A DNA stretch of 53,376 nt from Candidatus Gastranaerophilales bacterium. GTDB taxonomy: Bacteria > Cyanobacteriota > Vampirovibrionia > Gastranaerophilales > Gastranaerophilaceae. Made by a program: the position numbers and the translations under genes. Each line of letters opens with the position of its first letter. The first letter of the stretch is position 1. The stretch spans positions 1 to 53,376 of the forward strand of contig CALUUI010000013.1 of assembly GCA_944323925.1 (NCBI GenBank), in the 5' to 3' direction. Of the stretch, positions 1 through 53,376 are shown one piece after another. The notes under the pieces were generated by a model. The model searched no databases, had not been told where the DNA came from, and worked only from the letters and a program-made list of their open reading frames with translations.

Positions 1-53
1 AAAATTTTACTTATTGTCAATATATTTTTACAAAGTAATGTAAATACAAATTA

Positions 54-587
54 ACATTGCTTTTAATATCTAAATCTCATTGATAATTTTGGGCATCCCA
101 ATTTGCAAGCAAAAATAAAATTGCACTTTTTTGCACTGGACTTAACTTCAAACACCAAGCCGATTTAAGCCTAATGTGGGCTTAAAAACTTACAAATGGA
201 GTGCAAAAGAGTGCAAGAAAAGAGTACTTGAGTGCAAGAAAAGACCGGTACATCTCAATACTAAAAAACAGCCTCAATCGTGCTGTCTGTTTGATTTTTT
301 ATTAAATTTTCCCTGTCTCAATGTCCCAGAAACCTATTACCTGCAAAAATTTCGCACCCAATAAAGCTTCATAATATATAGATTTATATATTTATACATG
401 CACTCAGTGGACTGGGACCATCAGCCCATATCTATTCAGTTAAAAATGTAATTTATCTTAATTTGTTCTTTTTTAATACCTCCTTATTAACTTTTACATA
501 CACATTAATCGCTCTTGTAGCAATAAAAGTCAAGTCATTTGCTCAAAACTTTTTATTAAGAACTTATTAAGAATAAACACCACAAAA
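54..587. repeat. Flank repeat, copy 1 (upstream of TA module 1)
   Basis: Non-coding repeat present three times around the toxin-antitoxin genes (here, 1249-1808 and 2470-2975). It starts with what looks like the end of a lost antitoxin gene (attgc, then aatatctaaatctcattg). Next come clusters of GTGCAA and its complement TTGCAC, an inverted GTGCAA cluster, a terminator-like stretch (ACAGC...GCTGT then a T run), and a long AT-rich tail ending at the toxin promoter. Compared with copy 2 it lacks a 10-base TTTCTTGCAC unit and a block of about 27 bases. I see no credible gene in it. Bases 1-53 are AT-rich with nothing recognisable. Confidence 0.85.
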
Positions 588-616
588 TTGACAAAGTGTC
601 TGCTATAGTTTACACT
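588..616 (+). promoter_or_regulatory. Promoter of TA module 1
   Basis: A perfect -35 box TTGACA (588-593) is followed by a 17-base spacer and a -10 box TACACT (611-616). The -10 ends six bases before the ATG at 623, so transcription should start at or next to the start codon. The in-frame GTG at 596 lies between the two boxes and so would not be in the transcript. Confidence 0.75.
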
Positions 617-622
617 ATTAAT

Positions 623-946
623 ATGAACACGCGAATTGTAAAAATTGCCCAATTAGCAAACGACAAGGCACCATTTATTGAATGGATGAATTCGCTTGAT
701 AAAAATACAAAAATAAGGATACAAAGCAGGTTAACAAGGTTATTGGAAAATAATTTTGGAGACCATAAGAAAATAGACAATGAAATATCCGAATTAAGAT
801 TTAAGTTTGGGTCCGGATATCGGATTTATTATACTGAAATAGATAATATAATAGTTTTACTTATTAATGGTGGCGATAAATCAACACAAAGTAAAGATAT
901 CCTAAAAGCAAAAAGTATACTTCAAGAATGGAGAAACTTACAATGA
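623..946 (+). CDS. RelE/ParE-superfamily toxin (Gp49/HigB-like addiction module killer), copy 1
   Basis: A 107-residue basic protein that matches the type II toxin family annotated as putative addiction module killer protein (Gp49/HigB-like, RelE/ParE fold). These toxins are generally mRNA interferases acting at the ribosome, neutralised by an antitoxin encoded just downstream. Family-typical features are the RLxRLLxxNFGD segment, SELRFKFGSGYRIYY, and a C-terminal IIVLLINGGDKSTQ strand with GDKS. I place the start at ATG 623, not at the in-frame GTG 596, because the promoter surrounds 596 and the family begins near MNTRIVKI. There is no Shine-Dalgarno sequence, so the mRNA looks leaderless. 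Toxin-before-antitoxin order is usual for this family. The stop overlaps the antitoxin start (ATGA). The protein is identical to copy 2 at 1844. Family assignment is secure; target specificity is unknown. Confidence 0.9.
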   Translation: MNTRIVKIAQLANDKAPFIEWMNSLDKNTKIRIQSRLTRLLENNFGDHKKIDNEISELRFKFGSGYRIYYTEIDNIIVLLINGGDKSTQSKDILKAKSILQEWRNLQ

Positions 947-1248
947 AAGAATTAAAACATACAATAGATTTAGAAAATTATATAGTTAACGACTTAAAAA
1001 CTGATGAAGATATTAAATTATATCTAAATACAAGTTTAAAAGATTATATTGAAGATGGTGATTTTAATTCTTTTTATCGTGCATTAGAAATTGCCATTAA
1101 ATCAAGAAATTCAATTTCAGGTTTTGCAAAGAAAATTGGAATGTCCAGAACTCATTTATACAGTTTATTTAAAAATGAAAAGGAACCTAAATTTTCAACC
1201 ATTGTAAAAATATTCCATGAATTAGGTTATGAATTAGAAATTGCGTAA
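943..1248 (+). CDS. HTH antitoxin of addiction module, copy 1
   Basis: A 101-residue antitoxin with a Cro/CI-type helix-turn-helix near the C-terminus (FAKKIGMSRTHLYSLF, then PKFSTIVKIFHELGYELEI). It fits the 'putative addiction module antidote protein' family paired with Gp49/HigB-like toxins. It should bind and block the toxin and repress the shared promoter. An earlier in-frame ATG lies at 928, but GGAGA at 930-934 is correctly spaced for the ATG at 943, and 943 makes an ATGA overlap with the toxin stop, which implies translational coupling. The residues before the HTH (IDLENYIVNDLKTDEDIKLY...) are the expected dimerisation and toxin-binding part. Copy 2 differs only by a few synonymous bases. 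Confidence 0.9.
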   Translation: MKELKHTIDLENYIVNDLKTDEDIKLYLNTSLKDYIEDGDFNSFYRALEIAIKSRNSISGFAKKIGMSRTHLYSLFKNEKEPKFSTIVKIFHELGYELEIA

Positions 1249-1808
1249 ATATCCCAATCTCATTGATAATTTTGGGTATCCCAATTTACAAGTAAAAATA
1301 AAATTGCACTTTTTTGCACTTTCTTGCACTGGGCTTAACTTTATACACCAAGGCAATTTTAGCCTAATGTAGTTTTTAAAATTTACAAATGGAGTGCAAA
1401 AGAGTGCAAAAAATGAGTACTTGAGTGCAAGAAAAGACCCATACATCTCAATACTAAAAAACAGCCTCAATCGTGCTGTCTGTTTGATTTTTTATTAAAT
1501 TTTATCTGTCTCAATGTCCCAGAAACCTATTACCTATTATCCCAGAAACCTATTAATTAACCTGCAAAAATTTCGCATCCAATAAAGGTTCATAATATAT
1601 AGATTTATATATTTATACATGCACTCAGTGGACTGGGACCATCAGCCCATATCTATTCAGTTAAAAATTTAATTTATCTTAATTTGTTCTTTTTTAATAC
1701 CTCCTTATTAACTTTTACATACACATTAATCGCTCTTGTAGCAATAAAAGTCAAGTCATTTGCTCAAAACTTTTTATTAAGAACTTATTAAGAATAAACA
1801 CCACAAAA
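1249..1808. repeat. Flank repeat, copy 2 (between the TA modules)
   Basis: Complete 560-base copy of the non-coding flank. It holds a GGG/CCC palindrome near 1253-1283, TTGCAC repeats (about 1305-1332), inverted GTGCAA repeats (about 1392-1430), a terminator-like hairpin (AACAGC...GCTGT followed by a T run, about 1458-1496) and a duplicated 'tcccagaaacctatta' block (about 1518-1556). It ends in the same AT-rich promoter-proximal tail as copy 1. The repeat unit including the TA genes has a period of 1221 bases. No gene is visible. Confidence 0.85.
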
Positions 1809-1837
1809 TTGACAAAGTGTCTGCTATAGTTTACACT
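1809..1837 (+). promoter_or_regulatory. Promoter of TA module 2
   Basis: Exact copy of the module 1 promoter: TTGACA (1809-1814), 17-base spacer, TACACT (1832-1837), then six bases to the ATG at 1844. Confidence 0.75.
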
Positions 1838-1843
1838 ATTAAT

Positions 1844-2167
1844 ATGAACACGCGAATTGTAAAAATTGCCCAATTAGCAAACGACAAGGCACCATTTATT
1901 GAATGGATGAATTCGCTTGATAAAAATACAAAAATAAGGATACAAAGCAGGTTAACAAGGTTATTGGAAAATAATTTTGGAGACCATAAGAAAATAGACA
2001 ATGAAATATCCGAATTAAGATTTAAGTTTGGGTCCGGATATCGGATTTATTATACTGAAATAGATAATATAATAGTTTTACTTATTAATGGTGGCGATAA
2101 ATCAACACAAAGTAAAGATATCCTAAAAGCAAAAAGTATACTTCAAGAATGGAGAAACTTACAATGA
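1844..2167 (+). CDS. RelE/ParE-superfamily toxin, copy 2
   Basis: Residue-for-residue identical to the toxin at 623-946 (107 residues from ATG 1844), with the same promoter, the same apparent leaderless start and the same ATGA overlap with its antitoxin. Both copies are intact. That is notable because identical tandem genes should be lost easily by recombination between the 1221-base repeats. Two identical pairs should cross-neutralise, so the second copy adds dosage or stability rather than a new specificity. Confidence 0.9.
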   Translation: MNTRIVKIAQLANDKAPFIEWMNSLDKNTKIRIQSRLTRLLENNFGDHKKIDNEISELRFKFGSGYRIYYTEIDNIIVLLINGGDKSTQSKDILKAKSILQEWRNLQ

Positions 2168-2469
2168 AAGAATTAAAACATACAATAGATTTAGAAAATT
2201 ATATAGTTAACGACTTAAAAACTGATGAAGATATTAAATTATATCTAAATACAAGTTTAAAAGATTATATTGAAGATGGTGATTTTAATTCTTTTTATCG
2301 TGCATTAGAAATTGCCATCAAATCAAGAAATTCAATTTCAGGTTTTGCAAAGAAAATTGGAATGTCCAGAACTCATTTATATAGTTTATTTAAAAATGAA
2401 AAAGAACCTAAATTTTCAACCATTGTAAAAATATTCCATGAATTAGGTTATGAATTAGAAATTGCGTAA
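2164..2469 (+). CDS. HTH antitoxin of addiction module, copy 2
   Basis: The 101-residue protein is identical to copy 1. The gene differs at about three positions, all synonymous (for example gccatc/gccatt, tatagt/tacagt, gaaaaa/gaaaag). So the duplication is old enough to have gained silent changes while the protein stayed constant. The start at 2164 is chosen as in copy 1: GGAGA upstream and ATGA coupling to the toxin stop. Confidence 0.9.
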   Translation: MKELKHTIDLENYIVNDLKTDEDIKLYLNTSLKDYIEDGDFNSFYRALEIAIKSRNSISGFAKKIGMSRTHLYSLFKNEKEPKFSTIVKIFHELGYELEIA

Positions 2470-2547
2470 ATATCTAAATCTCATTGATAATTTTGGGTAT
2501 CCCAATTTGCAAGTAAAAATAAAATTGCACTTTTTTGCACTTTCTTG

Positions 2548-2600
2548 TTTGTCGGCGTTAAACGGGCACGCTTCGCTTCAGCCCTCTGCCGACAATCCGC
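2548..2600. mobile_element. GC-rich palindromic insertion A
   Basis: A 53-base GC-rich block absent from flank copies 1 and 2. It is bracketed by TCTTG (2543-2547 and 2601-2605), which looks like a 5-base target duplication. Inside are inverted arms TTGTCGGC (2549-2556) and GCCGACAA (2588-2595), with an inner GGGC...GCCC pair. It resembles a REP- or MITE-like palindromic element too small to code for anything. Confidence 0.6.
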
Positions 2601-2708
2601 TCTTGCACTGGGTTTAACTTCAAACACCAAGCCGATTTGAGCCTAATGTGGTTTTTAAAATTTGCAAATGGAGTGCAAAAGAGTGCAAGAAATGAGTACT
2701 TGAGTGCA

Positions 2709-2802
2709 GCGGATTTTCGGTAGGGCGATGCGAGGCTAGACGAGCAAGCCCGTAAGGTGTCGGTCGGACGTTACTCCGCCGACACCCCGAATAATCCAAG
2801 AC
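2709..2802. mobile_element. GC-rich palindromic insertion B
   Basis: About 94 bases absent from the other flank copies, inserted after gtgca in the opposite arm of the flank. It contains GGTGTCGG (2756-2763) paired with CCGACACC (2779-2786), a GGGC...GCCC pair, and imperfect ends GGATTTTCGG and CCGAATAATCC. The TGTCGG/CCGACA core and the GCGGAT end are shared with insertion A, so the two are probably related elements. Confidence 0.55.
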
Positions 2803-2995
2803 GAAAAGACCCATACATCTCAATACTAAAAAACAGCCTTAATCGTGCTGTCTGTTTGATTTTTTATTAAAATTTTCCCGTCTCAATGTCCCAGAATCCT
2901 ATTAACAGCCTCAATCGTGCTGTCTGTTTGATTTTTTATTAAATTTTCCTCGTCTCAATGTCCCAGAAACCTATTAGCTCCTATACATAAATACT

Positions 2996-3026
2996 AAAAA
3001 ACAGCCCCTTTATAGAGCTGTTTTTT
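2996..3026 (-). terminator. Terminator after rpsU
   Basis: AAAAAACAGC (2996-3005) pairs with GCTGTTTTTT (3017-3026), giving a hairpin with a T run on either strand. It lies 18 bases beyond the rpsU stop. Repeated terminator-like blocks to its left resemble it. Confidence 0.8.
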
Positions 3027-3043
3027 AATTTTTTATCAAATCA

Positions 3044-3217
3044 TTAAACCTTACGCTTACGTGCAGCTTCTGATTTACGTTTTCTTTTTACACTAGGCTT
3101 TTCATATCTTTCACGCTTTTTAACTTCAGATAAAATTCCTGCTTTTTGAATTTTTTTCTTGAATCTTCTTAATGCGCTTTCGATACTTTCGTTTTCGCCT
3201 ACTTTAACTTCTGCCAT
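3044..3217 (-). CDS. rpsU: 30S ribosomal protein S21
   Basis: A 57-residue, highly basic protein beginning [20 protein letters not shown] and ending in an Arg/Lys-rich tail ([14 protein letters not shown]). This is the standard length and pattern of S21, a small-subunit protein near the 3' end of 16S rRNA that helps initiation. The Shine-Dalgarno AAAGGTGG is well placed. The gene stands alone between its terminator and tRNA-Ile, all on the minus strand. Confidence 0.95.
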
Positions 3218-3266
3218 TTATTTTTTCACCACCTTTACATGGAGTTTCGTTTCACTAATGTAAATA

Positions 3267-3340
<74 letters not shown>

Positions 3341-3400
3341 ATTTGCTTCTTTAATGTAACATACACATATTCTAAAATCAAGCAATTTATTTTATTTCAA

Positions 3401-3467
3401 TTTGTAAAGAAATGTTAACATTTTTCTATTATTTTAGCAATTTAGGTTTAGCAAAAAACTTTATATA
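3401..3467 (+). promoter_or_regulatory. Flagellin-type upstream module of the 3507 gene
   Basis: TTTGTAAAGAAATGTTAACA (3401-3420) resembles the block upstream of both flagellins. A -10-like TATATA (3462-3467) follows at the same spacing as in the flagellin promoters, and an AGG triplet downstream also falls in register. The match is by eye and imperfect in the second half of the block. Confidence 0.4.
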
Positions 3468-3506
3468 CATGTAAGGTTAGTAATAGGTTAAAGTAGGAGG
3501 TTGTTT

Positions 3507-4508
3507 ATGACGATACCATCTGTTGATGGCGTGCAAGCAACAAATAGTCTGTACAATAATCCATATTTATATGGCGGATACAATCTGGGTATGGCATCTC
3601 CGCTATATAATGATTCAGTCTGGGATATGGGGTCTACTATGTCAACTGGATATAACCCTATATCTGCTGGTATGGATTATGGCTTGTTTAATACGCCTGG
3701 ATTAATGTCACCATACGGATATGGTTATGATACATTTGGTTACGGCGGTATGTACGGCATGTACGGTTATTCTCCTGCTGCTGCTCAAGCTATGGTTCAA
3801 TCTCAGTCAATTTATATGGATGGCATGGCTGCTTTAAATAGCAAACAACGTCAAATAAATTACAACGGGCAAGTTGATACTATGGGGTATAACGTTAAGC
3901 TAAATGATGCTAAAGATACTACCGGTGAAGACTTTACAAGACGAGATACAAATATTGAAGATGTTTGTAAAAAAATAAACGAAAGACTTGAAGTCAAAGA
4001 TACAAAAGGATTTATGGATGCATATAACTATGGATTAGCTCTTTATGCAAAAGTTTATTCTGATGTTAACTCTAAACGAAGTGATGAAACTCCGTCTGAC
4101 AGAACATCTATAAAAGCTGCTTTTAATAAACGTTATGCTGAATTAAATGGCGGAAAAACAATTCAACAAAAAATAGATGAATGTTTATCTGGAGCATTTG
4201 GTAGCGGATTTGATTCTGTTTGGAAAATGGAAAATGTTGACTCCAAAGAGGAGGTTAAAGCATTAATCGAAGACAGACCTGTTGCATACAAAAAGCAAGA
4301 AGCGACTTATAAAACCTTCGGTAAAATAACAGGCGGAGTTGCTAATACAGCGCTTTGGGGTGGTGCAGGTACAGTCGCTGGCGGAATATCAGGTGCAGGT
4401 ATCGGTGCTTTATTTAAAAATGCTAAAAAAGGCGGGAAATATGGTATGGCAATAGGTCTCATTGCTGGACTTGCTACTGGGATCGCTAGAAGCTGTAGTA
4501 GAGATTAA
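3507..4508 (+). CDS. Unknown Gly/Tyr/Met-rich protein with C-terminal glycine zipper
   Basis: A 333-residue protein I do not recognise. The start is ATG 3507, six bases after a strong AGGAGG. Residues 1-100 are low-complexity and rich in Tyr, Gly, Met, Asn and Ser (YGGYN, YGYGYDTFGYGGMYGMYGY). Residues 125-255 look like an ordinary charged helical domain. Residues 270-325 are a Gly/Ala-rich hydrophobic stretch (GGVANTALWGGAGTVAGG...GMAIGLIAGLATGIA) typical of glycine-zipper membrane segments. No signal peptide is evident. It is monocistronic, ends in a strong terminator, and may share a promoter type with the flagellins. It could be a surface- or envelope-associated protein, but no function can be assigned. 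Confidence 0.75.
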   Translation: MTIPSVDGVQATNSLYNNPYLYGGYNLGMASPLYNDSVWDMGSTMSTGYNPISAGMDYGLFNTPGLMSPYGYGYDTFGYGGMYGMYGYSPAAAQAMVQSQSIYMDGMAALNSKQRQINYNGQVDTMGYNVKLNDAKDTTGEDFTRRDTNIEDVCKKINERLEVKDTKGFMDAYNYGLALYAKVYSDVNSKRSDETPSDRTSIKAAFNKRYAELNGGKTIQQKIDECLSGAFGSGFDSVWKMENVDSKEEVKALIEDRPVAYKKQEATYKTFGKITGGVANTALWGGAGTVAGGISGAGIGALFKNAKKGGKYGMAIGLIAGLATGIARSCSRD

Positions 4509-4550
4509 TCAGACTTTTATATATTATTAAATCTATAAATAACCCTACTT

Positions 4551-4578
4551 AGAGGATGTTTTTAACATCCTCTTTTTT
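4551..4578 (+). terminator. Terminator of the 3507 gene
   Basis: A perfect 10-base stem AGAGGATGTT/AACATCCTCT (4551-4560, 4564-4573) with a 3-base loop, followed by a T run. Confidence 0.9.
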
Positions 4579-4579
4579 A

Positions 4580-4789
4580 TTACGGAACTGGGTCATACCC
4601 GCCTTCATTTAACGGATGACACCTTGCTATTCGTTTCAAACCAAGAAAACCGCCTTTTATTACACCATATTTTAATATTGCTTGTTTCATATATTCGCTA
4701 CACGTTGGATAAAACCTACATCTTGGCGGAGTATGTGCTGAAATTTTTTGATATACATTTATTAGACAAATTAAAAATTTCTTAAACAT
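4580..4789 (-). CDS. yidD: Membrane protein insertion efficiency factor YidD
   Basis: A 69-residue protein of the YidD (UPF0161/haemolytic domain) family, recognisable by [38 protein letters not shown] and the terminal GYDPVP. The N-terminal amphipathic helix [16 protein letters not shown] is typical. YidD assists YidC in membrane protein insertion. It usually sits with rnpA and yidC; here it starts only four bases after the flhA stop, so it is probably transcribed with the flagellar operon, an unusual location. Confidence 0.95.
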
Positions 4790-4793
4790 TTAA

Positions 4794-6887
4794 CTATCCG
4801 CCATAACGAGCATTATCACCAATTGTATCTACCGCCTCTACTTTGATATCTGTAATCAATTCTGAGTATGATATAACAACAATTGTTGGTATATGTCTTT
4901 CAAGAAGTTGGAATAGCGGAAGTCTTATTCTTGGGGAACATAAAATTACAGGCTGAATTCCTATATTTTGATGGGCATTCATCAACGTTGTTGCTGTTGA
5001 TTCAATTAAATCTTGAACTTGCATCGGGTTTAATAAAAACATTGTACCCAGCTCTGTTCTTTGACAACTATCATCAAGAATTTTTTCCCACTCAGGAGAT
5101 AATGTAAGAGCGTATAATACTTTGTCTTTGTCTATATTTGATAAACAAATTTGACGTCCCAAGGCTGCGCGCAAACGTTCTGATAAAATATCCGGTTCTT
5201 TTGAAAATCTTGCATAATCACACAAACGTTCAAATACAAATATAATATCTTTAATAGAAACTTTTTCTCTAATAAGGTTTACAAATATTTTCCTTAAGTC
5301 ACTAGTAGATATAATTGCAGGAACCAAGTCGTTTACAAGAGTCGGGTCTTGAGATCTTACAAGTTCCATGAGTTTTAGAACATCTGTTTTGGTCATAACT
5401 TCATCAACGTGTTTTCTTACGCATTCTTGAAGGTGAGTGACTAAAACATCTGTTGCATCTACTGCGGTTACTTTCTTTGCGGCTTGGGCAGCTTCTTTGC
5501 TTATCCAGTACGCTTGAGTCATATATGTAGGATCAACACCTATTATTGCATCATCTGGAACCGATTTCATCACAGAATCCCACTGATCAGCTATTACCAT
5601 ATATTTTCCAGGGTATACAAAACCAGAAGCAACATTATTTCCTCTAATAGAAATAACGTATTCATTAGCCTCCAGTGCTGAAGAATCCATAATTCTTATA
5701 TTTGGCAAAATATAACCCAATTCATCCGTAACTCTTTGACGTAAAGCAGCAATTTTAGCAAGCAGTTGACCTTCCTGATCAGGATCGGCTATAACCAACA
5801 AGCCTGCACCAACTTGAAGGCTCAAAACATCAACACCTAAGCGTTCATACATCTTATTTGGGTTAACCAAATCTTGCATATTTTGACGAACACTTTCTAA
5901 TTGACCCATTTGTGCCTGTACGTCAGCATTAATCAATACTGAGAATCCGGCAAATGCCAAAATTACAGTAAACATCAAAAATGGTGCCCAAGGCAATCCT
6001 GTTATCGGACAAGTTACGGTAATTAAACCTAAAAACACAGATGCAAAGAATAACGAGTATGGTTTACTCATTATTTGAGCTGTCAATTCTGAACCTAAAG
6101 AAGCATTACCCGCAGACGCACGAGTCATCACTATACCTGCGGCTATTGACATTAAAAGTGACGGTAACTGAGAAGCAAGACCATCACCTATTGTTAATAC
6201 TGTATATTTTGATACCGCATCTGCTATTGGCATGTTATTCATTAAACAACCAACGCACAAACCACCGATAATATTTATCAAAACGATTATAATTCCGGCA
6301 ATTGTATCACCTTTTACGAACTTCATAGAACCATCCATTGAACCGAATAAGGATGACTCTCTTTGTAAATCTTCACGCTTTTTAACAGCTTCTTCTGGGG
6401 TTATTAAGCCGGCGTTAAAATCGGCATCAATTGTCATTTGTTTACCGGGCATTGCATCCAATGCAAATCTTGCTGCTACTTCGGCTATACGTTCCGCACC
6501 TTTGGTGATTACCATAAACTGAACGACCGTTATGATAAGGAAGATTACACCTCCTACTACCATATTTCCACCGGTTACAAAGGTTCCGAATGCGTGAATT
6601 ACTTCTCCGGCCTCTCCCTTTGATAAAATTAATCTTGTTGAAGCGATTGATAATACCAATCTAAACATCGTTCCAATAAGAATAATTGACGGAAATGCCG
6701 CTAACTCCAAAGGTTTTTGAACGTACAGTGATATCATCAAAAGTACTATTCCCAAAGTTATATTAAGTGATATTGAAAAATTGATAACCCAGTTTGGCAT
6801 CTCAATAATCAATATGAGAATAAGGGCTAATACAAACCCGGCAAGAAATATTTCACTTATTGGTCTTGATCCGCCTTCCGCTGCCAT
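4794..6887 (-). CDS. flhA: Flagellar export apparatus protein FlhA
   Basis: A 697-residue protein of the FHIPEP family. It forms the nonameric export gate of the flagellar type III secretion system and binds export substrates through its cytosolic C-terminal half. Multiple membrane segments occupy about residues 15-310. The signature RLVLSIASTRLIL, the MTIDADFNAGLI loop and the MDGSMKFVKGD segment are all present. The C-terminal domain (about 350-697) is full length. I choose ATG 6887, which follows an AGAGGA site and starts two bases after the fliH stop, over an in-frame TTG at 6893. SctV of injectisomes is homologous, but the neighbouring fliE/fliF/fliH genes support a flagellar role. Confidence 0.95.
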   Translation of the reverse strand: MAAEGGSRPISEIFLAGFVLALILILIIEMPNWVINFSISLNITLGIVLLMISLYVQKPLELAAFPSIILIGTMFRLVLSIASTRLILSKGEAGEVIHAFGTFVTGGNMVVGGVIFLIITVVQFMVITKGAERIAEVAARFALDAMPGKQMTIDADFNAGLITPEEAVKKREDLQRESSLFGSMDGSMKFVKGDTIAGIIIVLINIIGGLCVGCLMNNMPIADAVSKYTVLTIGDGLASQLPSLLMSIAAGIVMTRASAGNASLGSELTAQIMSKPYSLFFASVFLGLITVTCPITGLPWAPFLMFTVILAFAGFSVLINADVQAQMGQLESVRQNMQDLVNPNKMYERLGVDVLSLQVGAGLLVIADPDQEGQLLAKIAALRQRVTDELGYILPNIRIMDSSALEANEYVISIRGNNVASGFVYPGKYMVIADQWDSVMKSVPDDAIIGVDPTYMTQAYWISKEAAQAAKKVTAVDATDVLVTHLQECVRKHVDEVMTKTDVLKLMELVRSQDPTLVNDLVPAIISTSDLRKIFVNLIREKVSIKDIIFVFERLCDYARFSKEPDILSERLRAALGRQICLSNIDKDKVLYALTLSPEWEKILDDSCQRTELGTMFLLNPMQVQDLIESTATTLMNAHQNIGIQPVILCSPRIRLPLFQLLERHIPTIVVISYSELITDIKVEAVDTIGDNARYGG

Positions 6888-6889
6888 TA

Positions 6890-7645
6890 TCAAAGTCCTC
6901 TCAATGCTTTCTTAATTATCTCTATCTGAGCATCTATACTTGCATCTACTATTCCGTTGCTTGTCTCAAATATACAACCGCCTTCCTGTAAGTTCTCATC
7001 TCCTGATACACTTACCTTTGCTTCTAACCCAAGTTCATATAAGGCATTTGGCATATTATCCTTTACAAATTGAACCTCTGCCGGATTCACTTTTATTAAT
7101 ATTTTGGGTTCATTTTTAGATATTGTTTTTAGTATATCTAATATTATATTCATTACAACCTGTGGATCCTGCAATACTTCTCTCTTAATTATTTTTCTTG
7201 CAATTTCAACACTTATTTCCAAAATATCTGGAGCTATATATTCAAAAACTTCTTTTTTTGCAGTTAAAAAGGCTTTCAATTTATCTCTAAAATCTTCTAT
7301 ATCAGCATTGGCTTTGTCTATACCAGCTTTATAGCCTTCCTCAAAAGCTGCTTTTTTTATTGAGTCAGCCTCATCTTTTGCTCTTGATACAAGTTTTCGG
7401 TCGTCTATTCTTCTATATCCGCGGCGTCTTGTTCCGCTACGTCGTTCTACTCGTTGACTAAAGTCTAAATTATCTATATCAAAGATTTTTTCGGATAAAT
7501 CATCCTCCGGTTTTAATTCTTCAGAGGCCAACCCCACAGAACCTTGCTCTTGTGGCAAAGTTTCCGATATTCTATTTACTTCCTCCTCACGTTTCTCTAA
7601 AATCTTTTCTTGTTTGATTTTTTGAGAATTTTTCTTTATTAACAT
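6890..7645 (-). CDS. fliH: Flagellar assembly protein FliH
   Basis: A 251-residue FliH/SctL-type stator of the export ATPase FliI. The N-terminal half is charged and coiled-coil-like; a basic patch (RRSGTRRRGYRR) is followed by AAFEEGYKAGIDKANADIE, the small-residue-spaced helix typical of FliH. The C-terminal domain (LEISVEIARKIIKREVLQDP ... LIKVNPAEVQFVK ... GGCIFETSNGIVDASIDAQ) is well conserved. It lies between the FliG-like gene (eight-base gap) and flhA. No fliI is visible next to it, so the ATPase must lie elsewhere. The start has no clear Shine-Dalgarno and may depend on coupling. Confidence 0.88.
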   Translation of the reverse strand: MLIKKNSQKIKQEKILEKREEEVNRISETLPQEQGSVGLASEELKPEDDLSEKIFDIDNLDFSQRVERRSGTRRRGYRRIDDRKLVSRAKDEADSIKKAAFEEGYKAGIDKANADIEDFRDKLKAFLTAKKEVFEYIAPDILEISVEIARKIIKREVLQDPQVVMNIILDILKTISKNEPKILIKVNPAEVQFVKDNMPNALYELGLEAKVSVSGDENLQEGGCIFETSNGIVDASIDAQIEIIKKALRGL

Positions 7646-7653
7646 ACTTTGTA

Positions 7654-8679
7654 TTATATACTATCCTGAACATATTGTGCAATAACTCCCGCAACTCTTA
7701 ACGGAATTGGGTAATATTCATCATCATAAACCGACGAAATAAAACGTTTCACAAATGGACGTTCATACTTTATCAAATTTTCAACTTTATCACGAGTTGT
7801 ATTGTCAAACACTCGTTGAAGATGTTTCACAACATTTCCCTCTGTTAATTTCGGTTTCTTCGGTAAGTATTCTTTTATTTCATTAAGACACTGACAAGTC
7901 AATTCCGGATCAATTTGGGATTCCAAATCAGGAGTTTGCATAAACTTGGTAATTGTCTGTGAATCTTCTGGCGAAAATTTATTCAAAATTGTAACAACTT
8001 TATCTTGAGAAAGTAATTTAAGCAATAATGCAACAGAAAGCAATTTTGCAGCCTTACCAGCTGCAGGGGCAAGAGCTTTTTTCGCCTCGCCTTGTGAAGG
8101 CTGTGACACTGCCTGTGATTGAGAATTGTTTCCCTGTACAGCGCCTGTCTCTTTGGCTGCCTGTTCCGCAGCTTCCGCTTCTTGCACCTTTTTGGCCATA
8201 TCATCTATATTAGATTGTTTGGCTGCAAATTCTTTGGCTTCGTGAGATATTACATTTTTCTTCTCTAGAGCTTCCAAACCTGCTACATATGCCTTATTAA
8301 CATGATGCTCTATTGCTTGAAGCATTTGGTCTTGAGGGATATTTCTCAGTAAGGCTTGTTTTGCAACTTCAAAGATTGTAAATGCTATTTTTTGCATTAT
8401 TCCATCCCAATACTCAGGAAGTATTCTGGAATGGATTAAATCTATTGATTTGTGGAATGACCACTCTGCTATTATTTGAGATATTAAAATTGCTTGATCT
8501 GCATTAAAATTTACGCTTGTATCATTATATAGTGCTTCGCCCGCCATTCTGGTAAAATTTTCAATTGTTTTTACTATATAATCCTTCTGAGGCTCGCTAA
8601 ACTCTGGCGGAACAAGCTCTTTGGCTTGTTTCGCCATGTCTTCTGCAAATTCTTTATATTGAAATCCTTCTATTGCCAT
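7654..8679 (-). CDS. Divergent FliG-like flagellar protein
   Basis: A 341-residue protein in the exact position of fliG, between fliF and fliH. Residues about 1-150 are helical and unlike any FliG domain I know. Residues 165-205 are a Gln/Ala/Ser-rich linker. Residues about 210-280 (KAAKLLSVALLLKLLSQDKV, then TILNKFSPEDSQTITKFM) resemble the FliG N-terminal or middle domain pattern. I cannot find the EHPQ motif of the FliG middle domain or the charged C-terminal domain that contacts the MotA stator. It may be a FliG that lost or rearranged its torque domain, or a lineage-specific C-ring protein with FliG elsewhere. The flagellar role is inferred from position plus a weak domain resemblance. 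Confidence 0.55.
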   Translation of the reverse strand: MAIEGFQYKEFAEDMAKQAKELVPPEFSEPQKDYIVKTIENFTRMAGEALYNDTSVNFNADQAILISQIIAEWSFHKSIDLIHSRILPEYWDGIMQKIAFTIFEVAKQALLRNIPQDQMLQAIEHHVNKAYVAGLEALEKKNVISHEAKEFAAKQSNIDDMAKKVQEAEAAEQAAKETGAVQGNNSQSQAVSQPSQGEAKKALAPAAGKAAKLLSVALLLKLLSQDKVVTILNKFSPEDSQTITKFMQTPDLESQIDPELTCQCLNEIKEYLPKKPKLTEGNVVKHLQRVFDNTTRDKVENLIKYERPFVKRFISSVYDDEYYPIPLRVAGVIAQYVQDSI

Positions 8680-8712
8680 TTTTTATTTTTCCAATCTCTT
8701 TTACGGATTGTT

Positions 8713-10377
8713 TTATCCCTGTTCTATCCAGCTTCTTATCTTATCTCCAGCTTCTAATTCATCTACATCATCAAATTCTCGTTTCAAATCTCTTAGCGCA
8801 TCTACTAATGCTGGAGATGTTGTATAGGAGCGATTTTGTTGTTCTATTAAACCTTGTGCAAGTTGCGATTGCTTTTCTATTAATTCTGCTGCTTGCATAC
8901 TTACATCTTTTATTTGTTTATCGTGCTGTGCATCTTTGGCTTTTAATTCGTTCATTGCACTTTCTTGTTCATACTTCGCTGCCATTAATTTGCTTGATAA
9001 TACCTTATGTCCCGCAAATAAACCTACTGCTATTAAGGCTATTGCTAACCACCACGGATTACCTGTCTTTGGCTCTATTGGTGCTTTATTACCTTTATCC
9101 GCTGTTAAGAACGGATCCAAACTATCTGAAAATGCTATTGTTACATTCTCCGGATCAGCTTTGGGACTTGCCGCTGCTGCTATTAATTCTTTCAATTCTT
9201 GCAATGTTAAATCTGCTGGCAATGAATTCTTTTCCAAGGTTACAGCTATTGAAATTTCTTCTAGCATGCCTGGTGACATGTATTCATTTATTTGACTCTT
9301 GGTTACTCCATACTGAGTTTCTGATGCTGTTCTTGAATAACTTCTGTTTTGTGATGAATCAGAACTGCCTGCTGGTAAACCATTTGGCAAATATACACTT
9401 ACAGCATTCGTATTTTTATTTATATCTTGAGTTTGATCGCCCAAACCTTCTGAAAATACTTGTTGATTTACTGCTGTCTTTCTATTCGGATCATAATCGA
9501 TTGTAAATTTTTCTACAGGGGCTTGTTTTAAGAATGTACTTACTGTAGCTACATACTTCCCTGCTCCTACTAATCTGTTTAATTGAGCAGATACTTTCTC
9601 TTGCATGTATCTGTCATTTTCTTCCATTCGTTCTATTAATTCTGATTCTGCATTTATTATGCTTGAATATACATGACCATTTGTATCGGTTATTGAAATA
9701 TTTTCTGATTTTAAACCTGATACACTTCCTAATAGAAGGTTCGTCACTGCCTTTATTACTCGTGAATCAAGTTTTCGCCCTATATCTACAGTTAGCTGAA
9801 CGGTTGCTGTGGTCGGTTTCTGCATTGACGTAAACATTGTCTGTTCAGGTATTGAGATAAATACTGAGGCATTGCTTATACCATCGATTCTCTTTATTAA
9901 TCTTGCTAACTCACCATTCATTGCACGAGTTAATCTGATTTTTTTATCTTCTTTTGTTGATGTAAAATCTCCTTTATCAAAGATTTCCAAACCCACGTTT
10001 TGATCGTACAAACCACTTTCCACTATTGCTATTATCGCTTGTTCCCGTTTTTCTGTTGTACACTTCTTCATTCCTGGAGTACAATCACCTTTTTTCAAAT
10101 ATATTACTGATTTCGTTCCGTCTACTCGTCTGCTTGCTACTATATTATTTCTTGCTAGTAATGATTGTATCTCTAATGCTTTACCTAAATTATCCGTTGA
10201 TAAAAGTTCAACATCCTCTTTTAATGGTTCATCACTTACATCTACGGCATTGGAATCTTTTTTATCTCCACCTTTACTTATTGCAACTGTCAATATGGCA
10301 ACAAACAATACTAGGACTATTCCGCCTATTATCATCCCTAATGCTATTTTATTTTCCATTAATTTGTTTAAATCCAT
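8713..10377 (-). CDS. fliF: Flagellar M-ring protein FliF
   Basis: A 554-residue YscJ/FliF-family protein that builds the MS ring. An N-terminal membrane segment (about 12-34) is followed by a YscJ-like periplasmic domain with EIQSLLARNNI, ALARLIKRIDGI-like SNASVFISIP and the downstream ring-building motif region, then a linker. The second membrane segment is WWLAIALIAVGLFAGHKVL (about residue 445). The C-terminal cytoplasmic tail ends LRDLKREFDDVDELEAGDKI, resembling the FliG-binding tail. Gene order fliE-fliF-fliG-fliH is classic. The tail looks intact even though the neighbouring FliG is aberrant. Confidence 0.93.
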   Translation of the reverse strand: MDLNKLMENKIALGMIIGGIVLVLFVAILTVAISKGGDKKDSNAVDVSDEPLKEDVELLSTDNLGKALEIQSLLARNNIVASRRVDGTKSVIYLKKGDCTPGMKKCTTEKREQAIIAIVESGLYDQNVGLEIFDKGDFTSTKEDKKIRLTRAMNGELARLIKRIDGISNASVFISIPEQTMFTSMQKPTTATVQLTVDIGRKLDSRVIKAVTNLLLGSVSGLKSENISITDTNGHVYSSIINAESELIERMEENDRYMQEKVSAQLNRLVGAGKYVATVSTFLKQAPVEKFTIDYDPNRKTAVNQQVFSEGLGDQTQDINKNTNAVSVYLPNGLPAGSSDSSQNRSYSRTASETQYGVTKSQINEYMSPGMLEEISIAVTLEKNSLPADLTLQELKELIAAAASPKADPENVTIAFSDSLDPFLTADKGNKAPIEPKTGNPWWLAIALIAVGLFAGHKVLSSKLMAAKYEQESAMNELKAKDAQHDKQIKDVSMQAAELIEKQSQLAQGLIEQQNRSYTTSPALVDALRDLKREFDDVDELEAGDKIRSWIEQG

Positions 10378-10408
10378 ATTGCTTCGCCAATACCTTCCTT
10401 TTTATATT

Positions 10409-10750
10409 TTATATCGTAATTTGCATAATTTTATCATACGCTGATATGACCTTTGTTGTCATTGTTGTTACCATATTTACCGATAACTCCGCTTTACTCA
10501 TTGCGGTCATAACATCGTGTATATCTACGTTTTCACTTCCCATCATTGCATCTCGAAGTAAATTATCAGGCGCTTCTAATGTTTGATTAAAGTTTTCTAC
10601 CAATCCTGACATTACTGATTTGAAATCCTGACCTTCATGATCTTCTATTCTGCTCATTCTCGCTGATGGGATATCCCATACGCCTGAATCCAGCTTGGTA
10701 TGCTGTATTCTTGCTTCTAAGTCATATCTTGGATAAAATCCTTGGAACAT
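10409..10750 (-). CDS. fliE: Flagellar hook-basal body protein FliE
   Basis: A 113-residue protein whose C-terminal half (SENVDIHDVMTAMSKAELSV ... TTKVISAYDKIMQI) matches FliE, the adaptor between the MS ring and the proximal rod. The N-terminal 40 residues (MFQGFYPRYDLEAR...) are lineage-specific. It is the first gene of the minus-strand flagellar operon, and 31 bases separate it from fliF. The 234 bases upstream are shared with the divergent 10985 gene. Confidence 0.88.
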   Translation of the reverse strand: MFQGFYPRYDLEARIQHTKLDSGVWDIPSARMSRIEDHEGQDFKSVMSGLVENFNQTLEAPDNLLRDAMMGSENVDIHDVMTAMSKAELSVNMVTTMTTKVISAYDKIMQITI

Positions 10751-10984
10751 TTTTTACCTGCTTTCTTACCTATATTTCCATTTCTGTTTTCGGATTATTA
10801 TACTTTTTCTGTACTCCGCAAAATAAAAATCATCTGTTTAGTGTATACTTAATGTTTTTTTATAAGAAATCAACAACTATTGATTAAAAATGTAAAATAT
10901 TAACTTTTGTAAATCTTTTCTCTAGAAATTAAAGTTTTCAGAAAAACTGCCGTTAAATATAACGTAATTAAGGGATTAAATTAT

Positions 10985-11374
10985 ATGGCAGACGTATCAT
11001 CAAACAATTACAATAACATAGCATTTGGCGGAGGATATGATCCTGCCAAACGATTTGCAGATGCTGAACAACGGGCAGCTGAACGTGAAACTCAGATTGT
11101 TAAAGAAGAAGTAAAAAAAGAAAATCAATCACCTTTTGGAGCCTTAACAATCGGACCGCACACTGCTAATCTTGTTAAGGGTATTGTATCAGAGATGGCG
11201 TTTGGAGCCTGGGATGACTTTAATCAATGGCTTGAAGATAATGAGGCATTATTTACCGGTGAGGCTGGGGCTGAAATGAGAAGTATATTTATTCACGGTT
11301 TCAATACCGGTGCAGCTATGCGCGCTGATGATGAAGAAAGAAACGGCAAAACAACATTTACTTTACTTAGTTAA
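10985..11374 (+). CDS. Unknown 129-residue protein
   Basis: Not recognised. The protein is acidic and soluble with no signal peptide. The N-terminal third is charged and coiled-coil-like (AEQRAAERETQIVKEEVKKE). The middle GIVSEMAFGAWDDFNQWLED and IHGFNTGAAMRADDEER look like a small helical domain. An AAGGG site lies about ten bases before the ATG. It is divergent from fliE, so it may share regulation with the flagellar operon. It is convergent with the nucleotidyltransferase gene, overlapping it by eight bases at the stops. Confidence 0.7.
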   Translation: MADVSSNNYNNIAFGGGYDPAKRFADAEQRAAERETQIVKEEVKKENQSPFGALTIGPHTANLVKGIVSEMAFGAWDDFNQWLEDNEALFTGEAGAEMRSIFIHGFNTGAAMRADDEERNGKTTFTLLS

Positions 11375-12254
11375 AACATAACATTTTTTCTGATTTTATT
11401 ACATTTCTCACATAGTTATAATAATCGTTGTTTCCGTATTTACTAATTTTCTCTAATAGTTCTTCTGCACTTATAAATCCTTGATGAAGTGCTATTTCTT
11501 CTAAGCAGGCTATCTTTACTCCTTTATTCAATTCCATTGACTGAACAAAATTGCTTGCTTGAAGCATTGAATCGTGCGTTCCTGTATCTAGCCAAGCAAA
11601 GCCTCTGCCTAATATTTCTACTTTCAATTTCTTTAAGTCTAAATACTTTCTGTTTAAATCTGTTATTTCTAATTCACCTCTTGCTGACGGTTTTAATTCC
11701 TTGGCTAATTTACAAACATTGTTATCATAGAAGTATAAACCGGTTACTGCATAATTTGATTTAGGATTAGACGGTTTCTCTTCTATTGAGAGTACATTCC
11801 GTTCTTTATCAAACTCTACAACTCCAAATCGTTCAGGATCTTTTACGGTATAACCAAATACCGTAGCTCCTTCATTATTTTCAATAGCGTGTTTCATTAT
11901 GGTAGAAAATCCGTGACCGTGGAAAATATTATCCCCAAGAATTAGGGCAACATCGTCATTTCCTACAAAATCTTCTGCAATTATAAAGGCATCGGCTATT
12001 CCCCTTTGGATAAACTGAATTTTATATTCTATATTTATACCAAATTGTGAGCCGTCTCCTAATAATTTCCTAAAATTATCATAATCCTTCTCATTTGTTA
12101 TGATTAATATGTCTCTTATTCCTGCTAACATTAATGTCGATAGCGGATAATATATCATCGGTTTATCGTATATTGATAATAATATTTTGGATATTGGCTG
12201 CGATGCCGGATATAATCTTGTTCCTGCTCCTGCTGCTAACACAATTCCCTTCAT
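11367..12254 (-). CDS. rfbA: Glucose-1-phosphate thymidylyltransferase (RmlA/RfbA)
   Basis: A 295-residue sugar nucleotidyltransferase making dTDP-glucose from dTTP and glucose 1-phosphate, the first step to dTDP-rhamnose and related sugars. The nucleotide-binding loop MKGIVLAAGAGTRLYPAS is at the very N-terminus. KPMIYYPLSTLMLAGIRDIL, ALILGDNIFHGHG, EEKPSNPKSNYAVTGLYFYD and GFAWLDTGTHDSMLQAS are family-diagnostic. I start at ATG 12254, nine bases from AGGAG, rather than ATG 12260, which is too close. The partner genes rmlB, C and D are not in the window. It may be last in the operon with DUF6485, queH and VKOR upstream. Confidence 0.95.
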   Translation of the reverse strand: MKGIVLAAGAGTRLYPASQPISKILLSIYDKPMIYYPLSTLMLAGIRDILIITNEKDYDNFRKLLGDGSQFGINIEYKIQFIQRGIADAFIIAEDFVGNDDVALILGDNIFHGHGFSTIMKHAIENNEGATVFGYTVKDPERFGVVEFDKERNVLSIEEKPSNPKSNYAVTGLYFYDNNVCKLAKELKPSARGELEITDLNRKYLDLKKLKVEILGRGFAWLDTGTHDSMLQASNFVQSMELNKGVKIACLEEIALHQGFISAEELLEKISKYGNNDYYNYVRNVIKSEKMLCFN

Positions 12255-12306
12255 TATCATATTCTCCTTAGTAGTTTTTCTGACTTATTATGATTATAGT
12301 ATAAAA

Positions 12307-12507
12307 CTATTTTAATTTACTATATGCCTTTATAAAGTTTTCTATACTTCTGTCATAACTTCGTTCAGCTGCAGGCGGGAAGAAGCATCCCGGGATTTCG
12401 CCTCTATCCCTATGTTCTCTTACACATATACAGCACATTCCCCTATTGGAACAACTTGTATAAGAGCATGTACAACCTATTTTATTTTCTTCTCGTCTAC
12501 ATTCCAT
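12307..12507 (-). CDS. Cys-rich small protein, DUF6485 type
   Basis: A 66-residue protein with seven cysteines in CRREENKIGCTCSYTSC and GMCCICVREHRDRGE, followed by PGCFFPPAAERSYDRSIENF. This matches the pattern of the DUF6485 family as I remember it: small proteins of anaerobes likely to bind metal. It follows queH by three bases and so is almost certainly in its operon. Function is unknown; a metal site is inferred from the cysteines. Confidence 0.8.
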   Translation of the reverse strand: MECRREENKIGCTCSYTSCSNRGMCCICVREHRDRGEIPGCFFPPAAERSYDRSIENFIKAYSKLK

Positions 12508-12510
12508 TTT

Positions 12511-13071
12511 TTATTCCTCATCTTTTAAATGACTCTTGGCAAACTCGCATCCGCAATAATTTTGTCTGTACAATCCTAAACTTTTTGATATCTTATTAGT
12601 TTTTAAAAATCCATCCTGTTTCTTAAAATTAATACCAATATATTCAATATTGTATCTTTTTCCAATTTCTTCACCCAATAATGTTATTTTATCATAATTT
12701 TTGTGCGGACTTATCACTAATGTTGTAGTAAATAGTTTAAACCCTTTATATTTAGCATATTGGGCGGCTTGATCCAATCGCATTCCTATACATTCATCAC
12801 AACGTTTTCCTCGCTCTGGTTCCAACTCTAACCCCTTTATACGTTCTAAAAATTTTTTATGGTTGTATTCTTCAATTACATATTCTGTTTGGCGACTTTT
12901 ACATAGCTCTATTAATGCATCTCGCCTTCTTTTGTATTCTTCTTTCGTATCTATATTATCGTTTGAAAAATACACTACAGGATTATACCCAATAGATTTT
13001 AAATACTCTATTGGATACCCTGCACAAATTCCGCAGCACGCATGCAACAGTATGTCTTTTTTATTATCCAT
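12511..13071 (-). CDS. queH: Epoxyqueuosine reductase QueH
   Basis: A 186-residue protein of the QueH (formerly DUF208) family, the non-cobalamin enzyme that reduces epoxyqueuosine to queuosine in tRNA. It shows LLHACCGICAGYPIEYL at the N-terminus, CDECIGMRLDQAAQYAK in the middle, FTTTLVISPHKN and the C-terminal YRQNYCGCEFA. The clustered cysteines bind an Fe-S cluster and a second metal in characterised members. It starts two bases after the VKOR stop. No other queuosine genes are in the window. Confidence 0.93.
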   Translation of the reverse strand: MDNKKDILLHACCGICAGYPIEYLKSIGYNPVVYFSNDNIDTKEEYKRRRDALIELCKSRQTEYVIEEYNHKKFLERIKGLELEPERGKRCDECIGMRLDQAAQYAKYKGFKLFTTTLVISPHKNYDKITLLGEEIGKRYNIEYIGINFKKQDGFLKTNKISKSLGLYRQNYCGCEFAKSHLKDEE

Positions 13072-13073
13072 AG

Positions 13074-14264
13074 TTAGCTTCGTTTTTCGGCACCCTTATC
13101 CGTCAAGATTTCAACCAGCTTATCATAGGTCTTTAGCCCTACATACTTTTCGCCATTTACTATTATTACAGGAGTTGCATCTATTTCTTGTTTTTGACAA
13201 TATTTAATATCTTCTGTCAATTCTTTTCCTGTTTTTTCCGATACTACGTCATACCAAAAACTTTTTTCATCCAATTCTAATGACTTTGCTAGTTTTAAAA
13301 TATTTTTTGTATCATAAGCCTTAGTATCATATAATTTTGATGCCATATCCCAATAATGTCCCTGATGACCGGCTGCTATTGCTACCCTTGATAAGAAGCA
13401 CGCTCCATTGTGGATCTGAACATTTACATCCGGATTACAAGCCTTATCTAAAGGAAAATTATAATGTGATACTTCTATGCCGCTATATTCCTTTACTGCT
13501 TTATGGAGCATCATATTCATTACTCGGCACATTGGACATACATAATCAGATATCAATATAACCTGAACTTTTCCGCCTTTATCTCCCAGTTGATTACCAA
13601 CAATACTATATGGGTTGTGTTTTTTATTACTAAACTGCTTTATTGCCCTACTATACTTTAAGTGCGGTGTAAATACGTATGTTATATTGGTATATGTTAA
13701 AAATCCTATACCTAATATTAATACTATTGTAAATAAAACCTTGTATTGCTTAACACCTTCTACAAAATCAGCCAAAGATGTTTTAATACTATCTATAAAT
13801 CCACCATTTTTAAAATCTGTTGCAATTAGTGATATTGCAAAATCCAAAAAATATGTTGCAACACATAAAATACATATTTTCTCTATCTTAAATAAACTTA
13901 TTCCGGCTAAAGTCATCGAAATTACAAATGACACTAAACCAAGTACTGATATATATTTAAGAGGGTTTTTAAAAACCTTTAACGGTGTAAAAATCCATTT
14001 CCAGTTAATTTTATTTACTATACTCATAAATAAAACAAACAAATAAAAGAATATCCCCCACCACGCAAGCGGAATTCCGGCGAATTGTGAATATGCTGTC
14101 TTTGCTACTCCATCACAATCGATATAGTCGTTTATTGAACAAAAACTATACAAAGCTGTTTTATCAAAATTTGCTCTGTAATATATCAAAGCAAGTTCTA
14201 TACTTAGTCCTAAACCTATTAAAGCAATTGCTCGTATAAGCCACAATCTCTTTGATTCATTCAT
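13074..14264 (-). CDS. VKOR domain-DsbA-like thioredoxin fusion
   Basis: A 396-residue membrane oxidoreductase. The N-terminal part has about five membrane helices of the vitamin K epoxide reductase family, with a paired-Cys loop (YSFCSINDYIDCDGVAKT), the IPLAWWGIFFYLF segment and the quinone-site CILC. The C-terminal half (about 225-396) is a periplasmic thioredoxin fold with CPMC in ISDYVCPMCRVMNMM and the cis-Pro segment DATPVIIVNGEKYVG. Such fusions form disulfide bonds in exported proteins by passing electrons from DsbA-like Cys pairs to quinone, as known in cyanobacteria. The start is supported by AGGTG eight bases upstream. It heads an operon with queH and DUF6485. Confidence 0.92.
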   Translation of the reverse strand: MNESKRLWLIRAIALIGLGLSIELALIYYRANFDKTALYSFCSINDYIDCDGVAKTAYSQFAGIPLAWWGIFFYLFVLFMSIVNKINWKWIFTPLKVFKNPLKYISVLGLVSFVISMTLAGISLFKIEKICILCVATYFLDFAISLIATDFKNGGFIDSIKTSLADFVEGVKQYKVLFTIVLILGIGFLTYTNITYVFTPHLKYSRAIKQFSNKKHNPYSIVGNQLGDKGGKVQVILISDYVCPMCRVMNMMLHKAVKEYSGIEVSHYNFPLDKACNPDVNVQIHNGACFLSRVAIAAGHQGHYWDMASKLYDTKAYDTKNILKLAKSLELDEKSFWYDVVSEKTGKELTEDIKYCQKQEIDATPVIIVNGEKYVGLKTYDKLVEILTDKGAEKRS

Positions 14265-14337
14265 AATTAATACACCTAACTATCTCTTAATACAAAAATT
14301 ATATACGAAAATATCACTATTGCAATGTAATAAATAG

Positions 14338-15105
14338 TTAGCCGTTTAGTATAGGAATTGAGAACTTAAATGTACTTCCCTGATTTACTATTGAATCAAC
14401 ACTTATATGCCCACCGTGAGCTTCTACTATGGACTTACATAATGATAACCCAACACCACAACCAATTTTTCTTTTTTTAACATCATCGTTTACCTGTGCA
14501 AAAAAGTTAAATATTACTTCTTTTTCCCCTTCTCCTATTCCATCACCCTTATCTGTAACTTCAAATACAAAATCTTTATCTATATATGTCAATATCTGTA
14601 TAGGTTCTTTTTCTTTATTAAATTTAACTGCGTTACTTATCAAGTTATATATCACCTGTTTAAAACGAGTTTCATCTGCATACAAATTTATATCACTCAA
14701 AGTATAGTTAAACTCAACACCGTGAAAACCACTCATTATATTACTTATTACTTCTCTTGTATTAAACCTTGTTTTAGATAATTCTAAAGGCTTATATTGA
14801 GATCGTGTCACATCCAACAAATCTTGAATCAGTGCTAACAAATGTTTTGAAGAATGCGAGATATTATTTAAGCACCTATAATCCTCTATACTTGATGCCC
14901 TCATCTTTAATATATCCGAAAAACCAATAATTGAATTTAGCGGAGTCTTAAATTCATGTGACAATTTTAAAAGAACAGTTCGCAATATATCCTGCTTTTC
15001 CTCTTCTTCAAGATACTTGTTTACATACTTTATCATTTCTTTTTTATTGCGGGTAATTAATTCTATAAGCTCTCGCTTACTCATAGCTTCCAAATTTTTA
15101 TTCAT
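14338..15105 (-). CDS. Orphan cytoplasmic sensor histidine kinase
   Basis: A 255-residue kinase without membrane segments. A short coiled coil (residues 1-45) leads to the H box LSHEFKTPLNSIIGFSDIL, then the N box NLISNAVKFNKE, G1 DKGDGIGEGEKE, F box IFNFFAQ and G2 GCGVGLSLCKSIVEAHGGHI. All catalytic motifs are intact. There is no sensor domain and no response regulator beside it, so input probably comes through a partner bound by the coiled coil. The 138-residue coiled-coil protein encoded 50 bases upstream on the same strand is a candidate. Confidence 0.9.
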   Translation of the reverse strand: MNKNLEAMSKRELIELITRNKKEMIKYVNKYLEEEEKQDILRTVLLKLSHEFKTPLNSIIGFSDILKMRASSIEDYRCLNNISHSSKHLLALIQDLLDVTRSQYKPLELSKTRFNTREVISNIMSGFHGVEFNYTLSDINLYADETRFKQVIYNLISNAVKFNKEKEPIQILTYIDKDFVFEVTDKGDGIGEGEKEVIFNFFAQVNDDVKKRKIGCGVGLSLCKSIVEAHGGHISVDSIVNQGSTFKFSIPILNG

Positions 15106-15155
15106 AATTGTATGTTACACAATAAAAATAAAAACGTTATTACCTACCAGGGTAA

Positions 15156-15572
15156 TTATGCTAATGTAAATGCTCGTCTTACATTTGCGCAGCACATTGT
15201 CCACAGATTCCGTTTTTCCGTCGTAATCATATTTTTTAATTCTGTTTGCTTCTCTGCATCTTCCGTTTTTCTATATTCACGCTTCAGCTCTGCTATTTCA
15301 CGTCTTGAAGAATGAATTTCATCTCTCCAATATGATATTTCTTCTTTAATCGGTTCGTTATGAGCTTTAACAGCTTCTATATATAGTCTCAGAGGACTTA
15401 CATTCGATTGCTTTAACAAGGAAAGTAATTTATTTTTTTCTGCTTCACTACCGTTAAGCATTATTTCACCTATATTTAAAGACGAAAAATCAATTCCGCT
15501 TATCTTTGCTTGCTGCAAATCGGTATTGTTCTTTTCTATTGTCCTTAAATCTGTATTTACACTTGGTGCCAT
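15156..15572 (-). CDS. Unknown 138-residue coiled-coil protein
   Basis: Not recognised. The protein is soluble. The N-terminal 60 residues are mixed (SGIDFSSLNIGEIML...LLKQSNVSPLRLYIEAVKAH). The rest is strongly helical and charged (EISYWRDEIHSSRREIAELK...KTEDAEKQTELKNMITTEKR), likely a coiled coil, ending CCANVRRAFTLA. The start has a purine-rich AGAGAG site. It lies just upstream of the orphan histidine kinase and may be its partner; this rests on position only. Confidence 0.6.
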   Translation of the reverse strand: MAPSVNTDLRTIEKNNTDLQQAKISGIDFSSLNIGEIMLNGSEAEKNKLLSLLKQSNVSPLRLYIEAVKAHNEPIKEEISYWRDEIHSSRREIAELKREYRKTEDAEKQTELKNMITTEKRNLWTMCCANVRRAFTLA

Positions 15573-15636
15573 TATTTTCTCTCTTTACAATAATCCTTAT
15601 ATATATAAAGTATATCCTTACAAGAAAAATTGACTT

Positions 15637-15693
15637 TTTGTAAACTTTTGTAACAGATATGTTATAAAATTGTTATTCTGTGGAATATATATA
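15637..15693 (+). promoter_or_regulatory. Flagellin-type upstream module before the candidate small RNA
   Basis: TTTGTAAACTTTTGTAACA (15637-15655) matches the flagellin upstream block at all but one or two bases. GGAATATATATA (15682-15693), the flagellin -10-region string, follows 26 bases later. In both flagellins the gap is 37 bases, so here it is shorter by 11, about one helical turn. Confidence 0.55.
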
Positions 15694-15700
15694 GTATCAA

Positions 15701-15776
15701 TCTCTTTTCTTTATTTTCTCCTCCACTCCTTTATCACGACGAGAGTTATTGCCGTTCTTAACAAGACGGCTTTTTT
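15701..15776 (+). ncRNA. Candidate small RNA or attenuated leader
   Basis: Between a promoter-like module and a Rho-independent terminator lies a roughly 76-base stretch with no open reading frame. Its 5' half is unstructured and pyrimidine-rich. It contains CTCCTCC (15718-15724), which is complementary to Shine-Dalgarno sequences. It could be a trans-acting regulator of translation, or the prematurely terminated leader of the phospholipase-D-like gene at 15814. The transcription start is inferred from the -10-like box. Confidence 0.4.
15751..15776 (+). terminator. Terminator inside a larger inverted repeat
   Basis: GCCGTTCTT-aac-AAGACGGC with one bulged T, followed by six T. It lies between a perfect 10-base inverted repeat, TTTATCACGA (15730-15739) and TCGTGATAAA (15792-15801), so a competing larger fold is possible. 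Confidence 0.8.
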
Positions 15777-15813
15777 ATTGCATTCAATAATTCGTGATAA
15801 AATGTAGGGCAAG

Positions 15814-17538
15814 ATGAAAAAGTTATTCTACTTATTTACTTTAATCCTTTTTATTGGGACTTTTTGTTATATTGAATACAAAAATTCATTTTTTGATGTA
15901 CTGGAAATTAAATCACCATCAGAATTTGTACTAGATTTTAACCATAACAAATCTTATGAGCCAGATGAGAGTATTAGCTTCCCTGATATTAAAATATTAC
16001 CAAACCCTAAAGATAATTTATCCGATAAAGAATTATTCATTTTTAATGAACTTTCTAGAAACTTTACAAAAGACCTTTTATTAAACAAAAAAGTTCAATA
16101 TAGAAACAATACTATGTTTGTAGGGAATAAAAGTTATGTTGAAGAATTTAATAAAGCAGGTTTTAACTACGAAAAATCAAGTAAAGAATATTCAAATTTA
16201 GTCAAACGCATACGAGAAAACAATTTTTATATTCTTAATTTATACAATTACAGAATACATAAATTTGAATGTAAATATGCACTAAAGTCAGAGAATTATA
16301 GGCTTTATGAAGAAAAAGATTTACCACAGAAAGCAGTAAAGTGCAAATTATGCTTTAAACAGTCAAAAGAATACAACAAAACAATTAACAATTTTAAGAA
16401 CCCGCAAACAATATCCAATGGTGAAATAAAAGTATTTTATACTGATTTAACGACAAAATTAAAACCTGATACTAACTGTAGCAGTGATATTTGTAAAAAC
16501 ATTTTATCAGAAATCAATAAAAGCAAAACAAATATAGATATGGCAATCTACGGATATCAAAGGATTCCGCAAATAGATAGCGCAATAAAATCAGCGCTTG
16601 CAAGAGGCGTAAAGATAAGGATGGTTTATGACTTGGACAGATATGGAAATTCTATTTACGCTGATACAAAGGAATTAGCCAATTTAATCAAAAATACTAA
16701 AAATGATAATTATGCAGAATCACAGATTAAAACAAAGTATAACAACAATCTCATTATGCATAATAAATTTTTTATTTTTGATAACAAAACCGTAATAACA
16801 GGCTCTGCAAACCTTAGCCCAACCGATATGTCCGGATTTAACACTAATGCGGCTGTTTTAATTAATTCTCCTGAAATCGCTAAAATTTATTCTAACGAAT
16901 TCGAACAAATGTATAATAACAAATTTCACAACATAAAAACAAAAACTACAGCAAATACTAATATAAACTTAAAAGGAAGTAATATTTCCGTATATTTTTC
17001 GCCTCAAGATAGAATTACAGAAAACTATATTTTGCCAATAATTAGGAATGCTAAAAAATATATCTACATCCCCGCATTTTTAATAACCGATAAAAAACTG
17101 ACAGAAGAACTTATCCAAGCAAAACAAAGGGGCGTTGATGTAAAAATAATTCTCGATGCTGTAAATGCACACTCTGAGTACTCTCAAATAAAGAATTTAA
17201 GAGTAAATGGAATACCTGTAAAAGCAGAAAATTACGCAGGAAAAATCCATTCTAAATTAATACTCATAGACGGCAAAACAACTATCTTAGGTTCAATGAA
17301 TTTTTCAAAAAGCGGTCAAAACTATAATGATGAGAATGTCTTAATAATCCAATCAGAAGAAATAACAAAAAATCTACAAAAAATGTTTGATTACCTATGG
17401 ATAAAAATAGATAATCGCTGGCTAACGCAAATTCCGAGAAGTGAAGGGAAAGATTCAATCGGATCTTGCAGTGATGGCGTAGATAATAACTTTGATGGGA
17501 AAATTGATATGGCAGATATTGGTTGCCAAGCTAATTAA
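15814..17538 (+). CDS. Secreted phospholipase D-like protein with two HKD motifs
   Basis: A 574-residue PLD-superfamily protein. The N-terminus (KKLFYLFTLILFIGTFCYI) is a signal peptide or anchor. Residues about 145-185 hold an H-x3-C...C-x2-C module (HKFECKYAL...KCKLCFKQ) like the small metal-binding module of secreted nucleases and MBL proteins. The two catalytic motifs are MHNKFFIFDNKTVITGSANL and IHSKLILIDGKTTILGSMNF, each with the trailing Asn, so the enzyme should be active as a phosphodiesterase on lipid or nucleic acid. The C-terminus ends CSDGVDNNFDGKIDMADIGC, an Asp-rich calcium-binding-like cap seen on surface proteins. It follows the candidate leader or small RNA and overlaps the convergent repeat-protein gene by eight bases. 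The substrate is unknown. Confidence 0.9.
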   Translation: MKKLFYLFTLILFIGTFCYIEYKNSFFDVLEIKSPSEFVLDFNHNKSYEPDESISFPDIKILPNPKDNLSDKELFIFNELSRNFTKDLLLNKKVQYRNNTMFVGNKSYVEEFNKAGFNYEKSSKEYSNLVKRIRENNFYILNLYNYRIHKFECKYALKSENYRLYEEKDLPQKAVKCKLCFKQSKEYNKTINNFKNPQTISNGEIKVFYTDLTTKLKPDTNCSSDICKNILSEINKSKTNIDMAIYGYQRIPQIDSAIKSALARGVKIRMVYDLDRYGNSIYADTKELANLIKNTKNDNYAESQIKTKYNNNLIMHNKFFIFDNKTVITGSANLSPTDMSGFNTNAAVLINSPEIAKIYSNEFEQMYNNKFHNIKTKTTANTNINLKGSNISVYFSPQDRITENYILPIIRNAKKYIYIPAFLITDKKLTEELIQAKQRGVDVKIILDAVNAHSEYSQIKNLRVNGIPVKAENYAGKIHSKLILIDGKTTILGSMNFSKSGQNYNDENVLIIQSEEITKNLQKMFDYLWIKIDNRWLTQIPRSEGKDSIGSCSDGVDNNFDGKIDMADIGCQAN

Positions 17539-17857
17539 TGAAATATCCACCCATCCCATCCGGCTGCATATGCCCGTTTGGCGTAAAATAACCACCCATA
17601 CCATCAGGTTGAACATGTCCGTTAGGAGTAAAGTATCCGCCCATATTGTCCGGCTGTATATGCCCCTTGGGGGTATAATAACCACCCATATTATCAGATT
17701 GAATATGCCCGTTTGGCGTAAAATAACCGCCCATATTATCCGGCTGAACATGTCCGTTAGGTGTAAAATAACCGCCCATTCCGTCTGACTGTATATGTGC
17801 TGCATTTGACGCTAATGATACACTTAATATAATTGACAAAAATAATATCTTTTTCAT
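17531..17857 (-). CDS. Secreted 15-residue tandem-repeat protein
   Basis: A 108-residue protein: signal peptide (KKILFLSIILSVSLASNA), then six near-identical 15-residue repeats of the form HIQxDxMGGYFTPNG, ending MGGYFIN. Repeats differ mainly at the residue after Gln and after Asp (Ser/Pro, Gly/Asn), and one copy has YYTPK. The mature protein is rich in Gly, Tyr, Asn, His and Asp with no Cys. Start supported by GGAGAA. It could be a surface fibre, a metal- or sugar-binding peptide, or a matrix component. I do not recognise the family, and the reading frame is convincing because the repeats are conserved in this frame only. Confidence 0.8.
   Translation of the reverse strand: MKKILFLSIILSVSLASNAAHIQSDGMGGYFTPNGHVQPDNMGGYFTPNGHIQSDNMGGYYTPKGHIQPDNMGGYFTPNGHVQPDGMGGYFTPNGHMQPDGMGGYFIN
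17545..17805. repeat. 45-bp coding tandem repeats
   Basis: Six copies of a 45-base unit inside the secreted repeat-protein gene. On the plus strand each copy reads as variants of 'taaccacccatat...tgcccgtttggcg'. Copies differ at several third codon positions, so they are not freshly amplified. The unit is a multiple of three, so copy-number change would keep the frame. Confidence 0.9.
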
Positions 17858-17995
17858 TTTTCTCCGAGTCCTTTATTTTTGTTTATTATTTTAATACATA
17901 ATCTAATTTATTTCAAGAGAATTAAGTTATTAAAGTATTCTTAGATTTTTTATTTTTTACAAATACTTAAATTTAATTTAATGTATAATAATGAT

Positions 17996-18679
17996 ATGAA
18001 CAATTTTTCTGAAAACAACACCAATAATTCAAATCCATTTGGTTTAACGAGTGAAAATTTTGAATATAATCTTGATACAGAATTTTCTCCGATAACATCA
18101 GGATTACCTATAGGAGATCACCGACTGAATGATTATGATAATAATCTGTTTAGTGAAAGTGCATATAAGGGTGTTGATGACGAAATGTTCCAAATCGAAT
18201 ACAAAATTAACAAACTCGAGAACAAACTAAAATCAATACAATCAGGGATTATAAGTGCAAAGGCAATCAATGATATATCTCAACTTAATGTATTAAATGC
18301 AAAAAAATCAGAATATGAACTTGAATTAAAAAATCTTTATTCAAAATATAACAATGGGAGTATATCTTCAAAGTTATCAGGAGAGCTTATAAATATTGTG
18401 ACAAAGACCCCGCAAAAAACCATGGGATATATTAATAAATTAGTAAATTTTATAAATAAGAATATTTTTTCTAAAATATCAACAAAATTCAATTCAAAAC
18501 TTCATATAAAAGAGGCATTAATAAACCTTGAGAACATAAACAAAAATGTTGACGACCTTGTATCAATGCAAACCCCATATGGAGAAGCCAGTGAAAAATA
18601 TAACCAACTTCTCCAATACTTAAACAAAGCAAATACAATACAATATCAAATATCACAAATGGTAAACAACAAAAAATAA
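17996..18679 (+). CDS. Unknown Asn-rich coiled-coil protein
   Basis: A 227-residue soluble protein I do not recognise. Residues 1-60 are Asn/Ser/Phe-rich and probably disordered (NNFSENNTNNSNPFG). Residues 70-125 are a coiled coil (EYKINKLENKLKSIQSG...KKSEYELELKNLYSKY). The rest is helical (GYINKLVNFINKNIFSKIST...EKYNQLLQYLNKANT). TATAAT at 17984-17989 ends six bases before ATG 17996 and there is no Shine-Dalgarno, so I prefer this start and a leaderless mRNA over the ATG at 17981, which would lie upstream of the -10 box. It is followed 14 bases later by the nitroreductase gene. Confidence 0.65.
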   Translation: MNNFSENNTNNSNPFGLTSENFEYNLDTEFSPITSGLPIGDHRLNDYDNNLFSESAYKGVDDEMFQIEYKINKLENKLKSIQSGIISAKAINDISQLNVLNAKKSEYELELKNLYSKYNNGSISSKLSGELINIVTKTPQKTMGYINKLVNFINKNIFSKISTKFNSKLHIKEALINLENINKNVDDLVSMQTPYGEASEKYNQLLQYLNKANTIQYQISQMVNNKK

Positions 18680-18693
18680 AAAAGGGGGAACAG

Positions 18694-19524
18694 ATGTCTA
18701 AAAATCTTGTAATCAATAAGGAAAAATGTATTTCTTGCGGACTATGTATAAAAGACTGTATCTCAAATGCTCTTGAATTTGATGAAAATAAAACCCCTAA
18801 ATTTGCCAAAAGTGGTGAAAACAGATGCATAGAATGTCAGCACTGCCTTTCAATATGCCCAACAGGTGCATTATCAATATTAGATAAACTTCCTGAAAAT
18901 TCAAACCCAATAGAAGAGCAAAATCCGGATGCTATATTAAACACAATTAAATCAAGAAGAAGTACTCGATTATTTAAAAATGAGAATATTTCACCTGAAT
19001 TAATGGACGAACTTAAATCCGCCTTAAATTATGTACCAACAGGGTGTAATGACCATAATCTCTTATTTTCTATTACAGAAACAAGAGAAGAAACTAATAA
19101 AATAAGAGAATATGTAATAACGAATCTTAGCAGAGCATTAAGATTTTTACCATTTGCAGGACCGGCTAAAAAGTTCAAGCATTACAAGAAACTATTAATA
19201 AACAAAGTTGATGTAATATACAGAAATGCTCCTCATATAATAGTTGCAGCATCACCGAAAAATGCTCCCTGCAAAAATATTGATCCTAATATTGCATTAA
19301 GCTACTTTGAATTATACGCAAACTCTCTTGGAATAGGTACTTGCTGGTGCGGTTTCGGACAAGCGTGTTTTAAAATATTTCCTAAACTCAAAAAAATCTT
19401 TAATATTCCAAAAGATTATGAACCGGTTTATGTAATGTTGTTTGGGCTGCCTGATGTAAAATATACCAGAACTACACAACCTGAGCCGTACAAATTTGTA
19501 AAACCTGACACCTCTTTAATTTAG
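18694..19524 (+). CDS. Ferredoxin-nitroreductase fusion
   Basis: A 276-residue oxidoreductase. Residues 1-65 are a 2[4Fe-4S] ferredoxin domain (CISCGLCIKDC and CIECQHCLSICP). Residues about 80-276 are a nitroreductase-fold FMN domain, with the phosphate-binding SRRSTRLFKNENI, VPTGCNDHN, APHIIVAASP and SLGIGTCWCGF. Such fusions are common in anaerobes and reduce nitro compounds or quinones using ferredoxin or NAD(P)H; the true substrate is unknown. A strong AGGGGGAA ribosome site precedes the ATG. Confidence 0.92.
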   Translation: MSKNLVINKEKCISCGLCIKDCISNALEFDENKTPKFAKSGENRCIECQHCLSICPTGALSILDKLPENSNPIEEQNPDAILNTIKSRRSTRLFKNENISPELMDELKSALNYVPTGCNDHNLLFSITETREETNKIREYVITNLSRALRFLPFAGPAKKFKHYKKLLINKVDVIYRNAPHIIVAASPKNAPCKNIDPNIALSYFELYANSLGIGTCWCGFGQACFKIFPKLKKIFNIPKDYEPVYVMLFGLPDVKYTRTTQPEPYKFVKPDTSLI

Positions 19525-19577
19525 TCACATATCTTTTTATAAAAAAATATGCTATAATCATACTCGGAGAGTAATTT

Positions 19578-20195
19578 ATGAGAAGAAGAAAATGTAAAAT
19601 AACTTTTGTTGCACACGGAGCAACTGTTCATAGTGAAGAATCAATTTATTCAGATAAAGAACAATATCCACCGCTTTCGGAACTAGGAGAATCTGAAATA
19701 AATAAAGTGTGTGAATATTTACAAAACAGAGGTTTAAGAAGTAATAAAATTTATTCTTCTCCAGCTCTTAGATGTACACAAACAGCTGAAATGGTTTCAA
19801 AAGTTTTTAAAACTAAATTCGAAACATTACCTGAGCTATACGAAAGAAAATGCGGAGATTGGAACGGTTTATCATTAGACTCCGTGTTCATTAAATATCC
19901 GGAGTTAAAAGAAAAACCTTATGATGTACTCAAATTCACACCAAACGGCGGAGAAGAATTAAAAGTTTTCAATCAACGAGTAAAAGAAACTATTGATAAA
20001 ATTGTTGAAGCACAAATTGGAAACAGAATAATTATAGTGACTTATCCAAGTGTCATCCTTGCCGCTGTTGCAAATGCTCTTGAACTTACAGAAGAAAATC
20101 AAGCAAAAGTACTTATTAAAACCGGATCTCTCACTCAAATAAGTTATTTCTCTAATTGGGCGAGCGTTATTTATTCAGGCTATGTTCCTCTATAA
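19578..20195 (+). CDS. Degenerate histidine-phosphatase-fold protein
   Basis: A 205-residue protein of the phosphoglycerate mutase-like (histidine phosphatase) superfamily. Fold markers are present: PPLSELGESEINKV, IYSSPALRCTQTAEMVSKVF, LYERKCGDWNGLSLDSV and GGEELKVFNQRVKETID. The RHG motif has become AHG (FVAHGATVHSE), and the second catalytic His, normally in VTHGG, is replaced in IIIVTYPSVILAAVAN. Loss of both the phosphate-binding Arg and the second His suggests a pseudoenzyme or altered chemistry. TATAAT and GGAGAG upstream suggest its own promoter. It is followed 12 bases later by the GT-C-like gene. Confidence 0.85.
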   Translation: MRRRKCKITFVAHGATVHSEESIYSDKEQYPPLSELGESEINKVCEYLQNRGLRSNKIYSSPALRCTQTAEMVSKVFKTKFETLPELYERKCGDWNGLSLDSVFIKYPELKEKPYDVLKFTPNGGEELKVFNQRVKETIDKIVEAQIGNRIIIVTYPSVILAAVANALELTEENQAKVLIKTGSLTQISYFSNWASVIYSGYVPL

Positions 20196-20207
20196 GGATT
20201 TATCAGA

Positions 20208-22343
20208 ATGCTTTTTATTATTTCTGTTTTATTAATTGTAATAAGCACTTATTTTGTTGTTTCAATTTTAAGACCTAATAACCTAATTTCAGGATTTATA
20301 TATTTTATCGCCCTTGCTTTTGCTCAAATAATACTTATTACTGAAGTATTATCACCGTTTTCTGTTTTATACAAATCAACCTTTTTAGGTTTACAAATAA
20401 TACTTACAACTATAATTACATATTGCTGGGTAAAATTTAAGCGTCCATTATTTAAACAATCCCCAATAACAGAATTAAAAAAAATAGCGAAAAATATTGT
20501 TAAAGATAAATCACTTATCATTCTTTCAATATGCTTTATTTTTTTTCTTATTGTTTCTCTATTTTTATGTATAACCACAGAAGTTCGCAGCGGGGATGCA
20601 GCCATTTACCATATTGCAAGAAGTATGTTTTGGGTAAATAATCATTCGGTTAATCATTTTGAAACATATCAAATCAGAAACCTAGCATTTCCAATAAACT
20701 CAGAAATCTTATATACGTGGGTTATACTTTTTACCAAACAAATACTTGCATTAAGCAGTTTCAGCTTTATAGGATTTATTTTGAGTATAACCTCATTATA
20801 TGGTTTAATGAACAACTTTAGCATTCGCCGAAGGCTTTGGGTTATATTCATCGTTTCTTCTTTCGCATCGATTTTAGCCCAAGCCTCAAGCTCCGAAACA
20901 GATATCATTGTTGCTGGGCTTATACTTTCTTCTATGTATCTTTTTAGAGAAGCTCTTAAGCAGAAAACAATTATTCCAATATTCATATCAGCTCTTTGCT
21001 ATGCTATTGCTTTAGGAGTAAAAACTACGGCCTTCTTTGCGATTCCTGCTGTTGGAATTTTTATGATATACAACTCCATCAAATTTGTTAAAGAAAAAAC
21101 ATACAGACCATTCTTATATTTCTTATTTTTTGGAGTTCTTAATTTTGCAGTTTTTTCATCATATAACTACGTAGAAAACCTACTCTGGTTTTCAAATCCT
21201 ATTGGTGGGTGTAACACAATAGAACTTCACAAAAATTACTACGGAATCAAGGGCGGGATTGCAAATTTCATAAAGAATTTTACACTATTCTTTGATTTTA
21301 CCGGTTTTACTTGGGCAAAACCGGCAGCAGAAGTTATTATCCCTATAAGAAATAATCTGCTTAACTTGCTAGGTCTTTCTTATATTCCTGATGGCACAAA
21401 TACCGGAGATACCAATATCCTAAATAATTCAATCCTTGACCCGCTTATGGGTGCCGGACTTTTAGGGATGTTAGTTTTTATCCCGTCATTAATTTTTTCT
21501 AATTTGGCAATATTGTTTAAACGGAACAAAACTCGATTTGAATATTTTATTTACGGGATAATGTTTATTCTAACTATATTTGTAATGTCCTATTCAATAG
21601 TATTTATGACATATAATAATCGATTTATCGGGACATATATCTTACTAAGTGCTCCAATTATTGGATGGACATATTTTAGAAAATTCACCTTTGGTAAATG
21701 GTTTATAACCATTATTGCTATTTTTTATCTGACATTAGTATCTACACATATTTGGAGCCGACCTGCCGTTAAAATTTTTGATGCTTTATTTATAAAGCAT
21801 CAGACACTACAACAAATTAAAGAGCGCGAATCTTGGAGTTTGTATAACCAAAATAAAGATTTAATAACAGTGGAAAAAAATATAATTGATACAATAAAAC
21901 TTTATCCCCCCAAAACCCGTTTTTTAATTTTTCCACCACTAAATTTTTACTCAACAGATTTATTAAAATTAACAAATCAGGGTTACAATATAGATTTAAG
22001 AGTTATGGAAACATTTAATCTCAAAGATTTAGATAAATACGATATTTATATATATAGGTTGAATGGTCAAGCAACAAATATCAGTTATAATTTTGAGCAA
22101 AATATAAACAACTACAAAGTAATCGCCGACAAAATCTATTATAAAAATCCGGAAGCACCAATAAATTGTATATATTTAAACCAAAAAGAGATAATAACCT
22201 CGAATATGTCTAAAAAACCAACCGGAGTATATTGCACAATGCAAGCCAACTTTTTATATAACCTAGGTTATAAGGCAGATAATGTTATATACAATACATC
22301 TGAAAAGAATCCATTTATCGAATACATATTTTTAAAGAAGTAG
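20208..22343 (+). CDS. Polytopic membrane protein, GT-C/GT39-like
   Basis: A 711-residue protein with about eleven or twelve membrane helices in the first 500 residues and a soluble C-terminal domain of about 180 residues. The first large outer loop has an acidic motif (VRSGDAAIYHIARSMFWVNN, then HFETYQIRNLAFPINSEILY) similar to the DxxxYH...PR and PPG regions of dolichyl- or polyprenyl-phosphate-dependent GT-C glycosyltransferases (GT39/ArnT-like). It probably transfers a sugar from a lipid carrier on the outer face of the inner membrane. Assignment is by pattern only. Start supported by AAGGAT. Confidence 0.7.
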   Translation: MLFIISVLLIVISTYFVVSILRPNNLISGFIYFIALAFAQIILITEVLSPFSVLYKSTFLGLQIILTTIITYCWVKFKRPLFKQSPITELKKIAKNIVKDKSLIILSICFIFFLIVSLFLCITTEVRSGDAAIYHIARSMFWVNNHSVNHFETYQIRNLAFPINSEILYTWVILFTKQILALSSFSFIGFILSITSLYGLMNNFSIRRRLWVIFIVSSFASILAQASSSETDIIVAGLILSSMYLFREALKQKTIIPIFISALCYAIALGVKTTAFFAIPAVGIFMIYNSIKFVKEKTYRPFLYFLFFGVLNFAVFSSYNYVENLLWFSNPIGGCNTIELHKNYYGIKGGIANFIKNFTLFFDFTGFTWAKPAAEVIIPIRNNLLNLLGLSYIPDGTNTGDTNILNNSILDPLMGAGLLGMLVFIPSLIFSNLAILFKRNKTRFEYFIYGIMFILTIFVMSYSIVFMTYNNRFIGTYILLSAPIIGWTYFRKFTFGKWFITIIAIFYLTLVSTHIWSRPAVKIFDALFIKHQTLQQIKERESWSLYNQNKDLITVEKNIIDTIKLYPPKTRFLIFPPLNFYSTDLLKLTNQGYNIDLRVMETFNLKDLDKYDIYIYRLNGQATNISYNFEQNINNYKVIADKIYYKNPEAPINCIYLNQKEIITSNMSKKPTGVYCTMQANFLYNLGYKADNVIYNTSEKNPFIEYIFLKK

Positions 22344-22375
22344 TCTAAAAGAGATAATCATACTATACTGTATAT

Positions 22376-23527
22376 ATGAAACCCTCAATAGCATTAGTAG
22401 ATTGTGATTCATTTTTTGTATCCTGCGAGCAAGTAGCAGACCCGACGCTAATCGGCTTACCGGTATGCGTATTAAGCAATAATGACGGATGTATTGTATC
22501 ACGTTCAAAGGAAGCAAAAAAATGCGGAGTTAAAATGGGTATGCCATATTTTATGGCAAAGAAAGAATTTCCGGAAGTAATATATTTATCGGGGAATAAA
22601 GACTTATATGGTGAATTATCAGAAAAGGTAATGAAAAAATTACGTACCTACTCCCCATTAGTAGAAGTCTATTCAATAGACGAAGCCTTTATTGATATAA
22701 CCGGAACAACACGGCTTTATAAAAAAAATTATGAAGAAATAATCAGGATGATAAGGTCAGAAGTAAAAGAAACTACAGGTATTCCTGTATCAATAGGGCT
22801 AGCTTCCTCAAAGACCTTGGCAAAACTTGGAAGTGATAAAGCAAAAAACACCAACGGTATTTACATTGTAAAAGAAGATGAAGTAGAAACACTTTTAAAA
22901 GAAACAAAAATAGAAGAAATATGGGGAATAGGCAGACAATTAAAGAAAACATTGATTCAAAGAGGAATTTTAACAGGATATGATTTTGTCTCAAAACCAG
23001 ACAGTATTTTAAAATCAATGCTAGGAGTAATTGGTCTTAACCTTAAACACGAACTGCTTGGAGAGTGTACATCTCCTGTAAATCCGGAAATAACAATTCC
23101 AAAGTCTATTCAGCATACATCAGCATTAAAAAAATTTAGCAGTGATAAAACTGTTTTAAAAACAGCTATAAATACTCATATCCACAGTGCTTGCTCCAAA
23201 CTAAGAAGATATGGACTTATGACTGCTAATATAGGAGTTATGCTTAGAACAAAAGACTTCCAAGTAACCAGCCTTACCAAAAGGCTTACTGACAGTACAA
23301 ATTTTGAGCTTGAAATTCAAAAAACAGTGTTTGAACTCTTTGAAAAAATCTATAAACCTGAAATCGTATATAGAAGCACAGGGGTCTATTTATCGGATTT
23401 TGAACCGGAACACGAAAAACAACTTAGCCTTTTAAATCCTAATGGAGAAAGAAATAACAAACTGGCAAAATGTATTGATAATATTGAACTAAAATTTGGG
23501 AAAAACTCTATTAGAACAGGTTTTTAA
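22376..23527 (+). CDS. UmuC-like Y-family DNA polymerase
   Basis: A 383-residue translesion polymerase. Motifs: IALVDCDSFFVSCEQVADP (first catalytic Asp), VLSNNDGCIVSRSKEAK and VEVYSIDEAFIDITG (the catalytic DE pair); the thumb GVSIGLASSKTLAKLGSDK and HhH-like IEEIWGIGRQLKKTL are present. The NNDG and NKDLYG segments are UmuC-like rather than DinB-like. Shorter than E. coli UmuC (about 420 residues); the extra C-terminal UmuC domain appears missing. No umuD lies alongside. TATACT (22364-22369) ends six bases before the ATG with no Shine-Dalgarno, so the mRNA may be leaderless. CTGTATATAT overlapping the start resembles half of a proteobacterial LexA box, which is only suggestive here. Confidence 0.9.
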   Translation: MKPSIALVDCDSFFVSCEQVADPTLIGLPVCVLSNNDGCIVSRSKEAKKCGVKMGMPYFMAKKEFPEVIYLSGNKDLYGELSEKVMKKLRTYSPLVEVYSIDEAFIDITGTTRLYKKNYEEIIRMIRSEVKETTGIPVSIGLASSKTLAKLGSDKAKNTNGIYIVKEDEVETLLKETKIEEIWGIGRQLKKTLIQRGILTGYDFVSKPDSILKSMLGVIGLNLKHELLGECTSPVNPEITIPKSIQHTSALKKFSSDKTVLKTAINTHIHSACSKLRRYGLMTANIGVMLRTKDFQVTSLTKRLTDSTNFELEIQKTVFELFEKIYKPEIVYRSTGVYLSDFEPEHEKQLSLLNPNGERNNKLAKCIDNIELKFGKNSIRTGF

Positions 23528-23534
23528 ATAATTT

Positions 23535-25112
23535 CTAAGAGAACACATCAAAAGTTCTTTCAACGTTATCATCTATCATTGAACGGTATGATTCTAGCAT
23601 TTCATTTATTGCACTTTGTTCTGTTTCTAATTTCTTCATTCGAACATCTATTGCATCTTCTTTATTTTGTATTCTTGTCTTTTCTAATTCATATTCTACT
23701 GTTGCTTTATTCTCAGCACTGCTATCTGATACTTGATATATATTCTGACAGGTCGTTGCGGCTGATTCGTCATAATCCCATTCCCCGTCATTTCCTCGTT
23801 CCGCCTTCGTTATATTGTATGTTCCCGTTTGAAGTATATCATTCAGATATTCTGTATCATTAATGTATTCATTATACGTCCAACCGTTTGTTGCTATTGC
23901 TTCAAATATTGCGTCATAGAAATCTATCAGTTTTTCTTCTTCCGCATCAAAAAGAAGGGATGAACTTTCTTCTAATTCACTGCGTTGTGCTAAAAGACTA
24001 TCATAGGTTTCTTGCCATTTATCATGTTCTGCCTTTGAGTCTGCGTCGGTTAGAGTAATCTTATTCAAATCTATTCCTGGACAAGATTCATTTGTTATTT
24101 TACTTTGCGCTTCTTCATCTCCTAAAAGGTAGGTTAAGAACACATTTGCCATATTTGTTAAACTGACTGCATAAGAGTGGTTTGAACCGTCAAACATGTT
24201 GGCAGCTTTATCATGTTGATGACAGATTGTATTATAATTATTTGCATTCTGTCCGGCATATTCTCTACGGTCTTTATTTTCTCCTTTGTCATATGCGTAT
24301 TTCTCTGTAAATTGCTTATATGTACTGGTTATTGCAGACTCTATGTCACTTTCTGTTACTTCTGCTATATCTCCAAATGCTTCTTTTACTGCTGCACCAA
24401 AGGAGTTTAATATCTCTTTAAACTTATTATTTGCACTGTTTGCATCTCCGTCCCAACTTAAATATGTTACATAATTTGTACCTCCACCTATAGATTGAAC
24501 TATATCGGTCCAGGTTGTACTACTTGTTACATCTTTGTTTGTTCCAGCTTCACCGCCCTTGGCTGTTACAGCTTTACTTGAAACAGTTCCCATTCTACTT
24601 AAAGCGGCATCTGCTGTCGTCGTTTCTATTGCCGGTTCTTTCGACAAATGCTTCGCTATCTCCGTATCTAATGCTTTTAAATCATCATTGTTGGTTTCTA
24701 CTTTGTCAAAATCTTCTTCCGGTATCCCTGTTAATTCACTCAATATTTTGGTTCTATTGCTATCATAATTCCCACCGCAAGCTCCATTTGGGCTTATCAT
24801 TTTTGCATACTTCAGATAATCATCATCTACTACTACCTTCCCTGACATATCCGTTAACATATAGGGCTCATAATTATTTAGGGCACTTGGGTTCATTAAT
24901 GTATCATAAGTTAAGTCATAATAGTTTTGACCACCATCATTTGACCATTTTAACATCTTCTCATTTAGGGCATTTGTATATTTCGTCGATACTGCATCCG
25001 CCTCTCTTGCCAACGACATCTTTTGCGCACTTAGCATTGATAAGTTGTAACCAATTCGGTTCTTCCGATTGGTCAACGTTAACAATCTCGCTTGTGTCGC
25101 CGCCATTCCCAT
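23535..25112 (-). CDS. Unknown 525-residue helical protein (MGMAATQAR N-terminus)
   Basis: A soluble protein with helical ends and a long, acidic, Asn/Thr/Ser-rich middle. The first 45 residues (GMAATQARLLTLTNRKNRIG, then YNLSMLSAQKMSLAREADAV) form an amphipathic helix pair rich in small and polar residues, reminiscent of the N-terminal D0/D1 region of secreted axial or hook-associated flagellar proteins. The C-terminus (YELEKTRIQNKEDAIDVRMK ... TEQSAINEMLESYRSMIDD) is a coiled coil resembling the C-terminal helix of such proteins. No signal peptide. A TTTGTAAA/TTGTAAC-like block lies about 100 bases upstream (25201-25222). An axial or type III secreted role is speculation; I do not recognise the family. 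Confidence 0.65.
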   Translation of the reverse strand: MGMAATQARLLTLTNRKNRIGYNLSMLSAQKMSLAREADAVSTKYTNALNEKMLKWSNDGGQNYYDLTYDTLMNPSALNNYEPYMLTDMSGKVVVDDDYLKYAKMISPNGACGGNYDSNRTKILSELTGIPEEDFDKVETNNDDLKALDTEIAKHLSKEPAIETTTADAALSRMGTVSSKAVTAKGGEAGTNKDVTSSTTWTDIVQSIGGGTNYVTYLSWDGDANSANNKFKEILNSFGAAVKEAFGDIAEVTESDIESAITSTYKQFTEKYAYDKGENKDRREYAGQNANNYNTICHQHDKAANMFDGSNHSYAVSLTNMANVFLTYLLGDEEAQSKITNESCPGIDLNKITLTDADSKAEHDKWQETYDSLLAQRSELEESSSLLFDAEEEKLIDFYDAIFEAIATNGWTYNEYINDTEYLNDILQTGTYNITKAERGNDGEWDYDESAATTCQNIYQVSDSSAENKATVEYELEKTRIQNKEDAIDVRMKKLETEQSAINEMLESYRSMIDDNVERTFDVFS

Positions 25113-25310
25113 TGTTCGTTTTTCCCTTTTTGCCCTTTTTATACAACATGGTTATCGTACTTTTTTCGCTTTTCTTTAATATTTTGCAGCCCTTATCCTG
25201 AAATCGTTACAAAAATTTACAATATTCCCCTTATGTTTTGATAGTTAAAAAAATATTAATAATACACAGTTTGAATAATTTTTGTATTAACATGAATATT
25301 GGAGATAATT

Positions 25311-26384
25311 ATGAAATACAAAGACTATTACGAAATATTAGGAATAAAACGAGATGCGACAGCATCAGAAATAAAATCAGCCTATAGAAAACTTGCAAGG
25401 AAATATCATCCTGACGTAAATAAAACAAAAGAAGCAGAAGCAAAGTTTAAAGATATAAACGAGGCTTACGAAGTATTATCCGATACAAATAAACGAAACA
25501 GATATGACAGTTTAGGTTCAAACTGGCAAGGCGGAGCAGATTACACGCCTCCACCGGGATTTGAAAATTTCAGTTTCAATTTTAATAATGGTGGAGCCCA
25601 ATCATTCGACTTTGGAGGTTCCGGAGGCTTTTCAGACTTCTTCAGCTCACTTTTTGGTGATATGATGGGAGCCACACAGACTTCATCAACCGGCGGACGT
25701 TCAAGCAGAGGGTTCTCGGGTTTTGACTTTTCAGGCGCTAATTATGGCGGATATAGCAATGCCGGATTTGATTCACAAACTACAGGAAGAAGACAATCAA
25801 AAAAAGCAGCAACTGAAGACTTAGATATAACAAAGAATATAAATTTAACAGCAAAAGAAATCTTTGACGGCGGAGCTGTAAATATATCCTTCACACAAAT
25901 GGATAAATGTACCCAATGTAACGGTACCGGATATTGTAGCCACTGCGGTGGGACAGGAGTTGTTTCAACGCCTAAATCCGTTAAGGTTAAAATTCCTAAA
26001 GGTGTTAAAGACGGACAAAAAATAAGATTAAAAGGCGAAGGCAAAACTGACGCTTATGGACAAAAAGGCGATTTATATTTGATTGTCCACCTAAAAGACA
26101 ATGAATATAGTATAGAAGGTTCTGATTTAACTAAAGAAATCGAAATCACACCACCTATGGCTGTTCTTGGCGGGCAAAAAGAAATTGAAACACTACACGG
26201 GAAAATAAATATTAAAATCCCCGCAAATGTTTCATCTGGAAAAACTTTAAGACTTAAGAAATTAGGATTACCTAAAGATGGCTCTTTCGGGGATTTAAAC
26301 ATAAAAATAAAAATTATCATCCCTGAAAACCTTTCAGAAGAGGAAAAAGAACTCTATAAACAACTTGCAAAATATGAGAAATAG
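25311..26384 (+). CDS. DnaJ-like co-chaperone with a single zinc motif pair
   Basis: A 357-residue Hsp40. J domain at residues 3-66 with the HPD motif (KYHPDVNKT) and [12 protein letters not shown]. Residues about 75-165 are Gly/Phe/Ser-rich. A short Cys segment [17 protein letters not shown] gives only two CxxCxGxG motifs, where DnaJ has four. Two substrate-binding beta domains follow ([53 protein letters not shown]). It sits between classical DnaJ and CbpA. GGAGA places the start at ATG 25311. No dnaK or grpE nearby, so it is probably an accessory J protein. Confidence 0.92.
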
Positions 26385-26385
26385 T

Positions 26386-26417
26386 AAAAAGAACCGTTTA
26401 AAAGCGGTTCTTTTTTT
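26386..26417. terminator. Bidirectional terminator
   Basis: AAAAAGAACCG (26386-26396) pairs with CGGTTC plus a run of T (26405-26417). It serves the DnaJ-like gene on the plus strand and the solenoid-protein gene on the minus strand. Confidence 0.85.
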
Positions 26418-27885
26418 ATTGGTTTATAAAACCATCTTTCAGATAAACTTTTCTAATCATATCCTCCGATATTTCTGTATTAGAGATATCTGCAATACCT
26501 CCAATATGTTTTAAAGCTCCTAAAGTTTTTATTTTAGAATTATTAAAATATGCATCTTTACCAATATATTCAAGCACACCTAAGCCTTCTAAAATAGAAT
26601 TTTCAAAATCTGACCAACTTCCAATTCTTTTTAGGTTCCCAGAAGAATTAACTAAAGAGTTAGCAAAATTGGCAAAACCGCCAATTTCTTCCAGCTGCCC
26701 TAACGTCATAACTGCAGAATTTTCAAAATCTGCGTTACCCAATATTTTTTTTAAAATTCCTAAATTGGTAACGCCTGTTCCTCTAAATATTGCATTTCCA
26801 CGTATTTCTGATATTTGTTCAAATAATTTATTTTCATCAATTCCTATGTCTTCAAATGATAAATTAAATCCAAGATTTAAACATCCGTATTTCTTTATAC
26901 TAACTGTTCCATCTTCAGAATAAATAGGCTCAAACCCCAAATAATCCATAATTTTATAAACGTTATTTCCTTTTATCTCTTGTTCGCCGATTTTAGACCT
27001 AATTTTAGATATAAATTCTTTTTTATCTAAAGTGTCAGAAATTTTTTCCTTTAATATTCGATTTAGTTTAAAACCATTAGAGTCTAAATATGATTTTAGA
27101 ACATCAAAATACTTTAAAGAAATATTATTGTCATTTTTTTCATTTTGGATTTCAACAAGTAAATCTTTATTAAATCTTAACCCAAGCCTTGGCATTCCTT
27201 CTTCAAAATAAATATGAAAATCACCTTTAGCTAAATAAGGTTCTGCGTTAAAGGACTTTGTACACCAAGATTCCGCAGAAAGTACCTTCAATTTATCAAC
27301 ATTAGAAGAAAAATTTTCTCTATCATTAACCAAAGATGGAATTTTAATCCATCCTGAATCAATTACGTCTTTTTTTAACTCCGTCTTATAAAAGTTATTA
27401 GCTCTGACAGAATATATCTTTGCAAAATCAAAAAAGCTATCTTTATCACTACTTAACATAGTATTTAAATCAGATATTGAGTCCGCCAAAACTCTTTTAT
27501 TTAAAACCGGAGGAAGTTTATCATTATTTGATTTTAAGTCTTTAACAATAGAACTTAAAATGATTAGTGCTAATGCTGGTTTTATCGCTTGATTTTCTTC
27601 TGTTAAATAACAACTCCACTCTTTTAACATCTCCTTACGTTGAAATAAAGTTGTTTGTTGACGGCCTTCAAAATTTCTATTCAGAATTTTTTGAAACTTT
27701 TCGTTTGACCATCTGTATAAATCCTCAAGAATATTAAATTTTTCAACAGGAGCCTTAAACTTTCTTACGCAAGCATAATCAAAACCATTAAATTGAGAAG
27801 GTTTCATGGCTTGGAAAAACACGTTTGATTTTTTAGTATTAGCTGGAGCAACCTTAGAATTCCAACCGATTTGATAGACTTTCAT
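26416..27885 (-). CDS. Unknown protein with C-terminal 20-22-residue solenoid repeats
   Basis: A 489-residue protein from ATG 27885 (MKVYQIGWNSKVAP...). The frame stays open further upstream, but that part lies in a palindromic element and has no good ribosome site. Residues 1-60 are polar and basic; 60-330 are a mixed helical domain (RKEMLKEWSCYLTEENQAIK, KVLSAESWCTKSFN) I do not recognise. Residues about 350-480 contain five to six repeats of the form LGxLxxIGGxAxFxNSxV (TLGQLEEIGGFANFANSLV, GLGVLEYIGKDAYFNNSKI, TLGALKHIGGIADISNTEI), predicted to stack as a small beta-solenoid akin to leucine-rich repeats. No signal peptide. Possibly a protein-binding or secreted effector-like protein; function unknown. 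Confidence 0.7.
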   Translation of the reverse strand: MKVYQIGWNSKVAPANTKKSNVFFQAMKPSQFNGFDYACVRKFKAPVEKFNILEDLYRWSNEKFQKILNRNFEGRQQTTLFQRKEMLKEWSCYLTEENQAIKPALALIILSSIVKDLKSNNDKLPPVLNKRVLADSISDLNTMLSSDKDSFFDFAKIYSVRANNFYKTELKKDVIDSGWIKIPSLVNDRENFSSNVDKLKVLSAESWCTKSFNAEPYLAKGDFHIYFEEGMPRLGLRFNKDLLVEIQNEKNDNNISLKYFDVLKSYLDSNGFKLNRILKEKISDTLDKKEFISKIRSKIGEQEIKGNNVYKIMDYLGFEPIYSEDGTVSIKKYGCLNLGFNLSFEDIGIDENKLFEQISEIRGNAIFRGTGVTNLGILKKILGNADFENSAVMTLGQLEEIGGFANFANSLVNSSGNLKRIGSWSDFENSILEGLGVLEYIGKDAYFNNSKIKTLGALKHIGGIADISNTEISEDMIRKVYLKDGFINQ

Positions 27886-27967
27886 ACCTAAAAGTATGCC
27901 ACCAAAAAAATGTGTATAAAATACAATATAAAGAATTATTAAGAGCAGAAAACTCAATAAATGAGGA

Positions 27968-28115
27968 TGCGGAAAAATCCAAAAATTGACAAATTTTTGA
28001 GATTTTTCAAATCCCGACCTTAGGTGTGTGAGCATCAGGTCGTGTGCGGGATAGCACACAACCTGATGCGAAACCGTTCCCTTCAGTTTGCGAGAAAAAT
28101 GTCAATTTTTCCGCA
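27968..28115. repeat. 148-bp nested palindromic element
   Basis: Perfect 11-base terminal inverted repeats, TGCGGAAAAAT (27968-27978) and ATTTTTCCGCA (28105-28115). Inside is a second pair built on AATTGACA and its inverse. At the centre is a hairpin, GCATCAGGTcGTGTGC/GCACACaACCTGATGC (28032-28069), with one mismatch and a six-base loop. It lies between two divergently transcribed genes. No gene inside. Looks MITE-like, or a structural or regulatory palindrome. Confidence 0.75.
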
Positions 28116-28135
28116 AACTCTAAATATAAGATTAA

Positions 28136-28164
28136 TTGAAGAAATATATTTGACATGATATAAT
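28136..28164 (+). promoter_or_regulatory. Promoter of the coaBC operon
   Basis: TTGAAG (28136-28141), a 17-base spacer and TATAAT (28159-28164), followed by a leader with AGGGA eight bases before the coaBC ATG. Confidence 0.7.
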
Positions 28165-28182
28165 TCAACAGGGAAATAAAAA

Positions 28183-29406
28183 ATGAACTTAAGCGGTAAA
28201 AAAATCTTAATTGGAATAACTGGTGGAATAGCAGCGTACAAAGCACTTGAATTAATAAGAATGTATAAACGTGCAGGAGCAGAAGTAAAGGCTGTATTAA
28301 CTGACAATGCTTTAGAATTTGTAACTCCGCTTACCGTTCAAACATTAACAACGAATAAAGTTTACATAAACAATTTTGATACATCAAACTACAGTCCGGA
28401 ACATATCTCATTATGTGATTGGAGTGATATTTTTGTCATCGCACCCGCAACAGCAAACACTATAGCCAAAATTGCAAACGGAATATGTGATAATCTCTTA
28501 ACTTCACTTGCTCTGGCGTATACAAAGCCATTTTTAATAGCACCTGCAATGAATTGCAATATGTATAACAATACAATTACCCAAGAGAATATTTCAAAAT
28601 TAAAAAACAAAGGTTACAACTTTGTAGAACCAGAAACAGGTTATCTAGCTTGCGGAGCTGAAGGTACTGGTCGCCTTGCAGATTTAAACACTATATATTT
28701 AAGAACAGTTGAACTTTTAAATCCAATAAAAATATTATCCGGTAAGAAAGTCTTAATTACGGCAGGCGGAACTGTTGAAAAAATAGATCCTGTACGATAT
28801 ATCTCAAACTTTTCTTCCGGAAAAATGGGCTTGGCTCTTGCAAATTGTGCAAATAATATGGGGGCAGATGTTACTTTAATATCAACATTCAAGGCTGATG
28901 TTAGTTATAAAAATATTGTTGTTCAATCCGCAGAAGAAATGCTAAGTGCCGTAAAATCAGAAATGGATAGAAATGACTGTATAATAATGGCAGCCGCAGT
29001 TGCAGATTGGAAAATAAAAAATTACAACCAACAAAAAGTCAAAAAAACGGATGCGGATAATTGGAATATAGAACTTGTTAAAAACCCTGACATATTAAAA
29101 ACTATATGTAACATAAGACAAAACAACACCCCTATAATAGTAGGTTTTTCAGCAGAAAGTGAAAACTTACTGGAAAATGCGGAGAAAAAAATCAAAAATA
29201 AAGGTTGTGATTATATTATTGCAAACGATATCTCAAAACAAAATTCAGGGTTTGGAAGCGATTATAACGAAGTTTATATAATAGATAGAAACTTAAATAA
29301 AATTTTTATTGAACACGCACCAAAAGAAATAATTGCAAAATCAATTATGGAGACAATATTTGAACAAGCAGGAACTAATATCAAAGTTGGAAGCGTTTGC
29401 TCCTAA
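28183..29406 (+). CDS. coaBC: Phosphopantothenoylcysteine decarboxylase/synthetase CoaBC
   Basis: A 407-residue bifunctional enzyme of coenzyme A synthesis: the CoaB domain ligates cysteine to 4'-phosphopantothenate and the CoaC domain decarboxylates the product with FMN. CoaC (about 1-185): ITGGIAAYKALELIR, the catalytic-His segment SPEHISLCDWSDIFVIAPAT, and APAMNCNMY. CoaB (about 190-400): VLITAGGTVEKIDPVRYISN, FSSGKMGLALA, AAAVADWKI, and the KNPDIL/ISKQNSGFGSDYN region. Full length. First gene of an operon; its end overlaps the next gene by 47 bases. Confidence 0.96.
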   Translation: MNLSGKKILIGITGGIAAYKALELIRMYKRAGAEVKAVLTDNALEFVTPLTVQTLTTNKVYINNFDTSNYSPEHISLCDWSDIFVIAPATANTIAKIANGICDNLLTSLALAYTKPFLIAPAMNCNMYNNTITQENISKLKNKGYNFVEPETGYLACGAEGTGRLADLNTIYLRTVELLNPIKILSGKKVLITAGGTVEKIDPVRYISNFSSGKMGLALANCANNMGADVTLISTFKADVSYKNIVVQSAEEMLSAVKSEMDRNDCIIMAAAVADWKIKNYNQQKVKKTDADNWNIELVKNPDILKTICNIRQNNTPIIVGFSAESENLLENAEKKIKNKGCDYIIANDISKQNSGFGSDYNEVYIIDRNLNKIFIEHAPKEIIAKSIMETIFEQAGTNIKVGSVCS

Positions 29407-30028
29407 CGAAACACAGGAGCCGTGGGATTGCAGCGGGTGGATAATAGAACATACTAATTCTGATATAAATAAAGTTATGTATGCTCTTACTATTACCGAT
29501 AATGTATATGAACAAGCAAAAGAAAATAAATGCGACTTAATAATATCACATCACCCTCTATTTTCTGTACCGATAAAATACAAAGACGTACAAATGTATT
29601 GTGCGCATACAAATCTAGATAAAGCAACAGGCGGGACTACAGATACAATAATTGAAAAATTAGGATTTGAAATAACAGAAAAAGAAAATGATTTTGTAAG
29701 AATAGTTGAATTTGAATCTCCAGTATTATTAACAGATTTAATATCAAAATTAAAAGAAATTTCTCCCAAACTAAGATATGTAAATAACCAAAAAGTAACA
29801 GAAGTTAGAGTTTTAGGATTTTGCGCCGGTTCTGGTAGCGAATTTTTAGAAGAAACAAAAGCTGATTGTTTTATCACAGGAGATTTAAAATATCACACAG
29901 CCTGCGAAGCTAATAAAGTAGTAATTGATATCGGGCACTTTGAAAGTGAAGTATTAATAAAAGAAAAATTAGAAGAAATTACCGGAATAAAAGGAGTAAT
30001 GGCGGATGAACAAAGTCCTTTTATATAG
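29360..30028 (+). CDS. Nif3-like dinuclear metal-centre protein (GTP cyclohydrolase I type 2/YbgI family)
   Basis: A 222-residue Nif3/YbgI-family protein, forming hexameric toroids with a two-metal site. Metal-ligand motifs are visible: DLIISHHPLFSVP, CAHTNLDKATGG, FITGDLKYHTA and VIDIGHFESE. I put the start at TTG 29360 (LNKQELISKLEAFAP, matching family N-termini); GGAGA at 29349-29353 lies six bases upstream. That makes a 47-base overlap with coaBC in another frame, implying translational coupling. Family function is unclear despite the cyclohydrolase label. Confidence 0.9.
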   Translation: MNKQELISKLEAFAPNETQEPWDCSGWIIEHTNSDINKVMYALTITDNVYEQAKENKCDLIISHHPLFSVPIKYKDVQMYCAHTNLDKATGGTTDTIIEKLGFEITEKENDFVRIVEFESPVLLTDLISKLKEISPKLRYVNNQKVTEVRVLGFCAGSGSEFLEETKADCFITGDLKYHTACEANKVVIDIGHFESEVLIKEKLEEITGIKGVMADEQSPFI

Positions 30029-30560
30029 CCTGATAATATTAATAATGCTAACTACAAGTATAGCTTATGCTTATGAAACTGTAATTATAAAGTACCCAGA
30101 CGGAGAACTATGGGAACCGGCTTATTACAAACAAACAACAAGCGAAAGTATTGCCCAATATACACTAAAAGGTGAAAATACAAAAAAATGGACTAAAACC
30201 GTTATTATTCACGCTTACAATGACTATATAAATACAGCAAGAATGCTATTAGGAAATGTTATTGAATTAAACCAACGCCAGAACCCAACAGGGAAGTACA
30301 CCATTATAAAAAACACAACCAATGATGCAATAGCAATCCGCTGTACAAACAGTTACAAGCAACTATCTCCCCAATGTGAAATATTACGAGCCGCAAAAGG
30401 GCATAAAGGAGTTATTACAATCCATTATATAAACAAAAATATTTCTAATTACAAAGAAACCTATGACGATTGGTATGATATAATTAAAAAAGCGATTTTC
30501 TATGAAAGCTATTTCAGAAATGATAGGATTTTAAACAAATCACTATACTTAGAGCTGTAG
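30006..30560 (+). CDS. Unknown secreted protein, 184 residues
   Basis: Signal peptide KVLLYSLIILIMLTTSIAYA, then a basic, Tyr/Asn-rich domain (YETVIIKYPDGELWEPAYYK ... KWTKTVIIHAYNDY ... GVITIHYINKNIS). Residues around 60-175 (TVIIHAYN..., CEILRAAKGHKG) could be an alpha/beta fold, but I recognise no family. It overlaps the end of the Nif3-like gene by 23 bases and GGAG precedes the start, so it is translated as part of the operon. Likely periplasmic, as the next genes encode envelope proteins. Confidence 0.75.
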   Translation: MNKVLLYSLIILIMLTTSIAYAYETVIIKYPDGELWEPAYYKQTTSESIAQYTLKGENTKKWTKTVIIHAYNDYINTARMLLGNVIELNQRQNPTGKYTIIKNTTNDAIAIRCTNSYKQLSPQCEILRAAKGHKGVITIHYINKNISNYKETYDDWYDIIKKAIFYESYFRNDRILNKSLYLEL

Positions 30561-30671
30561 AGAAGTAATAGCCAATATTTCAAGACATAATAGCAATTCT
30601 TTTTAACTCTTGCCGAGAAGGCAAATTTGTGCTACCATCCTGTTATAAAAAAACGTTATAACGAGGTGATT

Positions 30672-33600
30672 ATGAAAACATTTTTCAAGTGGCTTGGCGT
30701 TGCTATAGGGATATTAATTTTTATACTTTATTTGTGCTTTTTATTTGTATTGCCAAATATAATTGATTTAAACAAATACACCCCAGAGCTTAAAAATCTT
30801 GCACAAAAATATGCTAAGCTAGATATAAACTTTGAAAATGCAAAAATAATCACAACTCCATTGCTTGCTACAGGAATACAAGCTGAAAATCTTTCGGTTA
30901 AACTGCCTGATGGCTCACTCCTGACAAGTGCAAACAAGATTAAAACAAGGATTTCATTACCACACTTACTTGTTCTGAGCGTAAAAGTATCTTGTGCCGA
31001 AATCGATTCGCCCGTTATAAACTTAGAAATCCAAAACGGAAAACAATTTAAAATAGTTACATTAATAGAATCGATACTTAATGACGGTGATGACACAATA
31101 GAACAAAAATTATTACAAGCAGATGCACAAGCCGAAAGCAGCGCATCAAAAATGCCGTTACCTATAAGAGTAAATATTCCAAAGATTAAAATTAATAACT
31201 ATCAAGCAAAAATAAATGATTTAAAATCAAAACATACACTATCACTTGAAGGTGAAAACCTAGTCCTCGGTTATAACGGAAAAACATTTAAAGTAAAAAC
31301 CAACTCAAAATTAATGAGTGATAATGAAGCTACTATTCTGGCTAACATTAATCTCGATTGTTTTATTCCGCAAGGAACTGAACTTGATAAAGAAGATGAC
31401 CCACAAGAAATTATTGATATACCATTTGTAAACCCTGTACTCGTTTACAGAGACTATACTCCTAAAGCAAACATCGCAATGGACATGAGAGTACGTGAAA
31501 ATAATAATGAAATAAAAACGTATGGAACCCTTAATATCGATAATATGACAATGAATTTGTCAGGAATACAACTTCCTAAGTCATATATACACTTAAAAAC
31601 CAGCGGAACAAAAGCTAATATAGATACTAATCTGGTAATTAAAGATAAACAATCAATCAATATTCAGGGTTTGATTAATTACGGAAAGTCTAAGTTTGCA
31701 GATTTAGTTATTAAAAGTGATAAAATATATTTTAATGACATCATAGTCTTAACTAAAGCCTTACTGAATACATTACAAATAAAAAATGATTTAAATTTAT
31801 TTGCAGGCTATGGTTACATTCAAGCAGATACAGCATTCAGAACTAATTTTAAGACGCTAAAATCTAATGGACAAATAATCATAAAAGATGCAGGGATTGT
31901 AAATAAAAAATATAATCTTAACTTTATGAATTTTAACTCCTTGATAGATTTAAGCAATAACCTTCTACAAATAAAAGATACCGGAGCAAAAATAAACGGT
32001 TCAGACATCAAAATAAACGGCTCAATAAATGAAAAATCAATAGCCGACATAACAATTTATCTTGAAAAATTACCCTTATCGCCATTATTTAAGTCATTTG
32101 CGCCTGCTGAAATAAAAAAATCACTTAGTATAACAAGCGGAAACCTATATGCAAATATAACAATAAAAGGCGCTTTAAAAAATGCTATAAGCAATATTTT
32201 AATAGGTCTAAAAGATTTTACTATGTATGAAAATACAAGTAATATAAAACTTACTAACAATTTATTTGAAGGTAAGTTTACAAGCGATTTAAAAAATATA
32301 ACCGGAAGCATAACCAACAAGGGATTTAAAGTAACAATACCACAATCTACATCAATAATAACAAATGATACAGCTACAATAGATATTTCAGAAAAGGATA
32401 TAACAATTAATCCTTCAATATTAAGAATAAATAACAATTCTGAAATCACTTTATCAGGTATAGTAAAAAACTACTCTACAAACCCGAAATTTGATATAAA
32501 AGCAGATGGGAAATTAATAACCAGCGGAATAAAACAACTTTTAGGAAGTGCTGCAGCAAACTTTATAGATGCTAAAGGTATTATTCCATTAATAGCTACA
32601 ATAAATGGAGATAGCAAAAAGCAAACTCTTAATATAACTATTGATACAGACAAAAATAATTACTTAACGCCAATTCATTTGAATTTATTATCAGGAAAAA
32701 ACACGACAATAAAATCAACAATTGACTTCAAACAAGATAGAATAAAAATACAAGATTCTGGAATTTATATAAAAACAATAGTACCAGACGAAAAAAATCC
32801 TGAAAAAACAATAACTAAATACAATGATATTATTGAATTATCAGGAACAGTAACAGGGCTAAACTCTACCCTACATATAAATCTTCTAAAAATAAAAACA
32901 AACGGAGATTTATCAGGTAGTATCCAAGGTTTAAAGGATTCAAGTTTCACTTTTGGCGGGCACTTGTTCTCTTATGGAGCATTATCTTCTCCAAGATTGA
33001 AAGGAAAATTTGAAATAAAAAATATAAATATTCCTTCTTTATATACAAAAGTGAAAAATGTAATATTTGATTTTAAAGGTTATACACTTAACGTAAAAGC
33101 AAATGAGTTAAATCTAAACGATTCAATAATCGGAATAGACTCCAATATAAATTTAACACCTTCGTCAAACATTATAATAACAGATTTAGATGTCAATTCT
33201 AATTATATAGATTTAGACAAAGTGATGAAAGTTTCAGACTCAGCACTAAAACTTATACCACAGACAGGTGTATCAAATAATGCGACTGCAACGCAAGCAG
33301 ATATTCCTGTAGAAATATTAAACGGCAATGTCAATATCAAGCACTTAAAAACAGGAGGTATTGATGCAACAGACATTGTATGTAAATTATTAATGAAGAA
33401 TAATATATTGTACATTAACGACATAGTTGCCAAGGCATTTGAAGGAACAGTTAGAGGCAACGCCTCAATGAATATTATAACCACCTTACTAAAAGTAAAT
33501 GTATCAGGTACTGGTTTTAATGTAGAGAAATCACTCTTAGGCTTAGCGAATATGAAAGATACCTTAACCGGAACCGCAAGTTTTAATGCAAATGTATCTC

Positions 33601-34403
33601 TAAAAGGAAGCAGCTATGAAGAACAAATGAAAACGTTAAATGGTACAGTTGACTTCACAATGATAAATGGACAGCTTGGGCCTTTCGGGCGTTTAGAGAA
33701 TTTGATTTTAGCAGAAAATATAAGGAACTCCGAATTTTTCCAAACTTCAATAGGCAAGATAATAAATGATCTTTTATCAGTAAACACATCAAAATATGAC
33801 GAATTAAAAGGAACAATTCTACTAGAAAATGGAATCGCCAAAATAAATCCTATAACCTCATTAGGAGAAGTAATGTGTTTGAATATAGAAGGTATATTTG
33901 ATATACTAAAGAATACTGCAGATTTTCAAATAAGAGGTCGCCTAGCATCAACAATATCTGATATGTTAGGACCTATTGCAATGCTAAATCCCGTTAATAT
34001 GATACAAACTCAAACCGGTTCATCAATAATGAGTGTAGCAACCTTAGGACTGTATCGTCTATTTTGTGAAACAATAACTCAAGAAGAAATGGATGCAATC
34101 CCACACTTCAGTGAAGATTACTCTGATTACAATGCAACAAAATTCCAAGTAATTGCCAGAGGAGATGTTGCTAAACCTCTATCATTAGTCAAATCATTCA
34201 AATGGCTTGTAGTTCAAAGCGATATAGACAATGCAAATTCATATATACAACAGAGAACACTTGAAGAAATAAAAAACAATGCCGGATTATTTGAAAAAAT
34301 AGAAACAGATAACGGTGAAAAAATAAAAGCAGTAGAAGAAATAGTTAACACAGGTAAAAACATACTAAACGGAGTAAAAGGCCTGTTCAAAAAACAAAAC
34401 TAA
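30672..34403 (+). CDS. Giant AsmA-like envelope protein
   Basis: A 1243-residue protein of the AsmA/TamB-type class (bridge-like lipid transport superfamily). One N-terminal membrane helix (WLGVAIGILIFILYLCFLFVLP) is followed by PNIIDLNKYTPELKNLAQKY, typical of AsmA N-termini, then about 1100 residues of beta-rich repeats. The AsmA C-terminal region is visible: GTVRGNASMNIITTLLKVNV, MKTLNGTVDFTMINGQLGPF and AKINPITSLGEVMCLNIEGI. The start at ATG 30672 follows GAGGTGA. Such proteins span the periplasm and move phospholipids between membranes, implying a two-membrane envelope. Followed directly by the TPR protein. Confidence 0.88.
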   Translation: MKTFFKWLGVAIGILIFILYLCFLFVLPNIIDLNKYTPELKNLAQKYAKLDINFENAKIITTPLLATGIQAENLSVKLPDGSLLTSANKIKTRISLPHLLVLSVKVSCAEIDSPVINLEIQNGKQFKIVTLIESILNDGDDTIEQKLLQADAQAESSASKMPLPIRVNIPKIKINNYQAKINDLKSKHTLSLEGENLVLGYNGKTFKVKTNSKLMSDNEATILANINLDCFIPQGTELDKEDDPQEIIDIPFVNPVLVYRDYTPKANIAMDMRVRENNNEIKTYGTLNIDNMTMNLSGIQLPKSYIHLKTSGTKANIDTNLVIKDKQSINIQGLINYGKSKFADLVIKSDKIYFNDIIVLTKALLNTLQIKNDLNLFAGYGYIQADTAFRTNFKTLKSNGQIIIKDAGIVNKKYNLNFMNFNSLIDLSNNLLQIKDTGAKINGSDIKINGSINEKSIADITIYLEKLPLSPLFKSFAPAEIKKSLSITSGNLYANITIKGALKNAISNILIGLKDFTMYENTSNIKLTNNLFEGKFTSDLKNITGSITNKGFKVTIPQSTSIITNDTATIDISEKDITINPSILRINNNSEITLSGIVKNYSTNPKFDIKADGKLITSGIKQLLGSAAANFIDAKGIIPLIATINGDSKKQTLNITIDTDKNNYLTPIHLNLLSGKNTTIKSTIDFKQDRIKIQDSGIYIKTIVPDEKNPEKTITKYNDIIELSGTVTGLNSTLHINLLKIKTNGDLSGSIQGLKDSSFTFGGHLFSYGALSSPRLKGKFEIKNINIPSLYTKVKNVIFDFKGYTLNVKANELNLNDSIIGIDSNINLTPSSNIIITDLDVNSNYIDLDKVMKVSDSALKLIPQTGVSNNATATQADIPVEILNGNVNIKHLKTGGIDATDIVCKLLMKNNILYINDIVAKAFEGTVRGNASMNIITTLLKVNVSGTGFNVEKSLLGLANMKDTLTGTASFNANVSLKGSSYEEQMKTLNGTVDFTMINGQLGPFGRLENLILAENIRNSEFFQTSIGKIINDLLSVNTSKYDELKGTILLENGIAKINPITSLGEVMCLNIEGIFDILKNTADFQIRGRLASTISDMLGPIAMLNPVNMIQTQTGSSIMSVATLGLYRLFCETITQEEMDAIPHFSEDYSDYNATKFQVIARGDVAKPLSLVKSFKWLVVQSDIDNANSYIQQRTLEEIKNNAGLFEKIETDNGEKIKAVEEIVNTGKNILNGVKGLFKKQN

Positions 34404-34426
34404 AAGAATAAAATATGAGGATAAAT

Positions 34427-36481
34427 ATGAAATATATAAACTACACAATAGCATTAATCCTGTTATTAGGAACAACTTTAAGCGTTGATGCCAAAATGAG
34501 TAAAGAAGCCCACGACCTATATCAAGAAGCGTGCAGTTATGAATATAAACATAATTATTCTCAGGCAATAAACATAATAAATAAAGCCTTAGAAATAAAT
34601 GGTGATGATGCAATGTTATATACCAAAGTCGCAGGATTATATGCGGAAACAGGAGATTATAAGGCCGCATTAAATGCTTATAACAAAGCGTTAAAATTAC
34701 AGCCAAATGATGCCTTTATTTATATAAGTATCGGAAGCCTTCAACAAAGCCTTCAAAACTATGATGCTGCATTTGAATCATATTATAAAGGCACACAGAT
34801 ATTTCCAAGTTATAAATATAATTACCTAAATTTAGCAAATGTAAAATATATTTCAAAAGATTATAAATCTGCAATTGATTATTATAATACTTTTTTAGCG
34901 GCATATCCTGAACATATAGAAGCAAATGAAAACCTTGCCAACTCATATCTGGCAACAAAAGATTACGAAAGTGCCTGCGATATATATAATAATTTATACA
35001 AAAACTACCCATCAAATTTCAAAGACTATTTTCGATACGGACTCGCACTATACAATACTCAGAAATATGAAAGTGCGATACCAATGTTAAAGAAAGCAGT
35101 CGAACTTGATGATAAAAACACAGTAGCTTGGGCTAATTTAGCACTTTCATATCAAAATCTTGATGAAAAAGAAGAAGCACTTGCTGCATTTAATAGAACA
35201 TTTGAACTAAACCCCAAATTAGCAGGTTTAAAATTTGATTATGCAAATTTATTAGGAAATATGGGGAATTATGAAGACGCAATAACCGCCTACAAAGAAT
35301 ACATAGAAGCCTACCCGGAAGATGCAGCAGCATATAAAAACTTAGGAATAGTATATAAAGATAGTGGAAAAGATGCTCTTGCACTATTAAATCTTGAGAA
35401 ATCATATTTAAAAGATCCTTCAAACGTAGAAACCCAAAAATTACTGGCAAGGTACTATCACGAAAATAAAGACTATTCTAATGCACTAAAATACTATGAC
35501 TTGGTACTTCAAAGTACACCTGATGATTTTGATGTAAAAGCAAACAAGGCACTGGTACTTCACGCAGAAAAGAACTATCCTGCAGCAATCGATTTGTATA
35601 AAGATTTATTATTGGTAAAAGATAATGATAGAATCGCCAAAAATCTAGTATCTGCACAAATTTCATACGGGTACTATCTACTTGAACGAATGGACTATGC
35701 ACAAGCAACATTATATTTTAAAGATGCACTAAGAAACAGTCCAGAAGAAGGTTCAGCGTATTTTGGAATAGCAGAAGCCTCTCAATTAATGGGCTTATCT
35801 GAACTAGCGCTCGAAAATTATAAACTAGCACTTGAAAAAGAGCCTGATAATACCAATTATTATAAAGCCTATAAAGAATTTGAAGCTAGTCAAATAAAAG
35901 AAGCCCCCAAACAACAAGAAGAACAAAAATCTGTACAAGTATCAACAACCAAAGAAAATAAAGAAACAACATTAACAAAAAATGAAAAAACAACAAATAG
36001 TACCACTGGAAATACCGCATTAACATACAGCGATATAATTAAAAAGGGTAATGAATATTATCAAGCCGGAAAATATCACGAAGCAATCGATTACTATACT
36101 AAAGCAACAATAATGAAACCAACAGATAGCGAAACAATGCTAAAAATCGGGAATATATACAATTTACTTGGAGATGAAGAAAAAGCAGCATTATTTTATG
36201 AGCACTCAGTAGAAGCAAACCCCGGTTTTGCAAACGGATGGTTTAATTTAGGACTTGTCTATGCAAAACTTAACAGAAACAAAGATAGCATTAAGTGCTT
36301 TGAAACCGTAATAAAATTAACTCCTGACTACCCGTATTCATATTACGCATTAGGTCAAGCATACGAAAACCTTGGAGATAAGTTTAATGCAATCGAAAAT
36401 TACACTCTATATAAAGGGTTCGAAGAAGACGAGCTAATGCAAGAAACTATCGATGCAAAGATTAAACAATTAGAACAGTAA
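34427..36481 (+). CDS. Secreted tetratricopeptide-repeat protein
   Basis: A 684-residue protein with a signal peptide (MKYINYTIALILLLGTTLSVDA) and at least fifteen TPR motifs (for example ALNAYNKALKLQPNDAFIYI, AITAYKEYIEAYPEDAAAYK, AIDYYTKATIMKPTDSETML). A polar Gln/Lys/Thr linker (about residues 495-545) splits a large N-terminal TPR block from a C-terminal one of three or four repeats. AGGA suits ATG 34427 better than the in-frame ATG 34415. Likely a periplasmic scaffold working with the AsmA-like protein and the lipoprotein, whose start codon overlaps this stop (TAATG). Confidence 0.9.
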   Translation: MKYINYTIALILLLGTTLSVDAKMSKEAHDLYQEACSYEYKHNYSQAINIINKALEINGDDAMLYTKVAGLYAETGDYKAALNAYNKALKLQPNDAFIYISIGSLQQSLQNYDAAFESYYKGTQIFPSYKYNYLNLANVKYISKDYKSAIDYYNTFLAAYPEHIEANENLANSYLATKDYESACDIYNNLYKNYPSNFKDYFRYGLALYNTQKYESAIPMLKKAVELDDKNTVAWANLALSYQNLDEKEEALAAFNRTFELNPKLAGLKFDYANLLGNMGNYEDAITAYKEYIEAYPEDAAAYKNLGIVYKDSGKDALALLNLEKSYLKDPSNVETQKLLARYYHENKDYSNALKYYDLVLQSTPDDFDVKANKALVLHAEKNYPAAIDLYKDLLLVKDNDRIAKNLVSAQISYGYYLLERMDYAQATLYFKDALRNSPEEGSAYFGIAEASQLMGLSELALENYKLALEKEPDNTNYYKAYKEFEASQIKEAPKQQEEQKSVQVSTTKENKETTLTKNEKTTNSTTGNTALTYSDIIKKGNEYYQAGKYHEAIDYYTKATIMKPTDSETMLKIGNIYNLLGDEEKAALFYEHSVEANPGFANGWFNLGLVYAKLNRNKDSIKCFETVIKLTPDYPYSYYALGQAYENLGDKFNAIENYTLYKGFEEDELMQETIDAKIKQLEQ

Positions 36482-36885
36482 TGAAGATAAAGAATATAAT
36501 AATTCTGGTAATCAGTATAATATTTTTAAGCGGATGTGTTAAGCAGCAAGCGTTTGTCTGTTTTAATAACCGTCCAATAACAGAAGATACGGTTTTAAGT
36601 CCTGTTTCAGAATTTAATCAGGGAGAAAAAATATACTATTTATTTTTCTCTAAAAAAGCTCTTACAAACGACTATATCCGAATACAAGTATTCAAACAAG
36701 GTGACTCAATCCAACGCGGTGGGTATGAAATGGTACGAGTAAAAGACTATCGATTAATGAAAGATGAAGTCTACTATCAAACTGACTATTTTATCCTCCA
36801 CGAATCCGGTAGATATATAATGCAAATTTATAACCCACAAAATCTAAATATTCCACTGGCAAGTGGAGAATTTAGAGTAAAATAG
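36481..36885 (+). CDS. Small lipoprotein
   Basis: A 134-residue protein with a type II signal peptide and lipobox (IIILVISIIFLSGCVKQQA, lipidated Cys at about residue 19). The remainder is a small beta-rich domain (EKIYYLFFSKKALTNDYIRI, ... SGRYIMQIYNPQNLNIPLAS). Its ATG overlaps the TPR gene stop and a terminator follows, so it ends the coaBC-AsmA-TPR operon. Family unknown. Confidence 0.85.
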   Translation: MKIKNIIILVISIIFLSGCVKQQAFVCFNNRPITEDTVLSPVSEFNQGEKIYYLFFSKKALTNDYIRIQVFKQGDSIQRGGYEMVRVKDYRLMKDEVYYQTDYFILHESGRYIMQIYNPQNLNIPLASGEFRVK

Positions 36886-36892
36886 CATCAAA

Positions 36893-36923
36893 AAAAGACC
36901 TATATCTTTGATATAGGTCTTTT
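36893..36923. terminator. Bidirectional terminator
   Basis: A perfect 14-base stem AAAAGACCTATATC/GATATAGGTCTTTT with a TTT loop, lying between the lipoprotein stop and the convergent 36940 gene. Confidence 0.92.
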
Positions 36924-36939
36924 AAGCTAAAATTAAAAA

Positions 36940-37209
36940 TTAAGCATCTGCTTTAGAACCTTCTTGAGCCGGTTTAATTTCTTCTTCATCCTCAGGAATT
37001 TCGTCTAAAGAATCCAGATCAGCATTATATTGAGCAATAACATACTCTTGCATATCCTTATCTTCAAAAGCAACCTGAGCATTAATAGTAGAAGATTCTA
37101 CATTAGAAACGTCAAGCCCCTGAGCATTGGCTTGGGTTTTAGTAATTTTAGAAGCACCAAAAACTTCCTTAAACATTTGTGCAAATTGATTACTATTAAC
37201 TGATGACAT
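36940..37209 (-). CDS. Unknown small acidic protein
   Basis: An 89-residue, very acidic protein (SSVNSNQFAQMFKEVFGASK ... DSLDEIPEDEEEIKPAQEGS) with no signal peptide or membrane segment. GGAGG lies correctly before the ATG. Upstream on the minus strand are TATAAT (about 37236-37241) and a TTGTAACG block about 39 bases further away, loosely like the flagellin module. It is a stand-alone gene of unknown function. Confidence 0.65.
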   Translation of the reverse strand: MSSVNSNQFAQMFKEVFGASKITKTQANAQGLDVSNVESSTINAQVAFEDKDMQEYVIAQYNADLDSLDEIPEDEEEIKPAQEGSKADA

Positions 37210-37327
37210 AATAATCCTCCATAGGTTGTATATATATTATAAGTATATATTTTTTTTAAAATTTCATCAAGATATAAAAACGTTACAAATATACACAATA
37301 TTAAAGATTTATGTTAAAATAAGAAAT

Positions 37328-39607
37328 ATGAATAGTGTAATAAAGAAGAGATTATATAGCTTAACAATAGCAACTGTACTAAGTATAACGACAACTTTTG
37401 CAACAACTTTTGATAATAATATAGTAGATATACAATTTACAGAATCAGACGGAGAAATAACCGCAACAATAATAACAGAGAAAGGTTATGAAGGACAGGT
37501 TAAAGCAACAAAATCCGGAGGGTATTACAATATAATATTACCCAATGTAGGTAAAGGCAGCAAAAGTCTATATCATCCATCAAATAAAAACATTGACTTT
37601 GTAAAAGTTGTAACTTTAACATCTTCAACCGGAGGCGATGCATATACAAAAATATCAATAAAAATGAACTCTAACAGTATACTAAAAGCTATTAACAAAA
37701 TAAAAGAAGATTTACCACAAGAAGAACAAAATCAAACAAATACCAAACAACGCCCAATAGTAGAACAAGAATTATACAATCCAACCAAAGAAGAACCTGA
37801 ACCAGAATCAACAGAAGAAGAATTTGTCGAAGAAGAAATAGAATCAGAGAATCCTCCAACACCTGATGAACTAATGACAAAAAATATCTCTGAAAAACAG
37901 ATTGATACTACTTCGTCTAACGCAAATACACCAAAAACTAACACCTATAAAAGAGATCATTCTAGTGAAATATTATCATTATTAATAGGTAGTGTGGCAG
38001 TATTACTAATTGTCGTTCTTTTATATATAAAAGGAAAGGACAAAATTCGTGAACTCTGTGGTGATATGGATATCAGTATAGACGACACTAAGTCTGCCAA
38101 TAACAAAAAGAAACAAAAAAAAGAAACAAAAAAAGAAATAATCAAGGAAAAAGAACCACAAAAAATCAACTCAATAGAAAAAAGTCTTTTAGACTTGAGC
38201 GATTATGATAAAAATAAAACTAACATTGAAACAAAAGAAATAGAAAAAGAAGAAGAAAAAGCAGTAATTGATTTGGATGAAATATATACGGGTCCAATGT
38301 CTAGCATACAAAGCGATTATCAATCAAACCAAAGCCAAGAAACAGATGAAGATGATATAGATGATTTTCTAGCTTCATTTGTAGATAAGGATGAAGAACA
38401 GGATTCAAATGAAGAACAAGAATACATTGGCGATATTACAAAAGAAGCGGAGAATGAATCAACAGAGGATTCAGAACCAATAGAAAAAGCAGAAGAAAAT
38501 AACCCAATCGATAATTTAATAGATGATGTAATAGCAACACAAAATATGGAATTTTCAGATGCTGACCTAGCACTACTCCAAGAACAATTACAGACAGATC
38601 TTTCACCAGAGATTATAGAACAAACAAATCAAAATAAACAACCCAAAGAAAGATTATTAACACTGGAAGATTTTGATAAAAAATACCCATTACTAAGTGA
38701 TGAGGTAATTGATTCAATAATAAAACGAAACGATATAAAATTTAACGATATAGACATAAATGTAATATTTTCACCGATAACCTCATATGAAATGTCAGAA
38801 GATGCAATAATCGAAGCTCAAATGAGAAAAGAAAAAGAAGATGAAGAAAATATACAATATTATGAAAATGAAAAAGACTTTGCATTTACGCTAATAAAAA
38901 CGCAAGATGTAGAAAATCCTAATGAATTAGTAGTATTAGACGATAATTTATATCCTGATTTAGCAAATGTAGATTTTTCAAATGACGCAATTTTCAAAGA
39001 ATTTTCATTTGTAAAAGATGAAACAAGTGAAGAAGCCCCAAGTAATGAAGATATTGAAAAAGCAATAGCAAAAGAAATGGAGCTTATAAATAACGAACAA
39101 ACGGATAAAGAAACGGATAATTCTATATTATCAGAATACAAATTAATCAAACCGGAAGACACAAATAAGTTAGAAAATGACCAATTTACGACAACAGTAT
39201 TCACATCTATGGATGACATTGAAAATCAATTTAAAGCCTTAGGTCTTGACTTTAATAAAAAAGAACCACAACCAGATGAAACAGAAGTAGAAAACAGTTC
39301 AACTATTGAAAGTGAATCAAAAGAAATAATAGATACAAACGCTGAAATTATAGCATCATGTAATATAGATTTTGCAACAGAGCTATACCTAACAAGATAT
39401 GAGGATAAAGTACAATTAGTGGGTATAAAAAAGGGTGAAACCAAGATATTACATACCTTTGACTCAACAACAGAACCAAAGAGCCTTACAGCAAGGAAGG
39501 CAGAAGAAACAGAAACAGGTGAAGCTCGATATATAATAAGAGCTGATAAAGAAAAATTTGTAGTTGATATAACAGAAAATGATATAAAAATGGTTCTTGC
39601 ACTATGA
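37328..39607 (+). CDS. Membrane protein: AMIN-like periplasmic domain plus long acidic tail
   Basis: A 759-residue protein I cannot assign to a family. A signal peptide or anchor (residues 5-25) leads to a 95-residue beta domain (NNIVDIQFTESDGEITATII ... GGYYNIILPNVGKGSKSLYH) resembling an AMIN domain. A Glu/Pro-rich linker precedes a membrane helix (EILSLLIGSVAVLLIVVLLYI, about 215-236). Then comes a roughly 430-residue, extremely acidic, probably disordered cytoplasmic region, ending in a small compact domain (CNIDFATELYLTRYEDKVQL ... VDITENDIKMVLAL). TAAAAT (37315-37320) ends seven bases before ATG 37328 and there is no Shine-Dalgarno, so the start may be leaderless. The architecture recalls FimV-like scaffolds. 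The stop overlaps the next gene (ATGA). Confidence 0.75.
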   Translation: MNSVIKKRLYSLTIATVLSITTTFATTFDNNIVDIQFTESDGEITATIITEKGYEGQVKATKSGGYYNIILPNVGKGSKSLYHPSNKNIDFVKVVTLTSSTGGDAYTKISIKMNSNSILKAINKIKEDLPQEEQNQTNTKQRPIVEQELYNPTKEEPEPESTEEEFVEEEIESENPPTPDELMTKNISEKQIDTTSSNANTPKTNTYKRDHSSEILSLLIGSVAVLLIVVLLYIKGKDKIRELCGDMDISIDDTKSANNKKKQKKETKKEIIKEKEPQKINSIEKSLLDLSDYDKNKTNIETKEIEKEEEKAVIDLDEIYTGPMSSIQSDYQSNQSQETDEDDIDDFLASFVDKDEEQDSNEEQEYIGDITKEAENESTEDSEPIEKAEENNPIDNLIDDVIATQNMEFSDADLALLQEQLQTDLSPEIIEQTNQNKQPKERLLTLEDFDKKYPLLSDEVIDSIIKRNDIKFNDIDINVIFSPITSYEMSEDAIIEAQMRKEKEDEENIQYYENEKDFAFTLIKTQDVENPNELVVLDDNLYPDLANVDFSNDAIFKEFSFVKDETSEEAPSNEDIEKAIAKEMELINNEQTDKETDNSILSEYKLIKPEDTNKLENDQFTTTVFTSMDDIENQFKALGLDFNKKEPQPDETEVENSSTIESESKEIIDTNAEIIASCNIDFATELYLTRYEDKVQLVGIKKGETKILHTFDSTTEPKSLTARKAEETETGEARYIIRADKEKFVVDITENDIKMVLAL

Positions 39608-40746
39608 TAAAAAAATGGCTAGTGCTATTACTTATGCCAATATATTTATGTGGATGTAATGAAAAAACAAGTCCAGATAATATAGAGTTAACATATTCTT
39701 GTTGGGGAACAGCAACAGAAATCCAAATACTAAAGAATCAAATAAAAGAATATGAAAAAGCAACCCCAAATATAAGAATAAAACTAATACATATTCCAGA
39801 AAACTATTATAAAAAAATACATTTGCTATTAGCATCAAAAACAGAACCAGATATCATCTTAATAAATAACCAAAATATAGAACAATATGGAAAGTATTTA
39901 AAAACACTGGAAGACACAAAATATAAAAATACATATTTTAAAACAGCAATAGAAGGTTTATCATATAAAGGGAATTTAAAAGCCCTCCCAAGAGATATGT
40001 CAATGTTAGTTATTTATGTTAACAAAACCCTATTAACGAAATATGGAATAAACATTCCTGATGATAATTGGACAATAGATGACTTTTTAACGATAAGTAA
40101 AGCCTTAAAGGAGCATAATAAATATTCAATTTTGTTGGAAGATGACCTATACTATTTATACCCATTTCTTCTGAGTATAGATGGTAAAGTTATAGATCAA
40201 GAAATAAATGAACTAAAAAATTATAAAAGTATAGAATTATATAAAGATATGAGCTGCAAATATCATTATAGTCCCGAAGCATATGAAATAGGGAAATCAA
40301 CAGGAGCAGAGTTTTTTATAAATGAAAAAAGCGCCTTTTACTTATCTGGGAGATGGATGACCCCCAAAATAACAGAACTCGCGAAATTTGACTGGGATAT
40401 AATAAAATTTCCAACAGGTAAAAACGGAAGTATTGTGCCAATAGATGCAACCGGTTGGGGAATTTCCCAAAATACAAAGTATTATAAAGAATCACTAGAT
40501 TTTATAGAATATTTAGCAAATGACCAAAACATAGAAGAAATGAGCACCTTAGGAATAATAATTCCAGCAAAAAAAAGAATTGCAAAAAAAATATTTATGA
40601 AGCCAACAACTAAAAATATAAAAATATTTTATCAAATATCAGAAGAAGGCAAAGTGATAAAATATCCCAAGAACTATAACAAAATCCGAGACAAAATAAA
40701 TACAGAACTAAAAAATCAAAATAAAAGGGAATCCGACCGGAGTTAG
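39604..40746 (+). CDS. Extracellular solute-binding lipoprotein (family 1)
   Basis: A 380-residue ABC-type substrate-binding protein with a lipobox (WLVLLLMPIYLCGCNEKTS). It shows family 1 features: LTYSCWGTATEIQILKNQIK, EKATPNIRIKLIHIPENYYK, PDIILINNQNIEQYGKYLKT, LPRDMSMLVIYVNKTLLTKY and SAFYLSGRWMTPKIT ... PIDATGWGISQNTK. Sugars are the usual ligands. No permease or ATPase gene lies nearby. Its ATG is embedded in the stop of the acidic membrane protein, so the two are made together, which is unusual for a transporter component and suggests a sensing role. Confidence 0.88.
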   Translation: MIKKWLVLLLMPIYLCGCNEKTSPDNIELTYSCWGTATEIQILKNQIKEYEKATPNIRIKLIHIPENYYKKIHLLLASKTEPDIILINNQNIEQYGKYLKTLEDTKYKNTYFKTAIEGLSYKGNLKALPRDMSMLVIYVNKTLLTKYGINIPDDNWTIDDFLTISKALKEHNKYSILLEDDLYYLYPFLLSIDGKVIDQEINELKNYKSIELYKDMSCKYHYSPEAYEIGKSTGAEFFINEKSAFYLSGRWMTPKITELAKFDWDIIKFPTGKNGSIVPIDATGWGISQNTKYYKESLDFIEYLANDQNIEEMSTLGIIIPAKKRIAKKIFMKPTTKNIKIFYQISEEGKVIKYPKNYNKIRDKINTELKNQNKRESDRS

Positions 40747-40770
40747 CTGAAAACTCAGGACCGGTCGGAT
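40731..40770 (-). terminator. Terminator of flagellin 1
   Basis: A perfect 10-base stem ATCCGACCGG/CCGGTCGGAT with a loop containing a smaller AGTT/AACT pair. On the minus strand a T-rich tract follows. It overlaps the last codons of the convergent solute-binding protein gene. Confidence 0.7.
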
Positions 40771-40788
40771 AAATTTATATAACTAACT

Positions 40789-41634
40789 CTAAATCAATTG
40801 TAAAGCAATTGATGGAGTTTGGTTAGCAGTAGATAACAGTGTAGTAGCAGCAGATTGAAGGATTTGAGCTTGTAAATAACGAGTAGATTCTTCAGCAATA
40901 TCAGCATCTCTTACTGTAGACAAAGATGATGTAAGATTTTCCGTAGTAACCATAATAGAATCAATAGCAGATTCCAAACGGTTTTGAGAAGCACCAAGAT
41001 TAGTAACCCTAGTACTAATATCATCAATAGCCGCATCTAAAAGAGAAAGTTGATCAGCTGCAGAATCGGCTGCCGAACAATCATCAGCAAAAGTAGCATT
41101 AGCAACACCAATTAATGATTGAGCAGTAGCAGAATCAAACAAATTAGCAGCTAAAGTTACTTTACTATTTGCAGAACCATCTATACCAACTTGAATATTT
41201 ACGTCACCTGTAGAACCATCCATTAATGCCATACCATTATATTCAGCACTTGCAGCAATACGGTCAATTTCGGCAAGTCTGGATGAAATTTCAGCTTGAA
41301 TTGCAGCTCTTGAGTCATCGGAATATGTTCCGTTAGCAGCCTGCTCCGTCAAGTCTCTTATACGTTGAAGGTGTTCATTAATTAAACTGTAATTTTCTTC
41401 TGTTGTAGTCAACATATCTAAACCAATTTGTGCATTATTTGACGCAACATCATATGAACTAAGTTTAGCATTCATTTGTGATGCAATACTATAGCCAGCG
41501 GCATCATCTTTTGCACTGTTAATTTTGTAACCAGTAGTCATCCTTTCAATAGCTGTATTCAACGTCTTAGTTGCAGCATTTAAGTTTTGTTGAACTTTTA
41601 AGGATTGTACATTTGTAACAATTGATATAGACAT
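40789..41634 (-). CDS. Flagellin 1
   Basis: A 281-residue flagellin. The N-terminal D0/D1 region (SISIVTNVQSLKVQQNLNAA, TLNTAIERMTTGYKINSAKD, DAAGYSIASQM) and the C-terminal one (RDADIAEESTRYLQAQILQS, AATTLLSTANQTPSIALQLI) are conserved. The central variable region is very short, giving a minimal flagellin without a D2/D3 outer domain. It would be exported by the FlhA-type apparatus and form the filament. Start supported by GGAGA. About 80% similar to flagellin 2 by eye; separated from it by tRNA-Cys and 445 bases. Confidence 0.96.
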   Translation of the reverse strand: MSISIVTNVQSLKVQQNLNAATKTLNTAIERMTTGYKINSAKDDAAGYSIASQMNAKLSSYDVASNNAQIGLDMLTTTEENYSLINEHLQRIRDLTEQAANGTYSDDSRAAIQAEISSRLAEIDRIAASAEYNGMALMDGSTGDVNIQVGIDGSANSKVTLAANLFDSATAQSLIGVANATFADDCSAADSAADQLSLLDAAIDDISTRVTNLGASQNRLESAIDSIMVTTENLTSSLSTVRDADIAEESTRYLQAQILQSAATTLLSTANQTPSIALQLI

Positions 41635-41671
41635 AATCGGTTCTCCATATTTTGTAGCGCGGCCCTGCGCA

Positions 41672-41750
41672 GATCCTACATAATATATATTCCCGATATC
41701 TTATAAGTAATAACAAAACTAGAGTAATATTGTTACAAAACTTTACAAAA
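41672..41750 (-). promoter_or_regulatory. Conserved upstream module of flagellin 1
   Basis: Read on the minus strand: TTTGTAAAGTTTTGTAACA (within 41731-41750), a 37-base gap that contains GTTATTA, then GGAATATATATTATGTAGG (41693 downwards). The same strings at the same distances occur before flagellin 2. I see no sigma-28 type TAAA/GCCGATAA promoter. The rest of 41635-42021 holds tRNA-Cys and short AT-rich spacers. Confidence 0.65.
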
Positions 41751-41893
41751 CAAGACTAAAAAGCAAGCCATAAAAGGAATACGTTAAACATAAACAACAA
41801 AAAAAACGAATAAAAAAAGTCTTTAAGACCGGAAGTTAAACTAAAAATATGCCCCAGTAGTATATGTTAAAAGACAAAAAAAGCAATAAAAAA

Positions 41894-41965
41894 AGGCGAC
41901 ACCCAGATTCGAACTGGGGGATAAGAGCTTTGCAGGCTCCTGCCTTACCACTTGGCCATGTCGCC
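41894..41965 (-). tRNA. tRNA-Cys (GCA)
   Basis: A 72-base cloverleaf: acceptor GGCGACA/TGTCGCC, anticodon loop CTGCAAA (anticodon GCA), T arm with GTTCGAATC, discriminator T as usual for Cys. No encoded CCA. A run of T follows immediately on the minus strand. Confidence 0.95.
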
Positions 41966-42021
41966 ATCCATAAATCAATGTTAAGGTAAACATACTAAAA
42001 AATCAAGTCAACAATATAATA

Positions 42022-42051
42022 AAAAAAAGAGTAGAGAAAAACTCTACTCTT
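42022..42051 (-). terminator. Terminator of flagellin 2
   Basis: AAGAGTAGAG/CTCTACTCTT (42027-42036, 42042-42051) with a five-base loop and a T run on the minus strand. Confidence 0.92.
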
Positions 42052-42079
42052 AAATATACATATCCAAAATCAAAAGCTA

Positions 42080-42928
42080 TTATATTAATTCCAATGCAAC
42101 TGCCGGAGTTTGGTTTGCAGTAGATAATAAAGTAGTAGCAGCAGATTGAAGAATTTGAGCTTGCAAATATCTTGTAGACTCTTCAGCTATATCAGCATCT
42201 TTAACAGTCGATAAAGAAGAAGTTAAGTTTTCTGTAGTAACATTAATAGAATCAATAGCAGATTCAAGTCTGTTTTGAGAAGCACCTAAATTAGTAACTC
42301 TAGTACTAATATTGTCAATAGCGGCATCTAGAAGAGAAAGTTGATCAGCCGCAGTATCAGCAGCAGTACAAGCCCCAGCAAAAGTAGTATTGTCAGAACC
42401 TAACAAATCTTGTGCTGTTGCCGATTCAAATAAAGTTGCGCCAAGTGTAACTTTACTGTTTGCAGAACCATCAATACCTACTTGAATATTAATATCATCA
42501 TTTATTGAACCGTCCATAAGCAGCATACCATTGTATTCTGCACTTCCAGCAACACGGTCAATTTCAGCAAGTCTTGATGCAATTTCAGCCTCTATTGCAG
42601 CTCTTGAATCGTCAGAATAAGTGCCGTTTGCAGCTTGTTCGGTCAAATCTCTGATACGTTGAAGGTGGTCAACTATTAATGAATAATTTTCTTCTGTTGT
42701 TGTTAACATATCCAAACCAATTTGTGCGTTGTTAGCAGCAACATCATAAGAACTTAATTTTGCCTCCATTTGTGATGCAATACTATAACCAGCTGCATCA
42801 TCCTTTGCACTGTTAATTTTGTAACCGGTGGTCATTCTCTCAATTGCGGTATTTAATGTGTTGGTTGCCGCAGTTAAGTTTTGTTGAACTTTGAGTGATT
42901 GAACGTTTGTAACAATTGATAATGACAT
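42080..42928 (-). CDS. Flagellin 2
   Basis: A 282-residue flagellin paralogous to flagellin 1, with the same short centre and conserved ends (SLSIVTNVQSLKVQQNLTAA ... LLSTANQTPAVALELI). Differences cluster at about residues 160-195. The start is ATG 42928 after AAAGGAG; the frame continues upstream but without a ribosome site. Both flagellins contain a Cys in the same central segment (DDCSAADSAADQ and GACTAADTAADQ), which is unusual for flagellin. Own promoter module and terminator, so it is expressed separately. Confidence 0.96.
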   Translation of the reverse strand: MSLSIVTNVQSLKVQQNLTAATNTLNTAIERMTTGYKINSAKDDAAGYSIASQMEAKLSSYDVAANNAQIGLDMLTTTEENYSLIVDHLQRIRDLTEQAANGTYSDDSRAAIEAEIASRLAEIDRVAGSAEYNGMLLMDGSINDDINIQVGIDGSANSKVTLGATLFESATAQDLLGSDNTTFAGACTAADTAADQLSLLDAAIDNISTRVTNLGASQNRLESAIDSINVTTENLTSSLSTVKDADIAEESTRYLQAQILQSAATTLLSTANQTPAVALELI

Positions 42929-42978
42929 TTTAAGACTCCTTTCATTTTGTCTTGTATTTTTTGCTTCCTTGCGTGGTA

Positions 42979-43053
42979 CCCACAAAATATATATTCCTGA
43001 TTTTCATTTTTTAATAACATGTTTGATTCAAATTTGTTACAAAAGTTTACAAA
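42979..43053 (-). promoter_or_regulatory. Conserved upstream module of flagellin 2
   Basis: On the minus strand: TTTGTAAACTTTTGTAACA (43035-43053), a 37-base gap with GTTATTA, then GGAATATATATTTTGTGGG (42997 downwards). The conserved strings and spacing are the same as before flagellin 1, while the sequence between them differs, which argues for selection rather than recent copying. Confidence 0.65.
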
Positions 43054-43130
43054 CATTATAAAAACAATCACCTTGAAATCTAGATTTTATAAGTATTTAA
43101 AGGGGATACAAAAAATAACAAAAACGCAAT

Positions 43131-43155
43131 AAAAAAAGCGGATATAAAAATCCGC
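43131..43155 (-). terminator. Terminator of hisS
   Basis: GCGGAT/ATCCGC hairpin with a T run on the minus strand, 28 bases beyond the hisS stop. Confidence 0.88.
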
Positions 43156-43182
43156 CTTAGCCAAAACTTTATATAAAACTAT

Positions 43183-44505
43183 TTATGAAATAGTAAACCC
43201 TGAAGCTAACATAGATAGCTTAGATTGCATCCACTCCGAAGAATTAGTCCTAATAAATTTATACATATGCTTTTCAAAATCATCAATATTAGCAAATGGT
43301 ACTTGAATTTGTTTTGCCGTCTCTAAATTTTTAAGAGTTAAATACTCGCCATTAATTTCATCATCACCCAATATAATAGCGAAATAGGCAGTTTTAGCAG
43401 CCTTTTCAAGCTGTTTAGTAAATTTTTTACCCGCCATATCAAAATCAACACTATAATTTAAGCTTCTAAAACGTTGAACAAGTTTTAATGTTTCAGTTTT
43501 ATTATCTGAAACGACATATATATCAAGTTTGTCATCGAATTTATTTTCTAATAGGCTAGCAAGTCTTTCCATGCCCATCGCCCAACCAATTGCAGGAGTC
43601 GGTTCACCGCCAAGATTAGAAACAAGAGTATCATATCTTCCGCCACCACAAACAGCATTTTGAGACCCAAGATTTTCTGACTTAATTTCAAAAACAGTTC
43701 TGTTATAATAATCAAGCCCTCTAACCAATTGTTTATTAACCTTATAAACAATGCCTAAAGCATCTAAATAGGATTTCAAGTTTTCAAAATGTATACTACA
43801 ATCAGGACAAGTAAAATCTGATTGAATAACCTGTTGTATTTCAGGCTTAGCAAAAATCTCTTTACACGACTCAACTTTACAATCAAGAAGTCTTAAAGGA
43901 TTTTTTTCAAACCGCTCTTTGCAATCATCACACAAAGCATCATAATAAGGTCTTAAAGTTTCAATTAACAGCGCGCGGAATTTTTTTCTGCACTCAGAAC
44001 ATCCCAAAGTATTAATTTCAACAGACAAATTTGGCAAACCAAGATTTTTTAAGAAATCAATGGCTAACAAAATTACTTCCGCATCTGCAGCCGGCTCTTT
44101 GACCCCAAACATCTCAACCCCAACTTGATGGAATTGACGTTGACGTCCTGCCTGAGGTCTTTCATATCTGAACATAGGGCCCTTATACCATAACTTGACA
44201 GGAGCCGATAGTCTATGCATACCGTTTTCAATATAAGAACGCACAACACCTGCTGTATTTTCCGGTCTTAAAGTGAGTGATCGCTCAGACTTTTCAAAAG
44301 TATACATCTCTTTATTAACAATATCTGTAGTGTCACCAACCCCTCTTTGAAAAAGCTCTGTAGCCTCAAAAATCGGTGTTCTTATCTCCTTGTAACCGGC
44401 TCTTGTAAAAACATCTAGAGCGGTTGATTCCATAAATTGCCATAAAGAAATATCTTCCGGCAAAATATCTTTTGTTCCTTTTTGTACTTTAATAATCTTT
44501 GTCAT
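43183..44505 (-). CDS. hisS: Histidyl-tRNA synthetase
   Basis: A 440-residue class II synthetase. Motif 1 region KGTKDILPEDISLWQFMEST; motif 2 PVKLWYKGPMFRYERPQAGR with RQFHQVGVEMFG; HisA/HisB motifs LVRGLDYYNRTVFEI and VCGGGRYDTLVSNLGG; motif 3 PAIGWAMGMERLASLL. A C-terminal anticodon-binding domain covers about 345-440. I start at ATG 44505 (MTKIIKVQKGTKDIL); TATAAT lies nine bases upstream with no Shine-Dalgarno, so the leader is at most a few bases. The insert between motifs 2 and 3 carries several CxxC pairs (CSECRKK, CDDCKER, CPDC), which may bind zinc. Confidence 0.97.
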   Translation of the reverse strand: MTKIIKVQKGTKDILPEDISLWQFMESTALDVFTRAGYKEIRTPIFEATELFQRGVGDTTDIVNKEMYTFEKSERSLTLRPENTAGVVRSYIENGMHRLSAPVKLWYKGPMFRYERPQAGRQRQFHQVGVEMFGVKEPAADAEVILLAIDFLKNLGLPNLSVEINTLGCSECRKKFRALLIETLRPYYDALCDDCKERFEKNPLRLLDCKVESCKEIFAKPEIQQVIQSDFTCPDCSIHFENLKSYLDALGIVYKVNKQLVRGLDYYNRTVFEIKSENLGSQNAVCGGGRYDTLVSNLGGEPTPAIGWAMGMERLASLLENKFDDKLDIYVVSDNKTETLKLVQRFRSLNYSVDFDMAGKKFTKQLEKAAKTAYFAIILGDDEINGEYLTLKNLETAKQIQVPFANIDDFEKHMYKFIRTNSSEWMQSKLSMLASGFTIS

Positions 44506-44642
44506 AACGTAATTATTATAATAAAAGTGAAACTTGCAAGTCAAATCAAATTAAAAAAAATGCTACCAAAATTTATATTTATAGTAAAATTAAATTAAAT
44601 AGTTAATTTACACAAGCGAAGTGGAATAAAGAGGAGAAAACG

Positions 44643-45980
44643 ATGGAAATTTTAACAACATTTGTACAAAACAATGCTGTTATGGTATCTGCAATAATTT
44701 TGCTAGTAGCATACATTTTCATTGCAGCAGAAAGAATTCCTAAAACAACCATCGCACTATTAGGCGGTGGTTTAACTTTAATATTGGGACTCTTAAGCCA
44801 ATACCAAAAAACAGCAGATGGCGGCTTCGACCCGCATTACTTTATCAATTACATTGACTTTAACGTAATCTTCTTACTTGTATCAATGATGATAATAGTA
44901 AGCATCGCAACCAGAAGTGGTATGTTCAACTGGCTAGCGAATGAAATGCTGAAAAAAACCAAAGGTCATCCTGTATGGATTTTTGCAAGTTTAGCAGTTT
45001 TTACAGCAATAACCTCTGCATTTTTAGATAACGTTACAACAGTTATCTTAATTATGCCTGTAACCTTTGCTATTGCAAAAGAATTGGATATAAATCCAAT
45101 ACCGTTTTTGATAACAGAAATTATGGCATCAAACATCGGCGGTACAGCAACATTAATCGGCGATCCGCCAAACATCATTATCGGAAGTACAGCAGGTTTA
45201 TCATTCTTAGACTTCATAAAAGAATTGACTGATATTGTTGCATATATTTTAATAGTAAACGTTGCAATACTTGCATTTATATTCAGAAAACAACTTGTAA
45301 CAACACCTGAAAAAATGGCAAAAATTGCAGAAATAGATAACTCCCATACAATAACCGATAAATTTTTAATGTGGAGATCAGCAATTGTATTATTCTTAGT
45401 AATAGTAGGCTTTGTACTGCACGATGTAACCCACGTTCAAACTTGTGTAACAGCAATGATCGGTGCCAGCTTCTTATTATTATTTGAAAAACCAGCAAAA
45501 ATCTTTGAAGAAGTTGAATGGAGTACAATTTTCTTCTTCATCGGCTTGTTCATCATTATTGGTGGTTTAGAAGCATCAGGCGGTATCAAATTGATGGCTG
45601 ACTGGATTTTAAAAGTTACAGACGGTTCACAAGCCGCAACATCAATGATAATAATCTGGTGTTCAGGTATCTTGTCAGGTATTATTGATAATATTCCTTA
45701 CACAGCAACAATGGCACCAATGTTATTAGAAATCCAAAACCAAATGGGCGCAGCATATACTCACCCGCTATGGTGGTGTTTATCATTAGGTGCATGTCTG
45801 GGTGGAAACATGACAATTATTGGCGCAGCAGCAAACGTAATCGTTTCAGAAACTGCGGCCGGTAAAGGTTATCCGATCAAGTTTATGTACTATTTGAAAT
45901 ATGGTGTATTAGTTACATTTGTATCATTAGTAATGTCAACACTATACATCGGAATAAGATTCTTACATTGGTTAGGATAA
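44643..45980 (+). CDS. ArsB/NhaD-type ion transporter
   Basis: A 445-residue polytopic protein of the ion transporter superfamily that includes ArsB, NhaD and CitMHS. About eleven membrane helices. Family motifs: SAFLDNVTTVILIMPVTFAI, SNIGGTATLIGDPPNIIIGS, and the second-half repeat SGILSGIIDNIPYTATMAPM with GACLGGNMTIIGAAANVIVS. The inverted-repeat halves each carry the DN and GG(T/N)xTxIG motifs. Probably a sodium/proton antiporter or anion transporter; substrate cannot be told from sequence alone. AGAGGAG ribosome site; own terminator. Confidence 0.88.
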   Translation: MEILTTFVQNNAVMVSAIILLVAYIFIAAERIPKTTIALLGGGLTLILGLLSQYQKTADGGFDPHYFINYIDFNVIFLLVSMMIIVSIATRSGMFNWLANEMLKKTKGHPVWIFASLAVFTAITSAFLDNVTTVILIMPVTFAIAKELDINPIPFLITEIMASNIGGTATLIGDPPNIIIGSTAGLSFLDFIKELTDIVAYILIVNVAILAFIFRKQLVTTPEKMAKIAEIDNSHTITDKFLMWRSAIVLFLVIVGFVLHDVTHVQTCVTAMIGASFLLLFEKPAKIFEEVEWSTIFFFIGLFIIIGGLEASGGIKLMADWILKVTDGSQAATSMIIIWCSGILSGIIDNIPYTATMAPMLLEIQNQMGAAYTHPLWWCLSLGACLGGNMTIIGAAANVIVSETAAGKGYPIKFMYYLKYGVLVTFVSLVMSTLYIGIRFLHWLG

Positions 45981-45999
45981 AAAATAACGTATAGAATAG

Positions 46000-46037
46000 A
46001 ACAGCCGACAGAAATGTTTAACTGTCGGTTGTTTTTT
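46000..46037 (+). terminator. Terminator of the transporter gene
   Basis: AACAGCCGACAG/CTGTCGGTTGTT (46000-46011, 46022-46033) followed by T residues. Confidence 0.9.
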
Positions 46038-46142
46038 ATTTAAAGAAATAGAAAGAATATATTGATTAACAAGGCTTAACAAATCTTCGTAAATGTTTGC
46101 AATAAAAATATGTTTGTATTACGATAAATTCGTACGCCGATA

Positions 46143-46173
46143 AAAACAGAATGTGATTATCACATTCTGTTTT
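46143..46173 (+). promoter_or_regulatory. Strong hairpin upstream of rpmG
   Basis: A perfect 14-base stem AAAACAGAATGTGA/TCACATTCTGTTTT with a TTA loop, 34 bases before rpmG. It could be a terminator or attenuator in the leader of the rpmG operon, or a 5'-end stabiliser. A weak promoter-like TTGCAA...TATTAC pair lies upstream at about 46098-46126. Nothing else is seen between the transporter terminator and rpmG. Confidence 0.6.
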
Positions 46174-46207
46174 AGATAGAAAACAAAAAATATAAAGGAA
46201 TAAAACA

Positions 46208-46375
46208 ATGGGCATTAAAGGAAAAAATGACAGAATGGTAGTTCTAGCATGTGAAGACTGCAAAGAAAGAAACTACACAACCGTTAAGAACAAAAAGAAC
46301 ATAAAAGACAGACTTGAATTAAGCAAGTATTGTCCAACATGTAAAAAACACACTAACCATAAAGAAACTAAGTAG
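46208..46375 (+). CDS. rpmG: 50S ribosomal protein L33 (zinc-binding form)
   Basis: A 55-residue L33 with both CxxC pairs ([10 protein letters not shown] and YCPTCKKHT), the zinc-binding C+ type. Core [20 protein letters not shown] is typical. AAAGGAA precedes the start. It opens the conserved block rpmG-tRNA-Trp-secE-nusG-rplK-rplA found in many bacteria. Confidence 0.95.
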
Positions 46376-46383
46376 CAAATAAG

Positions 46384-46406
46384 ACAGACGAATCGGCTCG
46401 TCTGTC
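46384..46406 (+). other. Hairpin between rpmG and tRNA-Trp
   Basis: GACAGACGA/TCGTCTGTC, a perfect nine-base stem with a five-base loop, ending four bases before the tRNA. It has no T run, so it is more likely an RNA-processing or stabilising structure than a terminator. Confidence 0.6.
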
Positions 46407-46410
46407 ATAA

Positions 46411-46483
46411 GCGTCCTTAGTTCAGTTGGTAGAACGTCGGTCTCCAAAACCGGATGTCGAGGGTTCGAGTCCTTCAGGGCGTG
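46411..46483 (+). tRNA. tRNA-Trp (CCA)
   Basis: A 73-base cloverleaf: acceptor GCGTCCT/AGGGCGT, anticodon stem TCGGT/ACCGG around CTCCAAA (anticodon CCA), T arm with TTCGAGT, discriminator G as usual for Trp. No encoded CCA. Located directly before secE, as in many genomes. Confidence 0.95.
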
Positions 46484-46510
46484 AATTTTAAATAAAAAAA
46501 AGGAACAGAA

Positions 46511-46729
46511 ATGGGTACAAAAACAAGCGAAAACGGAAATATGACCAATGCCGCAAACGGTATAATAAATTATTTTAAGGGCGTAAAATCCGAGTGGGGC
46601 AAAATTACCTGGCCTGAAAGACAACAGGTCGTCGTAGAAACAGTTTTTGTAGTTGGAATAGTATTTGTATTCACAGTATTTATCTATGTAGTAGATATTT
46701 TATTTGATTTTGTATTATCAAAGATATAA
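46511..46729 (+). CDS. secE: Preprotein translocase subunit SecE
   Basis: A 72-residue single-span SecE. The amphipathic segment IINYFKGVKSEWGKITWPER is followed by the membrane helix VVVGIVFVFTVFIYVVDILF-type region. SecE clamps SecY in the translocon. An AAGGAAC site precedes the ATG. Eleven bases separate it from nusG. Confidence 0.95.
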   Translation: MGTKTSENGNMTNAANGIINYFKGVKSEWGKITWPERQQVVVETVFVVGIVFVFTVFIYVVDILFDFVLSKI

Positions 46730-46740
46730 GGTGGAAATAA

Positions 46741-47355
46741 ATGAGCGAAAAAGACCAAGAAATGAATGTAGCTGAACCGGAAGCAGTAGAAGAAGAACAA
46801 GCTGCAGAAGGTGAAAAAAACCATCGTAAAAACGAAAAACGTTGGTATATAGTACACACATATTCAGGTTATGAAAATAAGGTAAAGAGCAATCTTGAAA
46901 AACGTATTGAATACATGAATATGTCAGATAAGATTTTCCGTGTAGAAGTACCGCAAAAAACAGTGACACAAATTAAGAACGGTAAAAAACACGAAAAAGA
47001 TGAAAAGATTTTCCCGGGCTATGTCTTGGTCGAAATGATAATGGACGAAGACAGTTGGTATGTAGTAAGACATACAGCCGGTGTAACTAAGTTTGTTGGC
47101 TCTGCTAAAAAGCCAATCCCAGCCAAAGAAAGTGAAATTAAAAAGATTATTCATCGCTCTACATCACAAGTTCAAAAAATTGAGCTTGATGTTAAGGCAG
47201 GAGATAAGATTAGAATTATCTCAGGACCGTTTGCTGATTTTGTCGGAGATATTACAGAAGTATATCCTGACAAGGCAAAATTAAGAGTTAACGTATCAGT
47301 ATTTGGTCGTGAAACGCCTGTAGAATTAGAATATAAGCAAATACAAAAAATATAA
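46741..47355 (+). CDS. nusG: Transcription elongation factor NusG
   Basis: A 204-residue NusG. A 35-residue acidic N-terminal extension (SEKDQEMNVAEPEAVEEEQA...) precedes the NGN domain (RWYIVHTYSGYENKVKSNLE, EKIFPGYVLVEMIMDEDSWY, RHTAGVTKFVGSAKKPIP) and the KOW domain (AGDKIRIISGPFADFVGDIT). It binds RNA polymerase and couples to Rho or ribosomes. AAGGTGG ribosome site. Normal position between secE and rplK. Confidence 0.97.
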   Translation: MSEKDQEMNVAEPEAVEEEQAAEGEKNHRKNEKRWYIVHTYSGYENKVKSNLEKRIEYMNMSDKIFRVEVPQKTVTQIKNGKKHEKDEKIFPGYVLVEMIMDEDSWYVVRHTAGVTKFVGSAKKPIPAKESEIKKIIHRSTSQVQKIELDVKAGDKIRIISGPFADFVGDITEVYPDKAKLRVNVSVFGRETPVELEYKQIQKI

Positions 47356-47364
47356 TACACAGAA

Positions 47365-47395
47365 CGTGGAAGGGTTTGCCCCCGTTCGTACCACG
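47365..47395 (+). promoter_or_regulatory. L1-type mRNA hairpin before rplK
   Basis: CGTGG (47365-47369) pairs with CCACG (47391-47395); an inner GGG...CCC stem follows after AA, and GTTCGTA forms the asymmetric internal loop on the 3' side. The AAAGGAG ribosome site follows at once. Same architecture as the hairpin before rplA with compensating base changes. Confidence 0.7.
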
Positions 47396-47409
47396 AAAGG
47401 AGAAATAAA

Positions 47410-47841
47410 ATGGCAAAAAAAGTAGTAGGAAAAATTAAACTGCAAATCCAAGCAGGTAAAGCCAATCCGTCACCTCCGGTAGGTCCGGCTCTTGGTCAAC
47501 ACGGTGTTAACATCATGGATTTCTGTAAGCAATTCAATGCTAGAACAGAATCACAAGCAGGATATATTATCCCGGTTGTTATTGATGTTTATGAAGACAG
47601 AAGTTTTACTTTTGTTACTAAGTCTCCACCGGCTCCTGTTTTAATAAAGAAAGCTATTAATCTTGCAAAAGGTTCAGCTGTTCCTAACAAGCAAAAAGTT
47701 GGTGAAATCACTCAAGCACAACTTGAAGAAATCGCTAAGATTAAGATGAACGACTTAAACGCAACAACTATGGAAGCTGCTGTTAAGATGATTAAAGGTT
47801 CTTGCAGAGCTATGGGTGTTACTGTTAAAGAAGAAGCGTAA
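47410..47841 (+). CDS. rplK: 50S ribosomal protein L11
   Basis: A 143-residue L11 with [56 protein letters not shown] and the C-terminal rRNA-binding domain ending [17 protein letters not shown]. It forms the GTPase-associated centre with 23S rRNA and the L10-L12 stalk. Preceded by AAAGGAG and an L1-type hairpin. Confidence 0.98.
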
Positions 47842-47875
47842 CCGATTTCATCAAAGATTAATAGAGTATATAAGT

Positions 47876-47906
47876 TATGGAAGGACTTTAGTCCGTTAAT
47901 ACCATG
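47876..47906 (+). promoter_or_regulatory. L1-type mRNA hairpin before rplA
   Basis: ATGG (47877-47880) pairs with CCAT (47902-47905), and the inner stem is GGAC-TTTA-GTCC (47883-47894), with GTTAATA in the internal loop. The GAAAGG ribosome site for rplA overlaps its 3' side. Base pairs differ from the rplK hairpin but pairing is kept. Confidence 0.7.
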
Positions 47907-47921
47907 AAAGGAAATTTAAAA

Positions 47922-48647
47922 ATGTCAAAGATAACTAAAAAACAAAAGAAAGTTATGGAAATGTTAGAAGGTTTTGAACAACCAACATCTTCAACACAAG
48001 CCATAGCTAAATTACAAGAAATATCAAAAGAACTTTCTAAGTTCAATGAAACAGTTGAATGTCATATGAGATTAGGTATTGAAGTAAAACACGCTGATCA
48101 ACAAGTACGTTCAACAGTAGTATTACCGGCAGGTTTAGGAAAAGAAGTTCGTGTTTGTGTTATTGCAAAGGGTGCTAAGGTATCTGAAGCGAAAGAAGCA
48201 GGGGCTGATTTTGCAGGAACAGAAGATATCATTGATAAAATCAGCGGTGGTTGGTTTGAATTTGATACACTTATTGCAACACCTGACTGTATGGGTATGC
48301 TTGGTAAATTAGGTAAAGTTCTTGGTCCAAAAGGTTTAATGCCAAACCCTAAGACTGGAACTGTTACATTAGATATTGCAAAAGCTGTTAAGGATGCAAA
48401 AGCTGGTAAAGTTGAATTCAGAGCTGACAAGCAAGGTATGATTCACTGTCCTATCGGCAAAATCCAGTTCTCTCAAGAAGATTTGGTTAAGAACTTTGCA
48501 ACACTTGCAGATGCAGTTTTAAGAGCAAAACCTGCTTCAGCTAAGGGTACTTATGTTAAGTCTGTTTACCTTACAACAACAATGGGACCAGGACTTAAAC
48601 TTGATACAAAGAACTTAGCTACAGAAGTTAAGGAATTACTTGGTTAA
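47922..48647 (+). CDS. rplA: 50S ribosomal protein L1
   Basis: A 241-residue L1. The start is ATG 47922 ([10 protein letters not shown]), ten bases after GAAAGG; an upstream in-frame ATG at 47904 lies inside the hairpin. Signature segments: [60 protein letters not shown] and [21 protein letters not shown]1 forms the stalk at the E site and in many bacteria represses its own operon by binding the mRNA. Confidence 0.98.
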
Positions 48648-48663
48648 TTTATAGCAAATAAAA

Positions 48664-48702
48664 AAATAAGCCTTCAATATAAATATTGGAGGCTTATTTT
48701 TT
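48664..48702. terminator. Terminator between rplA and the HD-domain giant gene
   Basis: A 17-base near-perfect stem (AAATAAGCCT...AGGCTTATTT) with a two-base loop and T runs. Suits both convergent genes. Confidence 0.92.
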
Positions 48703-48705
48703 GTT

Positions 48706-51700
48706 TTAAAGCTGCTTTGCCGGTGGCATCAGAATTATTGGCAGATTATGTTCTTTAGCAAACTTTAAGAACTCCGGCGGACAATCTTCCAATTTTTCAA
48801 CTTTAGCAAATAAACCTTTTACCTTCGGATTTACAGATACTATTTCATTATGTATATCACCGCCTTGGAAAAGTTGTTCTCTAGAATATTCTAATGCTTC
48901 TACCAAGTCTTTTGCCTTGATTGTTGCACCATCAATTTTGATATCTTTTATTTGAGTTAAATATTTTTTTGTAAATAAGTATTTTGTTATTTCTGCATAA
49001 TTTTCATCTGAGATGTTGTAGCCTAAGGTGTTCATCTTTTCTACAAAGTAATTTTTTACAAAGTGCCTGCTATCAATTTCATCCTTATTATTAGTCGGAG
49101 GTTCTTTAAACAATAAACTTTCAAAAATATCTATACCTTTACCGTACCCACTACCTATATTTTTAAAAACTGCTTCAGAAATATTTGCCTGTGGAGTTTC
49201 CAGAACAAAACCGAATTTCCGATTAGAATATGTTCTGTTGTTATCAAGCTTAACAAGTGAAGTAGACCAAGTTGAGAGTCTTGCCGGATTAGCCATAAGA
49301 ATAAAAGCCGTTTCTAGCTTTGCTTTGATTGCATCAGTCATGTGGACAACAAATCTTGCATTCTCTTTAGTTACTCTAGGAGCAAAACCATATTCCTCAA
49401 GGCTTGCACCATCAGGCAATTCTGAAAAATTTAGTACTTTCAGCGTTACTTCTTCATCAGCAATTTTGACATTTTTAGTAGGGAATTTATCTCCATTTTT
49501 CATAAACAAGGTATCAAAAACCAAGTTTGCTTTCTGATGTATTTTATTAACAGCAGCCTTTATTGCTTGCATTTTATTGGACATAAATTTATCAAATTCT
49601 TCTCGGGTAGTCGCGCCACCTGATTTTTCACCAAGATGGAATTTTTCATTTACGTTTTCAAAGTCAGCTTTGGAGAAAATTTCATAAATTTTGACATCTT
49701 CCGGCCTTCTGCAATGTACTGCAACATCATTTGCTGTACACTCATTTTTATTATACTTTTCAAACCAATGGTGATTAGATATTATATCAATAATTCTTTC
49801 TTTAACAGTTTCGGGGAAAGGATATCTATCAAGAACTGACCAAGCATAATCTGCGCTCAATGCTGCATGGTCTGTATCAACAACACCTGCTTTTTTACCC
49901 ATATCGTGGAATAATATTGAAAACTTAAGTATTGTTTTATCAATATCACTCAATGTTCTATATATAGGATTGTTCATTGCACTTTGTAAAACTTTTAAAG
50001 TATGTATATCCACTGAATATGCGTGAGTACTATGTTGCTGCTTACCTATGATACTTGTAAATTCAGGACAGCCTTTTATTAATCCGTCTAATATCTTTTT
50101 GGATTTTAAATCATTTATCACAACTTCATTATTTAGTGTAAAGGCTTCTATTTCTTCAAGTATTCTATTTGCAGCAGTTTGTGTATCTGGACTCACTTTG
50201 GTATTTGTAAACGGAAGATTATTTATAAGCCCGTCATAACCATTTTCACCTTTTATTAAGCCAAAATGTTTTAATATCAAATTAGCATCATCTTCAGGCA
50301 AGTCTTTCAGTATTTCGTTTATAGTCTTTGAAAAATCACTTCTTGAATATTTTAATGGCAGCCCGCCTTTTCCATATTGCGAAAAATCAAAATTTGTTAT
50401 AAACTCATCTATTTCCTTATCATTATTTGCAAGGAAATCTTTAAATAAATTTTTATTTTGAGATTTAGGCATCTCAATAACAGGACGTTTTTGAGCTAAG
50501 GATTCAACTATTTTATCAAGGATTTTTTCAATACTTATATCCATATTTATTAGCATCTGTTTTGTCGCATCATCAAGATTTGACAATGTATCATAAACAT
50601 CTATTCGTTTATCCATCCTAATTTTAGAAATATCTTTTGAGAAATAATAATTTAATATTGTATCAAGCTGGGGTTTTAATGAGTCAATATTTCTAAGTTT
50701 TAAATATACCTCTACATATTCTCTTGGATTTTCTCTAAAGTTGTCATTTATATCAATTAAAACTTTACCAACTTCATCCGGCTGTAAACCTCTATCAATT
50801 AAGAAACTTAATATATCTAATAATTCTTTTCTATCTATTTTGGAACTTTCAATATTACCTAAAATAGATCTACTCCAACGTTCATTTTTTTTATTTTCAT
50901 TTAAGTAATCAAATATTTTTAAGGAGTGGTTTAAACTTTCGTTATTATCATAGCGTAATAATTTAGCAAAGGAATTTACATTAGAATATGATTTTAATGA
51001 TTTAATTTTATTAATTTGAATATTTAAAACCTCAATATTATCAGATGATAAATTTTTAAATAAATCACCTAATTTTTCAAAAGGAATATTGGTATTTTCA
51101 ATAAAATCTTTCAAGGTTTCAATTTTAAGTTGTTCTATCTCTTTATTTTTTGAACTAACGCCGGATAACATTTCTGGAATTAAATCTTTTAATAATAATT
51201 CGTTACCAAGCAAATAATTCGCCAACTCTTTTATCTCTGTTGTTGGTTCAATATTTTCAAATTCTTTATACTTGATAAGCAGACCTACCTTATTTATGTC
51301 AGAACCATTTAATCCTAATTGATTTATCTTTTCAATACAAAATACTATATCGGCTTCAGTTATATCTTTTAAATCTAAAATCAAATTGGGATAACAAATA
51401 ATATCTTCTTCATTTATTGATATTTGGGCATATTTCTGAAGAAGCGAATTAATATCATTATCATCTAAGAAATTTTTCTTAACAAGCCCCATCAAATCTT
51501 CAATAAATTCATATACTTCTTTATTAGGATTTTTTTGTTTATATAAATTAAAATTCTCTTCATTAAAATAATTTGCAATATCTTTTAATGCTATAAGTTC
51601 TTGCATTTCCTTATCAGTTGAATTTTTAGCAATTTCAATCATTTCTTTTAACATACTTGGAGTTGGAGTAATACCTTCATCAAGCATTTTTGCCTTTGCA

Positions 51701-53376
51701 TAAATAACTAAAATAGATGCATAATTTTCTTTGGCTAGAGCTATACTTTCCGCTTCAGTAAAACCTAAGTTTTTAAAATAATTTGCACAATAATTTTCAT
51801 CTATCTCAATTCTTGTATATGGAATTGTTTCAGATGTTTGCTTAATAGCATTTAAATCTTCAAGTTGTTTTTTTATAGTCCAAAAGTTTCTATCTGATGT
51901 TGTAACAACCCGCAAAATTTGTTCTGGAGTCATCCCTTTTGAAAGCCCTAAGATTGTACTAATATCTTGGAATGAAACGTTATTTGCAACCAATGTCTTT
52001 ATAATAGATTTTTCATTATCACTATAATCTTTTGCATTCTTAACAAAACTTTCTAAATCACAAACTAAATTTTCCGGATAAAAACCATAACAAGCTAAAT
52101 TATTTCTTTGAGCTTTAGTGTTTGGTAAAATATCTTCTAAAAATGGAAAATCTTTTAATAAATTAGAAAATCTTAATACACTATCAAAACTTATACCTCG
52201 ATTAGAATTAAAATAAGATAGTGCTTTCTTTATATCTTCTCTGTTATCATCATTAACTCTTTGTAAAAAGTTAAACATATTAGAAGCTGAATCATCAGTA
52301 AATTTTAGTAATTCTAAAAATATTTCCGGTTCTTTTGTATAATATTTATAAGAATCAACGATATCGGATGCTCCAAACCGATAATCATCTTTATCATTTT
52401 TCATATCAAGCAATTTATCTATAAAATTCAAACCCTCTTTATCAGATATTGTTCTTCTTAATTCACAAATTTGCATAATACCACTTGAGAAAAATCTTGG
52501 AATCGCACCTTCTGAAACAAGTATACCAGGATATGATACATATGATACTAATTTATCAACAAATTGTGGATTTTCTTTATAAAATGGCATTAAATCTTTT
52601 ACATCCTCGGCGCTAAAAATATAACTTGTTTCTTTGTTGACTACCGATTTATAACTTAAAAGTTTTTTGGTTAATTCCGGAGCCTCTTTATACAAATTCA
52701 TAGCCATTTGAAAACTATATGCATCAAATCTGCAAATGTCACCTTGTTTTTGGCTTAACAAAAACTGAGTAAATTCGGGTTCCTCTTTATTATATTGAAC
52801 AATCGCTAATATTTTTTGCCCACTATAACGAGGAGATTTTCTATCCCAATAATTTGTTTGATTTAAAAGGTCGTCAACCAACTGAGGATTTTCTTTATAG
52901 GCTTCAAACAAAGATTTTATATCAGAAAAAGAATGTCTTTCAATTTCTTTATCACTATAGCTTAAAGTTTTTTGCTCCAGAATTTTATTCATAAATTCAG
53001 GCTCTACTTGAGTAAATTTTGCAACTTCAATTAGCTCTTTATCACTAAACCTATTTGAATATTTAAGTTTTATTTCATCAATTACAGCTTTACTATCGAT
53101 AATCTTTTGTGACACATTTTGTTCTGTATTTATTGGTTTAGCTTTATTTTGGGAATTTCTACTACTGGTATCATCGTTTTTTATTGGCTCAACTTCCTGC
53201 CCCTTCGGCTTAATTGACTCATTTTTTTCAGCATTTTCGGCTATTTTAGACAACTCAAGCATAGTTCTTGCTTTTGTTTCCAGAACGTCAGGCTTAGTAT
53301 TTGGATTATCCAGTAAGATTAATTTTTTGAACTCTTTAAGTCTGTCAGCTTCGGATTTTAAGATATTTTGTTTTTG
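48706..53376 (-). CDS. Giant repeat protein with HD phosphohydrolase domain (5' end beyond window)
   Basis: Open to the right edge, so at least 1556 residues are visible and the start is missing. The ATG at 53262 is internal: the frame continues upstream as LKEFKKLILLDNPNTKPDVL. The first 350 residues contain repeats built on YKExPExxxxLL (VEPEFMNKIL, YKENPQLVDDLLN, NKEEPEFTQFLLS, YKEAPELTKKLLS, YKENPQFVDKLVS), suggesting an alpha-solenoid. The middle 700 residues are helical, Asn/Asp/Lys-rich. At about DNA 49650-50050 is an HD domain: HSTHAYSVDIHTLKVLQ, FHDMGKK (HD pair at 49903-49908), TDHAALSADYAW, ISNHHW and SKADFENV, so all metal ligands appear intact. A C-terminal region of about 280 residues (VTLKVLNFSELPDGASLEEY ... 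FAKEHNLPIILMPP) is unknown. No signal peptide can be judged. Confidence 0.8.
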   Translation of the reverse strand, partial: QKQNILKSEADRLKEFKKLILLDNPNTKPDVLETKARTMLELSKIAENAEKNESIKPKGQEVEPIKNDDTSSRNSQNKAKPINTEQNVSQKIIDSKAVIDEIKLKYSNRFSDKELIEVAKFTQVEPEFMNKILEQKTLSYSDKEIERHSFSDIKSLFEAYKENPQLVDDLLNQTNYWDRKSPRYSGQKILAIVQYNKEEPEFTQFLLSQKQGDICRFDAYSFQMAMNLYKEAPELTKKLLSYKSVVNKETSYIFSAEDVKDLMPFYKENPQFVDKLVSYVSYPGILVSEGAIPRFFSSGIMQICELRRTISDKEGLNFIDKLLDMKNDKDDYRFGASDIVDSYKYYTKEPEIFLELLKFTDDSASNMFNFLQRVNDDNREDIKKALSYFNSNRGISFDSVLRFSNLLKDFPFLEDILPNTKAQRNNLACYGFYPENLVCDLESFVKNAKDYSDNEKSIIKTLVANNVSFQDISTILGLSKGMTPEQILRVVTTSDRNFWTIKKQLEDLNAIKQTSETIPYTRIEIDENYCANYFKNLGFTEAESIALAKENYASILVIYAKAKMLDEGITPTPSMLKEMIEIAKNSTDKEMQELIALKDIANYFNEENFNLYKQKNPNKEVYEFIEDLMGLVKKNFLDDNDINSLLQKYAQISINEEDIICYPNLILDLKDITEADIVFCIEKINQLGLNGSDINKVGLLIKYKEFENIEPTTEIKELANYLLGNELLLKDLIPEMLSGVSSKNKEIEQLKIETLKDFIENTNIPFEKLGDLFKNLSSDNIEVLNIQINKIKSLKSYSNVNSFAKLLRYDNNESLNHSLKIFDYLNENKKNERWSRSILGNIESSKIDRKELLDILSFLIDRGLQPDEVGKVLIDINDNFRENPREYVEVYLKLRNIDSLKPQLDTILNYYFSKDISKIRMDKRIDVYDTLSNLDDATKQMLINMDISIEKILDKIVESLAQKRPVIEMPKSQNKNLFKDFLANNDKEIDEFITNFDFSQYGKGGLPLKYSRSDFSKTINEILKDLPEDDANLILKHFGLIKGENGYDGLINNLPFTNTKVSPDTQTAANRILEEIEAFTLNNEVVINDLKSKKILDGLIKGCPEFTSIIGKQQHSTHAYSVDIHTLKVLQSAMNNPIYRTLSDIDKTILKFSILFHDMGKKAGVVDTDHAALSADYAWSVLDRYPFPETVKERIIDIISNHHWFEKYNKNECTANDVAVHCRRPEDVKIYEIFSKADFENVNEKFHLGEKSGGATTREEFDKFMSNKMQAIKAAVNKIHQKANLVFDTLFMKNGDKFPTKNVKIADEEVTLKVLNFSELPDGASLEEYGFAPRVTKENARFVVHMTDAIKAKLETAFILMANPARLSTWSTSLVKLDNNRTYSNRKFGFVLETPQANISEAVFKNIGSGYGKGIDIFESLLFKEPPTNNKDEIDSRHFVKNYFVEKMNTLGYNISDENYAEITKYLFTKKYLTQIKDIKIDGATIKAKDLVEALEYSREQLFQGGDIHNEIVSVNPKVKGLFAKVEKLEDCPPEFLKFAKEHNLPIILMPPAKQL

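Follow-up and report, generated by a model that had tools for sequence, protein, structure and literature searches.

Several anti-Shine-Dalgarno (anti-SD) small RNAs (sRNAs) have been described in bacteria. The cyanobacterial Yfr1 is characterized by a 5' stem-loop, the exact 11-mer ACUCCUCACAC and guaB/trxA synteny (PMC2190773), and in Nostoc it targets mRNAs for the envelope and the cell wall (PMC6974561). AbcR1/2 of alphaproteobacteria carry two anti-SD motifs, one of them CUCCUCCC, and block the translation of many mRNAs (PMC8844928), and the anti-SD sRNA CJnc230 (FlmE) of Campylobacter jejuni is linked to the expression of flagellar genes (PMC11187230). Here we analyzed a stretch of 53,376 nucleotides from a Candidatus Gastranaerophilales bacterium (contig CALUUI010000013.1; hereafter the window), a member of an order of gut bacteria that are related to cyanobacteria but do not photosynthesize. 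In this stretch a putative sRNA gene lies at positions 15698-15777 of the plus strand. It would be the first conserved Gastranaerophilales sRNA with an order-wide distribution, and it opens the question whether Yfr1-like regulation is older than cyanobacterial photosynthesis.

Comparison with described sRNA families

Searches against Rfam 15 (4227 families) yielded no match reaching the gathering score at the sRNA, the only window matches being tRNAs, and the best sub-threshold matches at the locus had E-values near 1. Among these, RsaE/RoxS (RF01820) matched weakly over 97 nt (16.4 bits vs a gathering score of 79, E 1.2). The likeness lies in a C-rich unpaired anti-SD segment (UUUCUCCCAUCCCCUUU) before the terminator, but RsaE/RoxS is a Firmicutes family, and the Gastranaerophilales sRNA is without a 5' hairpin. 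AbcR1/2 differ in presenting CUCCUCCC in the hairpin loop of a structured RNA of 114-121 nt, and are unrelated in lineage and sequence. CJnc230 differs in being mostly processed from the flgE mRNA, with stem-loops at both ends, a CCUU motif and an unrelated sequence.

The anatomy resembles that of Yfr1, with which the sRNA has in common its shortness, an intergenic location, an unpaired CUCCU..CAC core, an intrinsic terminator, wide conservation and the phylum. Yfr1, however, consists of two stem-loops around an unpaired section of 16-20 nt, whereas for the Gastranaerophilales sRNA only the terminator is predicted. High constitutive expression and the binding of targets through the core are further traits of Yfr1. 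Its ultraconserved, unpaired 11-mer ACUCCUCACAC, present in nearly all sampled photosynthetic genomes, is absent from the genome of the window and at control level in the order, and neither an upstream guaB nor a downstream trxA was among the sRNA neighbors identified. An assignment to canonical Yfr1 was therefore rejected for want of the 5' stem-loop, the exact 11-mer and the guaB/trxA synteny. A diverged homolog of the non-photosynthetic branch, with ACUCCUCACAC changed to UCUCCUACACAC or UCUCCUCCACUCC and envelope genes regulated as in Nostoc, would fit the order of motifs (unpaired CUCCU, then CAC motifs, then the terminator), the complementary distributions of 11-mer and sRNA within one phylum, and the frequent adjacency of the sRNA to the envelope genes lptB, dapB and murA, given that Yfr1 targets envelope genes (PMC6974561). 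We nevertheless regard such homology as improbable: the three hallmarks of Yfr1 are missing, no convincing intermediate was seen in other orders of the class, and a short C-rich motif can arise independently.

By anatomical analogy, then, the sRNA resembles the C-rich anti-SD sRNAs Yfr1, RsaE and AbcR and is a member of none of these families. No description of a Gastranaerophilales-specific sRNA was found in Rfam or the literature searched, and the locus probably encodes an undescribed regulator of translation.

Anatomy of the sRNA gene

The sequence CAATCTCTTTTCTTTATTTTCTCCTCCACTCCTTTATCACGACGAGAGTTATTGCCGTTCTTAACAAGACGGCTTTTTTATT was read at 15698-15779. Transcription would start at about 15698-15703, as deduced from the position of the -10 element and the point where invariance begins, giving an RNA of approximately 76-80 nt. 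Its 5' half contains a near-invariant core with module A (UUUUCUUUAUUUUCUCCU, 15705-15722), which is predicted to be unpaired and includes the first anti-SD; the heptamer CTCCTCC (15718-15724), the complement of GGAGGAG ribosome-binding sites; and module B (CACUCCUUUAUC, 15724-15735), a second anti-SD-like block (CACUCC). The intrinsic terminator (15751-15776) is formed by the stem GCCGTTCTTAACAAGACGGC at 15751-15770 and a TTTTTT tail extending to 15776. In alignment-based consensus and centroid predictions the terminator is the sole fold of the consensus structure and the core remains unpaired in the centroid folds, and the terminator stem shows compensatory pair changes among relatives in the alignment.

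The ORF scan of the window found no reading frame of at least 80 aa over the sRNA, and ATG, GTG and TTG are absent from the core. All parts of the arrangement originally proposed for this locus, namely a promoter-like module, about 76 ORF-free bases, a pyrimidine-rich single-stranded stretch with CTCCTCC and a proper terminator, could thus be located, with the single-stranded state being that of the predicted fold. CTCCTCC by itself occurs at chance level in the window (1 observed vs 1.3 expected) and was dropped as a standalone signal. A simple promoter scan scored no sigma-70 hexamer pair at the sRNA promoter, which has no consensus -35. Because of these two results, the evidence of the initial annotation was weak when taken alone.

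Promoter region

Upstream of the sRNA, three elements were delimited on the plus strand: TGTAAACTTTTGTAACA at 15639-15655, a TGTTATA element at 15660-15666, and GTGGAATA (15680-15687) followed by the -10-like TATAGT (15690-15695), with GTGGAATA and TATAGT being kept in congeners. TGTAAH is present at -90 to -30 in 114 of 126 sRNA promoters. GTTA stands about 20-21 nt upstream of GGNAW in a near-fixed spacing, and does so alike for both of the core types described below. TGTAAACTTTTGTAACA is likely to be an activator or response-regulator site; its reverse complement, TGTTACAAAAGTTTACA, is similar to the cyanobacterial RpaB element HLR1, an example of which is TTACAATCGTTTACAA (PMC6331805).

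Matching elements lie upstream of both flagellin genes of the window (40789-41634 and 42080-42985, minus strand; confirmed by PF00669 and PF00700), where TGTAAA-N-TTTTGTAACA, a GTTAT element and GGAATATATAT were found for both genes. The module reported as shared with the flagellins is thus real for this pair, but it also occurs elsewhere in the genome, and before the sRNA in many flagellin-free genera. The 17-mer TGTAAANNTTTGTAACA has 13 exact copies in the genome, several of which precede unrelated genes, and at up to two mismatches 94 genome sites were counted vs 42 for the reversed control; its recurrence hints at a possible regulon with an HLR1-like operator. The 13 places of the TGTAAANNTTTGTAACA box in the source genome (G000; e.g. 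C1:107978, C8:14073, C5:97985, C16:2183) lie before secreted-protein-like genes and close to contig ends. The two flagellin genes (40789-42985), which flank a tRNA gene (41894-41965), are 82-83% alike over the compared stretches.

Conservation in Gastranaerophilales

The source genome has a size of 1.94 Mb, and its relatives are classified as Candidatus Gastranaerophilales or Melainabacteria. A blastn search with positions 15600-15830 alone returned matches of 86-90% identity in five of six congeners, and, in other genera, shorter matches of about 79-97%; the remaining congener (G002, 99% complete) yielded no sRNA copy by blastn or pattern search, which may reflect either an assembly gap or a true loss. 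In an alignment of eight genomes from three genera, the block CAATCTC(T)TTTTCTTTATTTTCTCCTCCACTCCTTTATC of about 37 nt is invariant bar one extra T, and its surroundings diverge. Within the order, approximately 107 of the 192 genomes searched had an exact copy of the 20-mer around CTCCTCC, TTCTTTATTTTCTCCTMCAC, and 6 more had a copy with one mismatch, the reversed control pattern giving few matches. Allowing two mismatches raised the count to 125 of the 192, the two-mismatch remainder being, where read, chance-like matches inside genes. Conservation of 15701-15776 in relatives, proposed earlier as a check, is therefore strong by region-wide blastn, the 37-nt block and the pattern counts, and the result named there as refuting, a lack of conservation other than in the terminator, is clearly contradicted.

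Loci chosen by exact pattern have, by the way they were selected, an invariant 21-mer; invariance is hence claimed from blastn, the eight-genome alignment and the pattern search. Information content was 2.0 bits in the first core block, where it is fixed by locus selection, 1.2-1.6 bits in the next 18 nt, where it is partly so, 1.4 bits in the 12 nt before the core, which were unselected, and 0.1-0.2 bits beyond the terminator.

With a covariance model, most genomes of the family were matched at E-values of 1e-15 to 5e-8, and a second profile reached families f7 (E 7.6e-8, 3.7e-7) and f5 (E 1.2e-4) of the same order. In genera g6, g17, g40, g43, g44 and g47, a diverged ortholog agrees with the sRNA gene in its TGTTA / GGNATA promoter, the placement of its core and its terminator; the core reads CCAATTCTCTTTATACTTTCTCTTCCACTCCTTTTCTCC in g6 and g43 and TTCTTTATTACTTATTTTCCTTCACTCCTTTTCTCC in g40. 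Profile and covariance searches gave no convincing matches in other orders of the class; model matches there in G223, G251, G224, G278 and G219 were discarded on inspection as coding sequence or chance, and the look-alikes L204, L205 and L208-L215 were rejected for lying inside open frames. On this comparative evidence we conclude that the locus is a real sRNA gene, kept order-wide in Gastranaerophilales. A separate look-alike, TATTTTCCCCTACA followed by a terminator, was seen in two genera (L201, G073:C4:45301-45377; L202, G094:C2:174447-174525); seemingly located in the 3' UTR of a gene, it might represent another RNA with a related core, one derived from a 3' UTR.

Genomic neighborhood

Among 132 loci, the neighbors fell into 32 upstream and 67 downstream families. 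The nearest upstream gene was lptB in 33 loci, often with an lptF-like gene behind it, and dapB in 34, with an asd-like gene behind it (the names lptF and asd were assigned from their sequences, not by family search). Other loci have a small gene beside murA upstream, trpS is also among the identified neighbors, and in the genus of the window the upstream neighbors are a small hypothetical gene and a histidine kinase. In 84 of 126 loci, the gene that follows lies on the opposite strand. Since the neighbors change and the downstream gene mostly faces the RNA, the latter is best seen as neither a leader nor a 3' UTR, but as having a gene of its own. Its neighbor-independent conservation, the absence of an ORF and the intrinsic terminator are the features expected of an intergenic trans-acting sRNA with its own promoter and terminator, and a near-unchanging core amid turnover of the flanking genes suggests a central regulator.

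In the window itself, a phospholipase-D-like gene (15814-17538) follows on the same strand, its ATG 38 nt after the terminator, an arrangement repeated in one congener (L002) and one that would suit a cis-acting leader or attenuator. Most relatives, however, have another downstream gene, on the opposite strand, and the phospholipase-D-like gene has an apparent TAAAAT box of its own after the terminator. A leader was thus rejected as the general function of the RNA, and we give this explanation next to no credence. Directly after the phospholipase-D-like gene, positions 17541-17797 hold about 5.7 copies of a 45-nt unit with overlapping minus-strand ORFs.

Proposed function and core types

The reading that we consider likely is that of a standalone, trans-acting sRNA of about 76-80 nt that regulates translation by anti-SD pairing. 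It would be transcribed from its own promoter, and the intrinsic terminator would end the transcript and protect its 3' end. The unpaired 5' half would present one or two pyrimidine-rich anti-SD modules, UUUUCUUUAUUUUCUCC(UCC) and CACUCCUUU in the genus of the window, which would bind target mRNAs at their purine-rich ribosome-binding sites by base pairing, thereby lowering, or occasionally raising, their translation. As targets, flagellar and envelope mRNAs are no more than plausible candidates.

Alignments show that in other genera module B is replaced by (AC)nUAACCUUUU. After CTCCT, relatives differ in how many AC repeats they carry (L009-L164), as if a microsatellite were slipping in an otherwise rigid RNA. 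With its variable repeat number, the (AC)n part is more suggestive of a spacer than of a seed, and the U-rich block could conceivably have a protein-binding role.

A core of the module-B type (CACUCC; GACUCC in f7) was found in 7 of 7 sampled flagellin-bearing genera, and none of the 24 genomes from the 11 genera with an (AC)n core has flagellin (PF00669); g40 and g41 keep module B and have no flagellin. Fisher's exact test at genus level, treating genera as independent and without correction for phylogeny, gave P 0.0005. The link of core type with flagella is suggestive, and it provides a directly testable prediction. The sRNA is also kept in flagellin-free genera, so flagella cannot be its only business. 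In a broader evolutionary scenario, the sRNA would be an ancient functional equivalent of Yfr1, and perhaps its genuine homolog. The ancestral RNA would have been an anti-SD regulator of envelope genes, from whose core two types arose, the one with the second anti-SD block going with flagella and being remodelled to (AC)n upon flagellar loss. We hold this scenario to be rather unlikely.

Target prediction

Candidate targets were ranked by duplex energy with the core in a screen of 412 genes, corresponding to about 20% of the genome plus the window, with flank-shuffled sequences, fully shuffled cores and SD strength as controls. flgA ranked first among the 412, and the transglycosylase gene heading the flgF-flgG-flgA operon sixth. 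The flgD genes of all seven genomes of the genus were in the top 3% by duplex energy, flgE also being high; flgD carries AAGGAGUAGGAGG in 7 of 7 genomes, and flgE carries GGAGGAGGAGAAAAG or GGAGGAGGAAAA in the three genomes read. The AAGGAGUAG of flgD may belong to the end of the preceding coding sequence. Exact GGAGGAGA-N-ATG occurs at about 45 sites in the genus vs 18 for the reversed control, and precedes flgE, flgD, an OmpH/Skp gene (ompH), a gene for an XRE regulator and the same transglycosylase gene; GTGTAGGAG-N-ATG in an (AC)n genus had few sites.

Together with the promoter module common to the sRNA and both flagellins and the distribution of core types, these ranks could speak for a regulator dedicated to flagellar assembly, which would be expressed along with the flagellins and use modules A and B jointly to pair with flgD, flgE, flgA and the rod operon. 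The controls erase the flgD signal, however: shuffled cores of the same composition bind flgD equally well (P ~0.5), and no enrichment of the flagellar genes as a group was seen among the predicted targets (P 0.19, 412-gene sample). The high scores are those of purine-rich sites meeting a pyrimidine-rich RNA. Furthermore, in other flagellated genera, namely genus g36 and those of family f7, the pairing with flgD is retained only inconsistently, and the sRNA persists in flagellin-free genera, including g40 and g41 with module B. Dedication to flagellar assembly is hence a possible but unlikely function.

Over the 412 ribosome-binding regions, the real core bound no better than shuffled cores (-11.3 vs -10.9 kcal/mol, sd 0.5 kcal/mol), and no specific target, flagellar or envelope, survived the composition-matched controls. 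The regulation of flagellar or surface-protein translation put forward in the initial annotation thus found no backing in target prediction against 5' regions. Of the pairing of CTCCTCC with GGAGG-type sites that it had also described, the complementarity is present, but its energy does not exceed that of shuffles, and the 3507 gene is not a notable target.

Within the core, CACUCCUUU resembles the universal anti-SD tail. A general ribosome mimic or titrator, imitating the 3' tail of 16S rRNA (CACCUCCUUU), competing broadly for SD sites and tuning global translation instead of selected targets, would agree with this likeness, with the correlation between core and anti-SD duplex energies (r 0.62) and with no specific target standing out. 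It fits poorly with the most conserved part, UUUUCUUUAUUUUCUCC, being largely not anti-SD, and with the existence of an (AC)n core type without module B; we find it a doubtful alternative to the standalone anti-SD regulator.

Other features of the window

Two near-identical copies of a RelE/ParE-type toxin gene with its antidote gene (TIGR02683/TIGR02684) were found at 596-1248 and 1817-2469. They are 1221 bp apart and sit in repeated intergenic DNA running to about position 3030.
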